A stretch of 55,258 nt of DNA from Aneurinibacillus thermoaerophilus. Its GTDB lineage: Bacteria; Bacillota; Bacilli; Aneurinibacillales; Aneurinibacillaceae. The stretch covers positions 1 through 55,258 of the forward strand of contig NZ_FNDE01000021.1 of NCBI RefSeq assembly GCF_900099925.1. Reading direction: 5' to 3'. This document shows, piece after piece, positions 1 through 55,258 of this stretch. The translations under genes and the position numbers were made by a program. The notes below the pieces were generated by a model, which was not told the DNA's origin, did no database searches, and saw nothing but the letters and a program-made list of their open reading frames with translations. Positions within the stretch are counted from its first letter, which is position 1; every line of letters starts with the position of its first letter.

Positions 1-147
1 ATGGGCTGCATGGAAGCTGCTATCTTCCAGCATGGGTTGTCAGAGAGAACAGCCTGCGGGTTAGAAGTACAAACGAGTACCAGGGAAACAGACTTACGAA
101 GTAGTCAAAGCTACAGGAGGATAGAGAGTTTCCCTGAACGATCCTAA
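1..147 (+). other. Open frame running in from the left edge, possible tnpB 3' end
   Basis: A frame is open from the first base and ends in TAA at 145-147. The 48 residues are polar, include a Thr-Ala-Cys-Gly stretch and are rich in Ser, Arg and Glu. Some IS200/IS605-type TnpB proteins carry comparable low-complexity C-terminal tails after the catalytic domain, and a TnpB lies at the other edge of the window, so a tnpB 3' end is possible. No catalytic motif is inside the window, so this is a guess from composition and context. It could also be non-coding. Confidence 0.22.
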
Positions 148-210
148 GAATCATTGTCCAGAGACATCATGAAAAGTCCAGTCCCATGATCTGGATGTGC
201 GTGGTGTCCC

Positions 211-239
211 CCTCCCCTTCTTTACAGTTACAGGGGAGG
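211..239. repeat. Perfect 8-bp inverted repeat
   Basis: CCTCCCCT (211-218) and AGGGGAGG (232-239) form a hairpin with a 13-nt loop. It lies between the frame at the left edge and gpsA. An A-rich stretch follows, not a run of T, so it is not a standard intrinsic terminator read rightward. A weaker repeat around 158-194 lies just upstream. The pair could mark the structured end of a mobile element or simply a terminator-like hairpin. Confidence 0.35.
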
Positions 240-336
240 AAAATATATCTTGGTTTTTTGGTTAATAGTCTCTCGAATTCAACTGGAAATTCGTGATTTT
301 GAGGGGCTTAAACATACTATACGAGGAGGGTTGCAC

Positions 337-1371
337 ATGGAACACGTAGCGGTTATCGGGGCAGGAAGCTGGGGAACCGCTCTTTCGACCGTACTTGCGG
401 AAAACCACGAGCGCGTAGTTCTCTGGGCGCGACGGAAGGAATTAGCGCAAGAGATGAATGACATGCGGGAGAATAGGCGTTATTTGCCCGGCATTAGGCT
501 TTCGGAAAACATTGTTGCTGACGCGTCCATTGAGCGTGCTGTGCAGGATAAGACGCTTATATTGCTCGTTGTCCCGTCTCATGCGATGCGAGAAACTGTC
601 CGAAGCTTGGCGCCTTATTTGCGTAAGAATGCCATCCTTGTTCATGCGACTAAAGGTATGGAAATTGATTCATTAAAACGCATGAGCGAGGTCATCAAAG
701 AAGAAGTACCGGAACATTTTCACGGGCGTATTGCTGTTTTGTCTGGTCCGAGTCACGCGGAAGAGGTTGGCCTTAAAGCGCCAACGACGGTCGTGGTTGC
801 GTCAGAACGCATCCAAATAGCGGAAGAAGTGCAGGATGCGCTGATTACAAATCATTTTCGCGTCTATACGAACCCTGATGTGGTCGGTGTGGAGATAGGG
901 GGAGCGCTGAAAAACATCATTGCGCTCGGCGCTGGAGTAAGCGACGGCTTGAACTTCGGCGACAACGCCAAGGCCGCCCTGCTGACGCGCGGACTTGCTG
1001 AAATTAGCCGCCTTGGAATTAAACTGGGGGCAAATCCGCTGACATTTACGGGACTTGCTGGTGTCGGAGATCTGGTTGTAACGGCTACAAGTCGGCACAG
1101 CCGTAATTGGCGGGCTGGAAATATGCTTGCGCAAGGTTTTACGCCGGATGAGATCATTTCGCGAATGGGCATGGTTGTAGAAGGCATTAAAACGACGCAG
1201 GCCGTTCATAGGCTGGCGCAGGAGCTAAAAGTGGAAATGCCTATTACGCGTGAGTTGCATGCGCTATTATTTGAAAATAAAGCGCCGCGCGAGGCTGTCC
1301 GCGATTTGATGGGCCGTGTGCGCCGCCATGAAACAGAAGAACTGGCGCTTAAATATTTTGAAAACCATTAA
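337..1371 (+). CDS. gpsA: NAD(P)-dependent glycerol-3-phosphate dehydrogenase
   Basis: It reduces dihydroxyacetone phosphate to sn-glycerol 3-phosphate in the cytosol, the entry to phospholipid synthesis. The N-terminus carries the Rossmann dinucleotide motif GAGSWGTAL (residues 7-15). Further on are GPSHAEE, the catalytic Lys segment GGALKNIIALGAG, and GLAGVGDLVVT. The 344-residue length is normal for the family. A longer frame opens at 250, but ATG 337 has the ribosome site GAGGAGG at 323-329 and puts the Rossmann strand at the N-terminus. In B. subtilis gpsA also precedes yphE, yphF and spoIVA, which matches the order here. Confidence 0.97.
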   Translation: MEHVAVIGAGSWGTALSTVLAENHERVVLWARRKELAQEMNDMRENRRYLPGIRLSENIVADASIERAVQDKTLILLVVPSHAMRETVRSLAPYLRKNAILVHATKGMEIDSLKRMSEVIKEEVPEHFHGRIAVLSGPSHAEEVGLKAPTTVVVASERIQIAEEVQDALITNHFRVYTNPDVVGVEIGGALKNIIALGAGVSDGLNFGDNAKAALLTRGLAEISRLGIKLGANPLTFTGLAGVGDLVVTATSRHSRNWRAGNMLAQGFTPDEIISRMGMVVEGIKTTQAVHRLAQELKVEMPITRELHALLFENKAPREAVRDLMGRVRRHETEELALKYFENH

Positions 1372-1469
1372 CGAACGACATGTAAACCCGTCCTGCTGTG
1401 GAAGCCGCACTTTTTTCCTTTCTTGCTCATACACTGTTGTTGTATAGCGGAAGGAGGGAGATGACGGGT

Positions 1470-1736
1470 ATGGCAAATATCCCGAAAAAATTTCTTGATA
1501 AATTACAGGCGAAGAACGTAGATACTTCTGAGTTGCAGAAATTGGCGGGTGGTGTGAAAAAAAGCGATTTGAACGATGAGCAGAAGCTTCGCCAGTTGAT
1601 CCGCCAGCTAGCGGTCATTGCAAGCGTGTCCATAACGAAAGAGAAGGAAGATAAAATCATTTCGTATATTCGCAAGAACAATATTCAGGGCGGTGACATG
1701 AAGACGTTAACCAACTTGTTGAAAAATAAGCTGTAA
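1470..1736 (+). CDS. spoVIF: Stage VI sporulation protein F (SpoVIF family)
   Basis: A small, charged, mostly helical 88-residue protein. The pattern LDKLQAK near the start, then KSDLNDEQKLRQLIRQLA and a C-terminal NIQGGDMKTL, fits SpoVIF, a spore-coat assembly factor made late in the mother cell. The start could be ATG 1461 or ATG 1470. The ribosome site AAGGAGGG (1451-1458) is only 2 nt from 1461 but 11 nt from 1470, so 1470 was chosen. The gene stands alone after gpsA and is closed by a strong bidirectional terminator. Confidence 0.82.
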   Translation: MANIPKKFLDKLQAKNVDTSELQKLAGGVKKSDLNDEQKLRQLIRQLAVIASVSITKEKEDKIISYIRKNNIQGGDMKTLTNLLKNKL

Positions 1737-1844
1737 ACGATAAGAAATAGGCGTATGAGATGTTACAGGCTTGAAAAAACTAGCATAAAGTATAGCATGA
1801 TTCACGAAAATAAGGGCTCTCGAAGACGACGCGAGGATACAGAA

Positions 1845-1878
1845 AAGGATAATGCCAACGGCATTATCCTTCTTTTTT
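1845..1878. terminator. Bidirectional terminator between convergent genes
   Basis: A perfect 12-bp stem pairs 1845-1856 with 1860-1871 around a 3-nt loop. T-rich sequence follows to 1878, and A-rich sequence precedes the left arm. It separates spoVIF from the minus-strand gene that ends at 1909, so it can serve both. Confidence 0.9.
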
Positions 1879-1908
1879 GCTTAACAATAAAGTTCAGGAG
1901 GCTTATAC

Positions 1909-2421
1909 TTAAGCCTCCTCGGATGACGCGGTTTCATCCATCTCCAGCAGTGCCTGCACGAGCGGGGAATTCAACAGAGAGATTACTTGGCGGAAATCGA
2001 TATGATTCAGCGATTTGATAAATGAAAGCGGAGAACGGTCTATCGTTGTTCCGCTTTCCTGTTTCGCCTCCCGGAGCGTCGCTCTTTTGCGGTTATTTTC
2101 AACCCAGCGTTCGTACATGCTGATTAAATTTGTTAACGTGCTAAGCGTTTGTTCCAGCTCCGCCATTGTGCCCCGCATTTGGCTTGACCATTCCCGAACA
2201 GTGTTGATGGAAGAACGCATCTCTTTCGGGGATTTAGTCAAGAGAGAAGGAAAGTTTTTTAAAAAAGAGGCGGCGGCCCTCGTTTCCGCTTTTGTTGCGG
2301 TCGGAACGACGGCGACAGCCGTTTTTTTTGTTTGGGCGGATCCGTTTTTTTTGTGTTTTTTGTTGGCGGCCGCGCGTGTGGAACGCTTCGTGTAAGGACT
2401 TTGCCGCTTTTGACTGATCAT
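1909..2421 (-). CDS. Hypothetical 170-residue protein, basic N-terminus
   Basis: The family was not recognised. The first 50 residues are strongly basic and disordered-looking (Lys/Arg/Ala/Thr-rich). A helical region (about 55-110) with heptad-like spacing follows (TMAELEQTLSTLTNLI), then a C-terminal LLNSPLVQALLEM segment and an acidic tail. This layout recalls the YqfQ/VrrA-type proteins of bacilli, but the match is only by shape. ATG 2421 is preceded on the minus strand by an AAAGGGGG ribosome site with good spacing. It is divergent from the yphE-like gene and convergent with spoVIF. Confidence 0.6.
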   Translation of the reverse strand: MISQKRQSPYTKRSTRAAANKKHKKNGSAQTKKTAVAVVPTATKAETRAAASFLKNFPSLLTKSPKEMRSSINTVREWSSQMRGTMAELEQTLSTLTNLISMYERWVENNRKRATLREAKQESGTTIDRSPLSFIKSLNHIDFRQVISLLNSPLVQALLEMDETASSEEA

Positions 2422-2498
2422 GTTTGCGCCCCCTTTATCTTGTAGTCAACATTATAGTATGCGTCCATCCCGTGAGAGGTTCGATTGTCCCGGATTTG

Positions 2499-2507
2499 TG
2501 CTATAAT
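2499..2507 (+). promoter_or_regulatory. Extended -10 promoter candidate for the yphE-like gene
   Basis: TG at 2499-2500, one base, then a consensus TATAAT at 2502-2507 form an extended -10 element. No good -35 hexamer is seen 17 nt upstream. It lies 50 nt before the yphE-like start. Confidence 0.4.
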
Positions 2508-2557
2508 GTGAATACATCTATTTGCAGGATAATTTTTGAAGAAAAAGGGGAGCTTGC

Positions 2558-2734
2558 ATGCAGCTAATGTTTTATGCGCTTAGCGCGATCGGTTTGATGA
2601 TTCTAGCGAGCGTTACTATTGTTGTTGCGCGTACAAGGAAGCGCCGCGTATGGCGTTTTTTGTTGTCGACTGTTGCGTACGCCAGTTTAGTCGCCTCTTT
2701 TTTCCTAATGGTTGCTGTGCTGATTACCTTTTAA
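2558..2734 (+). CDS. yphE: Small two-helix membrane protein (DUF2768 / YphE-like)
   Basis: The 58-residue protein has two hydrophobic helices (about residues 5-24 and 36-57) around a basic turn, ARTRKRRVWR. Size, topology and position between gpsA and a yphF homologue match B. subtilis YphE (DUF2768). The function of that family is not established. ATG 2558 has the ribosome site AAAAGGGGAG just upstream. Its stop codon overlaps the stop codon of the convergent gene on the minus strand. Confidence 0.68.
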   Translation: MQLMFYALSAIGLMILASVTIVVARTRKRRVWRFLLSTVAYASLVASFFLMVAVLITF

Positions 2735-2937
2735 TTCTGCTTTATATGATTGGCTTTTATGTATTTATGAAGCGCAAACAATACAATGTACAACACGGTG
2801 AGCGAAATGCCCAACCAGAGCAGTGTCCGGGCTGTGTCTTCCGTCGAGGCAATCAGAAAGACCGGGACAAAAAACACGACGCCGAAAAAAAAGGTGCCTT
2901 CAAGAGCTACTTTGATCCATTCGCGGCTCATCAGCAT
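2731..2937 (-). CDS. Hypothetical small membrane protein
   Basis: The 68-residue protein has two hydrophobic segments (about 14-31 and 39-59) joined by a polar STEDTAR turn. The family was not recognised. The frame is open up to 3024, but the best start is ATG 2937. There, the minus-strand ribosome site AGGAGG (2952-2947) is 9 nt upstream, whereas earlier ATGs have only weak sites. It is convergent with yphE, and the two stop codons share bases 2732-2733. Confidence 0.6.
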   Translation of the reverse strand: MLMSREWIKVALEGTFFFGVVFFVPVFLIASTEDTARTLLWLGISLTVLYIVLFALHKYIKANHIKQN

Positions 2938-3087
2938 GCTTTCATGCCTCCTATGAATCTTTTTCATGTCTTTACCTTTTCCTTTAAACGACAAAACAGC
3001 GTTGATATATCGGTTCAGGTTCATGTATATATAGTAAGTATGCCTGATGATATTGTTTTTATGTATTTTTATTTAGGAGTTGTTGTC

Positions 3088-3432
3088 ATGCCGAAACTTA
3101 CATTTATCCCGGTGAACAGGAGTGTGCAGGTGCGTATTGGGGAAACGATTCTGCGCGCCGCATCAAGGGCCCGGGTGGCTATTTCCCAGCGTTGCGGCGG
3201 CAAAGGTGCATGCATGATGTGCAAAGTGCAGGTAGCGGAAGGAAGCAAGGTTTCTTCGCCGAAAGAGCTGGAGAGGCGAATGATCGGTGCACAGAATCTA
3301 GCCCGAGGGATTCGCCTTGCCTGTCAGACGAGAGTGCAGGGTGAAACGCGGGTTCACCTTCCTGAAAGCCGGCTTGCGGCCGTTGTCCGGGCCCAGCTTG
3401 AGAAACAACGCCAGGAGTTAGATGAAGAATGA
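3088..3432 (+). CDS. Plant-type 2Fe-2S ferredoxin
   Basis: This is a small cytosolic electron carrier of 114 residues. The cluster ligands are visible as Cys-x5-Cys-x2-Cys in RCGGKGACMMC, with the fourth Cys in RLACQT further on. The fold start, FIPVNRSVQVRIGETIL, is typical of chloroplast-type ferredoxin domains. The partner reductase is unknown. ATG 3088 follows a TAGGAG ribosome site. The gene overlaps the next one by ATGA, so it is probably co-translated with the lipoprotein. B. subtilis has yphA rather than a ferredoxin at this locus. Confidence 0.85.
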   Translation: MPKLTFIPVNRSVQVRIGETILRAASRARVAISQRCGGKGACMMCKVQVAEGSKVSSPKELERRMIGAQNLARGIRLACQTRVQGETRVHLPESRLAAVVRAQLEKQRQELDEE

Positions 3433-4160
3433 AAAAACGGAATTTTTCCCCATTTTTACAGGTGACAGGTTTGCTGTTCCTGTGTATGCTGGTGCTCGTG
3501 GGCTGCGTATATCCTAGGAGCAGGATGCTGCAAAATGCCGCTCCACCTGTCCAACAGATTAAAATGGTGCAGGATGCGGTGGATCAATACCAGAAAGATA
3601 CAGGTGTGTTGCCTATCGTTACCAAACCGGCCGTGACGCCCGAATTTGAACGTTATCCGATAGACTTTTCCAGAATTGTGCCAAGATACATTCCATACAT
3701 CCCCGGCGCCGCCTTTGAAGAGGGGGGGAATTACATGTTTGTGCTACTGAATGTGGAAACGAAGCCAGAAGTACGCCTTATCGATTTGACCGTTTCACAA
3801 GGTGTACAAAGCATACAACAAAAAGTTAGTCGTTATTTTTTGACCAAGAGGGAATTCCCGTTCGGACAAAAAGTAGCGGACGGCTACTATTTTATCGACT
3901 TCGGCAAGCTACATATGAATGAAGAAACGATTTTAAGCCATTTTAGCGGACAGCCGCTTCCGTATATCATCGATGAACGGGGGCGGGTCGGCGTCGATTA
4001 TTCGATGGATTTGGCAATGGCACTAAAAAGCGCGCCAGATAAGCCGAAACCAGACGAGGACATCCGTTATATACTGCCTGACGTTTCACCGCTCGCACCA
4101 GTGAAATCGTTTCCGTATCGCTTAGTAAACGGAGAGCCGAAACTAGTGCGAATAAAATGA
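3429..4160 (+). CDS. yphF: YphF-like lipoprotein
   Basis: The 243-residue protein has a signal peptide ending in a lipobox (LVGC, lipid-attached Cys26), so it should be anchored outside the cytoplasmic membrane. The mature part begins with a helical QQIKMVQDAVDQYQKDTG segment. Length and location just upstream of spoIVA match B. subtilis YphF, a putative lipoprotein of unknown function. ATG 3429 overlaps the ferredoxin stop. A terminator follows, so ferredoxin and yphF form a two-gene unit. Confidence 0.72.
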   Translation: MKKRNFSPFLQVTGLLFLCMLVLVGCVYPRSRMLQNAAPPVQQIKMVQDAVDQYQKDTGVLPIVTKPAVTPEFERYPIDFSRIVPRYIPYIPGAAFEEGGNYMFVLLNVETKPEVRLIDLTVSQGVQSIQQKVSRYFLTKREFPFGQKVADGYYFIDFGKLHMNEETILSHFSGQPLPYIIDERGRVGVDYSMDLAMALKSAPDKPKPDEDIRYILPDVSPLAPVKSFPYRLVNGEPKLVRIK

Positions 4161-4261
4161 TAAGAAATATGCACGTTGTTTCTTACCGCTTTATTTTTGG
4201 AATATCTTTCGTCTCCTCGCATATTTTTGTACAAAACAGGACAGGGCGGGGCACAGGCGAA

Positions 4262-4294
4262 AAGCGGGGGCCCCGGAGCGGCTCCCGCTTTTTT
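4262..4294 (+). terminator. Intrinsic terminator after yphF
   Basis: AAGCGGG (4262-4268) pairs with CCCGCTT (4284-4290), with further inner G-C pairing, and a T run extends to 4294. It closes the ferredoxin-yphF unit. Confidence 0.85.
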
Positions 4295-4404
4295 CACCTT
4301 GGTCGGGCCGTCAGACGGTCTATTTTTCCCGTCGCCCTCATAAGATGAGTAGTGGTCTTATAGTACAAGAAGTAGAAGGGAAAGAAATGCGAGGAGGTAT
4401 CTAA

Positions 4405-5883
4405 GTGGAACGTGTAGATATTTTTAAAGACATTGCCGAGCGTACGGGGGGAGATATTTATATTGGTGTCGTCGGCCCTGTTCGCACTGGTAAATCGACA
4501 TTCATCAAACGTTTTATGGAAGCGATCGTCATTCCGAACATCCCATTCGAAGCGGAGCGGGTTCGTGCTGTTGACGAGTTGCCGCAGAGCGCCGCAGGCA
4601 GGACCATCATGACAACCGAACCGAAGTTCGTACCGAACAACGCGGTCGCTATTCATGTCGCCGACGGCCTGGATATTAACGTGCGCCTTGTGGATTGCGT
4701 TGGCTATACGGTGGCAGGCGCACGCGGTTACGAAGATGAAAACGGTCCTCGTATGGTAACGACGCCGTGGTATGATGAACCGGTACCGTTTGAAGAAGCG
4801 GCAGAATTAGGTACGCGCAAAGTTATTCAGGAACATTCTACGATTGGCGTCGTCATTACCACGGACGGAACGATCGCTGAAATTCCGCGCGCCGAGTACA
4901 AAGAAGCAGAAGAGCGTGTCGTAAACGAACTTAAAGAAGTCGGTAAGCCATTTGTTATTATTATAAACTCTACTCATCCGGGACGCCCGGAAACGCTTGC
5001 GTTGCGGGCAGAATTGGAAGAGAAATACGATGTGCCTGTACTGGTGATGAGCGTCGATTCCATGGATGAGCGCGAAGGAATCGCTGTCCTGCGTGAAGTG
5101 TTATTCGAATTCCCGGTTCACGAAGTAAACGTAAATTTGCCTTCCTGGGTAATGGTGCTACATGAAGACCACTGGTTGCGCGAGAATTTTGAGGAAGCGG
5201 TGCGCGAAACGGTTAAGGATATCCGCCGTTTACGCGATGTTGACCGGGTTGTCGGATATTTTGGTGAATATGAATTTATTGAGCGTGCCGCTTTGGCGGA
5301 TATGAATATGGGGCAAGGGATTGCTGAGATTGATTTGTATGCCAACGATGAATTGTACGATCAAATTTTGATGGAAATTGTTGGGGTGGAAATCCGGGGC
5401 AAAGATCATTTGCTTCAATTGATGCAGGAGTTTAGCCTTGCGAAGAAAGAGTATGACAAAATTTCGGGTGCGTTGAATATGGTGCGCCAGACGGGATACG
5501 GCATCGCACCGCCTTCGCTTGAAGAAATGAAGCTTGACGAGCCTGAAATTATCCGCCATGGTTCCCGTTTCGGTGTGCGTTTGAAAGCGACCGCTCCCTC
5601 CATTCATATGATTCGCGTTGATGTGGAATCAGAGTTTGCGCCGATTATAGGCACTGAGAAACAGAGTGAGGAGTTAGTCCGGTACCTTATGCAGGATTTC
5701 GAAGAAAATCCGCTCAGCATTTGGAACTCCGACATTTTCGGACGTTCTCTTAATTCGATCGTCAATGAAGGCATTTCTGCCAAGCTATCAATGATGCCGG
5801 ACAATGCACGATACAAGCTGCAGGAAACGCTGGAGCGCATTATTAACGAAGGTTCAGGCGGATTGATTGCTATCATTTTATAA
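4405..5883 (+). CDS. spoIVA: Stage IV sporulation protein A, spore-coat ATPase
   Basis: SpoIVA is a mother-cell ATPase that polymerises on the forespore surface and forms the base layer of the spore coat. The protein is 492 residues, the length of B. subtilis SpoIVA. The Walker A motif GPVRTGKST lies near residues 24-32 and a Walker B-like RLVDCVGY near 94. The start is GTG 4405, 6 nt after the strong ribosome site GAGGAGGT (4391-4398). The family is normally sigma-E dependent. A partial sigma-E-like element may lie around 4338-4368, but the match is weak. Confidence 0.98.
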   Translation: MERVDIFKDIAERTGGDIYIGVVGPVRTGKSTFIKRFMEAIVIPNIPFEAERVRAVDELPQSAAGRTIMTTEPKFVPNNAVAIHVADGLDINVRLVDCVGYTVAGARGYEDENGPRMVTTPWYDEPVPFEEAAELGTRKVIQEHSTIGVVITTDGTIAEIPRAEYKEAEERVVNELKEVGKPFVIIINSTHPGRPETLALRAELEEKYDVPVLVMSVDSMDEREGIAVLREVLFEFPVHEVNVNLPSWVMVLHEDHWLRENFEEAVRETVKDIRRLRDVDRVVGYFGEYEFIERAALADMNMGQGIAEIDLYANDELYDQILMEIVGVEIRGKDHLLQLMQEFSLAKKEYDKISGALNMVRQTGYGIAPPSLEEMKLDEPEIIRHGSRFGVRLKATAPSIHMIRVDVESEFAPIIGTEKQSEELVRYLMQDFEENPLSIWNSDIFGRSLNSIVNEGISAKLSMMPDNARYKLQETLERIINEGSGGLIAIIL

Positions 5884-5989
5884 GCTTTATCTTCGCGGCT
5901 ATGTTATTCAGCTGCACCCCATCAGCCAAAAAATGTTTAAAAGCAACGACTGACTGTGCGTAAAAAATAGGGAAAAGGGCAAGAACACC

Positions 5990-6018
5990 GGCTTCTCCTG
6001 ACAGGCAGAAGCCTTTTT
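5990..6018 (+). terminator. Intrinsic terminator after spoIVA
   Basis: GGCTTCT (5990-5996) pairs with AGAAGCC (6007-6013) and five T follow. It lies about 105 nt after the spoIVA stop and isolates spoIVA from hbs. Confidence 0.82.
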
Positions 6019-6078
6019 CCTTTTTGTAGCCTGATTCGTTACCATATGGTCCCGGGGCCATAGATTGGGGAAAATCCC

Positions 6079-6107
6079 TTGAATTACAGTGCTTTCTATA
6101 TTAATAT
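6079..6107 (+). promoter_or_regulatory. Candidate sigma-A promoter for hbs
   Basis: TTGAAT (6079-6084) and TAATAT (6102-6107) are separated by 17 nt. The expected start is about 95 nt upstream of hbs. Both hexamers deviate from consensus. Confidence 0.4.
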
Positions 6108-6207
6108 TAGCTTGTCTACATCTAAAAACATTTGGATTGTGTATATTTATTCAGTATTTGGTTAACAACGTATAACAAGATGCTCCCGTTGGGAGGAGGT
6201 GAAAGAC

Positions 6208-6480
6208 ATGAACAAAACAGAATTAATTGCGAAAGTGTCCGAAATGGCAGAACTTACGAAGAAAGATGCAACAAAAGCGGTAGACGCCGTGTTTGATGCG
6301 ATCACGGAAGCGCTGAAAAACGGGGAGAAAGTACAACTGATCGGATTTGGAAACTTTGAAGTGCGCGAGCGTGCAGCACGCAAGGGTCGCAATCCGCAGA
6401 CTGGCGAAGAAATTGAGATCGCTGCTAGCAAGGTGCCTGCTTTCAAGCCGGGCAAAGCATTGAAGGAAGATATTCAATAG
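6208..6480 (+). CDS. hbs: DNA-binding protein HU
   Basis: HU is a homodimeric, sequence-independent DNA-bending protein of the nucleoid. The 90-residue length is exact for the family. The DNA-contacting arm contains RNPQTGEEI and the C-terminus is the usual [11 protein letters not shown] 6208 was chosen over the upstream GTG 6199 because the ribosome site GGGAGGAGGT (6191-6200) overlaps that GTG. In B. subtilis hbs lies between spoIVA and folE-mtrB. Here it is also next to spoIVA, but folE is missing. Confidence 0.98.
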
Positions 6481-6535
6481 CGGCGTACATATCGCCATTG
6501 GGTCGAATTTATTTTATTCATGGCAAAACGAAGGG

Positions 6536-6562
6536 AGAGCTGTACGTGGGTACAGCTCTTTT
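6536..6562 (+). terminator. Intrinsic terminator after hbs
   Basis: A perfect 10-bp stem pairs AGAGCTGTAC (6536-6545) with GTACAGCTCT (6550-6559) around a 4-nt loop, followed by a T-rich stretch. Confidence 0.88.
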
Positions 6563-6665
6563 CCTATTTTTCGATAGGTTGCCTCTAGTTTGCCCACAGA
6601 TAGCGGAGCGAGCTGTGTTTAAAATATTCATCTTTGACGCACGTTAAGATAGAGGTGAATGTGTC

Positions 6666-6758
6666 ATGAACAAAATAAAAACGATGTACTGGCTATGGCT
6701 GCTTCCGTTAGCTTTGGTTATTGCGCTGGTATATATCGGCTTCTGGCTATATAGATAA
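6666..6758 (+). CDS. Putative 30-residue single-span membrane peptide
   Basis: ATG 6666 follows a good ribosome site, AGAGGTGA (6651-6658), by 7 nt. The peptide begins MNKIKTMYW, has one strongly hydrophobic helix (about residues 8-28) and ends in LYR. The basic N-terminus suggests the C-terminus faces outside. It occupies the place of folE in B. subtilis. No family was recognised, and such a short frame could be chance, but the ribosome site and membrane-helix composition favour a real gene. Confidence 0.45.
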   Translation: MNKIKTMYWLWLLPLALVIALVYIGFWLYR

Positions 6759-6761
6759 TCA

Positions 6762-6790
6762 TTGACAGCGCTTCCTTTTTGCGCGATAGT
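6762..6790 (+). promoter_or_regulatory. Candidate sigma-A promoter for mtrB
   Basis: A perfect TTGACA at 6762-6767 is followed by GATAGT (6785-6790) after 17 nt. It starts 4 nt after the small membrane ORF and about 75 nt before mtrB. Confidence 0.5.
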
Positions 6791-6836
6791 TAAATCCGTA
6801 GCCATCTACACGCAAAAGTAAAGAGGGGGAGCGTTT

Positions 6837-7064
6837 ATGAACGGAACAGGTAATGATTTTATCGTAATTAAAGCTTTAGAGAACGGCGTAAACGTTATTG
6901 GATTGACGCGTGGAGAATCGACGAGATTTCACCACTCCGAAAAATTGGATAAAGGCGAAATTATGATCGCTCAGTTCACCGAGCATACGTCAGCCATTAA
7001 AGTGCGTGGAAAAGCGATTATCCAGACGAGCAACGGCACAATTGACACATTGGTGGACGAATAA
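6837..7064 (+). CDS. mtrB: trp RNA-binding attenuation protein (TRAP)
   Basis: TRAP forms an 11-subunit ring that, with tryptophan bound, wraps RNA carrying eleven G/UAG triplets and causes termination in the trp leader. The 75-residue length is normal. The RNA-contacting Lys and Lys/Arg residues are visible in LDKGE and IKVRGKA, and the tryptophan-pocket segments GTIDTL and TSAIKV are present. ATG 6837 follows AGAGGGGGA. A matching eleven-site target lies upstream of trpE at 16599-16656. Unlike in B. subtilis, no folE gene precedes it. Confidence 0.96.
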
Positions 7065-7067
7065 AAG

Positions 7068-7097
7068 AAAAAACAAGCAGGTACCTGCTTGTTTTTT
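7068..7097 (+). terminator. Intrinsic terminator after mtrB
   Basis: The stem centres on a perfect palindrome with left arm 7068-7080 and right arm 7085-7097. It is flanked by A on the left and a run of six T on the right. It could act in both directions. Confidence 0.92.
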
Positions 7098-7171
7098 CTT
7101 AAGGATGCGAACGCTGCATCACGCTTTGAAAGCGCAATGTATCATGATAAAGGGGGACGTAAGAAACATGC

Positions 7172-7200
7172 TTACAATTATAAGACAAGAATTATATAAT
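7172..7200 (+). promoter_or_regulatory. Candidate sigma-A promoter for the hepS-hepT operon
   Basis: TTACAA (7172-7177) and a consensus TATAAT (7195-7200) are 17 nt apart, about 80 nt before hepS. A second -10-like TATACT at 7229-7234 has no convincing -35. Confidence 0.5.
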
Positions 7201-7285
7201 AGCATAGTGTAGTGCGATAGAAATATGATATACTTTATAAGTATGTTTTCAGCGAGCGTGGAACGTTTTGTTGGGGGATGAACGG

Positions 7286-8095
7286 ATGAACCTTTTGCGA
7301 CATGACTTTCAAGAAGAAATAAAAGAAATTTTGCGGCAGATTAAAGAAAATGCTGAGCAACGCATTCTCTACCAATACATTGATAATCCGCCCATTTCGC
7401 AGCTCCGCGTATGCCTGCTGTATCTTTTTTTACGGCAGTGCGGCGTGCGGGCGTCTGCCATTCGTAGGTATGTTGTTACGGCGATGCTGATTCAACTCGG
7501 GCTGGACAGTCACGAACAGGTAAGCCTTGAGAAGGAAGATACGCCGTTGGGGGTACGGACGCGTCAGCTAACCGTGCTTGCCGGAGCTTATTTCAGCAGC
7601 CGCTATTATTATTTGCTTGCAGAAATGGAGGATGTACGTGCGATTGGTCAACTGGCGCGGAGTATTCAGGAGATCAACGAGTGGAAAATCAATCTGTACT
7701 GGGAAAATGGCTGGACAGCTGAGCAGTATTTACGGCGGAAAGTGGACATTGAATCATCACTGCTTAAATCTTTTGGAAAAGCATACGGCGGGGAGAAAGC
7801 AGACGTATGGGTGAACATTTTTTCACAGATGATTTTAGTAGAGCAATTGCTCGGGGAGTATAAAGCCTGTCGTTGGGAAGAAGGGGCAGGGACGTATTTT
7901 CGGCTGTTGAGCAAGGAAGAGGGAACACACAATGCGTACCAATCTATGCTGCAGTATATTCACAAAGCGTTGCACCAATGCCGCAAACTCAGCGCACTTT
8001 TGGATGATGAGGAAGGACGCGTCGAGCTGAAGCATCTTATCGATCGGTGCGTCGAAGAATTGGACAACCAGAAAGTAAGGGCAGAGGAGATGTAA
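7286..8095 (+). CDS. hepS: Heptaprenyl diphosphate synthase component I
   Basis: HepS is the small, non-catalytic-looking subunit that pairs with HepT to make the C35 side chain of menaquinone-7. The 269-residue, mostly helical protein carries family features such as NPPISQLRVCLLYLFLR near the N-terminus and MILVEQLLGEYKACRWE in the middle. The frame opens with TTG at 7268, but ATG 7286 has a GGGGGA ribosome site at proper distance. It is first in an operon of six with menG and hepT, the standard hepS-menG-hepT locus expanded here by futalosine-pathway genes. Confidence 0.88.
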   Translation: MNLLRHDFQEEIKEILRQIKENAEQRILYQYIDNPPISQLRVCLLYLFLRQCGVRASAIRRYVVTAMLIQLGLDSHEQVSLEKEDTPLGVRTRQLTVLAGAYFSSRYYYLLAEMEDVRAIGQLARSIQEINEWKINLYWENGWTAEQYLRRKVDIESSLLKSFGKAYGGEKADVWVNIFSQMILVEQLLGEYKACRWEEGAGTYFRLLSKEEGTHNAYQSMLQYIHKALHQCRKLSALLDDEEGRVELKHLIDRCVEELDNQKVRAEEM

Positions 8096-8097
8096 CC

Positions 8098-8832
8098 ATG
8101 CGCGAAAAATTGCAGGGGGAAGAGAAAGCGGAGTATGTTCGCTCAGTGTTCGAATCGATCGCCAAAGAATACGACCGGATGAACTCTGTGATCAGCTTCG
8201 GGCGCCACGTTGCTTGGCGCGAGTACACGAATAAGCGGATGGGTGTGCGCCCGGGGCAGAGCGCCATTGATTTATGCTGCGGTACATGCGATTGGACCAT
8301 TAGTCTCGCGGAAGCAGTCGGCCCAACAGGAACAGTGGTCGGCCTTGACTTTAGTCAGAATATGCTTGATGTCGGAGCGGAAAAAATTCGTGCCAAAGGT
8401 CTAAAACAAATTACGTTGGTTAACGGCGACGCAATGTGTATTCCGTATCCGGATCATTCATTCGATTATGCGACGATCGGATTCGCGTTGCGTAACGTTC
8501 CTGATTACAAGCAGGTTCTCCGCGAAATGATGCGGGTGGTCAAGCCTGGGGGACAGGTAGTTTCGCTTGAAGTGAGCAAGCCGCCGTTCATTCCTTATCG
8601 TAAGCTGTTCTTTTTTTATTTTTATAATATCTTGCCGCTCATTGCTCGGTTTGTAGTGGGCAAGTATGAAGAATACAGCTGGCTGCCGCAGTCGCTGACT
8701 AACTTTCCTGACAGCAAAGAGCTTGCAGACACATTCCGGGAGATCGGGCTGGAAAACGTACAGACCAAACTGTTCGTTGGCGGGGTTTCCGCGCTGCATA
8801 TCGGATACAAAAAGCAGGTGGATAAGCCATGA
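8098..8832 (+). CDS. menG: Demethylmenaquinone methyltransferase
   Basis: It methylates demethylmenaquinone with S-adenosylmethionine in the last step of menaquinone synthesis. The 244-residue UbiE/MenG-type protein has the N-terminal VRSVFESIAKEYDRMN signature, SAM motif I in IDLCCGTCDW, GDAMCIPYP, and GFALRNVPD. It begins 2 nt after the hepS stop with an AGAGGAG ribosome site. It overlaps the next gene by 4 nt (ATGA), which indicates translational coupling. Both the classical and futalosine routes use this step. Confidence 0.95.
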   Translation: MREKLQGEEKAEYVRSVFESIAKEYDRMNSVISFGRHVAWREYTNKRMGVRPGQSAIDLCCGTCDWTISLAEAVGPTGTVVGLDFSQNMLDVGAEKIRAKGLKQITLVNGDAMCIPYPDHSFDYATIGFALRNVPDYKQVLREMMRVVKPGGQVVSLEVSKPPFIPYRKLFFFYFYNILPLIARFVVGKYEEYSWLPQSLTNFPDSKELADTFREIGLENVQTKLFVGGVSALHIGYKKQVDKP

Positions 8833-9692
8833 GAAAACTGAAGATTATTCTGGAAATGATTAAGTTTGAACATACGGTTTTCGCGCTTCCGTTTGCGTTT
8901 ATGGGTGCGATCCTTGGCAGCTTTATCGTAAACGGTACGTGGCCGACGTGGTGGCAGATTTTCTGGATTATTGTGGCGATGGTGGGCGCGCGCAGCGCGG
9001 CGATGGCGCTGAACCGTTTGATCGACCGTCATATTGATGCCGAAAATCCAAGAACAGCGATGCGGGCGATCCCAGCAGGACTGATAAAAGAAAAAGAAGT
9101 TGTGCTTTTTATCCTCGGTTCATTTATTTTGCTGTTTATTGCCGCGTTTCAGCTGAATATGCTCGCAGTGAAACTGTTGCCGATCGCCGTCTTTTTTCTG
9201 GTGTTTTATTCGTACACAAAGCGCTTTACATGGGCATGTCATCTCGTGCTTGGCATCGCCATCGGCCTTGCGCCGCTTGGCGGATGGGTAGCGACGACAG
9301 GACAGGTAGACTGGATGGGCATGCTGCTGTTTGTATCTGTCGCGCTTTGGACGGCCGGATTTGATGTGATTTATGCTTGCCAGGACGCCGATTTTGATAG
9401 AAAGCGCGGCTTGTATTCCATTCCGAGTTATTTTGGCATCTCTAAAGCGTTGAAACTTGCACGCCTGTTTCATCTGATTACGATGGCCGGATTTGTCGTG
9501 CTTTATTTTATTACCAGTTTGCACATATGGTTTGCGGTCGGCATTATCATTGCGGCGCTTATTCTTATTTATGAACACCGCCTAGTGTCGCCGAATGATC
9601 TGTCCAAGCTAAATACAGCTTTCTTCACGATGAATGGAATTTTGAGCGTGGTCGTATTTTCTTTCACGCTGCTGGACTTGGTGATGAGATGA
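8829..9692 (+). CDS. mqnP: UbiA-family prenyltransferase of the futalosine menaquinone pathway
   Basis: This integral membrane enzyme attaches the polyprenyl chain to the aromatic head group. The 287-residue protein has about eight hydrophobic segments and two Asp-rich motifs: NRLIDRHID (first Mg-prenyl-PP site) and the DADFD of CQDADFDRKRGLYS (second). Because ubiX and mqnA follow immediately, it most likely acts on 1,4-dihydroxy-6-naphthoate (MqnP) rather than in the classical MenA step. That substrate assignment is from context. Overlaps of 4 nt at both ends tie it tightly into the operon. Confidence 0.85.
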   Translation: MRKLKIILEMIKFEHTVFALPFAFMGAILGSFIVNGTWPTWWQIFWIIVAMVGARSAAMALNRLIDRHIDAENPRTAMRAIPAGLIKEKEVVLFILGSFILLFIAAFQLNMLAVKLLPIAVFFLVFYSYTKRFTWACHLVLGIAIGLAPLGGWVATTGQVDWMGMLLFVSVALWTAGFDVIYACQDADFDRKRGLYSIPSYFGISKALKLARLFHLITMAGFVVLYFITSLHIWFAVGIIIAALILIYEHRLVSPNDLSKLNTAFFTMNGILSVVVFSFTLLDLVMR

Positions 9693-10279
9693 GAAAAATT
9701 GTTGTTGTCGGAATTACCGGCGCGAGCGGCGCGGTGTACGGAGTGCGACTTGTACAGCAGCTGCTTGACGCTGATTGTAAAGTACACTTGATTGTAACGG
9801 AAGCTGGCTGGCAAGTGTTCCGGGAAGAATTGGACTGGGATACGAGCGATCGGGAGGCGGTGATTCGGAAGTATTTTTCACACGGGCAAGGAGAGCTTTA
9901 TTACCATACGTTGCGCGATTTCACGGCGCCTGTAGCGAGCGGTTCGTATCTTAGTGACGCCATGGTGATTATTCCTTGTTCAATGGGAACGTTGTCTGGT
10001 ATCGCGCACGGTGCATCTGGCAATTTGCTAGAGCGCACCGCGGATGTGATGCTTAAAGAGGGGAGAAAGCTGGTAGTAGTGCCGCGCGAAACGCCGCTTA
10101 ACGTTATTCAATTGGAGAATATGACGAAGTTGGCGCGGGCTGGAGCGCGCATTGTACCTGCCATGCCCGGGTATTATCACAAGCCGAAAACAATGGATGA
10201 TCTGATCGACTTCGTGGTGGGAAAAGTATTGGACACTCTAGATGTGCCGCACCAATTATTCCGCCGTTGGGGAGAGTGA
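9689..10279 (+). CDS. ubiX: UbiX-family flavin prenyltransferase
   Basis: UbiX makes prenylated FMN, the cofactor of UbiD-type decarboxylases. The 196-residue protein has the flavoprotein signature GITGASGAVYGVRL at the N-terminus, IIPCSMGTLSGIAHG, and VPRETPLNVIQLENM with the conserved Arg-Glu-Thr-Pro-Leu. In futalosine-type menaquinone synthesis a UbiD/UbiX pair performs the late decarboxylation. No ubiD homologue is in this window. Its place between mqnP and mqnA supports a menaquinone role. Confidence 0.93.
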   Translation: MRKIVVVGITGASGAVYGVRLVQQLLDADCKVHLIVTEAGWQVFREELDWDTSDREAVIRKYFSHGQGELYYHTLRDFTAPVASGSYLSDAMVIIPCSMGTLSGIAHGASGNLLERTADVMLKEGRKLVVVPRETPLNVIQLENMTKLARAGARIVPAMPGYYHKPKTMDDLIDFVVGKVLDTLDVPHQLFRRWGE

Positions 10280-10283
10280 GACT

Positions 10284-11135
10284 ATGTCTTCAATAAAAAT
10301 TGGCAAAATCACATTCAGTAATATTATGCCTATTTATCACTTTTTTCGTATGGATCAATTTGATGAGCATCAAGTAGAATTTATTTCCCAGGTGCCAACG
10401 CAGCTGAATCGCGGCATGGCTGAGGGCACGATTGATATGGGACCGATTTCGTCGTTTGAATACGGGCGGAACTATAAGGAGTATGAGGTATTGCCCGGTT
10501 TGTCTATCAGTTCGCTCGGCAAGGTACGTTCTATTTTTCTGTTTTCGCGTAAACCGATTGAAGAGTTGAAAGAAGCGAAAATTGCGCTAACGGACAAATC
10601 CGCTACATCTATCAATTTGCTTCGCATTATTATGGAGAAATTTTATCAAGCATCGCCAGCGTATGAGACGATGCCAGCCAATTTCGAGAAGATGATGGCG
10701 ACGGCAGATGCTGCATTGTTAATCGGGGATGATGCGCTGCTTGCTTCTTGGAACAATCACGGCTATTATATGTATGATCTTGGAGAGTTATGGTACCAGC
10801 ATACAGGGCTTTGGATGGTGTTTGCTGTTTGGGCGGTGCGCCGCGAGGTTACGCGCGGCAAGCCTGAACTTTTGCGCAGTATTCATAACGAGTTTTTACA
10901 TAGCAAAAAGAAAGGTCTCGCAGAATTGGATGCTGTGGTAGCGCAGGCCAAAAAAGAGTTCGGTGCCACGGCGGAGTTCTGGAAAGTATATTATACGGGG
11001 CTGTCGTATGACTTTACCTTGGAACACAAGAAAGGGTTGGAATATTATTATGCGTGCGCGGCGGACCTCGGACTTTTGAAAGAACCCGCTAAAGTAGATG
11101 TTTGGAACACCGATTCCAATAAGTCGGCTGTGTAG
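10284..11135 (+). CDS. mqnA: Chorismate dehydratase, first futalosine-pathway enzyme
   Basis: MqnA converts chorismate to 3-enolpyruvoyl-benzoate, the entry to menaquinone synthesis by futalosine. The 283-residue protein has a periplasmic-binding-like fold, with GKITFSNIMPIYHFF at the start, the RGMAEGTIDMGPISSFEY segment, and LTDKSATSINLLRI. The longer frame begins at 10242 inside ubiX. ATG 10284 has GGGGAGAG upstream and was preferred. Its presence argues that this organism uses the futalosine rather than the MenFDHCEB route, since no men genes other than menG are seen. Confidence 0.92.
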   Translation: MSSIKIGKITFSNIMPIYHFFRMDQFDEHQVEFISQVPTQLNRGMAEGTIDMGPISSFEYGRNYKEYEVLPGLSISSLGKVRSIFLFSRKPIEELKEAKIALTDKSATSINLLRIIMEKFYQASPAYETMPANFEKMMATADAALLIGDDALLASWNNHGYYMYDLGELWYQHTGLWMVFAVWAVRREVTRGKPELLRSIHNEFLHSKKKGLAELDAVVAQAKKEFGATAEFWKVYYTGLSYDFTLEHKKGLEYYYACAADLGLLKEPAKVDVWNTDSNKSAV

Positions 11136-11170
11136 GATAAGGAAGAGAAGAACCAGTTGGGTGGAGCGTA

Positions 11171-12124
11171 ATGAAACTAACGGATATTTTTTGGCCTTTT
11201 CGGTCGGACATGGATTATATTGAACGCGAGCTGGATCGGGCGATTGATACGAAAGAGCCTGTGCTCCAGAAAACTTCTAGCCATTTGCTCAAAGCGGGAG
11301 GGAAACGTATCCGCCCTGTCTTTGTGCTGCTAGGGGGGAAATTTGGCAACTATGATATTGAGCGACTGAAACATGTAGCCGTGTCGCTCGAATTGATTCA
11401 TATGGCGTCGCTCGTACATGATGATGTGATTGACGATGCCGAACTTCGACGCGGTAAAATGACGGTTAAGTCCAAATGGGACAACCGAATTGCGATGTAC
11501 ACAGGCGATTATATTTTCGCTCGCGCGCTTATGATTGCGACCGAGTTGTCCAATCCGCAAATTCATAAAATTTTGTCGCGTGCTATCGTTGATTTGTGTA
11601 CCGGGGAAATTGAACAAATCCGCGATTTGCATAACTGGAATCAAAGTTTGCGCAACTATTTGCGTCGGATTAAGAGGAAAACAGCGTTGCTTATTGCTAT
11701 AAGTTGTCAGCTAGGCGCGCTGGCGGCGGATGCGACGCCCGATGTGGTACACCGTCTTTATGTTTATGGCTATAACGTAGGAATGGCTTTTCAAATTACC
11801 GATGATATTCTCGATTTCATCGGTGATGAAAAGAAACTTGGCAAGCCGGCGGGCAGCGATTTACGGCAAGGCAATATCACATTGCCGGCTCTATATATGT
11901 ACCATGTCAGTCCTGACGCTCGGTGCTTCCGTGAATTAGTAAAAGAAAACAGGGTAGATGAGATGATTCGGGTTATTCGGGAGAGCGAAGGAATTCAGGT
12001 AGCGCGCAGATTGGCGGAACGTTATCTGACACGGGCGGCTCAGGCATTGACTCCTTTACCAGATAATAAAAGCAAAGATGCGCTTTTAAAGATCGCGCGT
12101 TTTATCGGAGAGCGGCAATTTTAG
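11171..12124 (+). CDS. hepT: Heptaprenyl diphosphate synthase component II
   Basis: HepT is the catalytic subunit extending farnesyl diphosphate to heptaprenyl diphosphate. The 317-residue trans-prenyltransferase shows GGKRIRP, the first Asp-rich motif DDVID (within LVHDDVIDDAELRRG), and the second, DDILD, in QITDDILDFIGD. It is last in the hepS operon. A GTGGAG ribosome site lies just before ATG 11171. A clear terminator is not seen directly after it. Confidence 0.95.
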   Translation: MKLTDIFWPFRSDMDYIERELDRAIDTKEPVLQKTSSHLLKAGGKRIRPVFVLLGGKFGNYDIERLKHVAVSLELIHMASLVHDDVIDDAELRRGKMTVKSKWDNRIAMYTGDYIFARALMIATELSNPQIHKILSRAIVDLCTGEIEQIRDLHNWNQSLRNYLRRIKRKTALLIAISCQLGALAADATPDVVHRLYVYGYNVGMAFQITDDILDFIGDEKKLGKPAGSDLRQGNITLPALYMYHVSPDARCFRELVKENRVDEMIRVIRESEGIQVARRLAERYLTRAAQALTPLPDNKSKDALLKIARFIGERQF

Positions 12125-12181
12125 CATACGCATCGGGAAGCCTATTGCCTCGAAAACTCGCTTTTTTATAGAAAAGAACTT

Positions 12182-12199
12182 CCCACTTCTACGAGTGGG
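12182..12199. repeat. Short inverted repeat upstream of ndk
   Basis: CCCACT (12182-12187) and AGTGGG (12194-12199) pair around a 6-nt loop, followed by a G run. It resembles the small hairpins at ends of IS200/IS605-type elements but carries no T run. It may equally be part of the ndk leader. Confidence 0.3.
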
Positions 12200-12314
12200 G
12201 GGGAGAGGTTCATGCATAAGTTGAAAAGAGACCTTGAATTTGTTAAAATTCACGATGTGTATTTACACACTGTACATAACAAAAAATGATTTTGAAACAT
12301 GGAGGGTACAATAC

Positions 12315-12764
12315 ATGGCGAAACAACGTACTTTCATTATGGCAAAGCCTGATGCCGTGCAGCGCAACCTGATTGGCGAGATTATGCAACGGTTTGAACG
12401 CAAAGGATTTCATTTGATTGGCGCAAAATTAATGAACGTACCGCGTGAGTTGGCGGAAGAGCATTACGCCGAACACAAAGAAAAGCCGTTCTTTGGCGAA
12501 CTGGTTGACTTTATCACTTCCGGCGCCGTATTCGCGATGGTGTGGGAAGGTGAAAACGTCATCGCAACCGCACGCAACATGATGGGCAAGACAAACCCTG
12601 CTGAAGCCGCTCCTGGCACGATTCGTGGCGATTTCGGCATCAGCATGGGCATGAACATCATTCACGGTTCCGATGCACCGGAAACGGCAGAACGTGAAAT
12701 CAAGCTTTGGTTCAAAGAAGACGAACTGCACGTATACGAAAAAACAATTAACAAATGGATTTAA
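12315..12764 (+). CDS. ndk: Nucleoside diphosphate kinase
   Basis: It transfers the gamma phosphate of NTPs to NDPs through a phospho-His intermediate. The 149-residue protein begins [14 protein letters not shown], and the catalytic His is in [13 protein letters not shown], as in all NDKs. The frame extends upstream to 12234, but ATG 12315 follows the ribosome site GGAGGG (12301-12306) and gives the standard N-terminus. The ndk-cheR-aroC order is as in B. subtilis. Confidence 0.98.
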
Positions 12765-12778
12765 GTTTGAAGAGAAGG

Positions 12779-12806
12779 GAGGCTTCTAGTAAGGAGCCTC
12801 TTTTTT
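12779..12806 (+). terminator. Intrinsic terminator after ndk
   Basis: GAGGCT (12779-12784) pairs with AGCCTC (12795-12800) and six T follow. It is the clear end of the ndk transcript. Confidence 0.88.
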
Positions 12807-12973
12807 CTGCTTCTCCGGTGCAGCCAGTCATCCATGTGAAAGATAAAAGCTCAAACGTGTTGCATCTCGAAAATCCGACAATGAAATGAAAAATAAGCAG
12901 GAAAAGATGAATAGGACGCGAATACTATTTCTATTGAAGACAATGTTGCAAGTAAGAGAAGGGGATAGGATAG

Positions 12974-13750
<777 letters not shown>

Positions 13751-13769
13751 AGCAAAGAAGAAGATGAGG

Positions 13770-13805
13770 GCCGCGTCCTGGACTATCACCCAGGTGCGGC
13801 GCTTT
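13770..13805 (+). terminator. Intrinsic terminator after cheR
   Basis: GCCGC..CCTGG (13770-13781) pairs imperfectly with CCAGG..GCGGC (13790-13800), followed by GC and five T. It sits 20 nt after the cheR stop and ends just before the aroC promoter. Confidence 0.8.
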
Positions 13806-13814
13806 TTCTGAATT

Positions 13815-13843
13815 TTGTCTAGGATTTTCCGGGCAGCTATACT
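13815..13843 (+). promoter_or_regulatory. Sigma-A promoter for the aro supraoperon
   Basis: TTGTCT (13815-13820), a 17-nt spacer and TATACT (13838-13843) fit sigma-A. A TATAAT at 13843-13848 overlaps but would give a 22-nt spacer. The predicted start is near 13850, about 33 nt before aroC. No TRAP-type triplet run is seen in this short leader. Confidence 0.7.
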
Positions 13844-13882
13844 ATAATAGCACTTAAAAATGAAAAAGGGTGGAGGAAGAAC

Positions 13883-15043
13883 ATGCGGTATCTTACAGCA
13901 GGAGAATCACATGGACCACAACTTACAGCAATCATCGAAGGAATACCCAGCAATTTGCCCCTTTCTATCGAAAAAATTAATGAGCAACTGTTGCGACGTA
14001 TGAAAGGATATGGCAGAGGCAGACGCATGCAAATCGAAAAAGATCAGGTGAAAATTGTCGGTGGGGTGCGCCACGGCAAAACGACCGGCGCACCGATTTG
14101 CCTTGTCGTAGAGAATAAAGACTGGACTCACTGGCAACAGATTATGAGCCCCACACCGGTGGAAGAAGGGGATGATAAGCGCCGCGTATCCCGTCCCCGT
14201 CCTGGCCATGCCGATTTAAACGGGGCGTTGAAATATAACCAGCGCGACATGCGCAACATTCTGGAACGTTCAAGCGCTCGCGAAACTGCGATTCGTGTGG
14301 CGGTAGGCGCAGTGGCACGACAATTATTAGAACAATTTGACATTAAAGTTGCCGGACATGTACTTCGCATCGGCGAAGTGGAAGCGGAGCGTGTCGATGT
14401 GAGTTTGGAAGAAATGATGCGGATTACGGAAGAGTCTCCTGTACGTTGCCTGGATAGCGAAGCGGCGCAAAAAATGATGGAGCGAATTGATAAGGCAAAA
14501 GCCGATGGCGATTCGCTTGGAGGTATCGTGGAAGTCATCGCGGAGGGCTTGCCGGTTGGATTGGGCAGCCATGTACAATGGGATCGCAAGCTGGACGGTC
14601 GCCTCGCGCAGGCGGTGATGAGCATTCAGGCGTTTAAAGGTGTGGAGATCGGTATCGGGTTTGAAGCAGCGACGCGGCCCGGTTCTCAGGTGCATGATGA
14701 AATCATTCTTGACGAGCAAGGGAACTACTCCCGCAAAACGAATCGTGCCGGCGGGCTGGAAGGCGGTATGACAACAGGGATGCCGGTCGTTGTGCGCGGT
14801 GTAATGAAGCCGATTCCGACGTTGTATAAGCCGCTGAACAGCGTTGACATTGACACCAAAGAGACATTTGCTGCAAGCATTGAACGTTCGGATAGTTGCG
14901 CCGTGCCGGCGGCCAGCGTCGTGGCAGAAGCGGTTGTGTGCTGGACGCTTGCTGATGCGCTCGTTGAGAAATTTGGTGGCGATTCGCTTGAAGAGATGAA
15001 GAAAAACTACGAGAGTTATCGAGAGCATGTAGAGAGGTTTTAG
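13883..15043 (+). CDS. aroC: Chorismate synthase
   Basis: It eliminates phosphate from EPSP to give chorismate, using reduced FMN. The 386-residue protein begins [13 protein letters not shown], a chorismate synthase signature, and carries [13 protein letters not shown] and RSSARETA. The length is typical of the Gram-positive enzyme (called AroF in B. subtilis). ATG 13883 has the ribosome site GGAGGAAG. It is the first gene of the supraoperon and is followed after 3 nt by aroB. Confidence 0.97.
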
Positions 15044-15046
15044 ACA

Positions 15047-16147
15047 ATGAAGAGATTACAGGTGGAGCTGGGGGAGCGTTCGTATCCGATTTGGATTGGG
15101 CCTGGGGCGCTTGGAAGGCTGCCCGGCTTGCTTGAAGAAGCCGGGATCGATACCGGACGCAAACTGTTTATTGTAACGGACGAGCATGTGGCATCGTTAT
15201 ATCTTGAAAAGACAACAACCATTTTACGTGATGCTGGATATGCTGTATCTCATTTTGTAGTTGTGGCAGGAGAGAAAGCGAAAAGCCTTGCGGTGTACGA
15301 ACAAATCATTACCGCAGCGCTTAAAGCGGGCCTTGACCGGAAATCGGCGTTTCTTGCGCTTGGAGGCGGCGTGGTTGGTGATCTGGCAGGTTTTGTGGCT
15401 GCTACCTATATGCGCGGCGTCGCGTTCGTGCAAATCCCGACGACGCTTCTGGCTCATGATAGCAGTGTTGGGGGCAAAGTGGCAGTGAACCATCCGCTCG
15501 GCAAAAATATTATCGGCGCATTTCACCAGCCGAAGCTTGTCGCGTATGACACGGAACTGCTCAAAACGCTTCCGCCGCGCGAAGTGGCAGCGGGATTTGC
15601 CGAAGTTATTAAGCATGGAATGATTTGGGACGAAACGTTCGTGACATGGCTGGAAGAAAACGCGGAAGGTTTGCAGCGCTTTGACCATACGCTATTGCAA
15701 GAAGCGCTTTTGCGCGCCTGTAGCGTAAAAGTGGCGGTCGTCTCGCAAGATGAGCGCGAGCAGGGACTGCGCGCCATTTTAAATCTTGGCCATACGTTTG
15801 GTCACGCGTTTGAAGCGTTGTGCGGCTATGAGAAGCTAAATCATGGCGAAGCGGTTGCGATCGGCATGGTTGCTGCCGCCATGCTTTCGGAGAAAATGGG
15901 GATCGCGCACGATGTAAGCAAACGAACGCGGCGCGTTCTTATGAAGTATCGCTTGCCTGTTTCCCTTATGCTCCCGCTTAAAGCGGATGATGTTATCGCA
16001 GCGATGCGGCGCGACAAAAAAGGGGAAGGCGGCAAACTTGTGTTTGTACTACCGACTGCAATCGGAAAAGTGGAAATTAAAAAAGATGTAGCAGAAGAGC
16101 AGGTGCGTGAAGTATTGCGTGCTTTGCAGGAAGGAGGGGAGTCGTAG
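15047..16147 (+). CDS. aroB: 3-dehydroquinate synthase
   Basis: It cyclises DAHP to 3-dehydroquinate, the second shikimate step, with NAD and a divalent metal. The 366-residue protein shows GGGVVGDLAGFVAATYMRG (NAD-binding), AHDSSVGGKVAVNH, and the metal ligands in FAEVIKHG, NLGHTFGHAFE and LNHGEAVAIG. It starts 3 nt after aroC and shares one base with the start codon of aroH. Confidence 0.97.
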   Translation: MKRLQVELGERSYPIWIGPGALGRLPGLLEEAGIDTGRKLFIVTDEHVASLYLEKTTTILRDAGYAVSHFVVVAGEKAKSLAVYEQIITAALKAGLDRKSAFLALGGGVVGDLAGFVAATYMRGVAFVQIPTTLLAHDSSVGGKVAVNHPLGKNIIGAFHQPKLVAYDTELLKTLPPREVAAGFAEVIKHGMIWDETFVTWLEENAEGLQRFDHTLLQEALLRACSVKVAVVSQDEREQGLRAILNLGHTFGHAFEALCGYEKLNHGEAVAIGMVAAAMLSEKMGIAHDVSKRTRRVLMKYRLPVSLMLPLKADDVIAAMRRDKKGEGGKLVFVLPTAIGKVEIKKDVAEEQVREVLRALQEGGES

Positions 16148-16521
16148 TGACGGTTCGGGGAATTCGCGGGGCCATTACCGTTGCTGCCAATGAAGAGACG
16201 GCCATTCTGGAAGCGACCGAGCGGCTTATGCGCAACATGATTGAAGCAAACGGGATAAACACGGAGGATATAGCGAGCGTCATAATTACGGTAACGCGCG
16301 ATTTGGACGCGGCGTTTCCGGCGCGTGGTGTGCGGGCGATTCCGGGATTTGATTTAGTACCGCTCATGTGTTCTAACGAAATTCCGGTGCCGGGCAGCCT
16401 GGAGAAATGCATTCGTATTATGATGCTTGTCAACACAGAGAAATCGCTTCGCGAAATCCGGCATATATTCCTGGAAGGGGCAGTTGTGCTACGTCCAGAT
16501 TTGAGTTCACGGCTTACATAA
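16147..16521 (+). CDS. aroH: Monofunctional chorismate mutase, AroH type
   Basis: It rearranges chorismate to prephenate for Tyr and Phe synthesis. The 124-residue protein belongs to the trimeric AroH class: it starts VRGIRGAITVAANEE and has FPARGVRAI with the active-site Arg. GTG 16147 overlaps the aroB stop by one base, with a GGAGGGGAG ribosome site in the end of aroB. A separate promoter and TRAP-controlled leader follow before trpE. Confidence 0.95.
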   Translation: MTVRGIRGAITVAANEETAILEATERLMRNMIEANGINTEDIASVIITVTRDLDAAFPARGVRAIPGFDLVPLMCSNEIPVPGSLEKCIRIMMLVNTEKSLREIRHIFLEGAVVLRPDLSSRLT

Positions 16522-16543
16522 CGTCGTTCTGCCAGAAGAATGG

Positions 16544-16572
16544 TTGACAGCGCATGAAAAAGCCGATATGCT
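16544..16572 (+). promoter_or_regulatory. Sigma-A promoter for the trp leader
   Basis: A perfect TTGACA (16544-16549) and TATGCT (16567-16572) are separated by 17 nt. The expected start near 16579 lies about 20 nt before the first TRAP triplet. It gives trpE its own promoter within the supraoperon, in addition to read-through from aroC. Confidence 0.7.
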
Positions 16573-16598
16573 GAAAATATCTGTAAGACAGAGGAAAC

Positions 16599-16656
16599 AA
16601 GCAGAGTGTAAGGATGAAGAAGAGCTTAGATTGAGTCTTAGAAGAGCGGAGCCTAG
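16599..16656 (+). promoter_or_regulatory. TRAP-binding leader with eleven triplets
   Basis: Eleven trinucleotides are spaced 2-3 nt apart across 16599-16656, matching the eleven subunits of TRAP. Five are GAG, three are TAG, and the three imperfect ones (AAG, AAG, GAA) are near the 5' end. The seven from 16622 to 16656 are all perfect. The last triplets overlap bases 16650-16657, which can pair with 16695-16702 of the terminator's left arm (seven of eight pairs, one G-U). That would be the antiterminator that bound TRAP blocks. The site identification is direct; the mechanism is inferred from B. subtilis. Confidence 0.88.
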
Positions 16657-16693
16657 GAAGAAAATCTGTCTGTATTTGAACGGAACAGACGAA

Positions 16694-16720
16694 CCCGGGG
16701 CTGTGCGGCCCCGGGTTTTT
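16694..16720 (+). terminator. trp attenuator terminator
   Basis: A perfect 8-bp G/C stem pairs CCCGGGGC (16694-16701) with GCCCCGGG (16708-16715), followed by five T. It lies between the TRAP site and trpE, so it should stop transcription when TRAP-tryptophan prevents the antiterminator from forming. Confidence 0.93.
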
Positions 16721-16772
16721 GTCCTTTCTTTTCTTCTTTGGCCCTCTTCCAAATATGAGGAGAGGTGAAAAC

Positions 16773-18296
16773 ATGATATTTACCCCATCTTTATCCGAAG
16801 TGTTGCAACTTAGCCGCAGCTTTACGTTTATTCCTGTCTCCTATTCCTTTTTGGCTGACCAGGCTACCCCAATTCATTTGTATCAGACGCTAAAACAAAA
16901 AGATTCGTTTTTATTGGAAAGTGTAGAAAATGAAAGTCGTTGGGCACGTTACTCATTTATCGGCCTGCGTCCTTTTTTAAAACTTCGTGCCGGACATGAG
17001 GGGGCCGAATTTATATACCGTGATGCCAAGCGCATCAGGGTAGAAGGGAATCCTTTAGAAGCATTTCGGCGTCAACTTAGCCGTTTTCGCAGTCCAAATC
17101 TACCGAACATGCCGCCATTTACAGGCGGTGCGGTCGGTTTGCTTGGTTACGATACGCTCCGTTTTGTAGAAATGTTGCCTAAAGCCTCGCATGACGAATT
17201 GCAGCTGGATACGTTGCATTTACTGTTTGTCGACGAGGTGATTGCATACGATCATCTTAAACAGGAAGTCAAGGTAATCGTGAATATGCGGGTGAAAGAG
17301 GGGATGTCAGAGGCGGACGTACGAGCCGCGTACGAAGCTGCATGTGGGCGTATTCGCGAACTGGTAAGCCGGATCGCGAAGTCGGAGACCCGGGCATTTG
17401 CGCGTGTGGATAACATTCCGTCTGAAGGCATACCGCTTGCCGCAGTCAGCAACATGACAAAGCAGGAGTTTATGTGCCGGGTGGAGCGGGCAAAAGAATA
17501 CATCGCGGCAGGCGATATTTTTCAGGTAGTGTTATCTCAGCGTTTTGCTGTACCGCACAAGGCGGATCCGCTGCTGGTGTACCGCATTCTCCGGCTGACG
17601 AACCCGTCGCCTTATATGTACTATTTTGAAATAGACGGTGCGACGATCGTCGGCACGTCGCCGGAGCTTTTGGTGAAAGTAACAGATGGCAAAGTGGAAA
17701 TGCGTCCGATTGCGGGCACGCGGCGCCGGGGGATGGATGAAGCGGAAGACGCGGCGCTTGTCGCCGATATGCTTGCCGATGAGAAAGAGCGCGCGGAACA
17801 TCTTATGCTACTGGATTTGGGGCGTAACGATGTCGGACGTGTTTCCCGTTACGGCAGCGTCGAAGTGACCGAGCAAATGGTGGTCGAGTACTATTCACGA
17901 GTCATGCATCTTGTATCTCACGTCCAGGGAACGCTTGCCGAAGATAAAGAACCGTTTGATGCTCTCCTATCTTGTTTTCCAGCAGGTACGCTCTCAGGTG
18001 CCCCAAAAATCAGGGCAATGGAAATTATTGCGGAGTTGGAGGGCGAAGCGCGCGGCTTTTATGGCGGCGCGGTAGGGTATTTTGGTTTTGGCGGTAATCT
18101 TGATTCTTGCATTGTTATTCGTACCATCCTGTTTAAAGATGGTATGGCGTATGTGCAGGCCGGTGCCGGCATCGTCGCTGATTCCATACCTGAGAATGAA
18201 TACGAAGAGACACGGAACAAGGTGCGGGCGATGCTGCATGCGCTGAGCTTAGCGGAGAAAATGACGAGCGTAGAGGAGATGAGTGCACATGTTTAA
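16773..18296 (+). CDS. trpE: Anthranilate synthase component I
   Basis: It converts chorismate to anthranilate using ammonia supplied by a glutaminase subunit. The 507-residue protein has the LLES feedback motif (FLLESVENES, near residues 46-55), and the chorismate-binding core with DIFQVVLSQRF, IAGTRRRG, DLGRNDVGRV and FPAGTLSGAPK. ATG 16773 follows AGGAGAGGTGA; the longer frame from 16719 lies in the attenuator. No trpG lies in the operon, so the glutaminase is presumably shared with folate synthesis elsewhere, as in B. subtilis. Confidence 0.97.
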   Translation: MIFTPSLSEVLQLSRSFTFIPVSYSFLADQATPIHLYQTLKQKDSFLLESVENESRWARYSFIGLRPFLKLRAGHEGAEFIYRDAKRIRVEGNPLEAFRRQLSRFRSPNLPNMPPFTGGAVGLLGYDTLRFVEMLPKASHDELQLDTLHLLFVDEVIAYDHLKQEVKVIVNMRVKEGMSEADVRAAYEAACGRIRELVSRIAKSETRAFARVDNIPSEGIPLAAVSNMTKQEFMCRVERAKEYIAAGDIFQVVLSQRFAVPHKADPLLVYRILRLTNPSPYMYYFEIDGATIVGTSPELLVKVTDGKVEMRPIAGTRRRGMDEAEDAALVADMLADEKERAEHLMLLDLGRNDVGRVSRYGSVEVTEQMVVEYYSRVMHLVSHVQGTLAEDKEPFDALLSCFPAGTLSGAPKIRAMEIIAELEGEARGFYGGAVGYFGFGGNLDSCIVIRTILFKDGMAYVQAGAGIVADSIPENEYEETRNKVRAMLHALSLAEKMTSVEEMSAHV

Positions 18297-19314
18297 ACAG
18301 TTGCTTGGCCAGGTGGCCCAAGGGAAGTCATTAACGCGGGAAGAAGCGCGGGAGGCGATGCGTCTGATTATGGACGGGGAGGCGCACCCGACGCAAATTG
18401 CCAGTTTTTTAACCGCTTTACGCATGAAAGGTGAAACGGTGGATGAAATTATTGGCTTTGTAGAAACGATGCGCAAGAAAGCGGTCAGTCTGGAGACAAA
18501 AGGCGAAGAGCTTCTTGATACGTGCGGAACGGGCGGGGATGGTGGTATCTCGTTCAACATCTCGACAGCGGCGGCCATTGTAGCCGCGGCGGGTGGTGCC
18601 CGCGTTGCCAAGCATGGCAATCGAGCTGTATCCAGTAAAAGCGGCAGCGCGGATGTTCTTGAAGCGTTGGGCGTCACGATTACAAGTTCATCAAAAGAAG
18701 CGATTCGTTGCTTGGAAGAGACAAATCTTTGCTTTTTGTTCGCACCGCAGTACCATCAGGCGATGAAACACGCGGTTGAACCCAGGCGCCAGCTAGGTTT
18801 TCGCACCGTGTTCAATCTGCTGGGACCGCTGACGAATCCGGCGTGCGCCGAACGTCAATTGCTTGGCATTTACGATAGAAACCTGGGGGTAAAGGTGGCG
18901 GAAGTGCTGGTGGAACTGGGTGTCAAGCGCGCGCTTGTGGTGGCGGGCGCGGACGGTTTAGATGAAATTAGCATAAGTGGATTTACTTATGTGGTGGAAG
19001 TTGATTGCGGGATGATTTCTCCATATACGATTCACCCGGAAATGTTTGGTCTGTCCGTTCATCCTCTGGAAAATGTAGCAGGGGGGGACGCTGTCGAAAA
19101 CGCGCGGATTATTCGTCGCGTTTTTGATGGGGAGAAGGGAGCATATCGCGATATTGTCGTGTTGAACACGGCTGCTGCATTTTATGTCGGTGGTCAGGTC
19201 GCCTCTATCGGAGAAGGTGTTCGGCTTGCGCAGGAGATGATCGATATTGGGGAAGCGAAGCGGAAGCTTGAACAGCTTGTAGAAGTGACGGGAGGTGTTA
19301 GCCATGCTTCATAA
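18289..19314 (+). CDS. trpD: Anthranilate phosphoribosyltransferase
   Basis: It joins anthranilate to phosphoribosyl pyrophosphate. The 341-residue protein shows the PRPP motif DTCGTGGDG, AKHGNRAVSSKSGSADVLEALG, and FAPQYHQAMKH. ATG 18289 was chosen over GTG 18283: the ribosome site AGAGGAG (18272-18278) is 10 nt and 4 nt away respectively. The gene overlaps the end of trpE by 8 nt, so translation is probably coupled. Confidence 0.97.
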   Translation: MFKQLLGQVAQGKSLTREEAREAMRLIMDGEAHPTQIASFLTALRMKGETVDEIIGFVETMRKKAVSLETKGEELLDTCGTGGDGGISFNISTAAAIVAAAGGARVAKHGNRAVSSKSGSADVLEALGVTITSSSKEAIRCLEETNLCFLFAPQYHQAMKHAVEPRRQLGFRTVFNLLGPLTNPACAERQLLGIYDRNLGVKVAEVLVELGVKRALVVAGADGLDEISISGFTYVVEVDCGMISPYTIHPEMFGLSVHPLENVAGGDAVENARIIRRVFDGEKGAYRDIVVLNTAAAFYVGGQVASIGEGVRLAQEMIDIGEAKRKLEQLVEVTGGVSHAS

Positions 19315-20119
19315 GATTGTGGCTACAAAAAAGCAAGAAGTGGAGCGGTTGCGCGCGGAAGTTTCCTTGGCGGAAATGGAACGGCTGATAGCAGACTTGC
19401 CGCCGTGTTTATCGCTGAAGCGTCGTTTCTTAGAACGGAGACGTCCCGTCGGCGTCATTGCTGAAGTGAAGAAAGCGTCCCCTTCCAAAGGGCTTATCCG
19501 CGATCCGTTCGATCCGCTCGCCATCGCACGTGCGTATGAAGCGGCGGATGTGGAAGGGATGTCGGTGCTTACGGACGCGCCGTATTTTCAAGGACACTTA
19601 TCGTATTTACGTAATATTAAAGAAGGGCTAACGAAGTCAATTCCGCTTTTGCGCAAAGATTTTCTTATTGACCCGCTTCAATTGTACGAGGCGCGGGCGC
19701 ACGGTGCTGATGTCGTGTTGCTTATCGCTGCGATCCTCGATAAAAAAAGCTTGTGTTGGATGGCGGAGGAAGCCCGGGCGCTGGGACTCGAGATTTTGGT
19801 CGAGGTGCATACGGCAGAAGAGCTTGATACGGTGCTTGATGCGGTCGAACCAGATTTACTTGGCATTAACAATCGGGATTTGAAAACATTCACCACGTCG
19901 CTTGCGACGACGCTGAACCTTCTCGGACAATTGCCGCAGTCAACTGTGACGATTAGCGAAAGCGGCATTCATTCGCCGGATCATATCATGACCCTTATGG
20001 AAGCTGGGATTGATGGAGTGCTGGTCGGGGAGCATTTCATGCGGCAAGCGAACGTAGAGCAGGCCGTTTGCTCTCTTGTTGGACACGCGGCTTATGCTAG
20101 CAAGGGGGCCAGCCGATGA
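19304..20119 (+). CDS. trpC: Indole-3-glycerol-phosphate synthase
   Basis: It closes the indole ring from CdRP. The 271-residue TIM barrel has VIAEVKKASPSKG (catalytic Lys), LRKDFLIDP, LGINNRDLKTF and SESGIHSP. ATG 19304 has GGAGGTG at 19291-19297; the GTG that opens the frame at 19295 lies inside that site. It overlaps trpD by 11 nt and trpF by 4 nt. Confidence 0.97.
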   Translation: MLHKIVATKKQEVERLRAEVSLAEMERLIADLPPCLSLKRRFLERRRPVGVIAEVKKASPSKGLIRDPFDPLAIARAYEAADVEGMSVLTDAPYFQGHLSYLRNIKEGLTKSIPLLRKDFLIDPLQLYEARAHGADVVLLIAAILDKKSLCWMAEEARALGLEILVEVHTAEELDTVLDAVEPDLLGINNRDLKTFTTSLATTLNLLGQLPQSTVTISESGIHSPDHIMTLMEAGIDGVLVGEHFMRQANVEQAVCSLVGHAAYASKGASR

Positions 20120-20802
20120 GGCCTTTATTGAAAATTTGTGGCATTACAGAAGAAGCGACGCTTGCGCTGATTGCGGAACGGAATCTTCACGTTGATCAGC
20201 TCGGCTTCGTGTTCGCCGAAAGCCGTCGCAAAGTCACGCCCGCTGAATGGGAGAGACTGGCGCATACCGTGCCGTTTGGTGCGCGTTCGGTGGGCGTATT
20301 TGTTAATCCTTCACTGCAAGAAATTGCGGAAGTATTCCGCGCCGCTCCGCTTGATATCATCCAGCTGCATGGCGATGAAACGCCGGAATTTTGCCGGGAA
20401 GTGCGGAGGCGGTTCAAGTGTGCCGTTACGAAAACGTTCAGCATTTCAGATGGGAAAGAGGAGCGCAGGGGGCAGGATGGAACGCGGCATGTAATCGAGT
20501 ATGCAGGAACCGTTGATTATGTCTTGCTGGATACAGCGTGCGGCGCGCGCCGCGGAGGGACGGGGAGAACGTTTGCTTGGGAGCGGATTGAAGAGTATCA
20601 TACTTGGGCCAAAGCGCATAATCTACCGCTTTTGGTTGCAGGTGGGCTTAATGCGGGGAATATCGCAGCGCTGCTCCGGCGGTATCGGCCGGACGGCGTT
20701 GATATTTCCAGCGGCGCAGAGACACAAGGGCGAAAAGACATCGAAAAAATACAGACGATTATCGAAAGGATGGATGAGTATGAGCAGAGTGCAGTTGAGT
20801 AA
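20116..20802 (+). CDS. trpF: Phosphoribosylanthranilate isomerase
   Basis: It isomerises phosphoribosylanthranilate to CdRP. The 228-residue TIM barrel begins [11 protein letters not shown] with the catalytic Cys, and has the conserved Asp in [10 protein letters not shown] and the phosphate-binding [10 protein letters not shown] and GVDISSGAE. It overlaps trpC by ATGA and trpB by about 23 nt. B. subtilis has the same gene order. Confidence 0.96.
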
Positions 20803-21982
20803 GAAAAGCAAAGGGCGGTTTGGCGCGTTCGGCGGCCGGTACGTTCCGGAGACGCTGGTAAATGCGCTTGACGAACTGGAAGCGGCGTACGAAGAGGCGC
20901 TGTATGATAAGACATTTCAGGAAGAACTTGCGGAATTGTTGCAGCGGTATTGCGGGCGGCCAACGCCGCTTTATTTTGCCGAACGTTTGACCGAGAAGTT
21001 GGGTGGCGCGCGCATATACCTGAAGCGTGAAGATTTAAACCATACCGGCGCCCATAAAATCAATAATGCGCTGGCTCAGGGGCTTCTTGCTAAAAGAATG
21101 GGCAAACGGGAAATTATCGCCGAGACGGGAGCCGGACAGCACGGCGTGGCGACGGCTACGGTCGCAGCGCGTCTCGGGCTTTCATGCAAAGTGTTTATGG
21201 GTGAGAAAGACATGGAGCGGCAGAAGCTGAATGTGTTCCGTATGGAATTGCTCGGGGCGGAAGTGGTACCGGTCACATCGGGTACGCGAACGCTAAAAGA
21301 CGCTACGAGTGAAGCCATCCGTTTCTGGGTTGGCAATGTAGATACAACCTTTTATATCATTGGAACTGTAACCGGCCCCCATCCGTACCCGCAGATGGTG
21401 CGCGATTTCCAGCGCGTTATCGGCGACGAGACAAAGATGCAAATGCTTGAACAGGAGCGCCGCTTGCCGGATTATATTGTCGCTTGTGTAGGCGGTGGCA
21501 GCAACGCGATGGGCATTTTTTATCCGTTTCTTGAAGATAATGATGTATCACTGATTGGTGTGGAAGCGGCTGGCCAGGGGCTGGAGACGAAGAAGCACGC
21601 AGCGACGCTGACGAAAGGAAGCCGGGGTGTGCTTCATGGTACGATGACCTATTTGTTGCAGGATGAGTTCGGACAAATTATCGAACCCCATTCCATCTCC
21701 GCCGGGCTAGACTATCCAGGCGTGGGGCCAGAACACGCCTATTTGCGCGAAACCGGGCGGGCTGAGTACCGCGCGATTACCGACGAGGAAGCGCTGGCCG
21801 CGCTCAGATTGTTGTGCCGCGAAGAAGGCATCATTCCCGCTCTAGAAAGCGCACATGCGATTGCGGAAGCGGTAAAGCTAGCGCCGACGCTGGCAAAAGA
21901 CCAAGTGATTGTCGTTTGCTTGTCCGGTCGGGGGGATAAAGATGTGACACAAATTTATGAACGGGAAGGGAGAAAGTGCTGA
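20780..21982 (+). CDS. trpB: Tryptophan synthase beta chain
   Basis: It condenses indole with serine using PLP. The 400-residue protein has [15 protein letters not shown] at the N-terminus, the PLP lysine in [24 protein letters not shown], and the phosphate-binding [10 protein letters not shown]. The frame is open far upstream through trpF. ATG 20774 and ATG 20780 are both near an AAAGGA site; 20780 gives better spacing. Either start overlaps the end of trpF. Confidence 0.96.
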
Positions 21983-22803
21983 TGATGAATGTAAAAACGG
22001 GAGCTGAACGGATTATCGCCGCATTTTCTGCTGGGAAGCAGGCGTTTATACCTTTTATTACGGCAGGCTATCCTACGCCGAATATAACAGTGGAACTGGC
22101 GCTTGCATTGCAGGAGGCGGGTGCGGCCCTTTTGGAGCTTGGCGTGCCATATTCCGACCCGCTTGCGGACGGACCGACGATCCAGCGGGCGTCCGCACAG
22201 GCTTTATCCTATGGGGTTACCATTCGACGTGCGCTCGAACTTGCAGCGGATATGCGCGCGCGCGGATTGCGCATCCCTGTTGTGTTGTTTACATATATTA
22301 ACCCGGTGCTTCAGTATGGAGAAGAAAGAGTATTTAAAGAGATGGAAGCGGCCGGGGTGGATGGCTTGCTCATTCCGGATCTGCCACCGGAAGAAGCTGA
22401 AAATATTGAACGGCTGGCTGAAGAATTCAATCGCCCGCTTATCTTCATGGTAGCTCCTACTTCGGAGCAGCGAGTCGCGATGATTGCGACCCGTGCCAAG
22501 GGATTTTTGTACTGTGTATCTTCGCTTGGTGTTACAGGGGTTCGCTCCGCGCTCGATCCGGGCTTGACTCGTTTCCTTGCTCGGGTGCGGCAATACGCAT
22601 CTGTACCTGTAGCGGTCGGATTCGGCATTTCTACAGCCGAGCAGGCCAGTTTGGTCGCGTCGTACAGCGACGGATTTATTGTTGGAAGCGCCTTGCTTGA
22701 AAAAATCAAGGAGGCGGAGCCACTGCTTTTAAATCCGGAAACAAAAGAAGAAGGTTTTTGTATAATAAAAAGATTTGTAAAACAATTGCAATCTAGGGTA
22801 TGA
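21982..22803 (+). CDS. trpA: Tryptophan synthase alpha chain
   Basis: It cleaves indole-3-glycerol phosphate to indole, which channels to TrpB. The 273-residue TIM barrel has AFIPFITAGYP, ELGVPYSDPLADGPTIQ with the catalytic Glu/Asp pair, and GVTGVRS. ATG 21982 lies on the last base of the trpB stop (TGATG) and follows AAGGGAG by 9 nt; the GTG at 21976 is too close to that site. It is the last trp gene, followed by hisC. Confidence 0.96.
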   Translation: MMNVKTGAERIIAAFSAGKQAFIPFITAGYPTPNITVELALALQEAGAALLELGVPYSDPLADGPTIQRASAQALSYGVTIRRALELAADMRARGLRIPVVLFTYINPVLQYGEERVFKEMEAAGVDGLLIPDLPPEEAENIERLAEEFNRPLIFMVAPTSEQRVAMIATRAKGFLYCVSSLGVTGVRSALDPGLTRFLARVRQYASVPVAVGFGISTAEQASLVASYSDGFIVGSALLEKIKEAEPLLLNPETKEEGFCIIKRFVKQLQSRV

Positions 22804-22842
22804 TGGATGACAAATAAAATAAATTGGGCAAGAGGTGAGAGT

Positions 22843-23922
22843 ATGATTCCAAAAACCCGGATTGTAAACTTGCCTGTGTATGAACCAGGCAAACCGATCG
22901 AGGATGTAAAGCGGGAACTAGGTTTAACTGAAGTGATCAAGCTTGCATCCAATGAAAACCCCTTCGGTTGCTCGCCAAGAGTAAAAGAGACAATCGTGTC
23001 ACAGCTTGACAACTTGCCGATTTATCCGGACGGCGCCTGCCTTGAATTACGTTCTGCGCTTGCTTCTTTTTTGAATGTAAAAGAAGAAGAGCTTATTTTT
23101 GGCAATGGTTCGGACGAAATAGTGATGTTACTTGCCCGCGCGTATTTAGAGCCAGGTACGAATACCATAATGGCAGCCCCGACGTTTGTCGTGTACAAAA
23201 CGAACGCAACGATCGAAGGTGCAGAAGTGATTGAAGTTCCGTGCGTTGAAGGCAAGCATGATTTGAACGGTATGCTGGCGAAAGTGAATGAGAATACGCG
23301 CGTCGTATGGGTGTGCAATCCGAATAATCCGACCGGAACGATCGTGACGGAAGAAGAGCTTATCCGCTTCCTGGATCAAGTGCCGGAGCATGTGCTTGTT
23401 GTGCTGGACGAAGCGTATGTAGAGTATGTAAAAGATGACGCGTTCCCGCGTTCGCTGGAGCTTTTGAGAAAATACAAAAATCTAATTATTCTGCGCACAT
23501 TTTCAAAAATTTATGGTCTTGCGGCGCTGCGCGTCGGCTATGGCATAGCGGCAGAGGAAATTATTGATAAACTAAACCGCGTGCGTGAACCGTTTAACGT
23601 AAACCATCTCGGTCAAAAAGCGGCCCTCGCCGCACTGGCGGATCAGGAATTCGTCGCACGTTGCAAAGCGGCCAATATGGAAGGATTGGAGCAAGTGTAC
23701 GCAGGACTGGACGAGATAGGCGTTCCGTATTACCGTTCGGAAACAAACTTCGTATATGCGATAGTGGAGCGGGATACAAAAGAGGTTTTTCAAGAGATGT
23801 TGAAACAGGGTGTAATTATTCGCGCGTTCCCGCAGGCGATTCGTGTGACGATCGGAAGCAAAGAGCAAAATGAGAAAATGCTGGCTGCATTGAAAGCGGT
23901 GTTGGCCCCCGCGAAACAATAA
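22843..23922 (+). CDS. hisC: Histidinol-phosphate / aromatic aminotransferase
   Basis: This PLP enzyme transaminates imidazole acetol phosphate and, in bacilli, also the aromatic keto acids for Tyr and Phe. The 359-residue protein has LASNENPFG, NPNNPTGT, the DEAYVEY segment and the PLP lysine in TFSKIYGLAALRVGYG. ATG 22843 follows AGAGGTGA; the frame opens earlier at 22807 without a better site. Its place between trpA and tyrA, as in B. subtilis, supports dual use for His and Tyr/Phe. Confidence 0.95.
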   Translation: MIPKTRIVNLPVYEPGKPIEDVKRELGLTEVIKLASNENPFGCSPRVKETIVSQLDNLPIYPDGACLELRSALASFLNVKEEELIFGNGSDEIVMLLARAYLEPGTNTIMAAPTFVVYKTNATIEGAEVIEVPCVEGKHDLNGMLAKVNENTRVVWVCNPNNPTGTIVTEEELIRFLDQVPEHVLVVLDEAYVEYVKDDAFPRSLELLRKYKNLIILRTFSKIYGLAALRVGYGIAAEEIIDKLNRVREPFNVNHLGQKAALAALADQEFVARCKAANMEGLEQVYAGLDEIGVPYYRSETNFVYAIVERDTKEVFQEMLKQGVIIRAFPQAIRVTIGSKEQNEKMLAALKAVLAPAKQ

Positions 23923-23966
23923 TGCCCTGCATGAAGCAGATGCAAAGTGGAGGAGAAAGCAGACGT

Positions 23967-25064
23967 ATGACAGAAATTGCAATTCTAGGGGTAGGGCTCA
24001 TCGGGGGGTCGTTGGCCCTTTCCCTGAAAAAAAACGAAAATGTACATGTTACTGGATTTGATGTAGTGGAAGAGAATTTGCGCATGGCCGAGTCCCTCGG
24101 CGTTATTGACAGAGGAACGACACATTTGGCCGAAGCGGTGGTGCAGGCCGATTATATTTTTTTATGCGCTCCTGTGGGCAAACTGCAGGAGTTGATTTCT
24201 TTCCTGCGCTATACACCTCTGAAAAAAGGCGCGGTCATTTCAGATACTGGCAGCACAAAAGTGTCCATCATGGAGCTATCGCACGGGTTTGCACAACGGG
24301 GCGTATATTTTATCGGCGGACATCCGATGGCCGGTTCTCATAAGTCAGGTGTGGAAGCTTCCCATGATCGTTTATTTGAGAATGCGTATTACGTTCTAAC
24401 GCCGGCTGAGGATACGCCTAAGACGATCGTGAATGAGCTGACCCGGCTGCTGGCTCCGACGCGCGCGAAAGTGGTGCTGATGGATGCAAAAAAGCATGAT
24501 GAGGTAGTCGGTGCGATCAGTCACTTTCCGCATATTATCGCGTCCACGCTGGTTAACCAGATCGCTTCGTACAACGATGAAGAAGATTGGTACCGCAGCC
24601 TGGCGGCGGGCGGATTCCGCGATATTACCCGCATCGCTTCCAGTAACCCACGGATGTGGCGCGACATTTTGCTGAACAACCGGCAGGTCATGAAAAAGCT
24701 AGCTGAAGATTGGAAAAAGACGCTCGAGCGGATTTCTGACTTAATTGAAAAAGCGGACGGGGAAGGGATTGAGAAGTTTTTTGCTGATGCCCGCCGGTTT
24801 CGTGATGGATTGCCAGAAAAGAAAAAGGGAGCTCTTTCCCCCTATTTTGATTTATATGTCGATGTACCGGATGAACCGGGGGTCATTGGCCGAATAACGA
24901 CTTTGCTTGGAAAGCAAAATATTAGCATTACAAACATCCGGATTTTAGAGACACGGGAAGACATTCTTGGGGTATTGCGGATTTCGTTTCGCAGTCAGGA
25001 AGATATGGAAAAAGCGAGGGCCGCACTGCAAGCTGAAGGGTATGGCGTATATGAGCGTGAGTAG
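23967..25064 (+). CDS. tyrA: Prephenate dehydrogenase with ACT domain
   Basis: It oxidatively decarboxylates prephenate to 4-hydroxyphenylpyruvate for tyrosine. The 365-residue protein has the Rossmann [11 protein letters not shown] at the N-terminus, [28 protein letters not shown] with the catalytic His, and a C-terminal ACT domain starting near [16 protein letters not shown] (about residue 293), likely for allosteric Tyr binding. ATG 23967 follows GTGGAGGAG. The upstream frame from 23922 overlaps the hisC stop and was not used. Confidence 0.96.
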
Positions 25065-25077
25065 GAAGGTGGATGAC

Positions 25078-26361
25078 ATGAAAAAAATACAAGGCGTAAA
25101 CAGCGTCCGGGGCGAGGTTACAGTTCCCGGCGATAAATCGATTTCGCACCGGGCTGTGATGTTTAGCGCGCTGGCAGAAGGAACGACAACCATCGAAGGA
25201 TTTCTTCCGGGTGCCGATTGTTTAAGCACGATTTCTTGCTTTCGCAAAATGGGCATTGATATTGAACAGGAAGGCGAGCATGTGCGTATCACGGGGAAAG
25301 GTTGGTACGGTCTGACGGAGCCGGCAGAGGTTCTGGATGTCGGAAACTCCGGTACGACGATCCGCCTGATGCTGGGCATTCTGGCAACTCAACCGTTCCA
25401 TAGCGTGCTTGTAGGCGATGAATCCATTGCCCGTCGTCCAATGGGACGGGTCACGATTCCGTTGCGCCAGATGGGTGCTGATATCGCAGGAAGACAGAAC
25501 GGGGGCTTCACGCCATTATCCATTCGCGGCGGAAACTTAAAAGGAATTGAGTATCGTTCCCCGGTGAGTAGCGCCCAGGTGAAATCGGCGGTGCTGCTGG
25601 CAGGATTGCAGGCAGAAGGAGAGACTGTGCTGTATGAACCGGGATTGTCGCGCGACCATACGGAACGGATGCTTCGTTCATTCGGTATAGAAGTACAATC
25701 ATTTGAAGGCGGTGTGCGTGTCCGCGGCGGGCAGCGCCTTGTGTCGCCCGGTCGTATTCAAGTTCCTGGAGATATTTCTTCGGCAGCGTTCTTGCTGGTA
25801 GCGGCTGCGATTTTGCCGGGCAGTCATCTTATGATTCGTAATGTTGGTATGAATCCAACCCGGACCGGTATTATTGATGTATTGAAAGAGATGGGCGCCG
25901 ATTTGATTCTGTACAACGTGCGGGAGACGAACGGTGAACCGGTAGCCGATATTGAAATTAAGCATGCGCCGCTTAGAGGCATAGAAATCGGCGGAGCTAT
26001 CATTCCGCGCCTGATTGATGAGATCCCTGTCATTTCGGTGTTGGCGACGCAGGCAGAAGGTGTTACGGTTATCCGTGATGCAGCCGAATTAAAAGTAAAA
26101 GAAACGAACAGGATTGATACGGTGGTAGCGGAACTCGGCAAGCTTGGTGCGGATATTGAACCGACGGAAGACGGCATGATCATCCGAGGCAAAACACGAC
26201 TTACGGGTGCTACGTGCGATAGCCATGGCGATCACCGGATCGGCATGGCGGCAGCGGTTGCTGCGCTGGCGGCTTCAGGAGAGACAACCATTCAAAATAC
26301 TGAGTCCATCAATGTATCGTTCCCGGGATTTTTTACAAAGTTAGAACAAACGATTGAATGA
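25078..26361 (+). CDS. aroA: EPSP synthase (3-phosphoshikimate 1-carboxyvinyltransferase)
   Basis: It transfers enolpyruvate from PEP to shikimate 3-phosphate. The 427-residue protein has [26 protein letters not shown], and the late motifs [10 protein letters not shown] and [16 protein letters not shown] 25078 follows AAGGTGG and gives the standard N-terminus; the frame is open from inside tyrA at 24967. It ends the aro-trp-his-tyr supraoperon (called aroE in B. subtilis). No terminator lies directly after it; the nearest one is that of the candidate small RNA at 26480-26514. Confidence 0.97.
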
Positions 26362-26396
26362 ATCATTTAAAAAATTAAATAAATCTGAATAAGTTA

Positions 26397-26424
26397 TTGA
26401 CTTTTTACCGTTTTTTTCTATAAT
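26397..26424 (+). promoter_or_regulatory. Sigma-A promoter for a candidate small RNA
   Basis: TTGACT (26397-26402) and a perfect TATAAT (26419-26424) are separated by 16 nt. The predicted start is near 26431. No convincing protein gene lies downstream on this strand before 27157. Confidence 0.7.
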
Positions 26425-26430
26425 GGAGAT

Positions 26431-26514
26431 TATAGTATGGTTTCTCTCCACTCCTATCCATATATGGGAACTTCCCATACCGCTTCGTCTATCATGGCGA
26501 AGCGGATTTTTTTT
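26431..26514 (+). ncRNA. Candidate C-rich small RNA of about 84 nt
   Basis: Downstream of the promoter are an unpaired pyrimidine-rich stretch with repeated CTCC-like blocks (26441-26459), a short hairpin (TATGGG 26463-26468 with CCCATA 26474-26479), and an intrinsic terminator (CCGCTTCG 26480-26487 with CGAAGCGG 26498-26505) followed by eight T. Promoter, C-rich single strand and terminator are the layout of Firmicute trans-acting RNAs such as RsaE/RoxS and FsrA. No family identity is claimed. The terminator could also end aroA read-through. Confidence 0.5.
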
Positions 26515-26553
26515 GTCGAATCAAAACACGGTTGTTGCTATTTGAAAAGAAAA

Positions 26554-26594
26554 AAAATCCGGCTGCCAGTTCTTCAGGCTTATTTCCGGATTTT
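26554..26594 (-). terminator. Minus-strand terminator after the Spo0E-family gene
   Basis: AAAATCCGG (26554-26562) pairs with CCGGATTTT (26586-26594) across a 23-nt loop. Read on the minus strand the stem runs into a long T run (plus-strand A at about 26550-26557). This is the likely end of the minus-strand transcript from 26901. Confidence 0.7.
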
Positions 26595-26624
26595 CGTCCC
26601 AGAGATGTCATTCATTCGCCCTGA

Positions 26625-26665
26625 GGAAGTCTGAGTGACTATCTATGTTATGCAAACAGACTTCC
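26625..26665. repeat. Second 9-bp inverted repeat with 23-nt loop
   Basis: GGAAGTCTG (26625-26633) pairs perfectly with CAGACTTCC (26657-26665). The arm and loop lengths equal those of the hairpin at 26554-26594. On the plus strand ATTTTT follows, so it could be a weak terminator in that direction. On the minus strand it would lie in the 3' untranslated part of the Spo0E-family mRNA. Confidence 0.55.
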
Positions 26666-26718
26666 ATTTTTGGTTGCAGCGTTTTTTAAAAGCATTCGGA
26701 TGACCGGTACGTCCGCTT

Positions 26719-26901
26719 TTAGCAATGAATTTTACTGCGCGCAGACATTCTTTGCTTCATTACAACATTAATCAGACGGTCTACCTCTTTGCTTGCTGCC
26801 AGCACCTTTTCATCCCGCAAATTCTTATTCGCTTGAATGTAAAGAGAGTGCATCGAGCGCCGCTTTTCCATAATGAGATGAATTAATCTCTTTTCTTCCA
26901 T
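26719..26901 (-). CDS. Spo0E-family aspartyl-phosphate phosphatase
   Basis: These small proteins dephosphorylate Spo0A~P and so delay sporulation. The 60-residue sequence has the family layout: a first helix (LIHLIMEKRRSMHSLY), a short link with LRDEKVLAASKEVDRLIN (the SxExDxLI core), and a basic tail. Minus-strand ATG 26901 follows an AAGGAGGCG ribosome site about 9-11 nt upstream. It is transcribed opposite to its neighbours and ends toward two hairpins. Confidence 0.82.
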   Translation of the reverse strand: MEEKRLIHLIMEKRRSMHSLYIQANKNLRDEKVLAASKEVDRLINVVMKQRMSARSKIHC

Positions 26902-27156
26902 CTATAACCACGCCTCCTTGATAAGTCGCATGATTTGATATCTTTATCCAGTCACATGTCTCATTGTATTACTTCGTCCGGTGCCAGAAAAGCCCTAATC
27001 AATCGACAAATTATAACAGAATATTTTTCTAGCATTTTTTTTTCGACGCCTCATATGCATGTAGAAATGGACATGTTATGACGTTGTAAAACGTTATCGT
27101 GGCGCTTGGCAGCACCTGAAGCGACCTGAAACAAAGCGAATAAACGGAGGGATAAG
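26902..27156. other. Intergenic stretch between divergent genes
   Basis: This 255-nt region should hold the promoters of the minus-strand Spo0E-family gene and of the plus-strand gene at 27157. A TACAAT-like -10 is readable on the minus strand near 26962-26967, but its -35 is poor. An ACGGAGGGAT ribosome site precedes ATG 27157. No further gene is seen. Confidence 0.4.
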
Positions 27157-28164
27157 ATGGAATTTATCGTGCGCGGTGTGACCATTGTAAATCCGGAACG
27201 CTGTTTTACGGCTGATGTCTGGGTGAAAGGAGAAAAAATTTATTATATTCACGAACATATTGCTCCGAAACCGCCGATAAAAGAGATAGATGGAAGTGAA
27301 CAATATATGCTGCCTGGCTTTTTCCATTTCGGTTCTTCGCTCGGCAGCACGCGAACAACCAATGATGAATTTAAGGAAGTACAGAAGTCCTGGTTAAAAA
27401 AGGGGTTTACAATTTATGTTGATGAGCTTACGATAGTTCATGTGCCTGATTGGCGCAAATGGTTAGGATATGAGTTGGCTATGCATCATAACAGCCGCCT
27501 TGCGCATCGCGTCCGGCTTCGTGTGCCGTATCGGCACGTAAGCGAAGCGCTTATCAGAAGCGTATTGGCGCATCGTATTCCTATGCTGGAGATGATGGTG
27601 GCCCCATCCGATGAATTGACAGGGTCATTCTGGTCCATCCTCCTTGCCGGCTTTGCAAAATACCGCCTTAGCGTAAAGATTTCGTTTACCGGGGAATGGT
27701 CTCTGCGTGAGAAAAAGCGCTGGTTATGCGATAAGCTTTCTCTCCTTGTTTCCATGCTGGAAGGGCGGGGGATTCCGCTTGTGCTGGACGAAGACGAAGG
27801 GATCATTCGCTTCCTTTCCTCTGTAAAATATTTGCCCTGGGGATATGTCGCCTGGGAAATGAACAATCGTTCGTCCCTTTCGTTTCGCTGGAAACAGTTT
27901 GGCCAGGTTTCGCTGGCTTATGCCTATACGGAACAGGAGGAGAAGCGTGAACACAGGCTGCGCCGCTTGGTGGAAGCTGGAGCCCGGCTTCCCGCCAAGC
28001 TGTTTTCTGCTTATCCGGACAAAGGAGCGATCGTACCTGGCACAGAAGCTGACTTTTTTTTGCTTCCAAAAAAAAATTTGGCGAATGATGCAACATTTTG
28101 GAGCCCTACTTTCGTCTATACGAAAGGAAGAAGAAGCAAACAATTATTTTTTGCAACGGTATAG
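27157..28164 (+). CDS. Amidohydrolase-like protein lacking the metal-binding motif
   Basis: The 335-residue protein begins like a cyclic amidohydrolase: a beta-sandwich start (VRGVTIVNPERCFTADVWVKG), then MLPGFFHFGS (51-60) where an active enzyme has a PGxxDxHxH metal motif. Only one His is left. The C-terminus again looks like the family, with KGAIVPGTEADFFLLP, the end of the small sandwich domain. The middle is full of Arg, Trp and Lys and shows no clear metal His or Lys. It is probably a non-catalytic homologue, with a binding or structural role; the function is unknown. Confidence 0.62.
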   Translation: MEFIVRGVTIVNPERCFTADVWVKGEKIYYIHEHIAPKPPIKEIDGSEQYMLPGFFHFGSSLGSTRTTNDEFKEVQKSWLKKGFTIYVDELTIVHVPDWRKWLGYELAMHHNSRLAHRVRLRVPYRHVSEALIRSVLAHRIPMLEMMVAPSDELTGSFWSILLAGFAKYRLSVKISFTGEWSLREKKRWLCDKLSLLVSMLEGRGIPLVLDEDEGIIRFLSSVKYLPWGYVAWEMNNRSSLSFRWKQFGQVSLAYAYTEQEEKREHRLRRLVEAGARLPAKLFSAYPDKGAIVPGTEADFFLLPKKNLANDATFWSPTFVYTKGRRSKQLFFATV

Positions 28165-28271
28165 CAAACTTCAACTTTTTATCTTTAGATGTTTTTAGAT
28201 AATGGAGATATCGTTTTTTACAGAGCGTAATAGTAGGGAAGCAAAGAGAAAAGAACAGATATGTAGATATG

Positions 28272-28321
28272 CTCCCCGGAGCTGCCGAATTTTCATGGGG
28301 TATATGGGTGGCGCCGGGGAG
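28272..28321 (+). promoter_or_regulatory. Leader hairpin before the sigma-factor gene
   Basis: CTCCCCGG (28272-28279) and CCGGGGAG (28314-28321) are a perfect 8-bp inverted repeat with a 34-nt loop, ending about 15 nt before the sigma factor's ribosome site. No T run follows. It may influence translation or be a protein-binding palindrome. Confidence 0.4.
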
Positions 28322-28352
28322 GATTGGGAGTCAATGAAGGGGGGAACCGATC

Positions 28353-28964
28353 TTGGCTAGTATTGATTCTCAGTTAACTGACTCTCAGTTGATCCGTGAG
28401 ATTAAAGACGGTCGGGTAGACTATTATGCTGAACTTATCAACCGTTATGAGCGCAGAATTCTCGCTTTTATTCTTCATATGTTAAAAAGTTATAATATGG
28501 AAAATTTGGCGGAAGATTTGACGCAGGAGACATTTTATAAGGCGTTTCGCAGCCTGCAAACGTTCAGGGATGTAGAAGCATCGTTTTCCACTTGGCTGTA
28601 TACGATTGCCCGTAATACCGTATTAAGCGAATTACGAAAGAGTCGGAATTCCGAGGTATATCTCGAAGATAGCAAGCAACAGCCTGCGCGTATCGCGCTC
28701 GATAAGTTGCCGGAACAGGAACTGCTTCGCACGGAACGTGTGCATCTCGTGCGCCAGGCGATTAACCGATTGCCTGAAAAACAGCGCACAGCCCTTATTC
28801 TTCGGGAATACGAACAATTGGATTATAAAGAAATCGCTATGATTCTAAATTCCACCGTAAGTTCTGTTAAGTCTCTTTTGTTTCGCGCCCGTCATAGTAT
28901 TAAGCAACAGTTAGAACCATACATATTGGACACAGCGCTCGATGAAGCGGAAGGAATGAGATAG
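28353..28964 (+). CDS. ECF-type sigma-70 family RNA polymerase sigma factor
   Basis: The 203-residue protein has region 2 with LTQETFYKAF and the FSTWLYTIARN segment (core binding and -10 recognition), and region 4 with LPEKQRTALILREYEQ and an HTH (DYKEIAMILNSTVSSVKSLLFRAR). There is no region 1 or 3, so it is group IV. The start is TTG 28353, after the ribosome site AAGGGGGGA; no ATG is suitable. The next gene, 2 nt on, is its likely anti-sigma factor. The inducing signal is not evident. Confidence 0.93.
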   Translation: MASIDSQLTDSQLIREIKDGRVDYYAELINRYERRILAFILHMLKSYNMENLAEDLTQETFYKAFRSLQTFRDVEASFSTWLYTIARNTVLSELRKSRNSEVYLEDSKQQPARIALDKLPEQELLRTERVHLVRQAINRLPEKQRTALILREYEQLDYKEIAMILNSTVSSVKSLLFRARHSIKQQLEPYILDTALDEAEGMR

Positions 28965-28966
28965 GC

Positions 28967-29599
28967 ATGAATTGTAAAACCTTTCGACGACTGCTGCCGG
29001 ACTATATGGAAGGCAAGTTATCTTCCTCGCTTGAAGAAGAAGTGGAGGAGCACCTCGAACAGTGCCCGGCTTGTCAGGAAGAGCACGCTGTTTACATAGA
29101 TTCGAATCAGACGTTCCTTCATTCCCCTGTTTTGCCTGCCGCATATGAACATGTTACAGTTTCTGATAAAGTGATGGAGCGAATTCTAAAAGAAAATAAA
29201 TGGGCATCTCCTGCGCCGGAACACGCCAGGCCTATTTCACCTGTGGTGCGTCGGCTGATTACCGGTTTCGCATTTGCTGCGTTGCTTGCCTGTCTGTTAC
29301 CTTTGATTATGCTTGGACAGCAGTTAAATGAGGCCATGCAGGCGATGCCCATAGATACAGCGACGGACACGGTTCTATCGGCAGAGGCGTTGTCGCTTGT
29401 GCCAGATGCGGGTAAAGGAGCTGGAAAAAACGCTCAATACGGTGTGATCGCCAGCCTTGCTGATCCGATTCCATACAGTTTGTCTGCCAAAGAACGTGTG
29501 CCTCGCATTCATTATGGTTTACTTATGGCGTTATTTGGTATACTGGTTACTGTGATCAGCATGAACTGGCTTTCGCGCGTGAAGAAACATACAGGCTGA
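28967..29599 (+). CDS. Membrane zinc-finger anti-sigma factor
   Basis: The 210-residue protein has an N-terminal zinc-finger anti-sigma domain: Cys3 and the His29-x3-Cys33-x2-Cys36 motif in EEHLEQCPAC. One transmembrane helix lies at about 98-117 and a second near 183-201, with a polar extracytoplasmic segment between them. It should hold the sigma factor of the previous gene inactive at the membrane. Two membrane helices are more than the usual single span. A terminator follows directly. Confidence 0.88.
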   Translation: MNCKTFRRLLPDYMEGKLSSSLEEEVEEHLEQCPACQEEHAVYIDSNQTFLHSPVLPAAYEHVTVSDKVMERILKENKWASPAPEHARPISPVVRRLITGFAFAALLACLLPLIMLGQQLNEAMQAMPIDTATDTVLSAEALSLVPDAGKGAGKNAQYGVIASLADPIPYSLSAKERVPRIHYGLLMALFGILVTVISMNWLSRVKKHTG

Positions 29600-29621
29600 C
29601 CGTTCGTTCCGGACGGTTTTT
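29599..29621 (+). terminator. Terminator after the sigma/anti-sigma pair
   Basis: ACCGTTCG (29599-29606) pairs with CGGACGGT (29610-29617), with one G-U pair and a 3-nt loop, followed by T to 29621. The stem begins on the last base of the anti-sigma stop. Confidence 0.83.
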
Positions 29622-29703
29622 CTTTTTGATGAAGTAAGAAAGCATATGTCATCGTGCAGTGAAAAAGTACCTAATTAGCGCAAAAAGAACCGGGAGGTTT
29701 TGC

Positions 29704-30798
29704 ATGGAGCAAAAATGGCAGAAACGGCTGAATCAGGCTCTCGCTTTGCTTGAAGCTGGAGAAATTGCAGGAGGGCTTGAGGGCCTTGAAGAGTTGAAAG
29801 AAGAATATTCTGGAAATACTGAGCTTGAGATGCAGCTTGTTACTATATATCATGAGTTAGGACATCATGAGACGGCGCTTGCGATATTAGATAAGCTGGA
29901 AGCGCAGTGCGGCGGACAGAGCGAAGAGGCGTGGCACGAAATAGCTGTGTATCGGGCATCGCTATATATTGATTTGGACAGGCTGCAGGAAGCAATGGAT
30001 ATATTGCTTGCTATAAAGGAAGGAGGAACGGATGATTACCGTGTATACGCTTTGCTTGGCGAAGTGTTCTTACTTGAAGGTCTTGAAGAAGTAGCGATCC
30101 GGTATTTGGAGCGGGCTGCCGAACTTGCGCCGGACAACGAGGAAGTTCAATATTTATTGGGCAAATTGTACGCCGAGCAGGGAGAAAGTGGACGGGCGAT
30201 GGAGAAGTGGCAGGCGCTTAAAAGATTTGAAGATGATGCGGCCATTTTATTAGAACGAGCCCGCATGGCAGCACGACAGGGGGAGTTCGAGACAGCGCTT
30301 GCGTTATACGAAAAAGCAGCGGAAAGCGAAGAAGTGCCAGAAGCATTGTACGGAGCGGGGATGATCGCATATCAAACGGGAAACTGGCAGCGGGCAGTAC
30401 GAAGTCTTGCGCGTCTGATTGAAGTCGATCCTGATTATGTGGTCGCTTACCCGTTGCTCGCGGAAGCACTATGGAAGTTAAACATGCGTGAACAGGCGCT
30501 GGTAATTTATGAACGGGCGCTTGCGCTCCATGTTGAAGAAGAAGAGTTGTTATGCGGATATTTGCGTCTCGTTGTTACGATGGAAGAATGGGCCAGGGCC
30601 GAAAATGCGCTTTCGCGCCTGTATAAATTGGATGAAGAGGCTGCGGCATATTGGTACTGGCGGGGACGTGTGGCAGAAGCAAAAGGAGATAAGGAAGAGG
30701 CGCTGCTGTCTTATGAGCGGGTACTATCGACCGAAGATGAGTTTTGGGATACGCGGCAAAGGTATGAGGATTTGCGTCAGCAGATAAACGGACAGTAA
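29704..30798 (+). CDS. ypiA: TPR-repeat protein (YpiA-like)
   Basis: The 364-residue protein is a chain of about nine tetratricopeptide repeats; clear units are AVYPLLAEALWKLNMREQA-like segments and YRVYALLGEVFLLEGLEE. TPR proteins serve as protein-binding scaffolds; the partner is unknown. In B. subtilis a TPR protein, YpiA, follows aroE (here aroA) and precedes ypiB, ypiF and qcrA, the same neighbourhood as here. ATG 29704 follows CGGGAGGT; the GTG at 29659 is not preceded by a ribosome site. Confidence 0.82.
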   Translation: MEQKWQKRLNQALALLEAGEIAGGLEGLEELKEEYSGNTELEMQLVTIYHELGHHETALAILDKLEAQCGGQSEEAWHEIAVYRASLYIDLDRLQEAMDILLAIKEGGTDDYRVYALLGEVFLLEGLEEVAIRYLERAAELAPDNEEVQYLLGKLYAEQGESGRAMEKWQALKRFEDDAAILLERARMAARQGEFETALALYEKAAESEEVPEALYGAGMIAYQTGNWQRAVRSLARLIEVDPDYVVAYPLLAEALWKLNMREQALVIYERALALHVEEEELLCGYLRLVVTMEEWARAENALSRLYKLDEEAAAYWYWRGRVAEAKGDKEEALLSYERVLSTEDEFWDTRQRYEDLRQQINGQ

Positions 30799-30898
30799 AA
30801 ATGAGCGCGGTTGTCCGATGGGACACGAGGTATAGTCTGCTTTTCTTTCTGTCAATAATGACAGGTAACAGAGGATAATCGCGAAAGGTGAGATGAGG

Positions 30899-31984
30899 GT
30901 GAATCTGGCTGACACGCTTGTATATGCCGATATCCGGCAGCTTCATCAACTTGCTTCTATTTATAACTTGGAATGCAATCGTAATTCGAAACATGAGCTT
31001 ATTCAAAGTCTCCATAACCGTTTGACTTCTGCTGCTTTTTTTCAAGATTTGCATAAAGGGCTAAACTGGGAGGAGAAGCGTTTTTTGCTCCCGATTATTT
31101 ATGAGCGGAAAAAGGAATATACGCGTGAAGCGCTGCTGAGCCGGGCACGGAAAGCATATTGTGAGAAGATCGAACACAATGAACACGAGGAGCTGCTTCA
31201 TAAAGCGCTGGAGCGCGGGTGGTTATTCCGCATGCAAAAGCAATTTGCCCCAACATTTACAATGCCTGAGGATTTGCGACATCGTTTTCGGGAAATTTTT
31301 GTTAAAGAAGTGCGTGCACTTGCATATGGTAATTATACGAAGCCAGATTTATACCGCGAAGACACGTATGTAATGGCTCATGATTTGCAAAAGTTTTTGC
31401 TATATGTACAAACACATCGTGTACCGCTGTCCAAGGAAGGGGTAATGTATCGTAAGCAGCAACAAAAAATGATGGAACTGATGTCTGTACGCGAAAATTT
31501 GACTGATGGAAAGGAATGGCGTTTCGGATACGGAAGGAGATTCCGGGATTATCCCGACCGCCTGGCTCTGTTGTATGATTTTGCACACTATAGGCAATGG
31601 TTAAGCGAGCGGGAAGAAGAATTGGTGTTAACTGATGAAGGCATGCGGCAGGTGGCTTGTCAGGAGCAGGGAAGAGAAGAAAGAGCGGAGCGCCTTGTCG
31701 AGTTTTGGTTGTTATCTTACAAAAAAGCAATTCCTTCGATTGAAAGTTTGTGGAAGTTAGTAGCTTGCGTTTGCGAGGCGGAATGGTTGGAAGAAGAGAG
31801 CCTTATTTGTGCGTTGCGGAACTGGGTTCTTCCCTTTTATTACGATTCACAAGAAGCTGTGATCCGTCGCCGCTTGCTAGCCATGATGGTTCATCTTGGA
31901 CTTTTGCGCCGGGGCATGTTTCCTGAAGGAAAGGTTGTTTATAGTCTAACAAGTTGGGGTAAATCTTTATTAGATACTAGATAA
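30899..31984 (+). CDS. Hypothetical protein with a SAP-like N-terminal motif
   Basis: The 361-residue protein is not assigned to a family. Residues about 10-45 (DIRQLHQLASIYNLECN, then KHELIQSLHNRL) look like a SAP/Rho-N helix-extended-helix nucleic-acid-binding motif. The rest is helical and charged, with possible winged-helix-like segments near the C-terminus. The frame begins with ATG 30893, but the ribosome site AAAGGTGA (30884-30891) touches it, while GTG 30899 is 7 nt away and was chosen. It has no counterpart in the B. subtilis ypiA-ypiB interval. Confidence 0.68.
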   Translation: MNLADTLVYADIRQLHQLASIYNLECNRNSKHELIQSLHNRLTSAAFFQDLHKGLNWEEKRFLLPIIYERKKEYTREALLSRARKAYCEKIEHNEHEELLHKALERGWLFRMQKQFAPTFTMPEDLRHRFREIFVKEVRALAYGNYTKPDLYREDTYVMAHDLQKFLLYVQTHRVPLSKEGVMYRKQQQKMMELMSVRENLTDGKEWRFGYGRRFRDYPDRLALLYDFAHYRQWLSEREEELVLTDEGMRQVACQEQGREERAERLVEFWLLSYKKAIPSIESLWKLVACVCEAEWLEEESLICALRNWVLPFYYDSQEAVIRRRLLAMMVHLGLLRRGMFPEGKVVYSLTSWGKSLLDTR

Positions 31985-32210
31985 GTTATAAAATTGTAAC
32001 TAATACAAGGACACATTACGCAGGTGGGAATATGATAAAGTAGGAAGGTCGTCATTCTTCTTTGTGGAACAGAGCATAGGTGACGCAAAGTTGTTTAATT
32101 CTGAATATTGTGGTTATTTTAGGCGCAAGGAGTAAGAAGGCGTTCGACACAGTGAGTAAACATCTATACATTCGGCTACACGGTGCAACATTGATTTGGA
32201 GGGAAAACCA
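31985..32210. other. Intergenic region upstream of the IDEAL protein
   Basis: The 226-nt stretch is AT-rich without a good ORF. No strong hairpin-T terminator follows the hypothetical gene and no consensus promoter was found. The ribosome site of the next gene lies at the right end (TGGAGGGA, 32197-32204). Confidence 0.35.
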
Positions 32211-32414
32211 ATGGGAAAGCAAAAGCTAAACCTTGTTCATCCTTCGACGTTCAGTTTGTTGGCAGAAATGATTTTGGATGAAGCGATTCGCAAATACCGA
32301 CTTGATACCTTGTATAAGCATATTGATGAGGCACTGGAAGCAGGAGATGAAGCGAAATTTAAGGAACTTAGCAGCGAGTTGAAAAAAATGTTGGATGAAG
32401 AAGTGAATGAGTAG
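32211..32414 (+). CDS. Small IDEAL-domain protein (YpiB C-terminal part)
   Basis: The 67-residue protein contains the IDEAL motif itself: MILDEAIRKYRLDTLYKHIDEALEAGD with FKELSSELKK. In B. subtilis YpiB carries an N-terminal UPF0302 domain followed by an IDEAL domain. Here, at the same locus, only the IDEAL part exists, behind its own ribosome site and ATG 32211. The TTG at 32196 lies inside the ribosome-site region. The role is unknown; IDEAL segments are thought to mediate protein contacts. Confidence 0.78.
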   Translation: MGKQKLNLVHPSTFSLLAEMILDEAIRKYRLDTLYKHIDEALEAGDEAKFKELSSELKKMLDEEVNE

Positions 32415-32441
32415 CGTTTCTCAGGCAGTTTATGGTAAGCT

Positions 32442-32466
32442 AAACCCGGAATCTCCGGGTTTTTTT
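32442..32466 (+). terminator. Intrinsic terminator after the IDEAL gene
   Basis: AAACCCGGA (32442-32450) pairs with TCCGGGTTT (32454-32462) around a 3-nt loop, and the T run extends to 32466. Confidence 0.9.
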
Positions 32467-32549
32467 AGTAAAGGAAAAAGGCGAGCGACAACGCCCGCGA
32501 GTCTTTTTCATAATTTTGAAAAGAAAACGAAAGGAAAGAAGGGAAAATC

Positions 32550-33005
32550 ATGCGGTGGAAAACGGAAGATATGGAGCAAATGATCGGAATGGAAGAATAT
32601 GTGGACACGCTTGTTTACCCTGTATGCGTCTTGGGTACTTGTTGGGATATCAATTGGGTAAAGCAGCAGCTTTGGTTGGAGAGAGTATGTGGTTATGTAG
32701 AAAGACAGTTGACCGGGCGTCTTTTTTTGTTCCAGCCGTTAAGCGTTATATCTAAAAAAGAAAGTTCCGTGAAGATTGCCTGTGATTTCATCGCACAAAA
32801 TATTTATGGTCTTATCGACAGATTTCCACATTGTTTAGTGGTTACAAATGATAGCGCTATGTCGACAGCATTAATGAAAAAACAGATCAATACCTATATT
32901 GTTTCTGCACCGCCAGAAGAGAAAACGGATTCAAAAACATTTTTGGAAAAAGCGCGGCACGAAAGCGATCGGCTTGTAAAACACTGTATTGCACTGTGGC
33001 TATGA
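32550..33005 (+). CDS. ypiF: DUF2487 family protein (YpiF-like)
   Basis: The 151-residue protein starts MRWKTEDMEQM with EYVDTLVYPVC, typical of the DUF2487/YpiF family that sits just before qcrA in bacilli. Its function is not established. It has no obvious catalytic motif or membrane segment. ATG 32550 follows an A/G-rich AAGGAAAGAAGGG site. It ends about 80 nt before the qcr promoter. Confidence 0.78.
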   Translation: MRWKTEDMEQMIGMEEYVDTLVYPVCVLGTCWDINWVKQQLWLERVCGYVERQLTGRLFLFQPLSVISKKESSVKIACDFIAQNIYGLIDRFPHCLVVTNDSAMSTALMKKQINTYIVSAPPEEKTDSKTFLEKARHESDRLVKHCIALWL

Positions 33006-33086
33006 TGAATAGAAAGCAAATTGTGACAAATTATATAACAAGAAGAAAAGCGCAACAATCTATATTCTTTCCTCGGATGCAAATTC

Positions 33087-33116
33087 TTGACAGTTCATTC
33101 CCCCTTTCAGTATGAT
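33087..33116 (+). promoter_or_regulatory. Sigma-A promoter for qcrABC
   Basis: A perfect TTGACA (33087-33092) and TATGAT (33111-33116) are separated by 18 nt. The expected start is near 33123, about 60 nt before qcrA. Confidence 0.72.
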
Positions 33117-33183
33117 GATTATGTCCTGGTAAAGATGTGTTGTAGCATATGCAGCCATTATCATAAGGATAGGAGGTTAGAGT

Positions 33184-33708
33184 ATGAGTGAACGAGACAA
33201 CAAGGGGGTATCCAGAAGACAATTTCTCAATTATTGTCTCACTGGAGTCGGTGGGTTTTTAGCGTCTGGGATGTTAGCACCGATGATTCGATTCGCGATC
33301 GATCCCGCGCTGCAAAAAGCAGACGCGGCCGGCGGAAAAATTCCTGTAGCGAGCTTAAGCGAAATTACCGAAGAGCCGAAAAGTTTCAATTTCAAGAAGA
33401 AAATTAAAGATGTTTGGACCGGCGAGCATGAGACTCCTCTAACAGCCTGGGTGTACAAACAGGGCGATCAAGTGATTGCGCTTTCACCAATTTGTAAACA
33501 TTTGGGGTGTACAGTAAGCTGGAACACGAGTCCAGAGCATAAAAACCAATTCTTCTGTCCATGTCATTTGGGACGTTATGAGAAGAACGGAAAAAACGTG
33601 CCTGGGACGCCGCCAATGAAACCGCTTGATCAGTATGAGGTCGAAGTGAAAGGCGGCAAAGTACTGCTTGGTGATGTTAAGGCAAACACGATTGCAGAGG
33701 GGGCATAA
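33184..33708 (+). CDS. qcrA: Menaquinol:cytochrome c reductase Rieske iron-sulfur subunit
   Basis: It carries the Rieske 2Fe-2S cluster that takes the first electron from menaquinol. The 174-residue protein has a twin-arginine-type N-terminus (SRRQFL, residues 10-15) with a hydrophobic anchor, and the cluster motifs CKHLGC and CPCHLG with the Cys/His ligands. ATG 33184 follows AGGAGGT. It is the first gene of the qcr operon, as in B. subtilis. Confidence 0.96.
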   Translation: MSERDNKGVSRRQFLNYCLTGVGGFLASGMLAPMIRFAIDPALQKADAAGGKIPVASLSEITEEPKSFNFKKKIKDVWTGEHETPLTAWVYKQGDQVIALSPICKHLGCTVSWNTSPEHKNQFFCPCHLGRYEKNGKNVPGTPPMKPLDQYEVEVKGGKVLLGDVKANTIAEGA

Positions 33709-33714
33709 TGTGAC

Positions 33715-34386
33715 ATGATTCGCAAAGTGTATGATTGGGTTGACGAGCGTCTCAATGTGACCCCGATGTGGCGTGACATTGCAGACCACGAAGTGCCTGA
33801 GCACGTAAACCCGGCCCATCATTTTTCGGCGTTTGTTTATTGTTTCGGTGGACTTACATTTTTTATCGTTGTCATTCAAATTTTGTCCGGTATGTTCCTG
33901 ACCATGTATTATGTGCCCGATATTAAAAACGCATACGAATCCGTTAAGTATTTGCAGAACGAAGTAGCTTTTGGGGTCATTGTTCGCGGTATGCATCACT
34001 GGGGTGCAAGTCTTGTCATTGTTATGATGTTTCTACATACGCTGCGCGTATTTTTTCAAGGAGCATATAAACGTCCGCGTGAATTGAACTGGGTTGTAGG
34101 GATGTTAATTTTCTTCGTTATGCTGGGATTGGGTTTTACAGGGTACTTGCTTCCTTGGGATGATAAGGCGTTTTTTGCGACGAAGGTAGGTATCCAGATT
34201 GCCGAACAAGTGCCGTTAATTGGCGGATTTATCAAAATATTGCTACAAGGTGGTCCGATTGTCGGTGCCGGAACGCTCGCGCGTTTCTTTGCGATCCATG
34301 TGTTCTTCCTGCCCGGCGCTTTGCTTGCTCTTCTGGGCGCACACTTTATTATGATTCGGAGACAGGGAATTTCTGGACCGCTATAA
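33715..34386 (+). CDS. qcrB: Cytochrome b6 subunit of menaquinol:cytochrome c reductase
   Basis: The 223-residue b6-type cytochrome has four membrane helices. Haem ligands are the His residues in MHHWGASLVIVMMFLHTLR and in the later AIHVFFLPGALLALLGAHF. It forms the quinone-binding membrane core with QcrC. ATG 33715 begins 6 nt after the qcrA stop. The ribosome site is the AGAGGGGG run in the end of qcrA. Confidence 0.96.
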   Translation: MIRKVYDWVDERLNVTPMWRDIADHEVPEHVNPAHHFSAFVYCFGGLTFFIVVIQILSGMFLTMYYVPDIKNAYESVKYLQNEVAFGVIVRGMHHWGASLVIVMMFLHTLRVFFQGAYKRPRELNWVVGMLIFFVMLGLGFTGYLLPWDDKAFFATKVGIQIAEQVPLIGGFIKILLQGGPIVGAGTLARFFAIHVFFLPGALLALLGAHFIMIRRQGISGPL

Positions 34387-34422
34387 GATGGGGTTCGATC
34401 TAAGGATAAGGGGGGTAAAAGA

Positions 34423-35523
34423 ATGGCAAAGCATGACAAGACGATTGAGTATGTCGGTGACTCGCGCGTGCCCGCGAAACGGACGCCGAACATCGCTCCG
34501 TCTTATGCAGAATTTCCGGGCAAATCCGAAGCGTTTTGGCCCGACTTCTTATTGAAAGAATGGATGGTTGCTGCGGTTGTTCTAATCGCTTTTCTTATCC
34601 TCACCGTTAGCCATCCGGCGCCGCTTGAAGACAAAGCAGACCCGAACAATGCAAGCTACATTCCGCTTCCGGACTGGTACTTTCTGTTTTTGTATCAGCT
34701 GCTGAAATATCCATGGCAATCTGGGAACTGGGTCGTATTTGGGGTTGTGGTTATCCCGGGCATCGCGTTTAGCGCGCTGCTTCTGGCTCCATGGCTTGAT
34801 ACATCGCCGGAGCGTAAGCCGTCCAAGCGTCCGGTGGCGACAGGTCTTATGTTGCTTGCATTGGTGAGCATCTTCTATCTAACCTGGGCTGCGGTTGATG
34901 AGCACAACCGTTTACATCCAGAACCGGCTCCGGGCGCAGGTGGAGTGGCAGCGAAACCACCTGCTGACTTTAAATCGGATCCGATTTGGACAAAACAAGC
35001 AAGCTGTCAAGGTTGCCATGGCGCGAATATGGAAGGCGGACAAGGCCCGGCGCTCTGGAATGTCGGAAGTCGCCTGGACGAAAAACAAATCCGCGATGTG
35101 ATTACGCATGGACGCGGCGGCATGCCACCTGGTATGTTCCAGGGCTCTTCGGAAGAGCTTGATCAGCTTGTTAAATACCTGGCTGGCCTGAAAGGCGATG
35201 GTCAAGGCGCGGCTCCGGCACCGAACGGCGGTACGGTGGCTCCTGCTGAACCAAAGGCAGGAGGCGGCGAAAGCGCTGCGGCACCGACCGGTGGCACAGC
35301 CGAGGAAGGCAAAACGATAGCAAACCAGTGCATGGCTTGCCACGGACAGGATTTGAATGGTGGTGCTGGAGCACCGACTCTTCATGGTGTAGTTGATAAG
35401 CTAAAGCCGGAAGGTGTGGCTGAAGTGCTTAAGAACGGCCGTGGCGGTATGCCGCCGATTGGCGCATCTTGGTCTGATCAGCAAATGAGCTCGATGATTG
35501 AGTACTTAAAAACGCTAAAATAA
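34423..35523 (+). CDS. qcrC: Cytochrome b/c subunit of menaquinol:cytochrome c reductase, two haem c sites
   Basis: The N-terminal part (to about residue 160) is the subunit-IV-like membrane domain, with LPDWYFLFLYQLLKYP. It is fused to cytochrome c domains outside the membrane. The B. subtilis protein is about 255 residues with one CxxCH; here it is 366 residues with two, CQGCH (195-199) and CMACH (303-307). Each is followed by a GRGGMPP segment that can give the axial Met. A Gly/Ala/Pro-rich linker (about 258-293) joins them. The two domains look like a tandem duplication. Confidence 0.95.
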   Translation: MAKHDKTIEYVGDSRVPAKRTPNIAPSYAEFPGKSEAFWPDFLLKEWMVAAVVLIAFLILTVSHPAPLEDKADPNNASYIPLPDWYFLFLYQLLKYPWQSGNWVVFGVVVIPGIAFSALLLAPWLDTSPERKPSKRPVATGLMLLALVSIFYLTWAAVDEHNRLHPEPAPGAGGVAAKPPADFKSDPIWTKQASCQGCHGANMEGGQGPALWNVGSRLDEKQIRDVITHGRGGMPPGMFQGSSEELDQLVKYLAGLKGDGQGAAPAPNGGTVAPAEPKAGGGESAAAPTGGTAEEGKTIANQCMACHGQDLNGGAGAPTLHGVVDKLKPEGVAEVLKNGRGGMPPIGASWSDQQMSSMIEYLKTLK

Positions 35524-35532
35524 ACGAAAAGA

Positions 35533-35562
35533 GGCCAGATGGGAAACCGTCTGGTCTTTTTT
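35533..35562 (+). terminator. Intrinsic terminator after qcrC
   Basis: GGCCAGATGG (35533-35542) pairs with CCGTCTGGTC (35547-35556), allowing two G-U pairs, followed by six T. Confidence 0.87.
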
Positions 35563-35595
35563 GGCGGAGAAAATACATAATAAAGGATGAGTAGC

Positions 35596-36198
35596 ATGAC
35601 AACATTGTGGAAATGGTTTATGGCTTCTTTGCGCGCTTCTTGGTTTCTCTGGACAATGATTATCGTTAACGGTCTAGGTTCGATCTATGGTTTTATCTGG
35701 TACGCATATCAGCTGGAGTCGACTTCGCCCGCTTTTTTACGGTTGTTCGTACCGGATAGCCCGACAGCGAGCACGTTGTTCACCTTAGTGCTCATCGCTT
35801 TGCTTGCCGGACGTAGCATTCCGTCTTTGGAGGCGTTCGCGGCGGTGCTGAATTTTAAATACGGTGTCTGGGCTGTTGCTGTGATTATCGCTGGCGCCGC
35901 GCTCGGAGACGAGCTGAATTGGCAGCATTACATGCTGATGTTTTCACATGGCGGTATGGCGCTGGAATCTTTGTTGTACGCTCGTTTTTATACGCTTAAG
36001 ATGGGCCATATTTTCTGGGTAGCTGCTTGGACACTGCTCAATGATTTGCTCGACTATACGCTCGATATTCATCCATGGCTGGCGGATGAATTGGAGCCGT
36101 ATGATCAAATCGTAGGTTTTGCGACGTTTGGGCTAAGCCTTTTTAGCCTTTGGTTGATATACACTCTTGTTCAATATCATCGGCGGTTCGCCCGATAA
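35596..36198 (+). CDS. ypjA: DUF1405 membrane protein (YpjA)
   Basis: The 200-residue protein has five to six hydrophobic helices and matches the YpjA/DUF1405 family that follows qcrC in bacilli. Distinct segments are NGLGSIYGFIWYAYQL and LNDLLDYTLDIHPWL. The function is unknown; the position suggests a link to membrane bioenergetics. The frame begins with ATG 35587, but the AAAGG ribosome site abuts it, so the second ATG (35596) was chosen. Confidence 0.85.
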   Translation: MTTLWKWFMASLRASWFLWTMIIVNGLGSIYGFIWYAYQLESTSPAFLRLFVPDSPTASTLFTLVLIALLAGRSIPSLEAFAAVLNFKYGVWAVAVIIAGAALGDELNWQHYMLMFSHGGMALESLLYARFYTLKMGHIFWVAAWTLLNDLLDYTLDIHPWLADELEPYDQIVGFATFGLSLFSLWLIYTLVQYHRRFAR

Positions 36199-36256
36199 TA
36201 AGCATATCCTTGTCCTTTTCCCCATACATATGTAAGTAAGAAGGGGAGGACGAGTC

Positions 36257-37102
36257 GTGAAAAAAATTGTTTTTATCGTAATGAGTGTTGCTTTCCTTTT
36301 TATGGCCTTGTATACAGGATGGATGGTGCTGGGTAAACGTGTCTCCTCCACCCAAGTGCCCGAACAAACGCTGTCTGCATACCAGCGAATGGATCAGTTG
36401 TCGCAGGATATTTATCAGCTAACAAAAGAGGAAAAATACAGTGAAGCGAAGCAAAGCCTGACGGAGCTTGGTGTGCTGTTTGCGGAAACGAAGCCGCCGA
36501 AAGGACTTTCTCTTGAAGCGGTAAATGCGCTTTCTGATACGATACTGAAAGCGAAGCGGGCGTTTGCCGCTGTGGAACCTGAATCGGATCGTTTGCTCTG
36601 GCACGCGCTTCAAGTGCGCCTTTCGATCGACAGTTTGACGCATGAGAGGCAGCCATTATGGAAGAATTATTACAACTCGTATAAGGAACATATCAATAAA
36701 ATGATACTGCTGGCAGCCGGACGGAAGGAAAGCGATTTTTCTCGGACGTTTATGCAAAATTTGCAGCTATACCAGACACTAAAGCCTGCGTTTACTGTTT
36801 CCGCCACCGCACAGCAGATAGAAATGCTGTATTCGATTTACAGTTTTTTATTGCAGGAAACAAGAAAAGCCCAATACAACTGGGACGCGATTGCAAATGC
36901 GCTCAATGAATTGAATCGAGTTGTAGACGCCATATTTGTTGGCGAAGACACTTCCGCTTTCGCATTAGGTATGCCGCCGGAATCGCCGTTCTTAATTATC
37001 GCTCTTTTTGCCTCTGTTATTTTTACTGCCTTAGGTTATGTCGGATGGAAAAAGTATAAGGCAGAGCAGAATCTGAAGAAGAAAAGAAGAAGAGAGTTGT
37101 AA
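36257..37102 (+). CDS. ypjB: Sporulation protein YpjB
   Basis: The 281-residue protein has an N-terminal hydrophobic segment (about 4-24, signal-anchor), a helical extracytoplasmic middle with heptad-like repeats, and a C-terminal transmembrane helix (about 245-263) with a very basic tail. B. subtilis YpjB, a sigma-E-controlled protein of unknown mechanism, has this layout and follows ypjA. GTG 36257 follows AAGGGGAGGA. Confidence 0.82.
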   Translation: MKKIVFIVMSVAFLFMALYTGWMVLGKRVSSTQVPEQTLSAYQRMDQLSQDIYQLTKEEKYSEAKQSLTELGVLFAETKPPKGLSLEAVNALSDTILKAKRAFAAVEPESDRLLWHALQVRLSIDSLTHERQPLWKNYYNSYKEHINKMILLAAGRKESDFSRTFMQNLQLYQTLKPAFTVSATAQQIEMLYSIYSFLLQETRKAQYNWDAIANALNELNRVVDAIFVGEDTSAFALGMPPESPFLIIALFASVIFTALGYVGWKKYKAEQNLKKKRRREL

Positions 37103-37253
37103 CTTTTCGACTTGCTACTACATCTGCCTCTTCTTCTCGCGCTTGTATTAACTTATTGCATATTATCTATCCGCCCTTCTTCGGCAAAAGCGGCATCCGC
37201 AAAACATCTGGGCCGAGACGGTTGTCGTTTTTCTTGCTTTTTCTTCCTAGCGC

Positions 37254-38108
37254 CTATCGTATTGGCTGTTTCTTCTCATCCAGCGTAAAACCTTCGCCAA
37301 ATACTTCATGCACATCATTGATGATGATAAATGCGTGGGGATCGGTTTCATGGATGAGATTCTTAAAGCGAACGATCTCATTGCGGCTTACCACGCAGTA
37401 TAACACCTCTTTATCAAGTCCGGTGTAGCCGCCCCGGCCCTTTAGCAGCGTCGCTCCACGTCCCATTTCTTGCATAATGCGTTGGGAAATATCCACTGCA
37501 TGATCGGAGATAATCATAACCGCTTTGGCTGCATAAGAGCCTTCTTGTACGAAATCGATAACACGCGCCGCCACAAACAATGCAACCAGCGTATACATCG
37601 CCAAATCAAGATTGAGATAATACAGAGACAGGCCGATAACGAACAAATCAAAGATGAACAGCGTACGGCCAATGCTCCAGCCGAAATGTTTATTGAACAG
37701 CCGGGCTATAATATCGACGCCACCGGTTGTGCCGCCGAAACGGAATACGATGCCAAGCCCAAGTCCGACCGTCACGCCCGCGTACAGCGCGGCAAGAAGC
37801 GTATCATTTTCCATCGGATGGCGAAATGCTGAAAACAGTGTGAGGAAAAAAGACACGGCTACTGTACCGATGATCGTATATATGGCCGACTGTCGTCCGA
37901 GCATTTTCCATCCGATAAAAAGCAGGGGTATATTCAATACAAGATTGGTGATGCCTGGATCCAAGTTTAACGTGTATTTAAGAAGCAGGGTAATCCCGGT
38001 AATCCCGCCTTCCGCCAGCCGGTTGGCGATGTTAAAGTAGTTAATGCCAAATCCCATGATAGCGGAGCCGACCAAAATAGCGAAGATATTGCGTAGATGA
38101 TGGTTCAT
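37254..38108 (-). CDS. YitT-family membrane protein
   Basis: The 284-residue protein has five or six membrane helices (DUF161 repeats; GTTGGVDIIARLF, GGITGITLLLKY) and a soluble C-terminal DUF2179 domain (from about 220, KGRGGYTGLDKEVLYCVV). YitT/YpjC-type proteins are often annotated as putative transporters, but their substrate is not known. Minus-strand ATG 38108 follows an AGGAGGGC ribosome site. It is on the strand opposite to its neighbours, as ypjC is in B. subtilis. Confidence 0.88.
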   Translation of the reverse strand: MNHHLRNIFAILVGSAIMGFGINYFNIANRLAEGGITGITLLLKYTLNLDPGITNLVLNIPLLFIGWKMLGRQSAIYTIIGTVAVSFFLTLFSAFRHPMENDTLLAALYAGVTVGLGLGIVFRFGGTTGGVDIIARLFNKHFGWSIGRTLFIFDLFVIGLSLYYLNLDLAMYTLVALFVAARVIDFVQEGSYAAKAVMIISDHAVDISQRIMQEMGRGATLLKGRGGYTGLDKEVLYCVVSRNEIVRFKNLIHETDPHAFIIINDVHEVFGEGFTLDEKKQPIR

Positions 38109-38230
38109 GTATGCCCTCCTGCGATAATGCTAGATCATGGTTATTATATCGAGAAATTTGTCAATCTTCCACCTCTGCGGTAACATAAGAATACATACAA
38201 ATACCATAAACGTAAAAAGGAGGGGCGTGC

Positions 38231-38575
38231 ATGGAAAACGGGAAGCAATTGCTTACGCTTGCGGAGATGCAACGCATTGTCGATGATTATATTAGCCAGT
38301 TTAAAGAAGGCTACTTTTCACCGTTGGCGCTCATGGCGCGGTTGACGGAAGAAGCCGGTGAACTTGCGCGCGAAGTGAACCATTATTATGGTGAGAAGCC
38401 GAAACGGAAAGATGAGGCGGAAAATACGATTGATATGGAACTGGCGGATTGTCTGTTTATTATTCTTTGTTTCGCTAATTCATTGAACATTGATCTTGAA
38501 AAAGCGTTCCATGATATGATGCACAAATTTAATACGCGGGACAAAGACCGTTGGACAAAAATTGACACCGAGTAA
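38231..38575 (+). CDS. ypjD: MazG-type nucleotide pyrophosphohydrolase (YpjD)
   Basis: This family hydrolyses (d)NTPs to monophosphates, probably as house-cleaning. The 114-residue protein has the all-alpha NTP-PPase signature: EEAGELAREVNHYYG, then ELADCLFIILCFAN with the metal-binding Glu and Asp. ATG 38231 follows AGGAGGGG. It leads toward dapB, as in B. subtilis, but here a decayed TPR gene lies between. Confidence 0.88.
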   Translation: MENGKQLLTLAEMQRIVDDYISQFKEGYFSPLALMARLTEEAGELAREVNHYYGEKPKRKDEAENTIDMELADCLFIILCFANSLNIDLEKAFHDMMHKFNTRDKDRWTKIDTE

Positions 38576-38625
38576 ATGGATAATACATATACTGTCATAC
38601 CATAGGCCAAACAGGGGTGGTGCCG

Positions 38626-38893
38626 ATGGATACAGAAGAAAACATCCACCCGCAATCAGCAGCTGACGCTAGCAGTGCGAACGATTGAGAAGGCCATGGC
38701 GCTTGCTCCCCTTTATACGGAGGCCCATTATGTGGCCGGAGAAATTTATTTTTAACGCGGGCAATATATTCTTGCCCATAAGTCAGCCCGCCAGGCGGCA
38801 AGGTTGGCTCCGAATTCGCAGAGGGCGAAAACTGCTTGCGCGTCGCCGGAAACAAGCGATGCAGGAGAAAAAAGAGAAGAGGGAGAATGGGAA
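38626..38893 (+). pseudogene. Decayed TPR gene between ypjD and dapB
   Basis: ATG 38626, after AGGGGTGG, opens a frame that stops at 38688. A second frame from about 38657 encodes AVRTIEKAMALAPLYTEAHY, ends at TAA 38753-38755, and resumes directly with RGQYILAHKSARQAARLAPN. Together they read as a canonical TPR helix pair. It therefore looks like a small TPR gene with one frameshift and one in-frame stop. After the stop, the frame runs on into dapB without another stop. Confidence 0.55.
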
Positions 38894-39694
38894 ATGAAGC
38901 AAATTCGTGTAGCGGTAGCCGGCCCGCGTGGCCGGATGGGCCAAGAATCGGTAAAGATGATTATAAAAGATGAGACGCTGCGGTTTGTCTGCGGCATTGA
39001 CCCGAAATATAATGGAGAAGATGTTGGCGAGGTGCTCGGTCTTGGAAGCCTTCAAGCTCCGTTTGTTTCCGATATCAGACGGGCGTTAGAGGTATATCGT
39101 CCGGATGTGTTGGTCGATTTTACCACACCCCACGTCGTAAAGCAAAATATGATCGCAGCTATCGAGGCGGGCGTACGCCCGGTCGTGGGCACAACGGGCT
39201 TTACGCCGGAAGATATTGAAGAGCTGGACAAGCTGTGCCGCGAGCATCAGATCGGTGGCATTATCGCTCCGAATTTCGCCATTGGCGCTGTACTCATGAT
39301 GAAATTTGCTCAAGAGGCTGCCAAGTATATGCCGCATGTAGAAATCATTGAGTTACATCATGACAAGAAACTGGACGCACCTTCTGGAACAGCGGTAAAA
39401 ACAGCGGAGATGATCCAGGCGGCGCGCGACGAAATAAAGCAAGGACATCCAGAAGAAAAGGAAACGCTTGAGGGCGCGCGCGGCGGTTATTATGGCGGAT
39501 TTCGCATCCACAGCGTACGCCTGCCCGGTCTTGTGGCGCACCAGGAGGTTATTTTTGGCGCGGTGGGGCAAACGCTGACGATTCGGCACGATTCCATCAA
39601 CCGCGAGTCATTTATGCCAGGCGTCAATCTAGCGATCAAAAAAGTCATGGAGCACACAGGCCTTATTTACGGTTTGGAAAACATTATGGTATAA
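38894..39694 (+). CDS. dapB: 4-hydroxy-tetrahydrodipicolinate reductase
   Basis: It reduces the dihydrodipicolinate intermediate in lysine, diaminopimelate and spore dipicolinate supply. The 266-residue protein has the nucleotide motif [19 protein letters not shown], the catalytic [15 protein letters not shown], and [14 protein letters not shown] 38894 follows a GGGAGAATGG site. The frame is open upstream to the pseudogene stop, so a longer N-terminus is possible but unlikely. Confidence 0.97.
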
Positions 39695-39707
39695 GAGGAG
39701 AACAAGG

Positions 39708-40127
39708 ATGAACATTGCGTTAATAGCCCATGACAATAAGAAAAGTGAAATGGTCAACTTTGCGATTGCCTATCGCGACACGCTGACCAAGCATACCGTT
39801 TATGCGACCGGCACAACCGGAACAAAGATCATGGAGGCGACAGGAATTCCGGTTCAGCGGGTGCTTTCGGGTCCGATGGGCGGTGATCAACAAATCGGGG
39901 CGCTGATTGCGCAAGATGAAATGGACCTTGTTATTTTTTTACGGGATCCGCTAACCGCGCAGCCACATGAGCCGGATGTTACAGCTTTGTTGCGGCTGTG
40001 TGATGTGCACAGTATTCCGCTGGCCACGAATATCGCAACCGCGGAAATGCTGATTCATGCTTTGGAACGGGGGAACTTTGCATGGCGCGAGATCGTGCAC
40101 AAATACAAAGGAGAGGATCAGAAATGA
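39708..40127 (+). CDS. mgsA: Methylglyoxal synthase
   Basis: It converts dihydroxyacetone phosphate to methylglyoxal and phosphate, a bypass that relieves sugar-phosphate stress. The 139-residue protein has IAHDNKK near the N-terminus, YATGTTG, and the signature [11 protein letters not shown] with the catalytic Asp. It overlaps bshB1 by 4 nt. The dapB-mgsA-bshB1-bshA order is the one in B. subtilis; bacillithiol can detoxify methylglyoxal, which may explain the link. Confidence 0.97.
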
Positions 40128-40840
40128 GCGGACGGTTTCCGGCGCCGCTGCACGCGCTGGCATTTGGCGCCCATCCGGACGATGTGGAGATCGGGGCTGG
40201 TGGCCTGTTGCGCAAGTGGGCGAACCAGGGGAAGCGGACAGGCATTTGCGATCTGACAAAAGCAGAGCTTTCTTCTAACGGGACGGTGGAGCGCCGCCAG
40301 CAGGAGGCGGCAGAAGCGTCTCGCTTGCTCGGTCTGCATGTCCGATTGAATTTGGAATTGCCGGATCGTGGACTTGCCCCGGTTCCGGAGCAAATCCAGG
40401 CTATTACCCGCATCATTCGATTGTACCGGCCGCGTGTTGTTTTGATGCCGTATTGGGAGGATCGCCATCCCGATCATGGCATGTGCAGCGTTCTTGTGCG
40501 GGAAGCGGTGTTTAACGCGCGAATTCGCAAGTATAATGCTGGAGGGGAAGAAACGTTCCCTCCGCACAAAGTGGAGCATGTAATCGCTTATTTTATTAAT
40601 GGACAGACTGATCCGCAATTTTTGGTAGATATTAGCAAAGAAATGGAAGCGAAAATGGCGGCACTTGGCGCGTATCGCTCACAGTTTGAAATGGAGCCCG
40701 GATCCGTGGCTACGCCGCTCACGGAAGGGTATCTTGAGAGAGTGCGCGCCCGGGAGTATATTTTTGGGCAATCAGCTGGCGTCGTTTATGCGGAAGGATT
40801 CGTTAGCTATACCCCGTTGCTGTTGAAAGACTTCCTATGA
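40124..40840 (+). CDS. bshB1: Bacillithiol deacetylase BshB1
   Basis: It removes the acetyl group of GlcNAc-malate in bacillithiol synthesis. The 238-residue LmbE/PIG-L-type zinc deacetylase has [12 protein letters not shown] (metal His and Asp, catalytic Asp), [14 protein letters not shown], and the third ligand region RHPDHGMC. The frame opens at 40082, but ATG 40124 with AGGAGAGGA upstream overlaps the mgsA stop and is the normal start. Confidence 0.95.
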
Positions 40841-40853
40841 GAGGGAGCGAGCG

Positions 40854-41996
40854 ATGAAAATTGGAATTACATGTTATCCGTCTGTTGGCGGTTCCGGCGT
40901 TGTGGCGACGGAGCTGGGGAAATTACTGGCCGAGCGTGGGCATACGGTGCATTTCATCACGTCGGGCATGCCGTTTCGGCTTGGCAAGTACTATCGCAAC
41001 ATTTATTTTCACGAAGTAGATGTAAATAGCTATTCCGTGTTCCAATATCCACCGTACGACTTAACGCTGGCCAGTCGAATGGCGCAGGTCGCCAAAACGG
41101 AGAAGCTGGATCTGCTGCATGTCCACTACGCAGTGCCGCACGCGATTTCTGCGTATTTGGCGAAACAAATGGTAGGTGATCACCTGAAAGTGGTGACGAC
41201 TTTGCATGGAACCGACATTACCGTATTAGGCTATGATCATACGCTAAAGGATATGATCCGGTTTGGCATTGAGCACAGCGATGCTGTAACGGCCGTATCA
41301 CAAAGCTTAATCAATCAAACACGGGAAGTTCTTCAGGTTAAAACACCGATTGAGCTTATTTATAACTTTATTGATAAGCGCGAGTACTATCCGCGTGATA
41401 TGTGCGACATACGTGAGGAGTATGCGCCGAACGGTGAGAAAGTCTTTATTCATATTTCCAATTTTCGCGCCGTAAAGCGGACGGACGATGTGGTGCGCAT
41501 TTTCCATCATATTAAAAAGCGTCTCACCGCTAAACTGCTTATGATTGGCGAAGGGCCAGAGCTACCGGTCGTGCGGGATCTAGCGTCGGAACTGAATCTG
41601 CGCGAGGACGTAATTTTTCTCGGCAAACAGGAAGATATCGCATGTGTGTTGTCTATAGCGGATGTGCTCCTGCTTCCATCGGCCCAGGAAAGTTTCGGCT
41701 TGGTGGCTCTTGAGGCGATGGCATGCGGGAAACCCGTTATCGCAAGCAATGCCGGCGGGCTTCCGGAAGTGATCAAAGATGGGGAAACCGGATTTATTCG
41801 GCCGATTGGCGACGTGGAAGGCATGGCGCAAAAAGCGGTAGAACTCGTGTCTGACCCGGCGATGTATGAGCGCTTTTCACGTCAGGCGATCGAACGGGCG
41901 TACCATACGTTCTGCCATAAAAAAATCACCCGTCAGTATGAAGCCATTTACCGGCGCGTGCTAACCGGCGAAACGGAGCCGTGTCCGAAGTTATGA
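40854..41996 (+). CDS. bshA: N-acetyl-alpha-D-glucosaminyl L-malate synthase
   Basis: It is the first bacillithiol enzyme, a retaining GT4 glycosyltransferase that joins UDP-GlcNAc to L-malate. The 380-residue protein starts GITCYPSVGGSGVVATELG (acceptor domain) and ends with the GT4 donor motif ESFGLVALEAMACGKPVIAS. ATG 40854 follows GAGGGAGCG. It overlaps cca by 4 nt. Confidence 0.96.
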   Translation: MKIGITCYPSVGGSGVVATELGKLLAERGHTVHFITSGMPFRLGKYYRNIYFHEVDVNSYSVFQYPPYDLTLASRMAQVAKTEKLDLLHVHYAVPHAISAYLAKQMVGDHLKVVTTLHGTDITVLGYDHTLKDMIRFGIEHSDAVTAVSQSLINQTREVLQVKTPIELIYNFIDKREYYPRDMCDIREEYAPNGEKVFIHISNFRAVKRTDDVVRIFHHIKKRLTAKLLMIGEGPELPVVRDLASELNLREDVIFLGKQEDIACVLSIADVLLLPSAQESFGLVALEAMACGKPVIASNAGGLPEVIKDGETGFIRPIGDVEGMAQKAVELVSDPAMYERFSRQAIERAYHTFCHKKITRQYEAIYRRVLTGETEPCPKL

Positions 41997-43213
41997 AAAC
42001 GGACGTAATCGAAGCCGGAAAGCAAGTGCTCAAGAAGCTGGAGGAAGCTGGATACAGCGCTTATTTTGTCGGCGGATATGTACGCGATACGTTGCTTGGC
42101 CGACCTGTGCATGATCTTGACATTGCCACGTCAGCCAGACCCGAAGAGGTAATGGTGTTGTTTTCGCGCACCGTGCCTACCGGTCTTCAGCACGGGACGG
42201 TCACTGTGCTTGAAGGAGGAGTACCGCTCGAAGTAACGACATTTCGGACAGAGAGCGGGTATAAGGATCACCGTCGTCCGGACGAAGTACGGTTTGTTGC
42301 AACAATTGAGGAAGACCTTGCGCGCCGGGATTTTACGGTTAACGCGATGGCGCTTGATTTGCGCGGGCGCGTGGTTGATCCCTTTGGCGGTCAAAAAGAT
42401 TTGCAAAACCGGATCATTCGTGCAGTTGGCGCACCGCAGGAACGGTTTGCCGAGGATGCGCTGCGCATGTTGCGCTGCATCCGTTTCGCCAGTCAGCTTG
42501 GGTTTGCCATTGACCGCACTACATATGAAGCAGTCCGGGAACTTGTGGAAGATATTCGCTATGTAGCCGTGGAACGTATCAATGCGGAATGGAACAAAGC
42601 GCTCGCCAGCCGTTATCCGGATCGGGCTGTAATGGATGTGTTGGAAACAGGGCTTGCCCGGGTTATGCCGGGGCTTAACGTATTGCTTTCCGGCAAGCAG
42701 GAGTGGAGCGAGACAGAGCGGGAACGACTTCGTGAAGTCAATGGTCTTGCCGCCCGCTGGTCGTATTTATTTTTAGTCTGCGGCCGGGAAGCGGACGTGG
42801 AGTCCGTGCTGCGCGCGCTGCGCAGCGAGAAAAAACTTATTAAATCGTGCCGGCAAATGATTGACTTGGTAGAGATGCTGCGGTTGCCGGAAGCGGAAGA
42901 AAGAAGCGAGAGATGGCTGCTTGAATACGGATGGGATGCGTTGAGCAACGCCGCTTCCTTATACGAAATCATATATCAGGCTGCAGGCGTCACGGCGCGC
43001 CTTGCGCGTACGTACGATGCTATGCAGGTGAAAACGCTCCAGGAGTTAGCTGTAAGTGGGGCGGAGCTACAGCAGGTGCTGGGCCGCAAGGGTGGACCGT
43101 GGATTCGCGCTATGTTACTGAGGCTTTCGCTTGATGTAAACAAAGGAGAGGTGCCTAATGAGCGGCACGCCTTATTATTGCAGGCAAGGAAGGTAATCGA
43201 TGAATATACGTGA
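41993..43213 (+). CDS. cca: CCA-adding tRNA nucleotidyltransferase
   Basis: It adds or repairs the 3' CCA of tRNAs without a template. The 406-residue class II enzyme has GGYVRDTLLGRPVHDLDIAT (catalytic Asp pair), RRDFTVNAMALD, and the template-like EDALRMLRCIRFASQL. Two starts are possible: ATG 41993, overlapping the bshA stop as ATGA, and GTG 41981, which lies only 2 nt from GGAG. ATG 41993 was preferred. No C-terminal HD domain is seen. Confidence 0.95.
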   Translation: MKTDVIEAGKQVLKKLEEAGYSAYFVGGYVRDTLLGRPVHDLDIATSARPEEVMVLFSRTVPTGLQHGTVTVLEGGVPLEVTTFRTESGYKDHRRPDEVRFVATIEEDLARRDFTVNAMALDLRGRVVDPFGGQKDLQNRIIRAVGAPQERFAEDALRMLRCIRFASQLGFAIDRTTYEAVRELVEDIRYVAVERINAEWNKALASRYPDRAVMDVLETGLARVMPGLNVLLSGKQEWSETERERLREVNGLAARWSYLFLVCGREADVESVLRALRSEKKLIKSCRQMIDLVEMLRLPEAEERSERWLLEYGWDALSNAASLYEIIYQAAGVTARLARTYDAMQVKTLQELAVSGAELQQVLGRKGGPWIRAMLLRLSLDVNKGEVPNERHALLLQARKVIDEYT

Positions 43214-44177
43214 GAATTTGTTGCAAATGTTTAAGCAGGCTGGCGGCGAATTTATCTCAGGCGAAGAAATTAGCCGCCGCTTAGGTGTTTCCCGGACGGC
43301 GATCTGGAAGCATATTGAAGAGTTCCGGGAAGAAGGGTATGTGTTTGAAGCGGTACGTCGCTCCGGTTATCGGCTCGTTTTTGCGCCGGACGTTATGATT
43401 GCTGAGGAAATTAAAGTGGGTCTTTCCACACGGGTGCTGGGCCAGAAGATTTATTATTATCCGTCGATTGATTCTACTCAGAACAAGTGCCAGGAACTGG
43501 CGAAAGAGGGTGCGCCGGAAGGTACGCTTGTGGTTGCTGATCAACAGACAGAAGGAAAAGGGAGACTTGGCCGTGTATGGCACTCTCCACCGGGCGCGAA
43601 CATCTCCATGAGCCTTCTCTTGCGCCCGGCGCTTGAGTTACAAAAGTGCCCACAACTGACGCTTTTGACAGCGGTCGCTGTGGTGGAAACGCTGCATGAG
43701 TTTTGCGGCATTAGCGCCCAGATTAAATGGCCGAACGATATTTTGATTAACGGCAAGAAAGTGTGTGGCATTTTGACGGAATTGAATGCAGAATCCGACC
43801 GTATTCATTCTCTTATTGTTGGGATCGGACTGAATGTTAATACGCTGCCGGAACACTTTCCGGAAGACGTGCATGGGATTGCGACTTCGCTTCGCATCGA
43901 AAAGGGCGAACCGCTGCGGCGCGTGCCGTTGCTCCAGCAGATTTTGACACGGCTTGAAGAATTGTATGATCTATATCTTGCCAAAGGATTCGCTCCGGTG
44001 AAGAAACGTTGGGAAACGTATGCTGTTACGATCGGCAAAAAAGTGACGATTCGTACGCTGCAGGGATCGCTTTCGGGGTACGCTGAAGGCATTGACGAAT
44101 CAGGTGTGCTGCTGGTGCGCCGGGAAGATGGTTCGGTAACGAAAGTGTATTCGGCCGATGTCGAAATCCATGGTTAA
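43200..44177 (+). CDS. birA: Biotin-protein ligase / biotin operon repressor
   Basis: It biotinylates carboxylases and, with biotinyl-AMP bound, represses biotin genes. The 325-residue protein has an N-terminal winged helix (SGEEISRRLGVSRTAIWKHIEEF, about 19-41) and the ligase core with GRLGRVWHSPPGANISMS, KWPNDILIN and GIGLNVN. ATG 43200 lies 14 nt inside cca, so translation is coupled. The DNA-binding domain indicates a repressor of the biotin genes, none of which are in the window. Confidence 0.97.
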   Translation: MNIRENLLQMFKQAGGEFISGEEISRRLGVSRTAIWKHIEEFREEGYVFEAVRRSGYRLVFAPDVMIAEEIKVGLSTRVLGQKIYYYPSIDSTQNKCQELAKEGAPEGTLVVADQQTEGKGRLGRVWHSPPGANISMSLLLRPALELQKCPQLTLLTAVAVVETLHEFCGISAQIKWPNDILINGKKVCGILTELNAESDRIHSLIVGIGLNVNTLPEHFPEDVHGIATSLRIEKGEPLRRVPLLQQILTRLEELYDLYLAKGFAPVKKRWETYAVTIGKKVTIRTLQGSLSGYAEGIDESGVLLVRREDGSVTKVYSADVEIHG

Positions 44178-44213
44178 AAATTAGCAAATTTCAACATAAA
44201 GAAACAAAAAAGA

Positions 44214-44243
44214 TTGATAAACCATCATTTTTAAGCTTATAAT
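44214..44243 (+). promoter_or_regulatory. Sigma-A promoter for panBCD
   Basis: TTGATA (44214-44219) and a perfect TATAAT (44238-44243) are separated by 18 nt. The start is expected near 44250, giving a leader of about 228 nt before panB. Confidence 0.7.
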
Positions 44244-44249
44244 GAGGAT

Positions 44250-44390
44250 GTCAGGGCCGTATCCACGCGGAATGGCACCAGGATGTGTTTTGTTGTTGTC
44301 AGTGAAAAAATATTTGAATCTGCTCTGAGCCGATGAGGACCGAGACAGAGGAAACAAGATGCGACCATATCCATAGAAAATGGTTTCAGT
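44250..44390 (+). promoter_or_regulatory. Structured 5' leader of panB, candidate riboswitch
   Basis: About 140 nt separate the promoter from a terminator and contain no gene. Short complementary segments occur, such as CCAT (44375 region) with ATGG just beyond. ACAGAGGA (44345-44352) is fully complementary to TCCTCTGT (44399-44406), which is the loop of the terminator. A cis-regulatory 'pan' motif is known upstream of panB in some Firmicutes, so this may be one. The location and terminator are seen; the motif identity is not verified. Confidence 0.45.
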
Positions 44391-44420
44391 ACGCCTTCTC
44401 CTCTGTTTGAAGGCGTTTTT
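44391..44420 (+). terminator. Attenuator terminator in the panB leader
   Basis: ACGCCTTC (44391-44398) pairs with GAAGGCGT (44409-44416) followed by T to 44420. It lies 58 nt before panB and downstream of the panB promoter, so it probably works as an attenuator rather than as the end of birA alone. Confidence 0.85.
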
Positions 44421-44477
44421 CTGTGCCTTCAAGCGCCTTTTTTGCCTTAATCGCTCAAAGCGCAAGGAGGAATGAAA

Positions 44478-45332
44478 ATGGGGGGCAATTCACCGATCAC
44501 GACTCTCTCTTTAAAAGAAATGAAACGGAATGGACAACGCATCGTCATGCTGACCGCGTACGATTATCCGTCGGCTAAATTGGCGGACGAAGCAGGAGTC
44601 GATATGATTCTTGTCGGCGATTCGCTTGGCATGGTAGTGTTGGGGTATGATTCAACGCTACCGGTCACGCTCGACGATATGATCCATCATACGAAAGCGG
44701 TTACGCGTGGGGTAAAGCGTGCGTTTGTGGTGACGGACATGCCGTTTTTAACGTATCACGGCACGATCGAAGAAGCGCTGCGCAACGCCGGACGCATCAT
44801 GCAGGAAGGGCTCGCTAAAGCCATAAAGATCGAAGGCGGAGCGGAGCTTGCACCGTTGATTCGCCGCTGCACGCAGGCTGGCATTCCGGTGGTGGGGCAT
44901 ATCGGACTAACTCCGCAGTCTGTACATCAACTTGGAGGATACAAAGTGCAAGGCAAAACGCCGGAAGCGGCTCAAAAGCTAATGGATGATGCGCTGGCGC
45001 TTGAGGAAGCGGGAGTATTTGCGCTTGTTATGGAATGCGTGCCAAAGCAACTTGCGGAGTTTATCTCACGTAAGCTTTCGATTCCGACGATTGGCATTGG
45101 TGCTGGAGCCGGCTGTGATGGTCAGGTACTGGTGTATCATGATATATTATCGTACGGCAGCGACCGCGTGCCAAAATTTGTGAAGAAGTACGCGGACGCG
45201 GGCTCACTCATCAAACAGGCGATTTCTAGATATGCGGAAGAAGTGCGCAGCGGAGCGTTCCCGGAAGATACGCATACGTTTGCAATAAGCGAAGAAGCAC
45301 TTGAACAATTGTATGGAGGGGTGAAAGCATGA
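44478..45332 (+). CDS. panB: 3-methyl-2-oxobutanoate hydroxymethyltransferase
   Basis: It makes ketopantoate from ketoisovalerate and methylene-tetrahydrofolate, the first committed step to pantothenate and CoA. The 284-residue TIM barrel has [35 protein letters not shown] with the metal Asp, and [23 protein letters not shown] 44478 was chosen over ATG 44472 because the ribosome site AAGGAGG (44464-44470) is 7 nt from the former and only 1 nt from the latter. Confidence 0.96.
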
Positions 45333-46198
45333 GAGTGGTCTCCTCCATTCGAGAGTTGCGGGCCATGCTGAAGGAAATGCGCCCAAAGACGATAGGTTTT
45401 GTGCCGACAATGGGCTATTTGCACGAAGGGCATTTGAGCCTTGTTGAGAAAGCGAAGGAAATGTCCGATGTGGTCGTTATGAGTATCTTTGTCAATCCGC
45501 TGCAATTTGGTCTGAATGAAGATCTAGAGAAATATCCGCGCGATATCGAGCGGGATTGTCGTCTCGCGGAAGCGCAAGGAGTGGACATCCTGTTCTTCCC
45601 ACCGGTTGAAGAAATGTACCCGCCAGGCAGTAAAACAATCGTTTCTGTTAAAGAGATTACTGAATGTATGTGCGGCGCGTCGCGTCCAGGACATTTCGAC
45701 GGCGTGGCAACGGTTGTGACCAAGCTGTTTAACATTGTGCAGCCAGATTACGCGTTTTTCGGTATGAAGGATGCACAACAGGTGGCAGTGATTACACAGA
45801 TGGTTCGTGATTTAAACATTCCTGTTGAGATCGTGCCATGCCCGATTGTACGTGAAGCGGACGGGCTTGCGCTCAGTTCGCGCAATGTATATTTGTCCCC
45901 GGAAGAAAGGAAGCAAGCGCTTGTTTTGTCACGTTCGCTGAAACGGGCACAGGAAATGGTAGAATGCGGGGAACGTGACGCGACAGTGCTGCGTACAGCC
46001 ATTGAATCCGTCATTCAAGAGAGCCCGCTGGCGGACATCGATTATATCGAAATCCGGAGTTATCCGGAGCTTGTGCCGCTTGAGGAACTGCGCGGCGACT
46101 GTCTTATTGCGCTTGCGGTGCGCTTCGGTCGCACGCGTCTTATTGACAATATTATGCTTGTGGCGAGTCAGGAGGATATTGCATGTTCCGTACGATGA
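45329..46198 (+). CDS. panC: Pantothenate synthetase
   Basis: It ligates pantoate and beta-alanine with ATP through a pantoyl-adenylate. The 289-residue protein has the HIGH-type nucleotide motif in [22 protein letters not shown], the [12 protein letters not shown] segment and the KMSKS-like [15 protein letters not shown]. It overlaps panB by ATGA and panD by 16 nt. Confidence 0.97.
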
Positions 46199-46566
46199 TG
46201 AAATCAAAAATCCACCGGGCGACGGTGACGGAAGCGAACTTGAATTATGTTGGCAGCGTCACGATTGATCGGGACATTATGGACGCCGTGGACATTTTGC
46301 CAAACGAGAAAGTACAGATTGTCAACAACAATAACGGCGCTCGTCTGGAAACATACGTAATTGAAGGGGAGCGCGGCAGCGGCGTAATCTGTTTGAATGG
46401 TGCAGCAGCCCGTCTCGTTCAGCCGGGCGATATCGTGATTATTATTTCCTATGCGATGATGACGAATGAGGAAGCGAAAACGTACAAGCCGAAAGTGGCC
46501 ATTATGGATGAAAATAATCGGATTGAGCAGATGCTTGGTGAAGAGATTCATGCGACCGTGCTATAA
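46183..46566 (+). CDS. panD: Aspartate 1-decarboxylase
   Basis: It makes beta-alanine from aspartate. The 127-residue proenzyme self-cleaves at Gly24-Ser25 (in YVGSVTID) to create the pyruvoyl cofactor. The [15 protein letters not shown]-terminus and [19 protein letters not shown] are typical. ATG 46183 follows CAGGAGGATA and overlaps panC. The panBCD operon ends here. Confidence 0.97.
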
Positions 46567-46604
46567 GTAATGTGAATAGGGAATGGAATAAAACCGGCTT
46601 ATCA

Positions 46605-46645
46605 GCCGCAGTCTTGGCAGGTTATTTTCGTGTCAAGACTGCGGC
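46605..46645. repeat. Perfect 12-bp inverted repeat after panD
   Basis: GCCGCAGTCTTG (46605-46616) and CAAGACTGCGGC (46634-46645) form a 12-bp stem with a 17-nt loop. No T run follows on either strand directly, so it may be a stabilising 3' hairpin of the panBCD mRNA, a factor-dependent end or a protein site. Confidence 0.7.
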
Positions 46646-46675
46646 CAGCCGAGGTGGTGCCAAGCGAAAGAAACT

Positions 46676-46744
46676 TTATTGTAACGGAATTTTAATTTCT
46701 AAAAAATTTTGTCTTTTTTTACTGTAATTGTACCGTTTTTTCAT
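46676..46744 (-). CDS. Putative 22-residue basic micropeptide
   Basis: Minus-strand ATG 46744 has a strong ribosome site, AAGGAGGATAA, about 8-10 nt upstream. The peptide begins MKKRYNYSKKRQNFL and ends IPLQ, with a net strong positive charge. Its ribosome site overlaps the stop of the next upstream frame, so the two could be translated together. It is short and unconfirmed. Confidence 0.35.
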   Translation of the reverse strand: MKKRYNYSKKRQNFLEIKIPLQ

Positions 46745-46760
46745 GTCTGATTATCCTCCT

Positions 46761-46886
46761 TCACCCTAATTTCCGCACTGCATATTCATTTTTCTTTGCC
46801 GGATTAACTAATTCTTCAGTACTACTTATGAACTGGTTTATCGCCTGGTATGCCTTGATCAAAACTTCTTTTACACAATCCCCCAC
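46761..46886 (-). CDS. Putative 41-residue peptide, first of a minus-strand pair
   Basis: A minus-strand frame starts with GTG 46886 and encodes about 41 residues with a helical, amphipathic look: KEVLIKAYQAINQF, then STEELVNPAKK. The first helix loosely recalls the ExLIxxY pattern of the small sporulation inhibitor Sda, but the second half does not fit well. The ribosome site is weak. A promoter-like pair lies upstream on the same strand. Assignment is speculative. Confidence 0.28.
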   Translation of the reverse strand: MGDCVKEVLIKAYQAINQFISSTEELVNPAKKNEYAVRKLG

Positions 46887-46901
46887 CTTTTTCTAATTAT
46901 G

Positions 46902-46930
46902 AATATACGTATATTTGAAATTTTTTACAA
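46902..46930 (-). promoter_or_regulatory. Minus-strand promoter candidate with palindromic operator
   Basis: Read on the minus strand, TTGTAA (46930-46925) and TATATT (46907-46902) are separated by 17 nt. The -10 lies inside a perfect 14-bp palindrome, AATATACGTATATT (46902-46915), which has the shape of a repressor operator. It would drive the two micro-ORFs ending at 46676. The region is AT-rich, so chance is possible. Confidence 0.35.
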
Positions 46931-47015
46931 ATCAAGTATGACAGAATACGCTCATATTCTTTTCTCTTTTGTGTCACACTGAAAGTAATATGTTGATGCG
47001 AAAGGTGGTTTTTTT

Positions 47016-48419
47016 GTGCTGCTTTCCCACTATTTTGCCGCCCTTAAAGATCGGCTGAATCTCATTGAGCAACAGATGGAGACTGCATCGGAGGGTGACA
47101 GGAATCAATTGTATTGCGAAGTGCTGAAACTGCGCCAGATCAGCGATCGAATTGTTGAAGAATGGCTTAGTTTTGAAGACCGCCTTATTAAAGTACAGCG
47201 GATGTTTGAGGAAGCGGAAGATGCTTCCGTGTCTTCCCAGCTTCACGATGTAACGGCTGAAGAAGAGACGGAGGAAGAAATTTATTTGCCATATACGCTG
47301 GCGGCGACGTTTCGTCAAGGACAAGGTTATTTCACGCTATCCATGTACCATGAAGCGGTGGAGTCCTTCAGTAAAGTTCTGGAAGAGGCTCCCGATGTAG
47401 CTGTGGCCCGGCTATACCTCGCATTCGGCTTTCTCATGTCTGGGCGCCTGGATGTGGCATATCGCCAGTTTCATTTGTTGACGGAAACGTGTGTACATCC
47501 TTTTATTTGTGCCGCTTCATACAATGCGATGGGGTGTATTGCCATGATGGAAGGAAATCCCGAACAAGGGCTCGGCTGGTTTGAGCAGGCGCTGGGGGCA
47601 TTCGACCAGTTTGCAGACGCCAGATATAACCAAGCGCTTGCACTGTGCCATCTCGGTCGGTACGAAGAAGCGATACAAACTGCTCGGCCATTGCTTAGAG
47701 GGACGGCTCCTGATGTGGATGTGCTTTTGTTGCTTGGTGCATGCTGCGCAAAAAGCCATCGCTTTGATGAAGCATACACGCTGCTTCAGCGCGCCGAGGC
47801 ACTTGCATATCAGGGAAAGCAACACCAAGCGATCGCCCGCATTTATGAGCAGACTGGAAAGTTCGAGGAAGCGGCCCGTTGTTACCGTGAGATGCTGCCT
47901 GCGTCACGTGCCGATGCATCGGTGTGGCATGGATTGGGCTGGTCGCTTTGGCAGTCCGGCCAAAAAGAACAGGCACTTGCCTGCATGAAACGTGCGCTTA
48001 CTCTGTCTCCGGATCAGCCGGATTACGCGTGTTCATACGCTTGGATTCTGCTGTGCGAAGGAGAGGCGGAAAGGGCATGGAAGGTGTTTGAACAGACGGC
48101 GCGTAAATATCAACATCCGTTGGCAAGAGCCGGCATGGTGGAAACTTTGCTCAAACAACACCACTTTGTTGTCGCTGAAGAAATCATAAGCAACCTATCC
48201 GAAGATCAAAACGCACATATACGGGCACTTGGTCAGTATTTGAAAGGACGGCTGTTGCTTATGCAGGGCAAACGTGAAGAAGCGCTAGAATATTTTTCAC
48301 TCAGCCACAGGGCCGGCGTAATTCGGGAGAGCGGATTGTATGCCGGACTTCTTCACTATGCTGATGGCGCCCATGAAGAGGCGTACGAAAGGTGGAAAGA
48401 ATTTATTCCGGCCCCATAA
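47016..48419 (+). CDS. TPR-repeat protein
   Basis: The 467-residue protein has an N-terminal helical coiled region (LKDRLNLIEQQMETASEGDR, then an acidic EEETEEEI linker near 90) followed by about nine TPR units; clear ones contain YNAMGCIAMMEGNPEQGLGWFEQALGAF-like helix pairs and WHGLGWSLWQSGQKEQALACM. No catalytic domain is present. GTG 47016 follows AAAGGTGG. It sits alone between pan genes and dinG. The role is unknown, probably a scaffold. Confidence 0.82.
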   Translation: MLLSHYFAALKDRLNLIEQQMETASEGDRNQLYCEVLKLRQISDRIVEEWLSFEDRLIKVQRMFEEAEDASVSSQLHDVTAEEETEEEIYLPYTLAATFRQGQGYFTLSMYHEAVESFSKVLEEAPDVAVARLYLAFGFLMSGRLDVAYRQFHLLTETCVHPFICAASYNAMGCIAMMEGNPEQGLGWFEQALGAFDQFADARYNQALALCHLGRYEEAIQTARPLLRGTAPDVDVLLLLGACCAKSHRFDEAYTLLQRAEALAYQGKQHQAIARIYEQTGKFEEAARCYREMLPASRADASVWHGLGWSLWQSGQKEQALACMKRALTLSPDQPDYACSYAWILLCEGEAERAWKVFEQTARKYQHPLARAGMVETLLKQHHFVVAEEIISNLSEDQNAHIRALGQYLKGRLLLMQGKREEALEYFSLSHRAGVIRESGLYAGLLHYADGAHEEAYERWKEFIPAP

Positions 48420-48531
48420 GCACCGGTTTTTCTTTTTTTATATTGCACTTCCTTTCTGAGTGATAGAAAATAATAAGTGCATCCCTCTCTTTGGAGAAGC
48501 GAAGGAAGCGGAAAATGATGAGGTGAAACGA

Positions 48532-51435
48532 TTGAACACGTTTGTTGTGGTCGATTTTGAGACGACGGGCAATCGACCGAAAGAGGGGGATAAAATCATT
48601 CAAATCGGTACGGTGCTTATCCGGAATGGTAAAATTGCGGAACGGTTTTCAACCTTGGTTAACCCGCAGACTGAAATTCCCCCTTTTATTGAGAATTTAA
48701 CGGGTATCACGAATGACATGGTGGTGCATGCTCCGATGATAGAGGAGGTGCTGCCGCCATTGTTGAAGATGTTAGATGGAGCTGTGTTTGTGGCTCATAA
48801 CGTCTTTTTTGATCTGGCGTTTTTACAGAATGCGTTGCAGGAAGCGGGATATCATCCGTTTACCGGACCTTTGATTGACACGGTTGAGCTATCGCGTCTG
48901 TTGCTTCCAAGACAGGAAGGATATCGATTATCCGATCTGTCAGTTAGTCTCGACATTATGCATGAACATCCGCATCAGGCTGATTCCGATGCCGAGGCGA
49001 CTGCGCATATTTTGTTGCATTTGCTTGAGAAATTACGCAATCTGCCGCTCGTTACGATTCAACATCTACAAAGGCTAAGCAGACTCTTTCATTCCGATAT
49101 TCAGATGCTGCTATCGGACATTGAACACCAAAAAGTTCGTGAAGGTACGTACGAACCAGGAACAGATTTGGAAGTTATTCACCAAATCTGCTTGAAAAAG
49201 AGAAAAGCGATCAAACAAGAAAGTGGCAGATCACTGGAACAAGCGATTGATTTTGATGGGTTTGCCGATGGTCTGTTTGGGGAGCAGGGGTTATTAAAAA
49301 AATGTATGCCCGGCTTTGAGTTGCGCCCTGCTCAGGTTGCGATGATGAAACAGGTGTACGAATCATTTGCGTCAGGTCGACATCTTATGGTAGAAGCAGG
49401 CACAGGAACAGGTAAATCACTCGCGTATTTAATTCCTGCTGTCTTCTGGGCGAAGCAGCAGGAAGAGGTCGTTGTTGTTTCCACGCATACGATTCAACTG
49501 CAGGAGCAGATGTACACACGTGATTTGCCGATTTTGCAGGCGATATTTGGCGATGATGCGCCGCGTATTTCCATATTAAAAGGAAGAAATAATTATTTAT
49601 GCCTGCGAAAGTTTTCACATAGTCTACAGGAAGAGCAGGATAATTACGATATTCAGTTAAGCAAGTCGCAAATGCTTGTCTGGTTGACGGAGACAGAGAC
49701 AGGCGACGTGGAAGAAATCAGCCTCCCGTCCGGCGGACAGGTATATTGGAAACAGGTGCAGAGCGACGCGGGTTCATGTTTGAACCGACAGTGTCCCTGG
49801 TTTTCGCGGTGCTATTATCACCATGCGCGGCGCAAAGCTCAGCAAGCAGAAGTCATCGTAACGAATCACTCACTTTTATTCACCGACATGAATTCGGAGC
49901 ATCGAATTGTTCCATCGTATAAGTATGCGGTTATTGATGAAGCGCATCACTTTGACGACGTAGCAAGTCGTCATTTAGGGGATACTATCTCTTCCTACCA
50001 ACTGGAGGGTATGCTGCATCATCTGCACCCGGATCGCGGTGTGGGGCTGCTTGAAGAAGTAGAAGAGGCGGTACGGGCTTGGAGTATAGCTGATTATGAG
50101 GAAAGCAAACATCTTATTGAGGCGGCGTATCAGCAAATTCGCGAAGGAAAAGAAACGATCCGTGAGATGTACAATTTGCTTTATCAGTGGTCCCACCAGC
50201 GGGCGAAAGAAAGTGAAGAAATCGGGCATACGGTGCTTCGTTATAAACAGGAGCACTTAACGAGCCGCTGGGGACGCGCCGTTGTTTCTGCCGTGCGTAA
50301 CAGCGTGGACTTATTGCTTGCCATCGGCAAGAGGTTGGAGGCGATTTACGCAAACATTCAAAGCGATGACGCGCCGATTGGCATGAAAGGACTTTTGACT
50401 GATTTAAACGGGGCTGTGCAGGATTGTCTCGAATACGCGGAGCTATTGCATCATATGTTGCTTACAGAAGATGAAGAGCATGTCTATTGGATTGAACTTG
50501 ACACGCGCACAACCCGCAAAACGATTTATTTGCACCGCGTGCCGATCGATGTATCGAGCACGTTGCGCGAGCGTTTTTTCAACAAAAAAGAATCTGTCAT
50601 TCTTACTTCGGCTACGCTAAGCGTCAATTCTTCTTTTGCTTACGCGACGGAACGGTTCGGGCTTGCGGACTTGCTCGCGGAGAACAAAGTAAGTACCATC
50701 GTGCTTTCCTCTCCGTTTAACTATAAGCAACAGATGCTCGTTTGCATCCCGAGTGAGGTACCGAATATCAAAGGTTCCTCGGAAGAACAATTTATCCGCG
50801 CGCTAATAGATTCACTGGCACGGGTGGCCGTTGCAACGAAAGGGCGAATGCTTGTCTTGTTTACTTCATATGCGATGTTGCGCGGCGTATATGAACATTT
50901 GAAAGAAAGGTTAAAAGAAGCGAACATTACTGTTCTGGGACACGGGGTGGACAGCGGTAGCCGCAGCAAATTAACCAAGCAGTTTCGCTCCCTGGAAGCC
51001 TGTGTATTGCTTGGCACGAGCAGCTTTTGGGAGGGTGTTGATATTCCTGGCGACGATCTATCCTGCCTTGCAATTGTTCGCCTTCCATTCGTCCCGCCGA
51101 ATCATCCGCTTGTTGAAGCGCGTAACCAGCAGCTGGAGCAGCAAAACAAAAATGCTTTCATGCAGTTGTCCGTGCCTCAAGCGCTCATCCGGTTTAAGCA
51201 AGGATTCGGTCGCCTTGTGCGGACAGGAACGGACCGGGGGGTCGTGCTTATCTATGATCGACGCGTTATCGATGCTCGCTATGGCCGGCTATTTCTTCAG
51301 TCGTTACCTGAGACAAACGTAATTGTGAAGCCAACGGAAGATTTATTACCCGAAATTTCGGATTGGCTCGCAAGAACAAAAAGCGCAGAAAGAAACAGCA
51401 AGGAGGAAGCGACCGAGCCAAAACAGTGGGGGTAA
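48532..51435 (+). CDS. dinG: DinG-type helicase with N-terminal exonuclease domain
   Basis: Residues 1-170 are a DEDDh exonuclease (DFETTG 8-13, HNVFFDLAF, HxADSDAEAT). The rest is an XPD/DinG superfamily-2 helicase with Walker A GTGTGKS (near 290) and DEAH (near 468). Four Cys at about 357, 416, 421 and 427 have the x4/x5 spacing of the DinG 4Fe-4S cluster. The start is uncertain: the frame opens at GTG 48460, but TTG 48532 and GTG 48523 are closer to the conserved N-terminus. TTG 48532 follows GAGGTGA by 5 nt and was chosen. It acts in DNA repair or R-loop removal in this family. Confidence 0.93.
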   Translation: MNTFVVVDFETTGNRPKEGDKIIQIGTVLIRNGKIAERFSTLVNPQTEIPPFIENLTGITNDMVVHAPMIEEVLPPLLKMLDGAVFVAHNVFFDLAFLQNALQEAGYHPFTGPLIDTVELSRLLLPRQEGYRLSDLSVSLDIMHEHPHQADSDAEATAHILLHLLEKLRNLPLVTIQHLQRLSRLFHSDIQMLLSDIEHQKVREGTYEPGTDLEVIHQICLKKRKAIKQESGRSLEQAIDFDGFADGLFGEQGLLKKCMPGFELRPAQVAMMKQVYESFASGRHLMVEAGTGTGKSLAYLIPAVFWAKQQEEVVVVSTHTIQLQEQMYTRDLPILQAIFGDDAPRISILKGRNNYLCLRKFSHSLQEEQDNYDIQLSKSQMLVWLTETETGDVEEISLPSGGQVYWKQVQSDAGSCLNRQCPWFSRCYYHHARRKAQQAEVIVTNHSLLFTDMNSEHRIVPSYKYAVIDEAHHFDDVASRHLGDTISSYQLEGMLHHLHPDRGVGLLEEVEEAVRAWSIADYEESKHLIEAAYQQIREGKETIREMYNLLYQWSHQRAKESEEIGHTVLRYKQEHLTSRWGRAVVSAVRNSVDLLLAIGKRLEAIYANIQSDDAPIGMKGLLTDLNGAVQDCLEYAELLHHMLLTEDEEHVYWIELDTRTTRKTIYLHRVPIDVSSTLRERFFNKKESVILTSATLSVNSSFAYATERFGLADLLAENKVSTIVLSSPFNYKQQMLVCIPSEVPNIKGSSEEQFIRALIDSLARVAVATKGRMLVLFTSYAMLRGVYEHLKERLKEANITVLGHGVDSGSRSKLTKQFRSLEACVLLGTSSFWEGVDIPGDDLSCLAIVRLPFVPPNHPLVEARNQQLEQQNKNAFMQLSVPQALIRFKQGFGRLVRTGTDRGVVLIYDRRVIDARYGRLFLQSLPETNVIVKPTEDLLPEISDWLARTKSAERNSKEEATEPKQWG

Positions 51436-51457
51436 GGTAAGAAGGAGAGGACAAAAA

Positions 51458-52075
51458 GTGAAAGTGCCAAAAATATCCGAAGCCGTTGTTAGAAGGCTTC
51501 CCGTTTATTTGCGTTATTTGAACAATTTAAAAGCAATGAACGTTCGTACCGTTTCATCGCAGCAGCTTGGCGAAGCGCTTGATTTAAACCCGGCACAAAT
51601 TCGCAAGGATCTTGCCTGCTTTGGCGAGTTCGGCCGCAAGGGGATTGGCTATGAGGTTAACTATCTTGTGGAAAAAATCAAAAGCATTCTTAAGCTTGAC
51701 AAGCAGGTTAACGTTTTGTTGGTCGGAGCGGGGCATCTTGGACATGCGATTAGCAATTACAACGCTTATTTAAAAGATAGTATGCGAATTGTCGCTATTT
51801 TTGATGCAGATCCGCATAAAATCGGTAAAAAAATCGTAAATATGATGATTCAACCATTGGAAGAATTGGCGAATACGGTAAAAGAAAAGAATATCCGCAT
51901 TGCCATTATTGCGGTGCCAGCGGACGCAGCACAGGCGGTGGCCGATCGCCTTGTCGCCGCCGGTATTACTGGCATTCTAAATTTCGCACCAACGAATTTA
52001 CGCGTGCCGGAAAACGTTCGCGTCCATGATGCGGATGTAACGATGGAACTGCATAGCTTGGCGTATTATTTATAA
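51458..52075 (+). CDS. rex: Redox-sensing transcriptional repressor Rex
   Basis: Rex represses anaerobic and NADH-related genes and is released from DNA by NADH. The 205-residue protein has an N-terminal winged helix (VSSQQLGEALDLNPAQIRKDL, about residues 32-52) and a Rossmann domain with GAGHLGHAI. GTG 51458 follows GAAGGAGAGG, a strong site. It stands 22 nt after dinG. No Rex palindrome was recognised with certainty in the window. Confidence 0.96.
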   Translation: MKVPKISEAVVRRLPVYLRYLNNLKAMNVRTVSSQQLGEALDLNPAQIRKDLACFGEFGRKGIGYEVNYLVEKIKSILKLDKQVNVLLVGAGHLGHAISNYNAYLKDSMRIVAIFDADPHKIGKKIVNMMIQPLEELANTVKEKNIRIAIIAVPADAAQAVADRLVAAGITGILNFAPTNLRVPENVRVHDADVTMELHSLAYYL

Positions 52076-52084
52076 AAAATAGAG

Positions 52085-52123
52085 TAAGGAGGGAAGGCGC
52101 GCTTCCCGCGCGCCTCACATATT
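52085..52123 (+). promoter_or_regulatory. Split ribosome site with a hairpin spacer
   Basis: TAAGGAGG (52085-52092) is the only Shine-Dalgarno before ATG 52124, but it lies 31 nt away. Between them is a perfect 7-bp G/C hairpin, GGCGCGC (52096-52102) with GCGCGCC (52108-52114). Folding it leaves about 12 nt of effective spacing. A competing stem, GGGAAG (52091-52096) with CTTCCC (52102-52107), would mask the 3' end of the Shine-Dalgarno. The two stems are mutually exclusive. Confidence 0.6.
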
Positions 52124-53422
52124 ATGAAAACAATTATCATTCATGCAACAGTGCTTACAGTGAATAACACGAATGAAGTCATCTATGACGGAGCCATCGC
52201 ATTTGAAAATGGGGTTCTTACATATGTAGGGCCAACGCCGGAAGAATTGGACACATACGGTGAAGTGATTGACGCGCAGGGTCGGATTGTTATGCCGGGC
52301 CTTGTGAATACGCATGGGCATACCGGCATGTCGCTTTTGCGTGGATATGCCGATGATCTGCCGCTACAGGAGTGGCTGGAGACGAAAATGTGGCCGCTGG
52401 AAGCGCAATTTACCGAAGAACATGTGCGCTGGGGCACTTCTTTGTCTATTGTTGAGATGCTGAAGACGGGTACGACGACATTTGTGGACATGTATGATCA
52501 TATGGACATAGTAGCTGAGCTTACCGTCGCATCCGGCATGCGTGCCCGTTTGTGCCGCGGCGTTATCGGACTTTGCCCGCCGGAAGAACAAACGAGAAAA
52601 CTCGAAGAGGCGAGTGCTTTTGCCGCGAAGTGGAACGGTGCGGCAAACGGGCGCGTTATGACAATGATGGCGCCGCACGGAGCTTACACTTGTCCTCCGG
52701 ATTATATTGAGCGGATTGTGGCACGCGCCCATGAATTGGACTTGCCGGTGCATATTCATATGTCCGAGACGGAATGGGAAGTACAGCAAAATGTGAACGA
52801 TTACGGCACCCGTCCGGTAGAGCATCTGGAGAAGCTTGGTGTATTTAACAGGCCGACGCTCGTTGCGCACGCTGTTCATTTAACGGATGAGGAATTGGAT
52901 ACGCTGGCGAAATATGATGTAAAAGTATCACACAATCCGATCAGTAATTTGAAGCTGGGCAGCGGTATTGCACGCGTGCCGGACATGATGGAACGGGGGA
53001 TTTGTGTTTCGCTTGGAACGGATAGTTCTGCAAGCAATAATAACCTTGATTTATTTGAGGAAATGAAAATGGTGGCGCTTTTGCACAAGGGTCACCGCCA
53101 GAATCCGGTGCTCGTTCCGGCGACGGAGGCGCTGCGTATGGCAACGATTTATGGCGCAGAAGCGGTTTTTATGGAGGATCGAATTGGATCGTTGGAAGTC
53201 GGCAAACAGGCAGATTTTATTATTCTCGACTCCGGCAGGGTGTTTTTCCATCCGTCGCATGATCCGATTTCGCATGTGGTATACGCGGCGAGCGGGCGGG
53301 ATGTAAAAGACGTATTCGTTCAAGGCGTGCAACTGGTGAAAGACGGCAGATGTTTGACGATGGATGAGGAAGCGGTTATTGAAAACGCAAACCGGATGTT
53401 TGCCAGACTGGAGAAAAAGTAA
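52124..53422 (+). CDS. mtaD: MTA/SAH deaminase-family amidohydrolase
   Basis: The family deaminates 5'-methylthioadenosine and S-adenosylhomocysteine and resembles chlorohydrolases such as TrzN/AtzA. The 432-residue protein has the metal motif NTHGHTGM (HxH), the later metal His in IHMSETE, VAHAVHL, and the Asp in GTDSSASNNN. ATG 52124 is the only start that gives the beta-strand IIIHATVLTV. The true substrate cannot be told from the sequence. Its unusual ribosome site is described separately. Confidence 0.85.
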   Translation: MKTIIIHATVLTVNNTNEVIYDGAIAFENGVLTYVGPTPEELDTYGEVIDAQGRIVMPGLVNTHGHTGMSLLRGYADDLPLQEWLETKMWPLEAQFTEEHVRWGTSLSIVEMLKTGTTTFVDMYDHMDIVAELTVASGMRARLCRGVIGLCPPEEQTRKLEEASAFAAKWNGAANGRVMTMMAPHGAYTCPPDYIERIVARAHELDLPVHIHMSETEWEVQQNVNDYGTRPVEHLEKLGVFNRPTLVAHAVHLTDEELDTLAKYDVKVSHNPISNLKLGSGIARVPDMMERGICVSLGTDSSASNNNLDLFEEMKMVALLHKGHRQNPVLVPATEALRMATIYGAEAVFMEDRIGSLEVGKQADFIILDSGRVFFHPSHDPISHVVYAASGRDVKDVFVQGVQLVKDGRCLTMDEEAVIENANRMFARLEKK

Positions 53423-53437
53423 GGGAAAGAAAAAATT

Positions 53438-53457
53438 CCCCGCCGTTTGCGGCAGGG
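53438..53457 (+). terminator. Hairpin after mtaD, weak terminator
   Basis: CCC (53438-53440) and GCCG (53442-53445) pair with CGGC (53450-53453) and GGG (53455-53457) around a TTTG loop, with one mismatch. No T run follows, so it may only protect the 3' end. Confidence 0.45.
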
Positions 53458-53510
53458 ACAATGGAAGATGGATAGGTAGGGGAATTAAAATGCGAATCCT
53501 TGCCTGTGGT

Positions 53511-53696
53511 TTAAGGCCGTTCCATTATGATCCAAGAATGAAGGTTCGGCTGACGGAGAGATGCAAAATCATCTTCTCCCGCATGGCGAAACGGGGAGGA
53601 GAGAAGCATCCATGAAGGATTTCGTTCATCCGACAATAGCCTGGCCACTTCTTCCGGCAATTGTTCAAAAAGACGCGCAAGGTGCGGTTGCTTCAC
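53511..53696 (-). CDS. Putative 61-residue acidic protein
   Basis: Minus-strand GTG 53696 has a strong ribosome site, AGGAGGAGGTGA, upstream. The peptide, with LARLFEQLPEEVARLLSD near the start and a Phe/Trp-containing end, is amphipathic and soluble-looking. No family was recognised. On the plus strand a 41-residue frame (53490-53615, also with a modest ribosome site) overlaps it; only one of the two is likely real. The minus-strand one has the better ribosome site and length. Confidence 0.33.
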   Translation of the reverse strand: MKQPHLARLFEQLPEEVARLLSDERNPSWMLLSSPFRHAGEDDFASLRQPNLHSWIIMERP

Positions 53697-53833
53697 ACCC
53701 GCTCACCTCCTCCTGCGCTTACGCTTAGTATTTCCGGGGGGGAAAGGCAGTATGTTTAGCATTTTTTGATTCCCCTGCCGCGCTCCGGCGTGGAACATCT
53801 TTGAAAATACGGAAAACAGGTAAGGGTAAACTT

Positions 53834-54322
53834 ATGAAAAAGTTTTGGCTATATGGGCTGTTTGTTTTACTTGTTGCGGCATTGTGCGTGGCGACTTTCA
53901 TTTATTTGCATCTGCGCGGACAGCAACATGCCATTATTGAGCGTGGAACGGAACTTGCGTTGACACGGACGCAGATAAATGAGGTCACTTCCGTTGACGT
54001 GTATTACGGAACAGAAGATTATATTGTTGTCAGAGGAAAGACGCAAACAGGAGAAAAACTTGTGGCCTGGTTTCAGGGGGAGCAAGGGGAAGTGGAGAAA
54101 ATGTCCCGTCTCATCCCTGAAGAGAATGTTATCGAAGCATTAACTAAACAATACCCGAACTTCCAGCTTATCCATATCATTCCAGCCAAGCAGGGGAAGC
54201 AGAAGATGTGGGAAGTATTATTTGAAGATGGAGACAATAGTTTGAACTATTACTACATTGATATGTATACCGGTAAATTTTTGAAGGTATATCGAGTGCC
54301 CATTGCAGAAGGTGATTTTTAA
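53834..54322 (+). CDS. ypmB: YpmB-like membrane-anchored protein
   Basis: The 162-residue protein has a single N-terminal transmembrane helix (about 5-25, LYGLFVLLVAALCVATFIYL) and an extracytoplasmic PepSY-like domain (DUF5590), ending DMYTGKFLKVYRV. This is the layout of B. subtilis YpmB, which follows dinG and precedes aspB. ATG 53834 has TAAGGGT just upstream. After it, where aspB would be, a TnpB-type gene is present instead. Confidence 0.85.
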   Translation: MKKFWLYGLFVLLVAALCVATFIYLHLRGQQHAIIERGTELALTRTQINEVTSVDVYYGTEDYIVVRGKTQTGEKLVAWFQGEQGEVEKMSRLIPEENVIEALTKQYPNFQLIHIIPAKQGKQKMWEVLFEDGDNSLNYYYIDMYTGKFLKVYRVPIAEGDF

Positions 54323-54329
54323 CATAACA

Positions 54330-54382
54330 CGCGAGAAGTCCCCTTCCTCCACGCCTCCGGCGTAGGTGGGGGATGAATCGCG
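54330..54382. mobile_element. Left-end imperfect hairpin of an IS200/IS605-type element
   Basis: A nested imperfect hairpin pairs CGCGA (54330-54334) with TCGCG (54378-54382), TCCCC with GGGGA, and ACGCC with GGCGT at the tip. Such subterminal hairpins mark IS200/IS605 family ends. It lies 68 nt before tnpB and 7 nt after the ypmB stop. The exact element boundary and right end are outside what can be seen. Confidence 0.6.
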
Positions 54383-54450
54383 CTTCTTTTTCCCTTCTAT
54401 TCGTTGTATAATAGGAATGTACGTTCGTAGTGAGAAAGAAGGGGATTCGA

Positions 54451-55258
54451 ATGATTCGAACTGCAAAAGTCGCTTTTACTGCATCCCGCTCCACCATAGA
54501 TGCCCTGTTTGCTTTAAATCGCTTCTCGGCAGAGGTGTGGAATATGTGCTTGGCTGAAGCGAAAGTCTACCACCAGCAAACCGGGCAGTGGATCGGTAAA
54601 ACCGAACTACAAAAACGCTTGAAGCGTCGTTTTCCAATGCACAGCCAGAGCATACAAGCTGTGTGCCACAAATATCTTTGGGCGCGAGATAGCGCACATC
54701 AGGCCCGAAAGGAAGGGCACACGAACGTCCGCTATCCATATAAGCAAAAGAAGTATTTCAACACAAAGTGGGCGGCGGACGGTTTTACCATTCATCCCAA
54801 CGGACGCATCTCGTTGAGTCGCGGCATCTGGGAAGGCAAGCGTCAAGCACCGCTCGTTGTTCGTGTGACTCAGTTACCCGCTGGAACTGTAAAAGAGATT
54901 GAACTCGTCTACGACCGGGGCCTGCATCTGTGTCTTACCTACGACGATGGCAAGAAAGCACCGAACCCGCCGGGTTCGCATACATGCGCCATTGACCCGG
55001 GTGAAATTCATACGCTTGCAGCCGTCGCAACAACTGGAGACAGTCTCATTGTGACCGGACGAAAAATCCGAAGCATTCACCGCCTGCGTAACAAGAAGCT
55101 TGCAGAGCTTCAGCGAAAAATGAGCAAGTGCCAGAAATACAGCCGTCAGTGGAAGCGGTACAATCGGGCGAAACAATATCTTCTTTCTAAAAGTAAACGC
55201 CAGTTACAGGATGCCTTGCACAAAACGACGAAACAGTTTGTCGAATGGGTGGTCGCCC
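54451..55258 (+). CDS. tnpB: TnpB (IS200/IS605 OrfB), truncated by window edge
   Basis: The frame runs from ATG 54451, after AAGAAGGGG, to the end of the window without a stop, 269 codons visible. The N-terminal helical recognition part starts MIRTAKVAFTASRSTIDALF, and the first RuvC Asp is in CAIDPGEIHTLAAVA (near residue 188), followed by the basic helix RNKKLAELQRKMSKCQK. TnpB is an RNA-guided nuclease that maintains IS200/IS605 elements; its guide RNA would lie past the right edge. The usual GIDLG-type motif here reads IDPGE. No tnpA is visible on the left, so it is probably an IS1341-like solo element. Confidence 0.88.
   Translation, partial: MIRTAKVAFTASRSTIDALFALNRFSAEVWNMCLAEAKVYHQQTGQWIGKTELQKRLKRRFPMHSQSIQAVCHKYLWARDSAHQARKEGHTNVRYPYKQKKYFNTKWAADGFTIHPNGRISLSRGIWEGKRQAPLVVRVTQLPAGTVKEIELVYDRGLHLCLTYDDGKKAPNPPGSHTCAIDPGEIHTLAAVATTGDSLIVTGRKIRSIHRLRNKKLAELQRKMSKCQKYSRQWKRYNRAKQYLLSKSKRQLQDALHKTTKQFVEWVVA

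Follow-up and report, generated by a model that had tools for sequence, protein, structure and literature searches.

A putative split translation initiation site with a conserved spacer hairpin upstream of an mtaD-like gene in Aneurinibacillus

The locus

The window considered here is the whole 55,258-nucleotide stretch of Aneurinibacillus thermoaerophilus DNA (NCBI RefSeq assembly GCF_900099925.1, contig NZ_FNDE01000021.1, positions 1 to 55,258), in which the stop codon of rex, a gene for a redox-sensing repressor, is followed after 48 nt by the ATG of a co-oriented amidohydrolase gene (Table 1). All of the 25 NCBIfam models, listed among 52, score the product of the latter gene under their own cut-offs, including the model for MTA/SAH deaminase (404.9 against a cut-off of 779 bits), and 'mtaD-like' is therefore the right wording for it. 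Its start codon is supported by alignment: in the family, nine orthologues match it without a break (G001-G006 and G008-G010), and all of them align from residue 1.

Further downstream, a small convergent ORF of 61 aa, with GGAGGAGG in its start region, occupies the minus strand together with a terminator-like hairpin that carries a T-run (together 53437-53696). The plus-strand sequence TAGGTAGGG beside this ORF recurs in all ten family loci inspected. A small RNA or small ORF on the plus strand was considered and set aside, the minus-strand ORF with its own terminator being the simpler explanation; a 41-aa plus-strand reading gave no Pfam or NCBIfam match at E values up to 1. Towards its end the window holds a TseB-like gene and, after it, an OrfB_IS605/TnpB-type gene that runs past the window end.

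Table 1. Features at and around the start site of the mtaD-like gene (positions in the window)
Feature	Position	Strand	Remarks
rex, redox-sensing repressor gene	51458..52075	+	Several NCBIfam Rex models above cut-off; upstream neighbour of the mtaD-like gene
Shine-Dalgarno sequence AAGGAGG of the mtaD-like gene	52086..52092	+	UAAGGAGG identical (8/8 columns) in 4/4 hairpin-bearing genomes
Alternative SD-masking stem GGGAAG/CUUCCC	52091..52107	+	52091-52096 with 52102-52107; probably incidental, not conserved
5' flank, GGAGG to stem	52093..52095	+	3 nt; GAA in the window, CAA, AAA and CAA in the other three genomes
Spacer hairpin	52096..52114	+	Arms 52096-52102 and 52108-52114; loop 52103-52107 (UUCCC)
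3' flank, stem to ATG	52115..52123	+	9 nt; equal length in four genomes
mtaD-like amidohydrolase gene	52124..53422	+	Pfam Amidohydro_1 above cut-off
Terminator-like hairpin with T-run	53458..53437	-	Belongs to the small convergent ORF
Small convergent ORF	53511..53696	-	61 aa
OrfB_IS605/TnpB-type gene	54430..55257	+	Pfam above, NCBIfam below cut-off; runs past the window end

Anatomy of the start site

A spacer of 31 nt (52093-52123) separates the sole Shine-Dalgarno (SD) sequence of the mtaD-like gene from its ATG. This is what a preliminary description of the sequence had stated, and its perfect 7-bp G/C stem filling the gap is likewise present. Pairing of A52095 with U52115, missing from that description, brings the stem to 8 bp, and the gap reads AGGCGCGC-UUCCC-GCGCGCCU, i.e. 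an 8-bp perfect hairpin followed by 8-9 unpaired nucleotides. The same description had pointed to a second stem that overlaps the SD; its two arms are indeed there, with a predicted energy of -9.9 kcal/mol, 6.4 weaker than the -16.3 kcal/mol of the spacer hairpin. Between SD and ATG of the window genome there is no in-frame ATG, GTG or TTG and no second SD, and the CTG or GTG triplets found in some orthologues are not shared; an alternative start codon or a small upstream ORF was therefore set aside. A terminator was rejected as well, for no T-run follows the hairpin on its 3' side and the terminator listing shows none there. The partner of AAGGAGG is presumably the anti-SD at the 3' end of 16S rRNA; a pattern search for that end matched none of the 11 family genomes, perhaps because rRNA is absent from these sequences.

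Could such a hairpin be a product of chance? A bare 7-bp stem with G-U pairs allowed is common, occurring in 4434 of the 55,227 overlapping 31-nt windows of the stretch. Stability is another matter: a fold as stable as -16.4 kcal/mol is attained by only 14 of the 11,046 31-nt stretches sampled from the window, dinucleotide shuffling of the spacer yielded an 8-bp stem 33 times in 20,000, and the fold of the surrounding 75 nt (52076-52150) has a z-score of -2.79, being equalled in stability by 2 of 200 shuffles. Stability together with conservation (see below) distinguishes the main hairpin from chance stems.

Conservation among relatives

Orthologues were sought by protein in the window genome (G000) and 60 relatives, plus 11 family genomes, and the upstream stretches of 30 loci were read. 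The layout GGAGG, 3 nt, hairpin, 9 nt, ATG occurs in four of the seven Aneurinibacillus genomes, namely G000, A. danicus (G002), A. aneurinilyticus (G003) and G005, with hairpins of 19, 22, 23 and 23 nt and stems of 7-8, 8, 10 and 10 bp, respectively. Their loops differ (UUCCC, GCGGCA, GGG and UGA), and the SD stands 31-35 nt from the ATG in all four, beyond its working range, and no nearer SD is found. The other three genomes of the genus (G001, G004 and G006) lack the hairpin, with 10, 5 and 5 nt, respectively, between GGAGG and ATG. Such a hairpin is likewise absent from G008, G009 and G010, which lie outside the genus and in which rex is missing from the 1.5 kb upstream. By contrast, rex is adjacent to and co-oriented with the mtaD-like gene throughout the genus (7/7). 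A comparison of eight loci with Rfam, at E values up to 1, matched no family at the junction (one match elsewhere stayed below the gathering score); the hairpin thus does not match a known RNA family in that database, riboswitch or other.

A dispersed repeat has a copy between the rex stop and the SD in G003 and G005, where the end of rex lies 156 and 201 nt, respectively, from the ATG; the SD-hairpin-ATG unit is intact in both. Staying intact despite a repeat after rex, the unit must be a part of the downstream gene that needs no nearby rex stop. The extra stretch itself had been considered as part of the start site and was discarded once it proved to be a repeat copy. The repeat (L003, G003:C180:70294-70394; L004, G005:C4:4526215-4526283) is structured, starts near ATAAAGTGAAACTTCACT, ends near TACTGCCCGTTAAGGCGGGATAAA, measures roughly 100-190 nt, and has 7 matches in G003, 22 in G005 and none in the other nine family genomes. 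Among 72,556 plasmid records one, from Pseudalkalibacillus, has a 78% match to one of its copies, and a comparison with Rfam returned two sub-threshold matches only. We take it to resemble the bcr-type repeats of Bacillus cereus.

A different arrangement is seen in A. tyrosinisolvens (L035), where rex is again upstream and the mtaD gap of 51-54 nt holds a different, longer G/C-rich fold between SD and ATG, again with 9 nt between the fold and the aligned ATG. The start is uncertain there, with an in-frame ATG six bases upstream. The same junction is present in G007 (L067/L068), which the genome set assigns to another genus, and the mtaD gene of this entry (L035 and L067/L068) is broken by a frame change in the assembly.

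Divergence, covariation and history

Has selection preserved the arrangement? When the hairpin-bearing genomes are compared in their six pairs, five pairs agree at 47-54% of the third codon positions of the gene and G003-G005 at 75%, while across all six the stem arms have 10-14 of their 14 bases in common and the SD 8/8. The 3' flank of G000 shares 2-3 of its 9 bases with the other three genomes; those of G002, G003 and G005 agree with one another at 7-8 of 9, and hence only G000 tests the length of this flank independently of its sequence.

All changes in the 7-bp stem preserve pairing, and two pairs vary from G-C to G-U. The eighth, U-A, pair is missing in G000, and standard pairs stand in 31 of 32 cells. 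The preliminary description had named the lack of compensatory change in relatives as a point that would count against a looped-out spacer; one stem pair is G-C in two species, G-U in one and A-U in one, which is such a change and leaves the looped-out spacer unrefuted, though as evidence from four sequences it is modest. Sliding one arm against its partner lowers the share of paired cells from 97% to 16-75%; the best of these slides, by +2, retains 75% paired cells and one double change, and scores 0.250 against 0.271 for the true register. Random placement of four transitions leaves all pairs intact in 16% of trials, a figure that falls to 0.7% with any substitution allowed, and the covariation score of the four sequences is matched by 258 of 500 shuffles. 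Taken by itself, then, covariation points in the right direction, and weakly so with four sequences; the stronger evidence is the persistence of stem, SD and lengths.

The mtaD tree places G004 and G006 outside a group of G000, G002, G001, G003 and G005 (88/91; 96/96 in the rex tree), within which G001 groups with G003 and G005 (95/95 in the mtaD tree, 79/85 in the rex tree). Mapped on the mtaD tree, the hairpin calls for two changes among ten family genomes, with A. tyrosinisolvens/G007 unscored. The simplest account would be one gain and one loss, the loss having occurred in G001 and having accompanied its 10-nt spacer.

How rare is the layout?

A strict scan asked for GGAGG and, 0-5 nt after it, a perfect stem of 7-12 bp, followed at 3-12 nt by the ATG of an ORF of at least 60 codons. 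Run on the window plus 400 kb of G005, it returned only the two mtaD sites; with 400 kb of G000 added to the window instead, it returned the mtaD site and one other (L204), which was dismissed as a start site because it sits within a longer open frame. Control triplets in place of ATG gave 0 or 1 match each; GTG/TTG gave 1 (L162, GTG) and 0. A looser scan (AGGAGG, a gap of 20-60 nt, any single folded domain of -12 kcal/mol or lower) found ATG matches in 5 of 363 pairs, and ORFs of at least 100 codons follow only at the two mtaD sites; seven control triplets matched in 7 of 1750 pairs, two of these matches heading at least 100 codons. Other matches from looser scans (L148, L151, L156, L189, L200 and L202) were judged by folds and translations alone. 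There is no general excess of folded SD-start gaps in the sampled sequence. As for ordinary start sites, among the sampled ORFs with a near SD (234 and 230) it stands at 6-10 nt in 181 and 167 and at 12 nt in 5 and 7; long ORFs without a near SD amount to 93 of 327 and 103 of 333, by a rule that takes the best of several starts.

Two weaker candidates also came to light, with evidence below the mtaD level. In the methionyl aminopeptidase gene map of A. danicus (TIGR00500 above cut-off; L112:1501-1563, also L207), a 41-nt structure with GGCGC/GCGCC as its closing stem lies 3 nt after AAGGAGG and 9 nt before the ATG, flank lengths equal to those at mtaD. An ordinary near SD precedes its orthologues in G003 (89% identical) and G005 (88%), and the start of the A. 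danicus gene is ambiguous owing to in-frame ATGs upstream. The other candidate, in G005 (L157:9486-9549), is a gene that we take to be paaX-like, with AAAGGAGG, 2 nt, a 44-nt structure, 7 nt and GTG. The corresponding region of G003 (L238) is identical, and its conservation therefore says little. A 7-codon ORF, perhaps for a leader peptide, has its ATG 8 nt after the same SD, which may serve that ORF instead.

A split initiation site and its alternatives

The reading that we favour, and to which we would assign a probability of about three in four, is that the mtaD-like gene possesses a split (looped-out) translation initiation region of the kind described for phage T4 genes 25 and 38. The 16S anti-SD would pair with AAGGAGG, the hairpin would remain folded and be bulged out of the mRNA path, and the ATG would then see about 12 unpaired nucleotides (3 + 9) rather than 31. 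The hairpin would accordingly be a constitutive structural spacer that enables the use of a distant SD, with no two-state switch involved. We infer that this is the SD used for initiation, that initiation takes place on the folded form and that unfolding would lower expression. The looped-out spacer proposed in the preliminary description thus gains support, because the hairpin with its 3- and 9-nt flanks recurs in four of the seven genus genomes, its pairing is kept and the relatives that have no hairpin have short spacers; the switch to which it had been tied in the same proposal does not (see below). The hairpin is stable and lies wholly between SD and AUG, and the effective spacing predicted for the folded form falls at the long end of the sampled range. 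Against the split site stands the fact that these 12 nt exceed the 6-10 nt usual among sampled ORFs. A further caution is that folding predictions show the SD of G002, G003 and G005 as partly paired (mean unpaired 0.35-0.47), in G003 and G005 with bases immediately 5' of the ATG.

Perhaps the hairpin serves mRNA stability, processing or the rex:mtaD ratio instead, and initiation merely tolerates it. A stable G/C hairpin in an intercistronic gap would suit such a role, and both SD and stem are kept; nevertheless, this explanation seems unlikely to us because it accounts neither for the equal 3-nt and 9-nt flanks nor for the short SD spacing of the hairpin-less genus genomes, and because an unfolded spacer would leave the SD 31-35 nt away, beyond the usual range, with no nearer SD at hand.

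The two-state translational switch, in which the spacer hairpin would be the ON form and the second stem, by hiding part of the SD, the OFF form, draws on the fact that both stems occur and are mutually exclusive in the window genome. The masking stem is moreover finished 7 nt earlier in transcription and could form first, and the A. danicus map site also has a 7-bp stem able to hide its SD. The proposal fails because the second stem is much weaker, is found in only one of the four hairpin-bearing genomes (it is missing at mtaD of G002, G003 and G005) and looks like a chance product, an equally long masking stem arising in 797 of 5000 shuffled spacers of G000 and in 552 of 5000 of the A. danicus map. 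With this second fold neither conserved nor of comparable stability, and with the eight loci devoid of Rfam matches at the junction, a switch appears very improbable.

An equally poor prospect is a mobile or palindromic repeat that was inserted between SD and ATG and is merely tolerated there. The hairpin is a perfect inverted repeat present in only part of the genus, another repeat family adjoins the site in G003 and G005, and one of the six inspected seed-pattern matches, that at the A. danicus map, combines a structured gap with a similar start (SD-GAC-GGCGC). However, a covariance model built from the four sequences found four strong matches in the 11 family genomes, all at mtaD (E values of 7.4e-15 to 2.1e-12; next best 0.048), in a search that scored 150 of the 309-943 first-look candidates per genome. 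The seed AAGGAGGNAAGGCGC with one mismatch gave 32 matches, of which the 28 outside mtaD equal the 28 of the reversed control, and the stem persisted while third positions diverged to about half. Since there are no copies at many unrelated loci in the 11 family genomes, a dispersed palindromic repeat was rejected. Finally, translational coupling, whereby ribosomes finishing rex would reinitiate at the ATG and make the distant SD dispensable, has in its favour the constant neighbourhood of the two co-oriented genes and the short gap in the window, and is hardly tenable in view of the much longer gaps of G003 and G005, in which SD and hairpin are the same.

If the split site is real, might folded SD-to-start gaps be a means of control in Aneurinibacillus? 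The fold would be needed for translation, its opening by heat, an RNA helicase, RNase III or a trans-acting RNA would lower expression of the gene, and the mtaD gap of A. tyrosinisolvens, the A. danicus map and the paaX-like gene of G003 and G005 would be separately evolved cases. We regard this extension as speculative and rather improbable. Riboswitches and RNA thermometers are comparable in having a hairpin beside a start codon; control that requires a fold would, if true, be the reverse of a thermometer that hides it. Irrespective of any control, the mtaD site, long conserved with fixed flank lengths, along with a close relative that seemingly lost hairpin and long spacer together, would amount to a natural experiment that bears on the reach of the ribosome and on what it can bulge out. 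It is also a warning for start-site predictors, which seek the SD near the start.

Comparison with known systems

To our knowledge, looped-out SD spacers are known only from T4. Among the open-access literature matches listed, a hairpin between SD and start codon was recognised only in T4 genes, which is weak as evidence of absence elsewhere. PMC3555230 describes looping out between two SD-like sites in the leader of chloroplast psbA. According to PMC3014915, an RNA structure in T4 gene 38 cuts the SD-AUG spacing from 22 to 5 nt; in T4 gene 25, with its split or accommodated ribosome binding site, the spacing is cut from 27 to 11 nt, as supported by mutational and probing evidence (reporter, DMS) (Nivinskas 1999; Malys and Nivinskas 2009, both as told in PMC3014915), and the hairpin is present in close relatives and absent from more distant ones (PMC3014915). 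Mutations in the stem lower initiation in both genes.

Measured against these accounts, the mtaD site would resemble gene 38 in that a structure between SD and AUG is predicted to shorten the functional spacing, and differ from it in an effective spacing that is longer, about 12 nt rather than 5. The likeness to gene 25 is closer, with a hairpin that would bring 31 nt down to 12 and that is confined to close relatives; unlike the phage gene, with its reporter and DMS data, the mtaD-like gene is a Gram-positive chromosomal enzyme gene whose site is known by comparison alone. With the SD-sequestering structure of T4 gene e, as mentioned in the same source (PMC3014915), it shares a hairpin by the start codon and, in the window, a weak masking alternative. 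It departs from the gene e type in that the conserved hairpin leaves the SD outside the stem, the masking stem is not conserved and there is no conserved loop. The putative looped-out spacer would be of a kind already known from T4, and what would be new is its occurrence as a conserved case on a bacterial chromosome.
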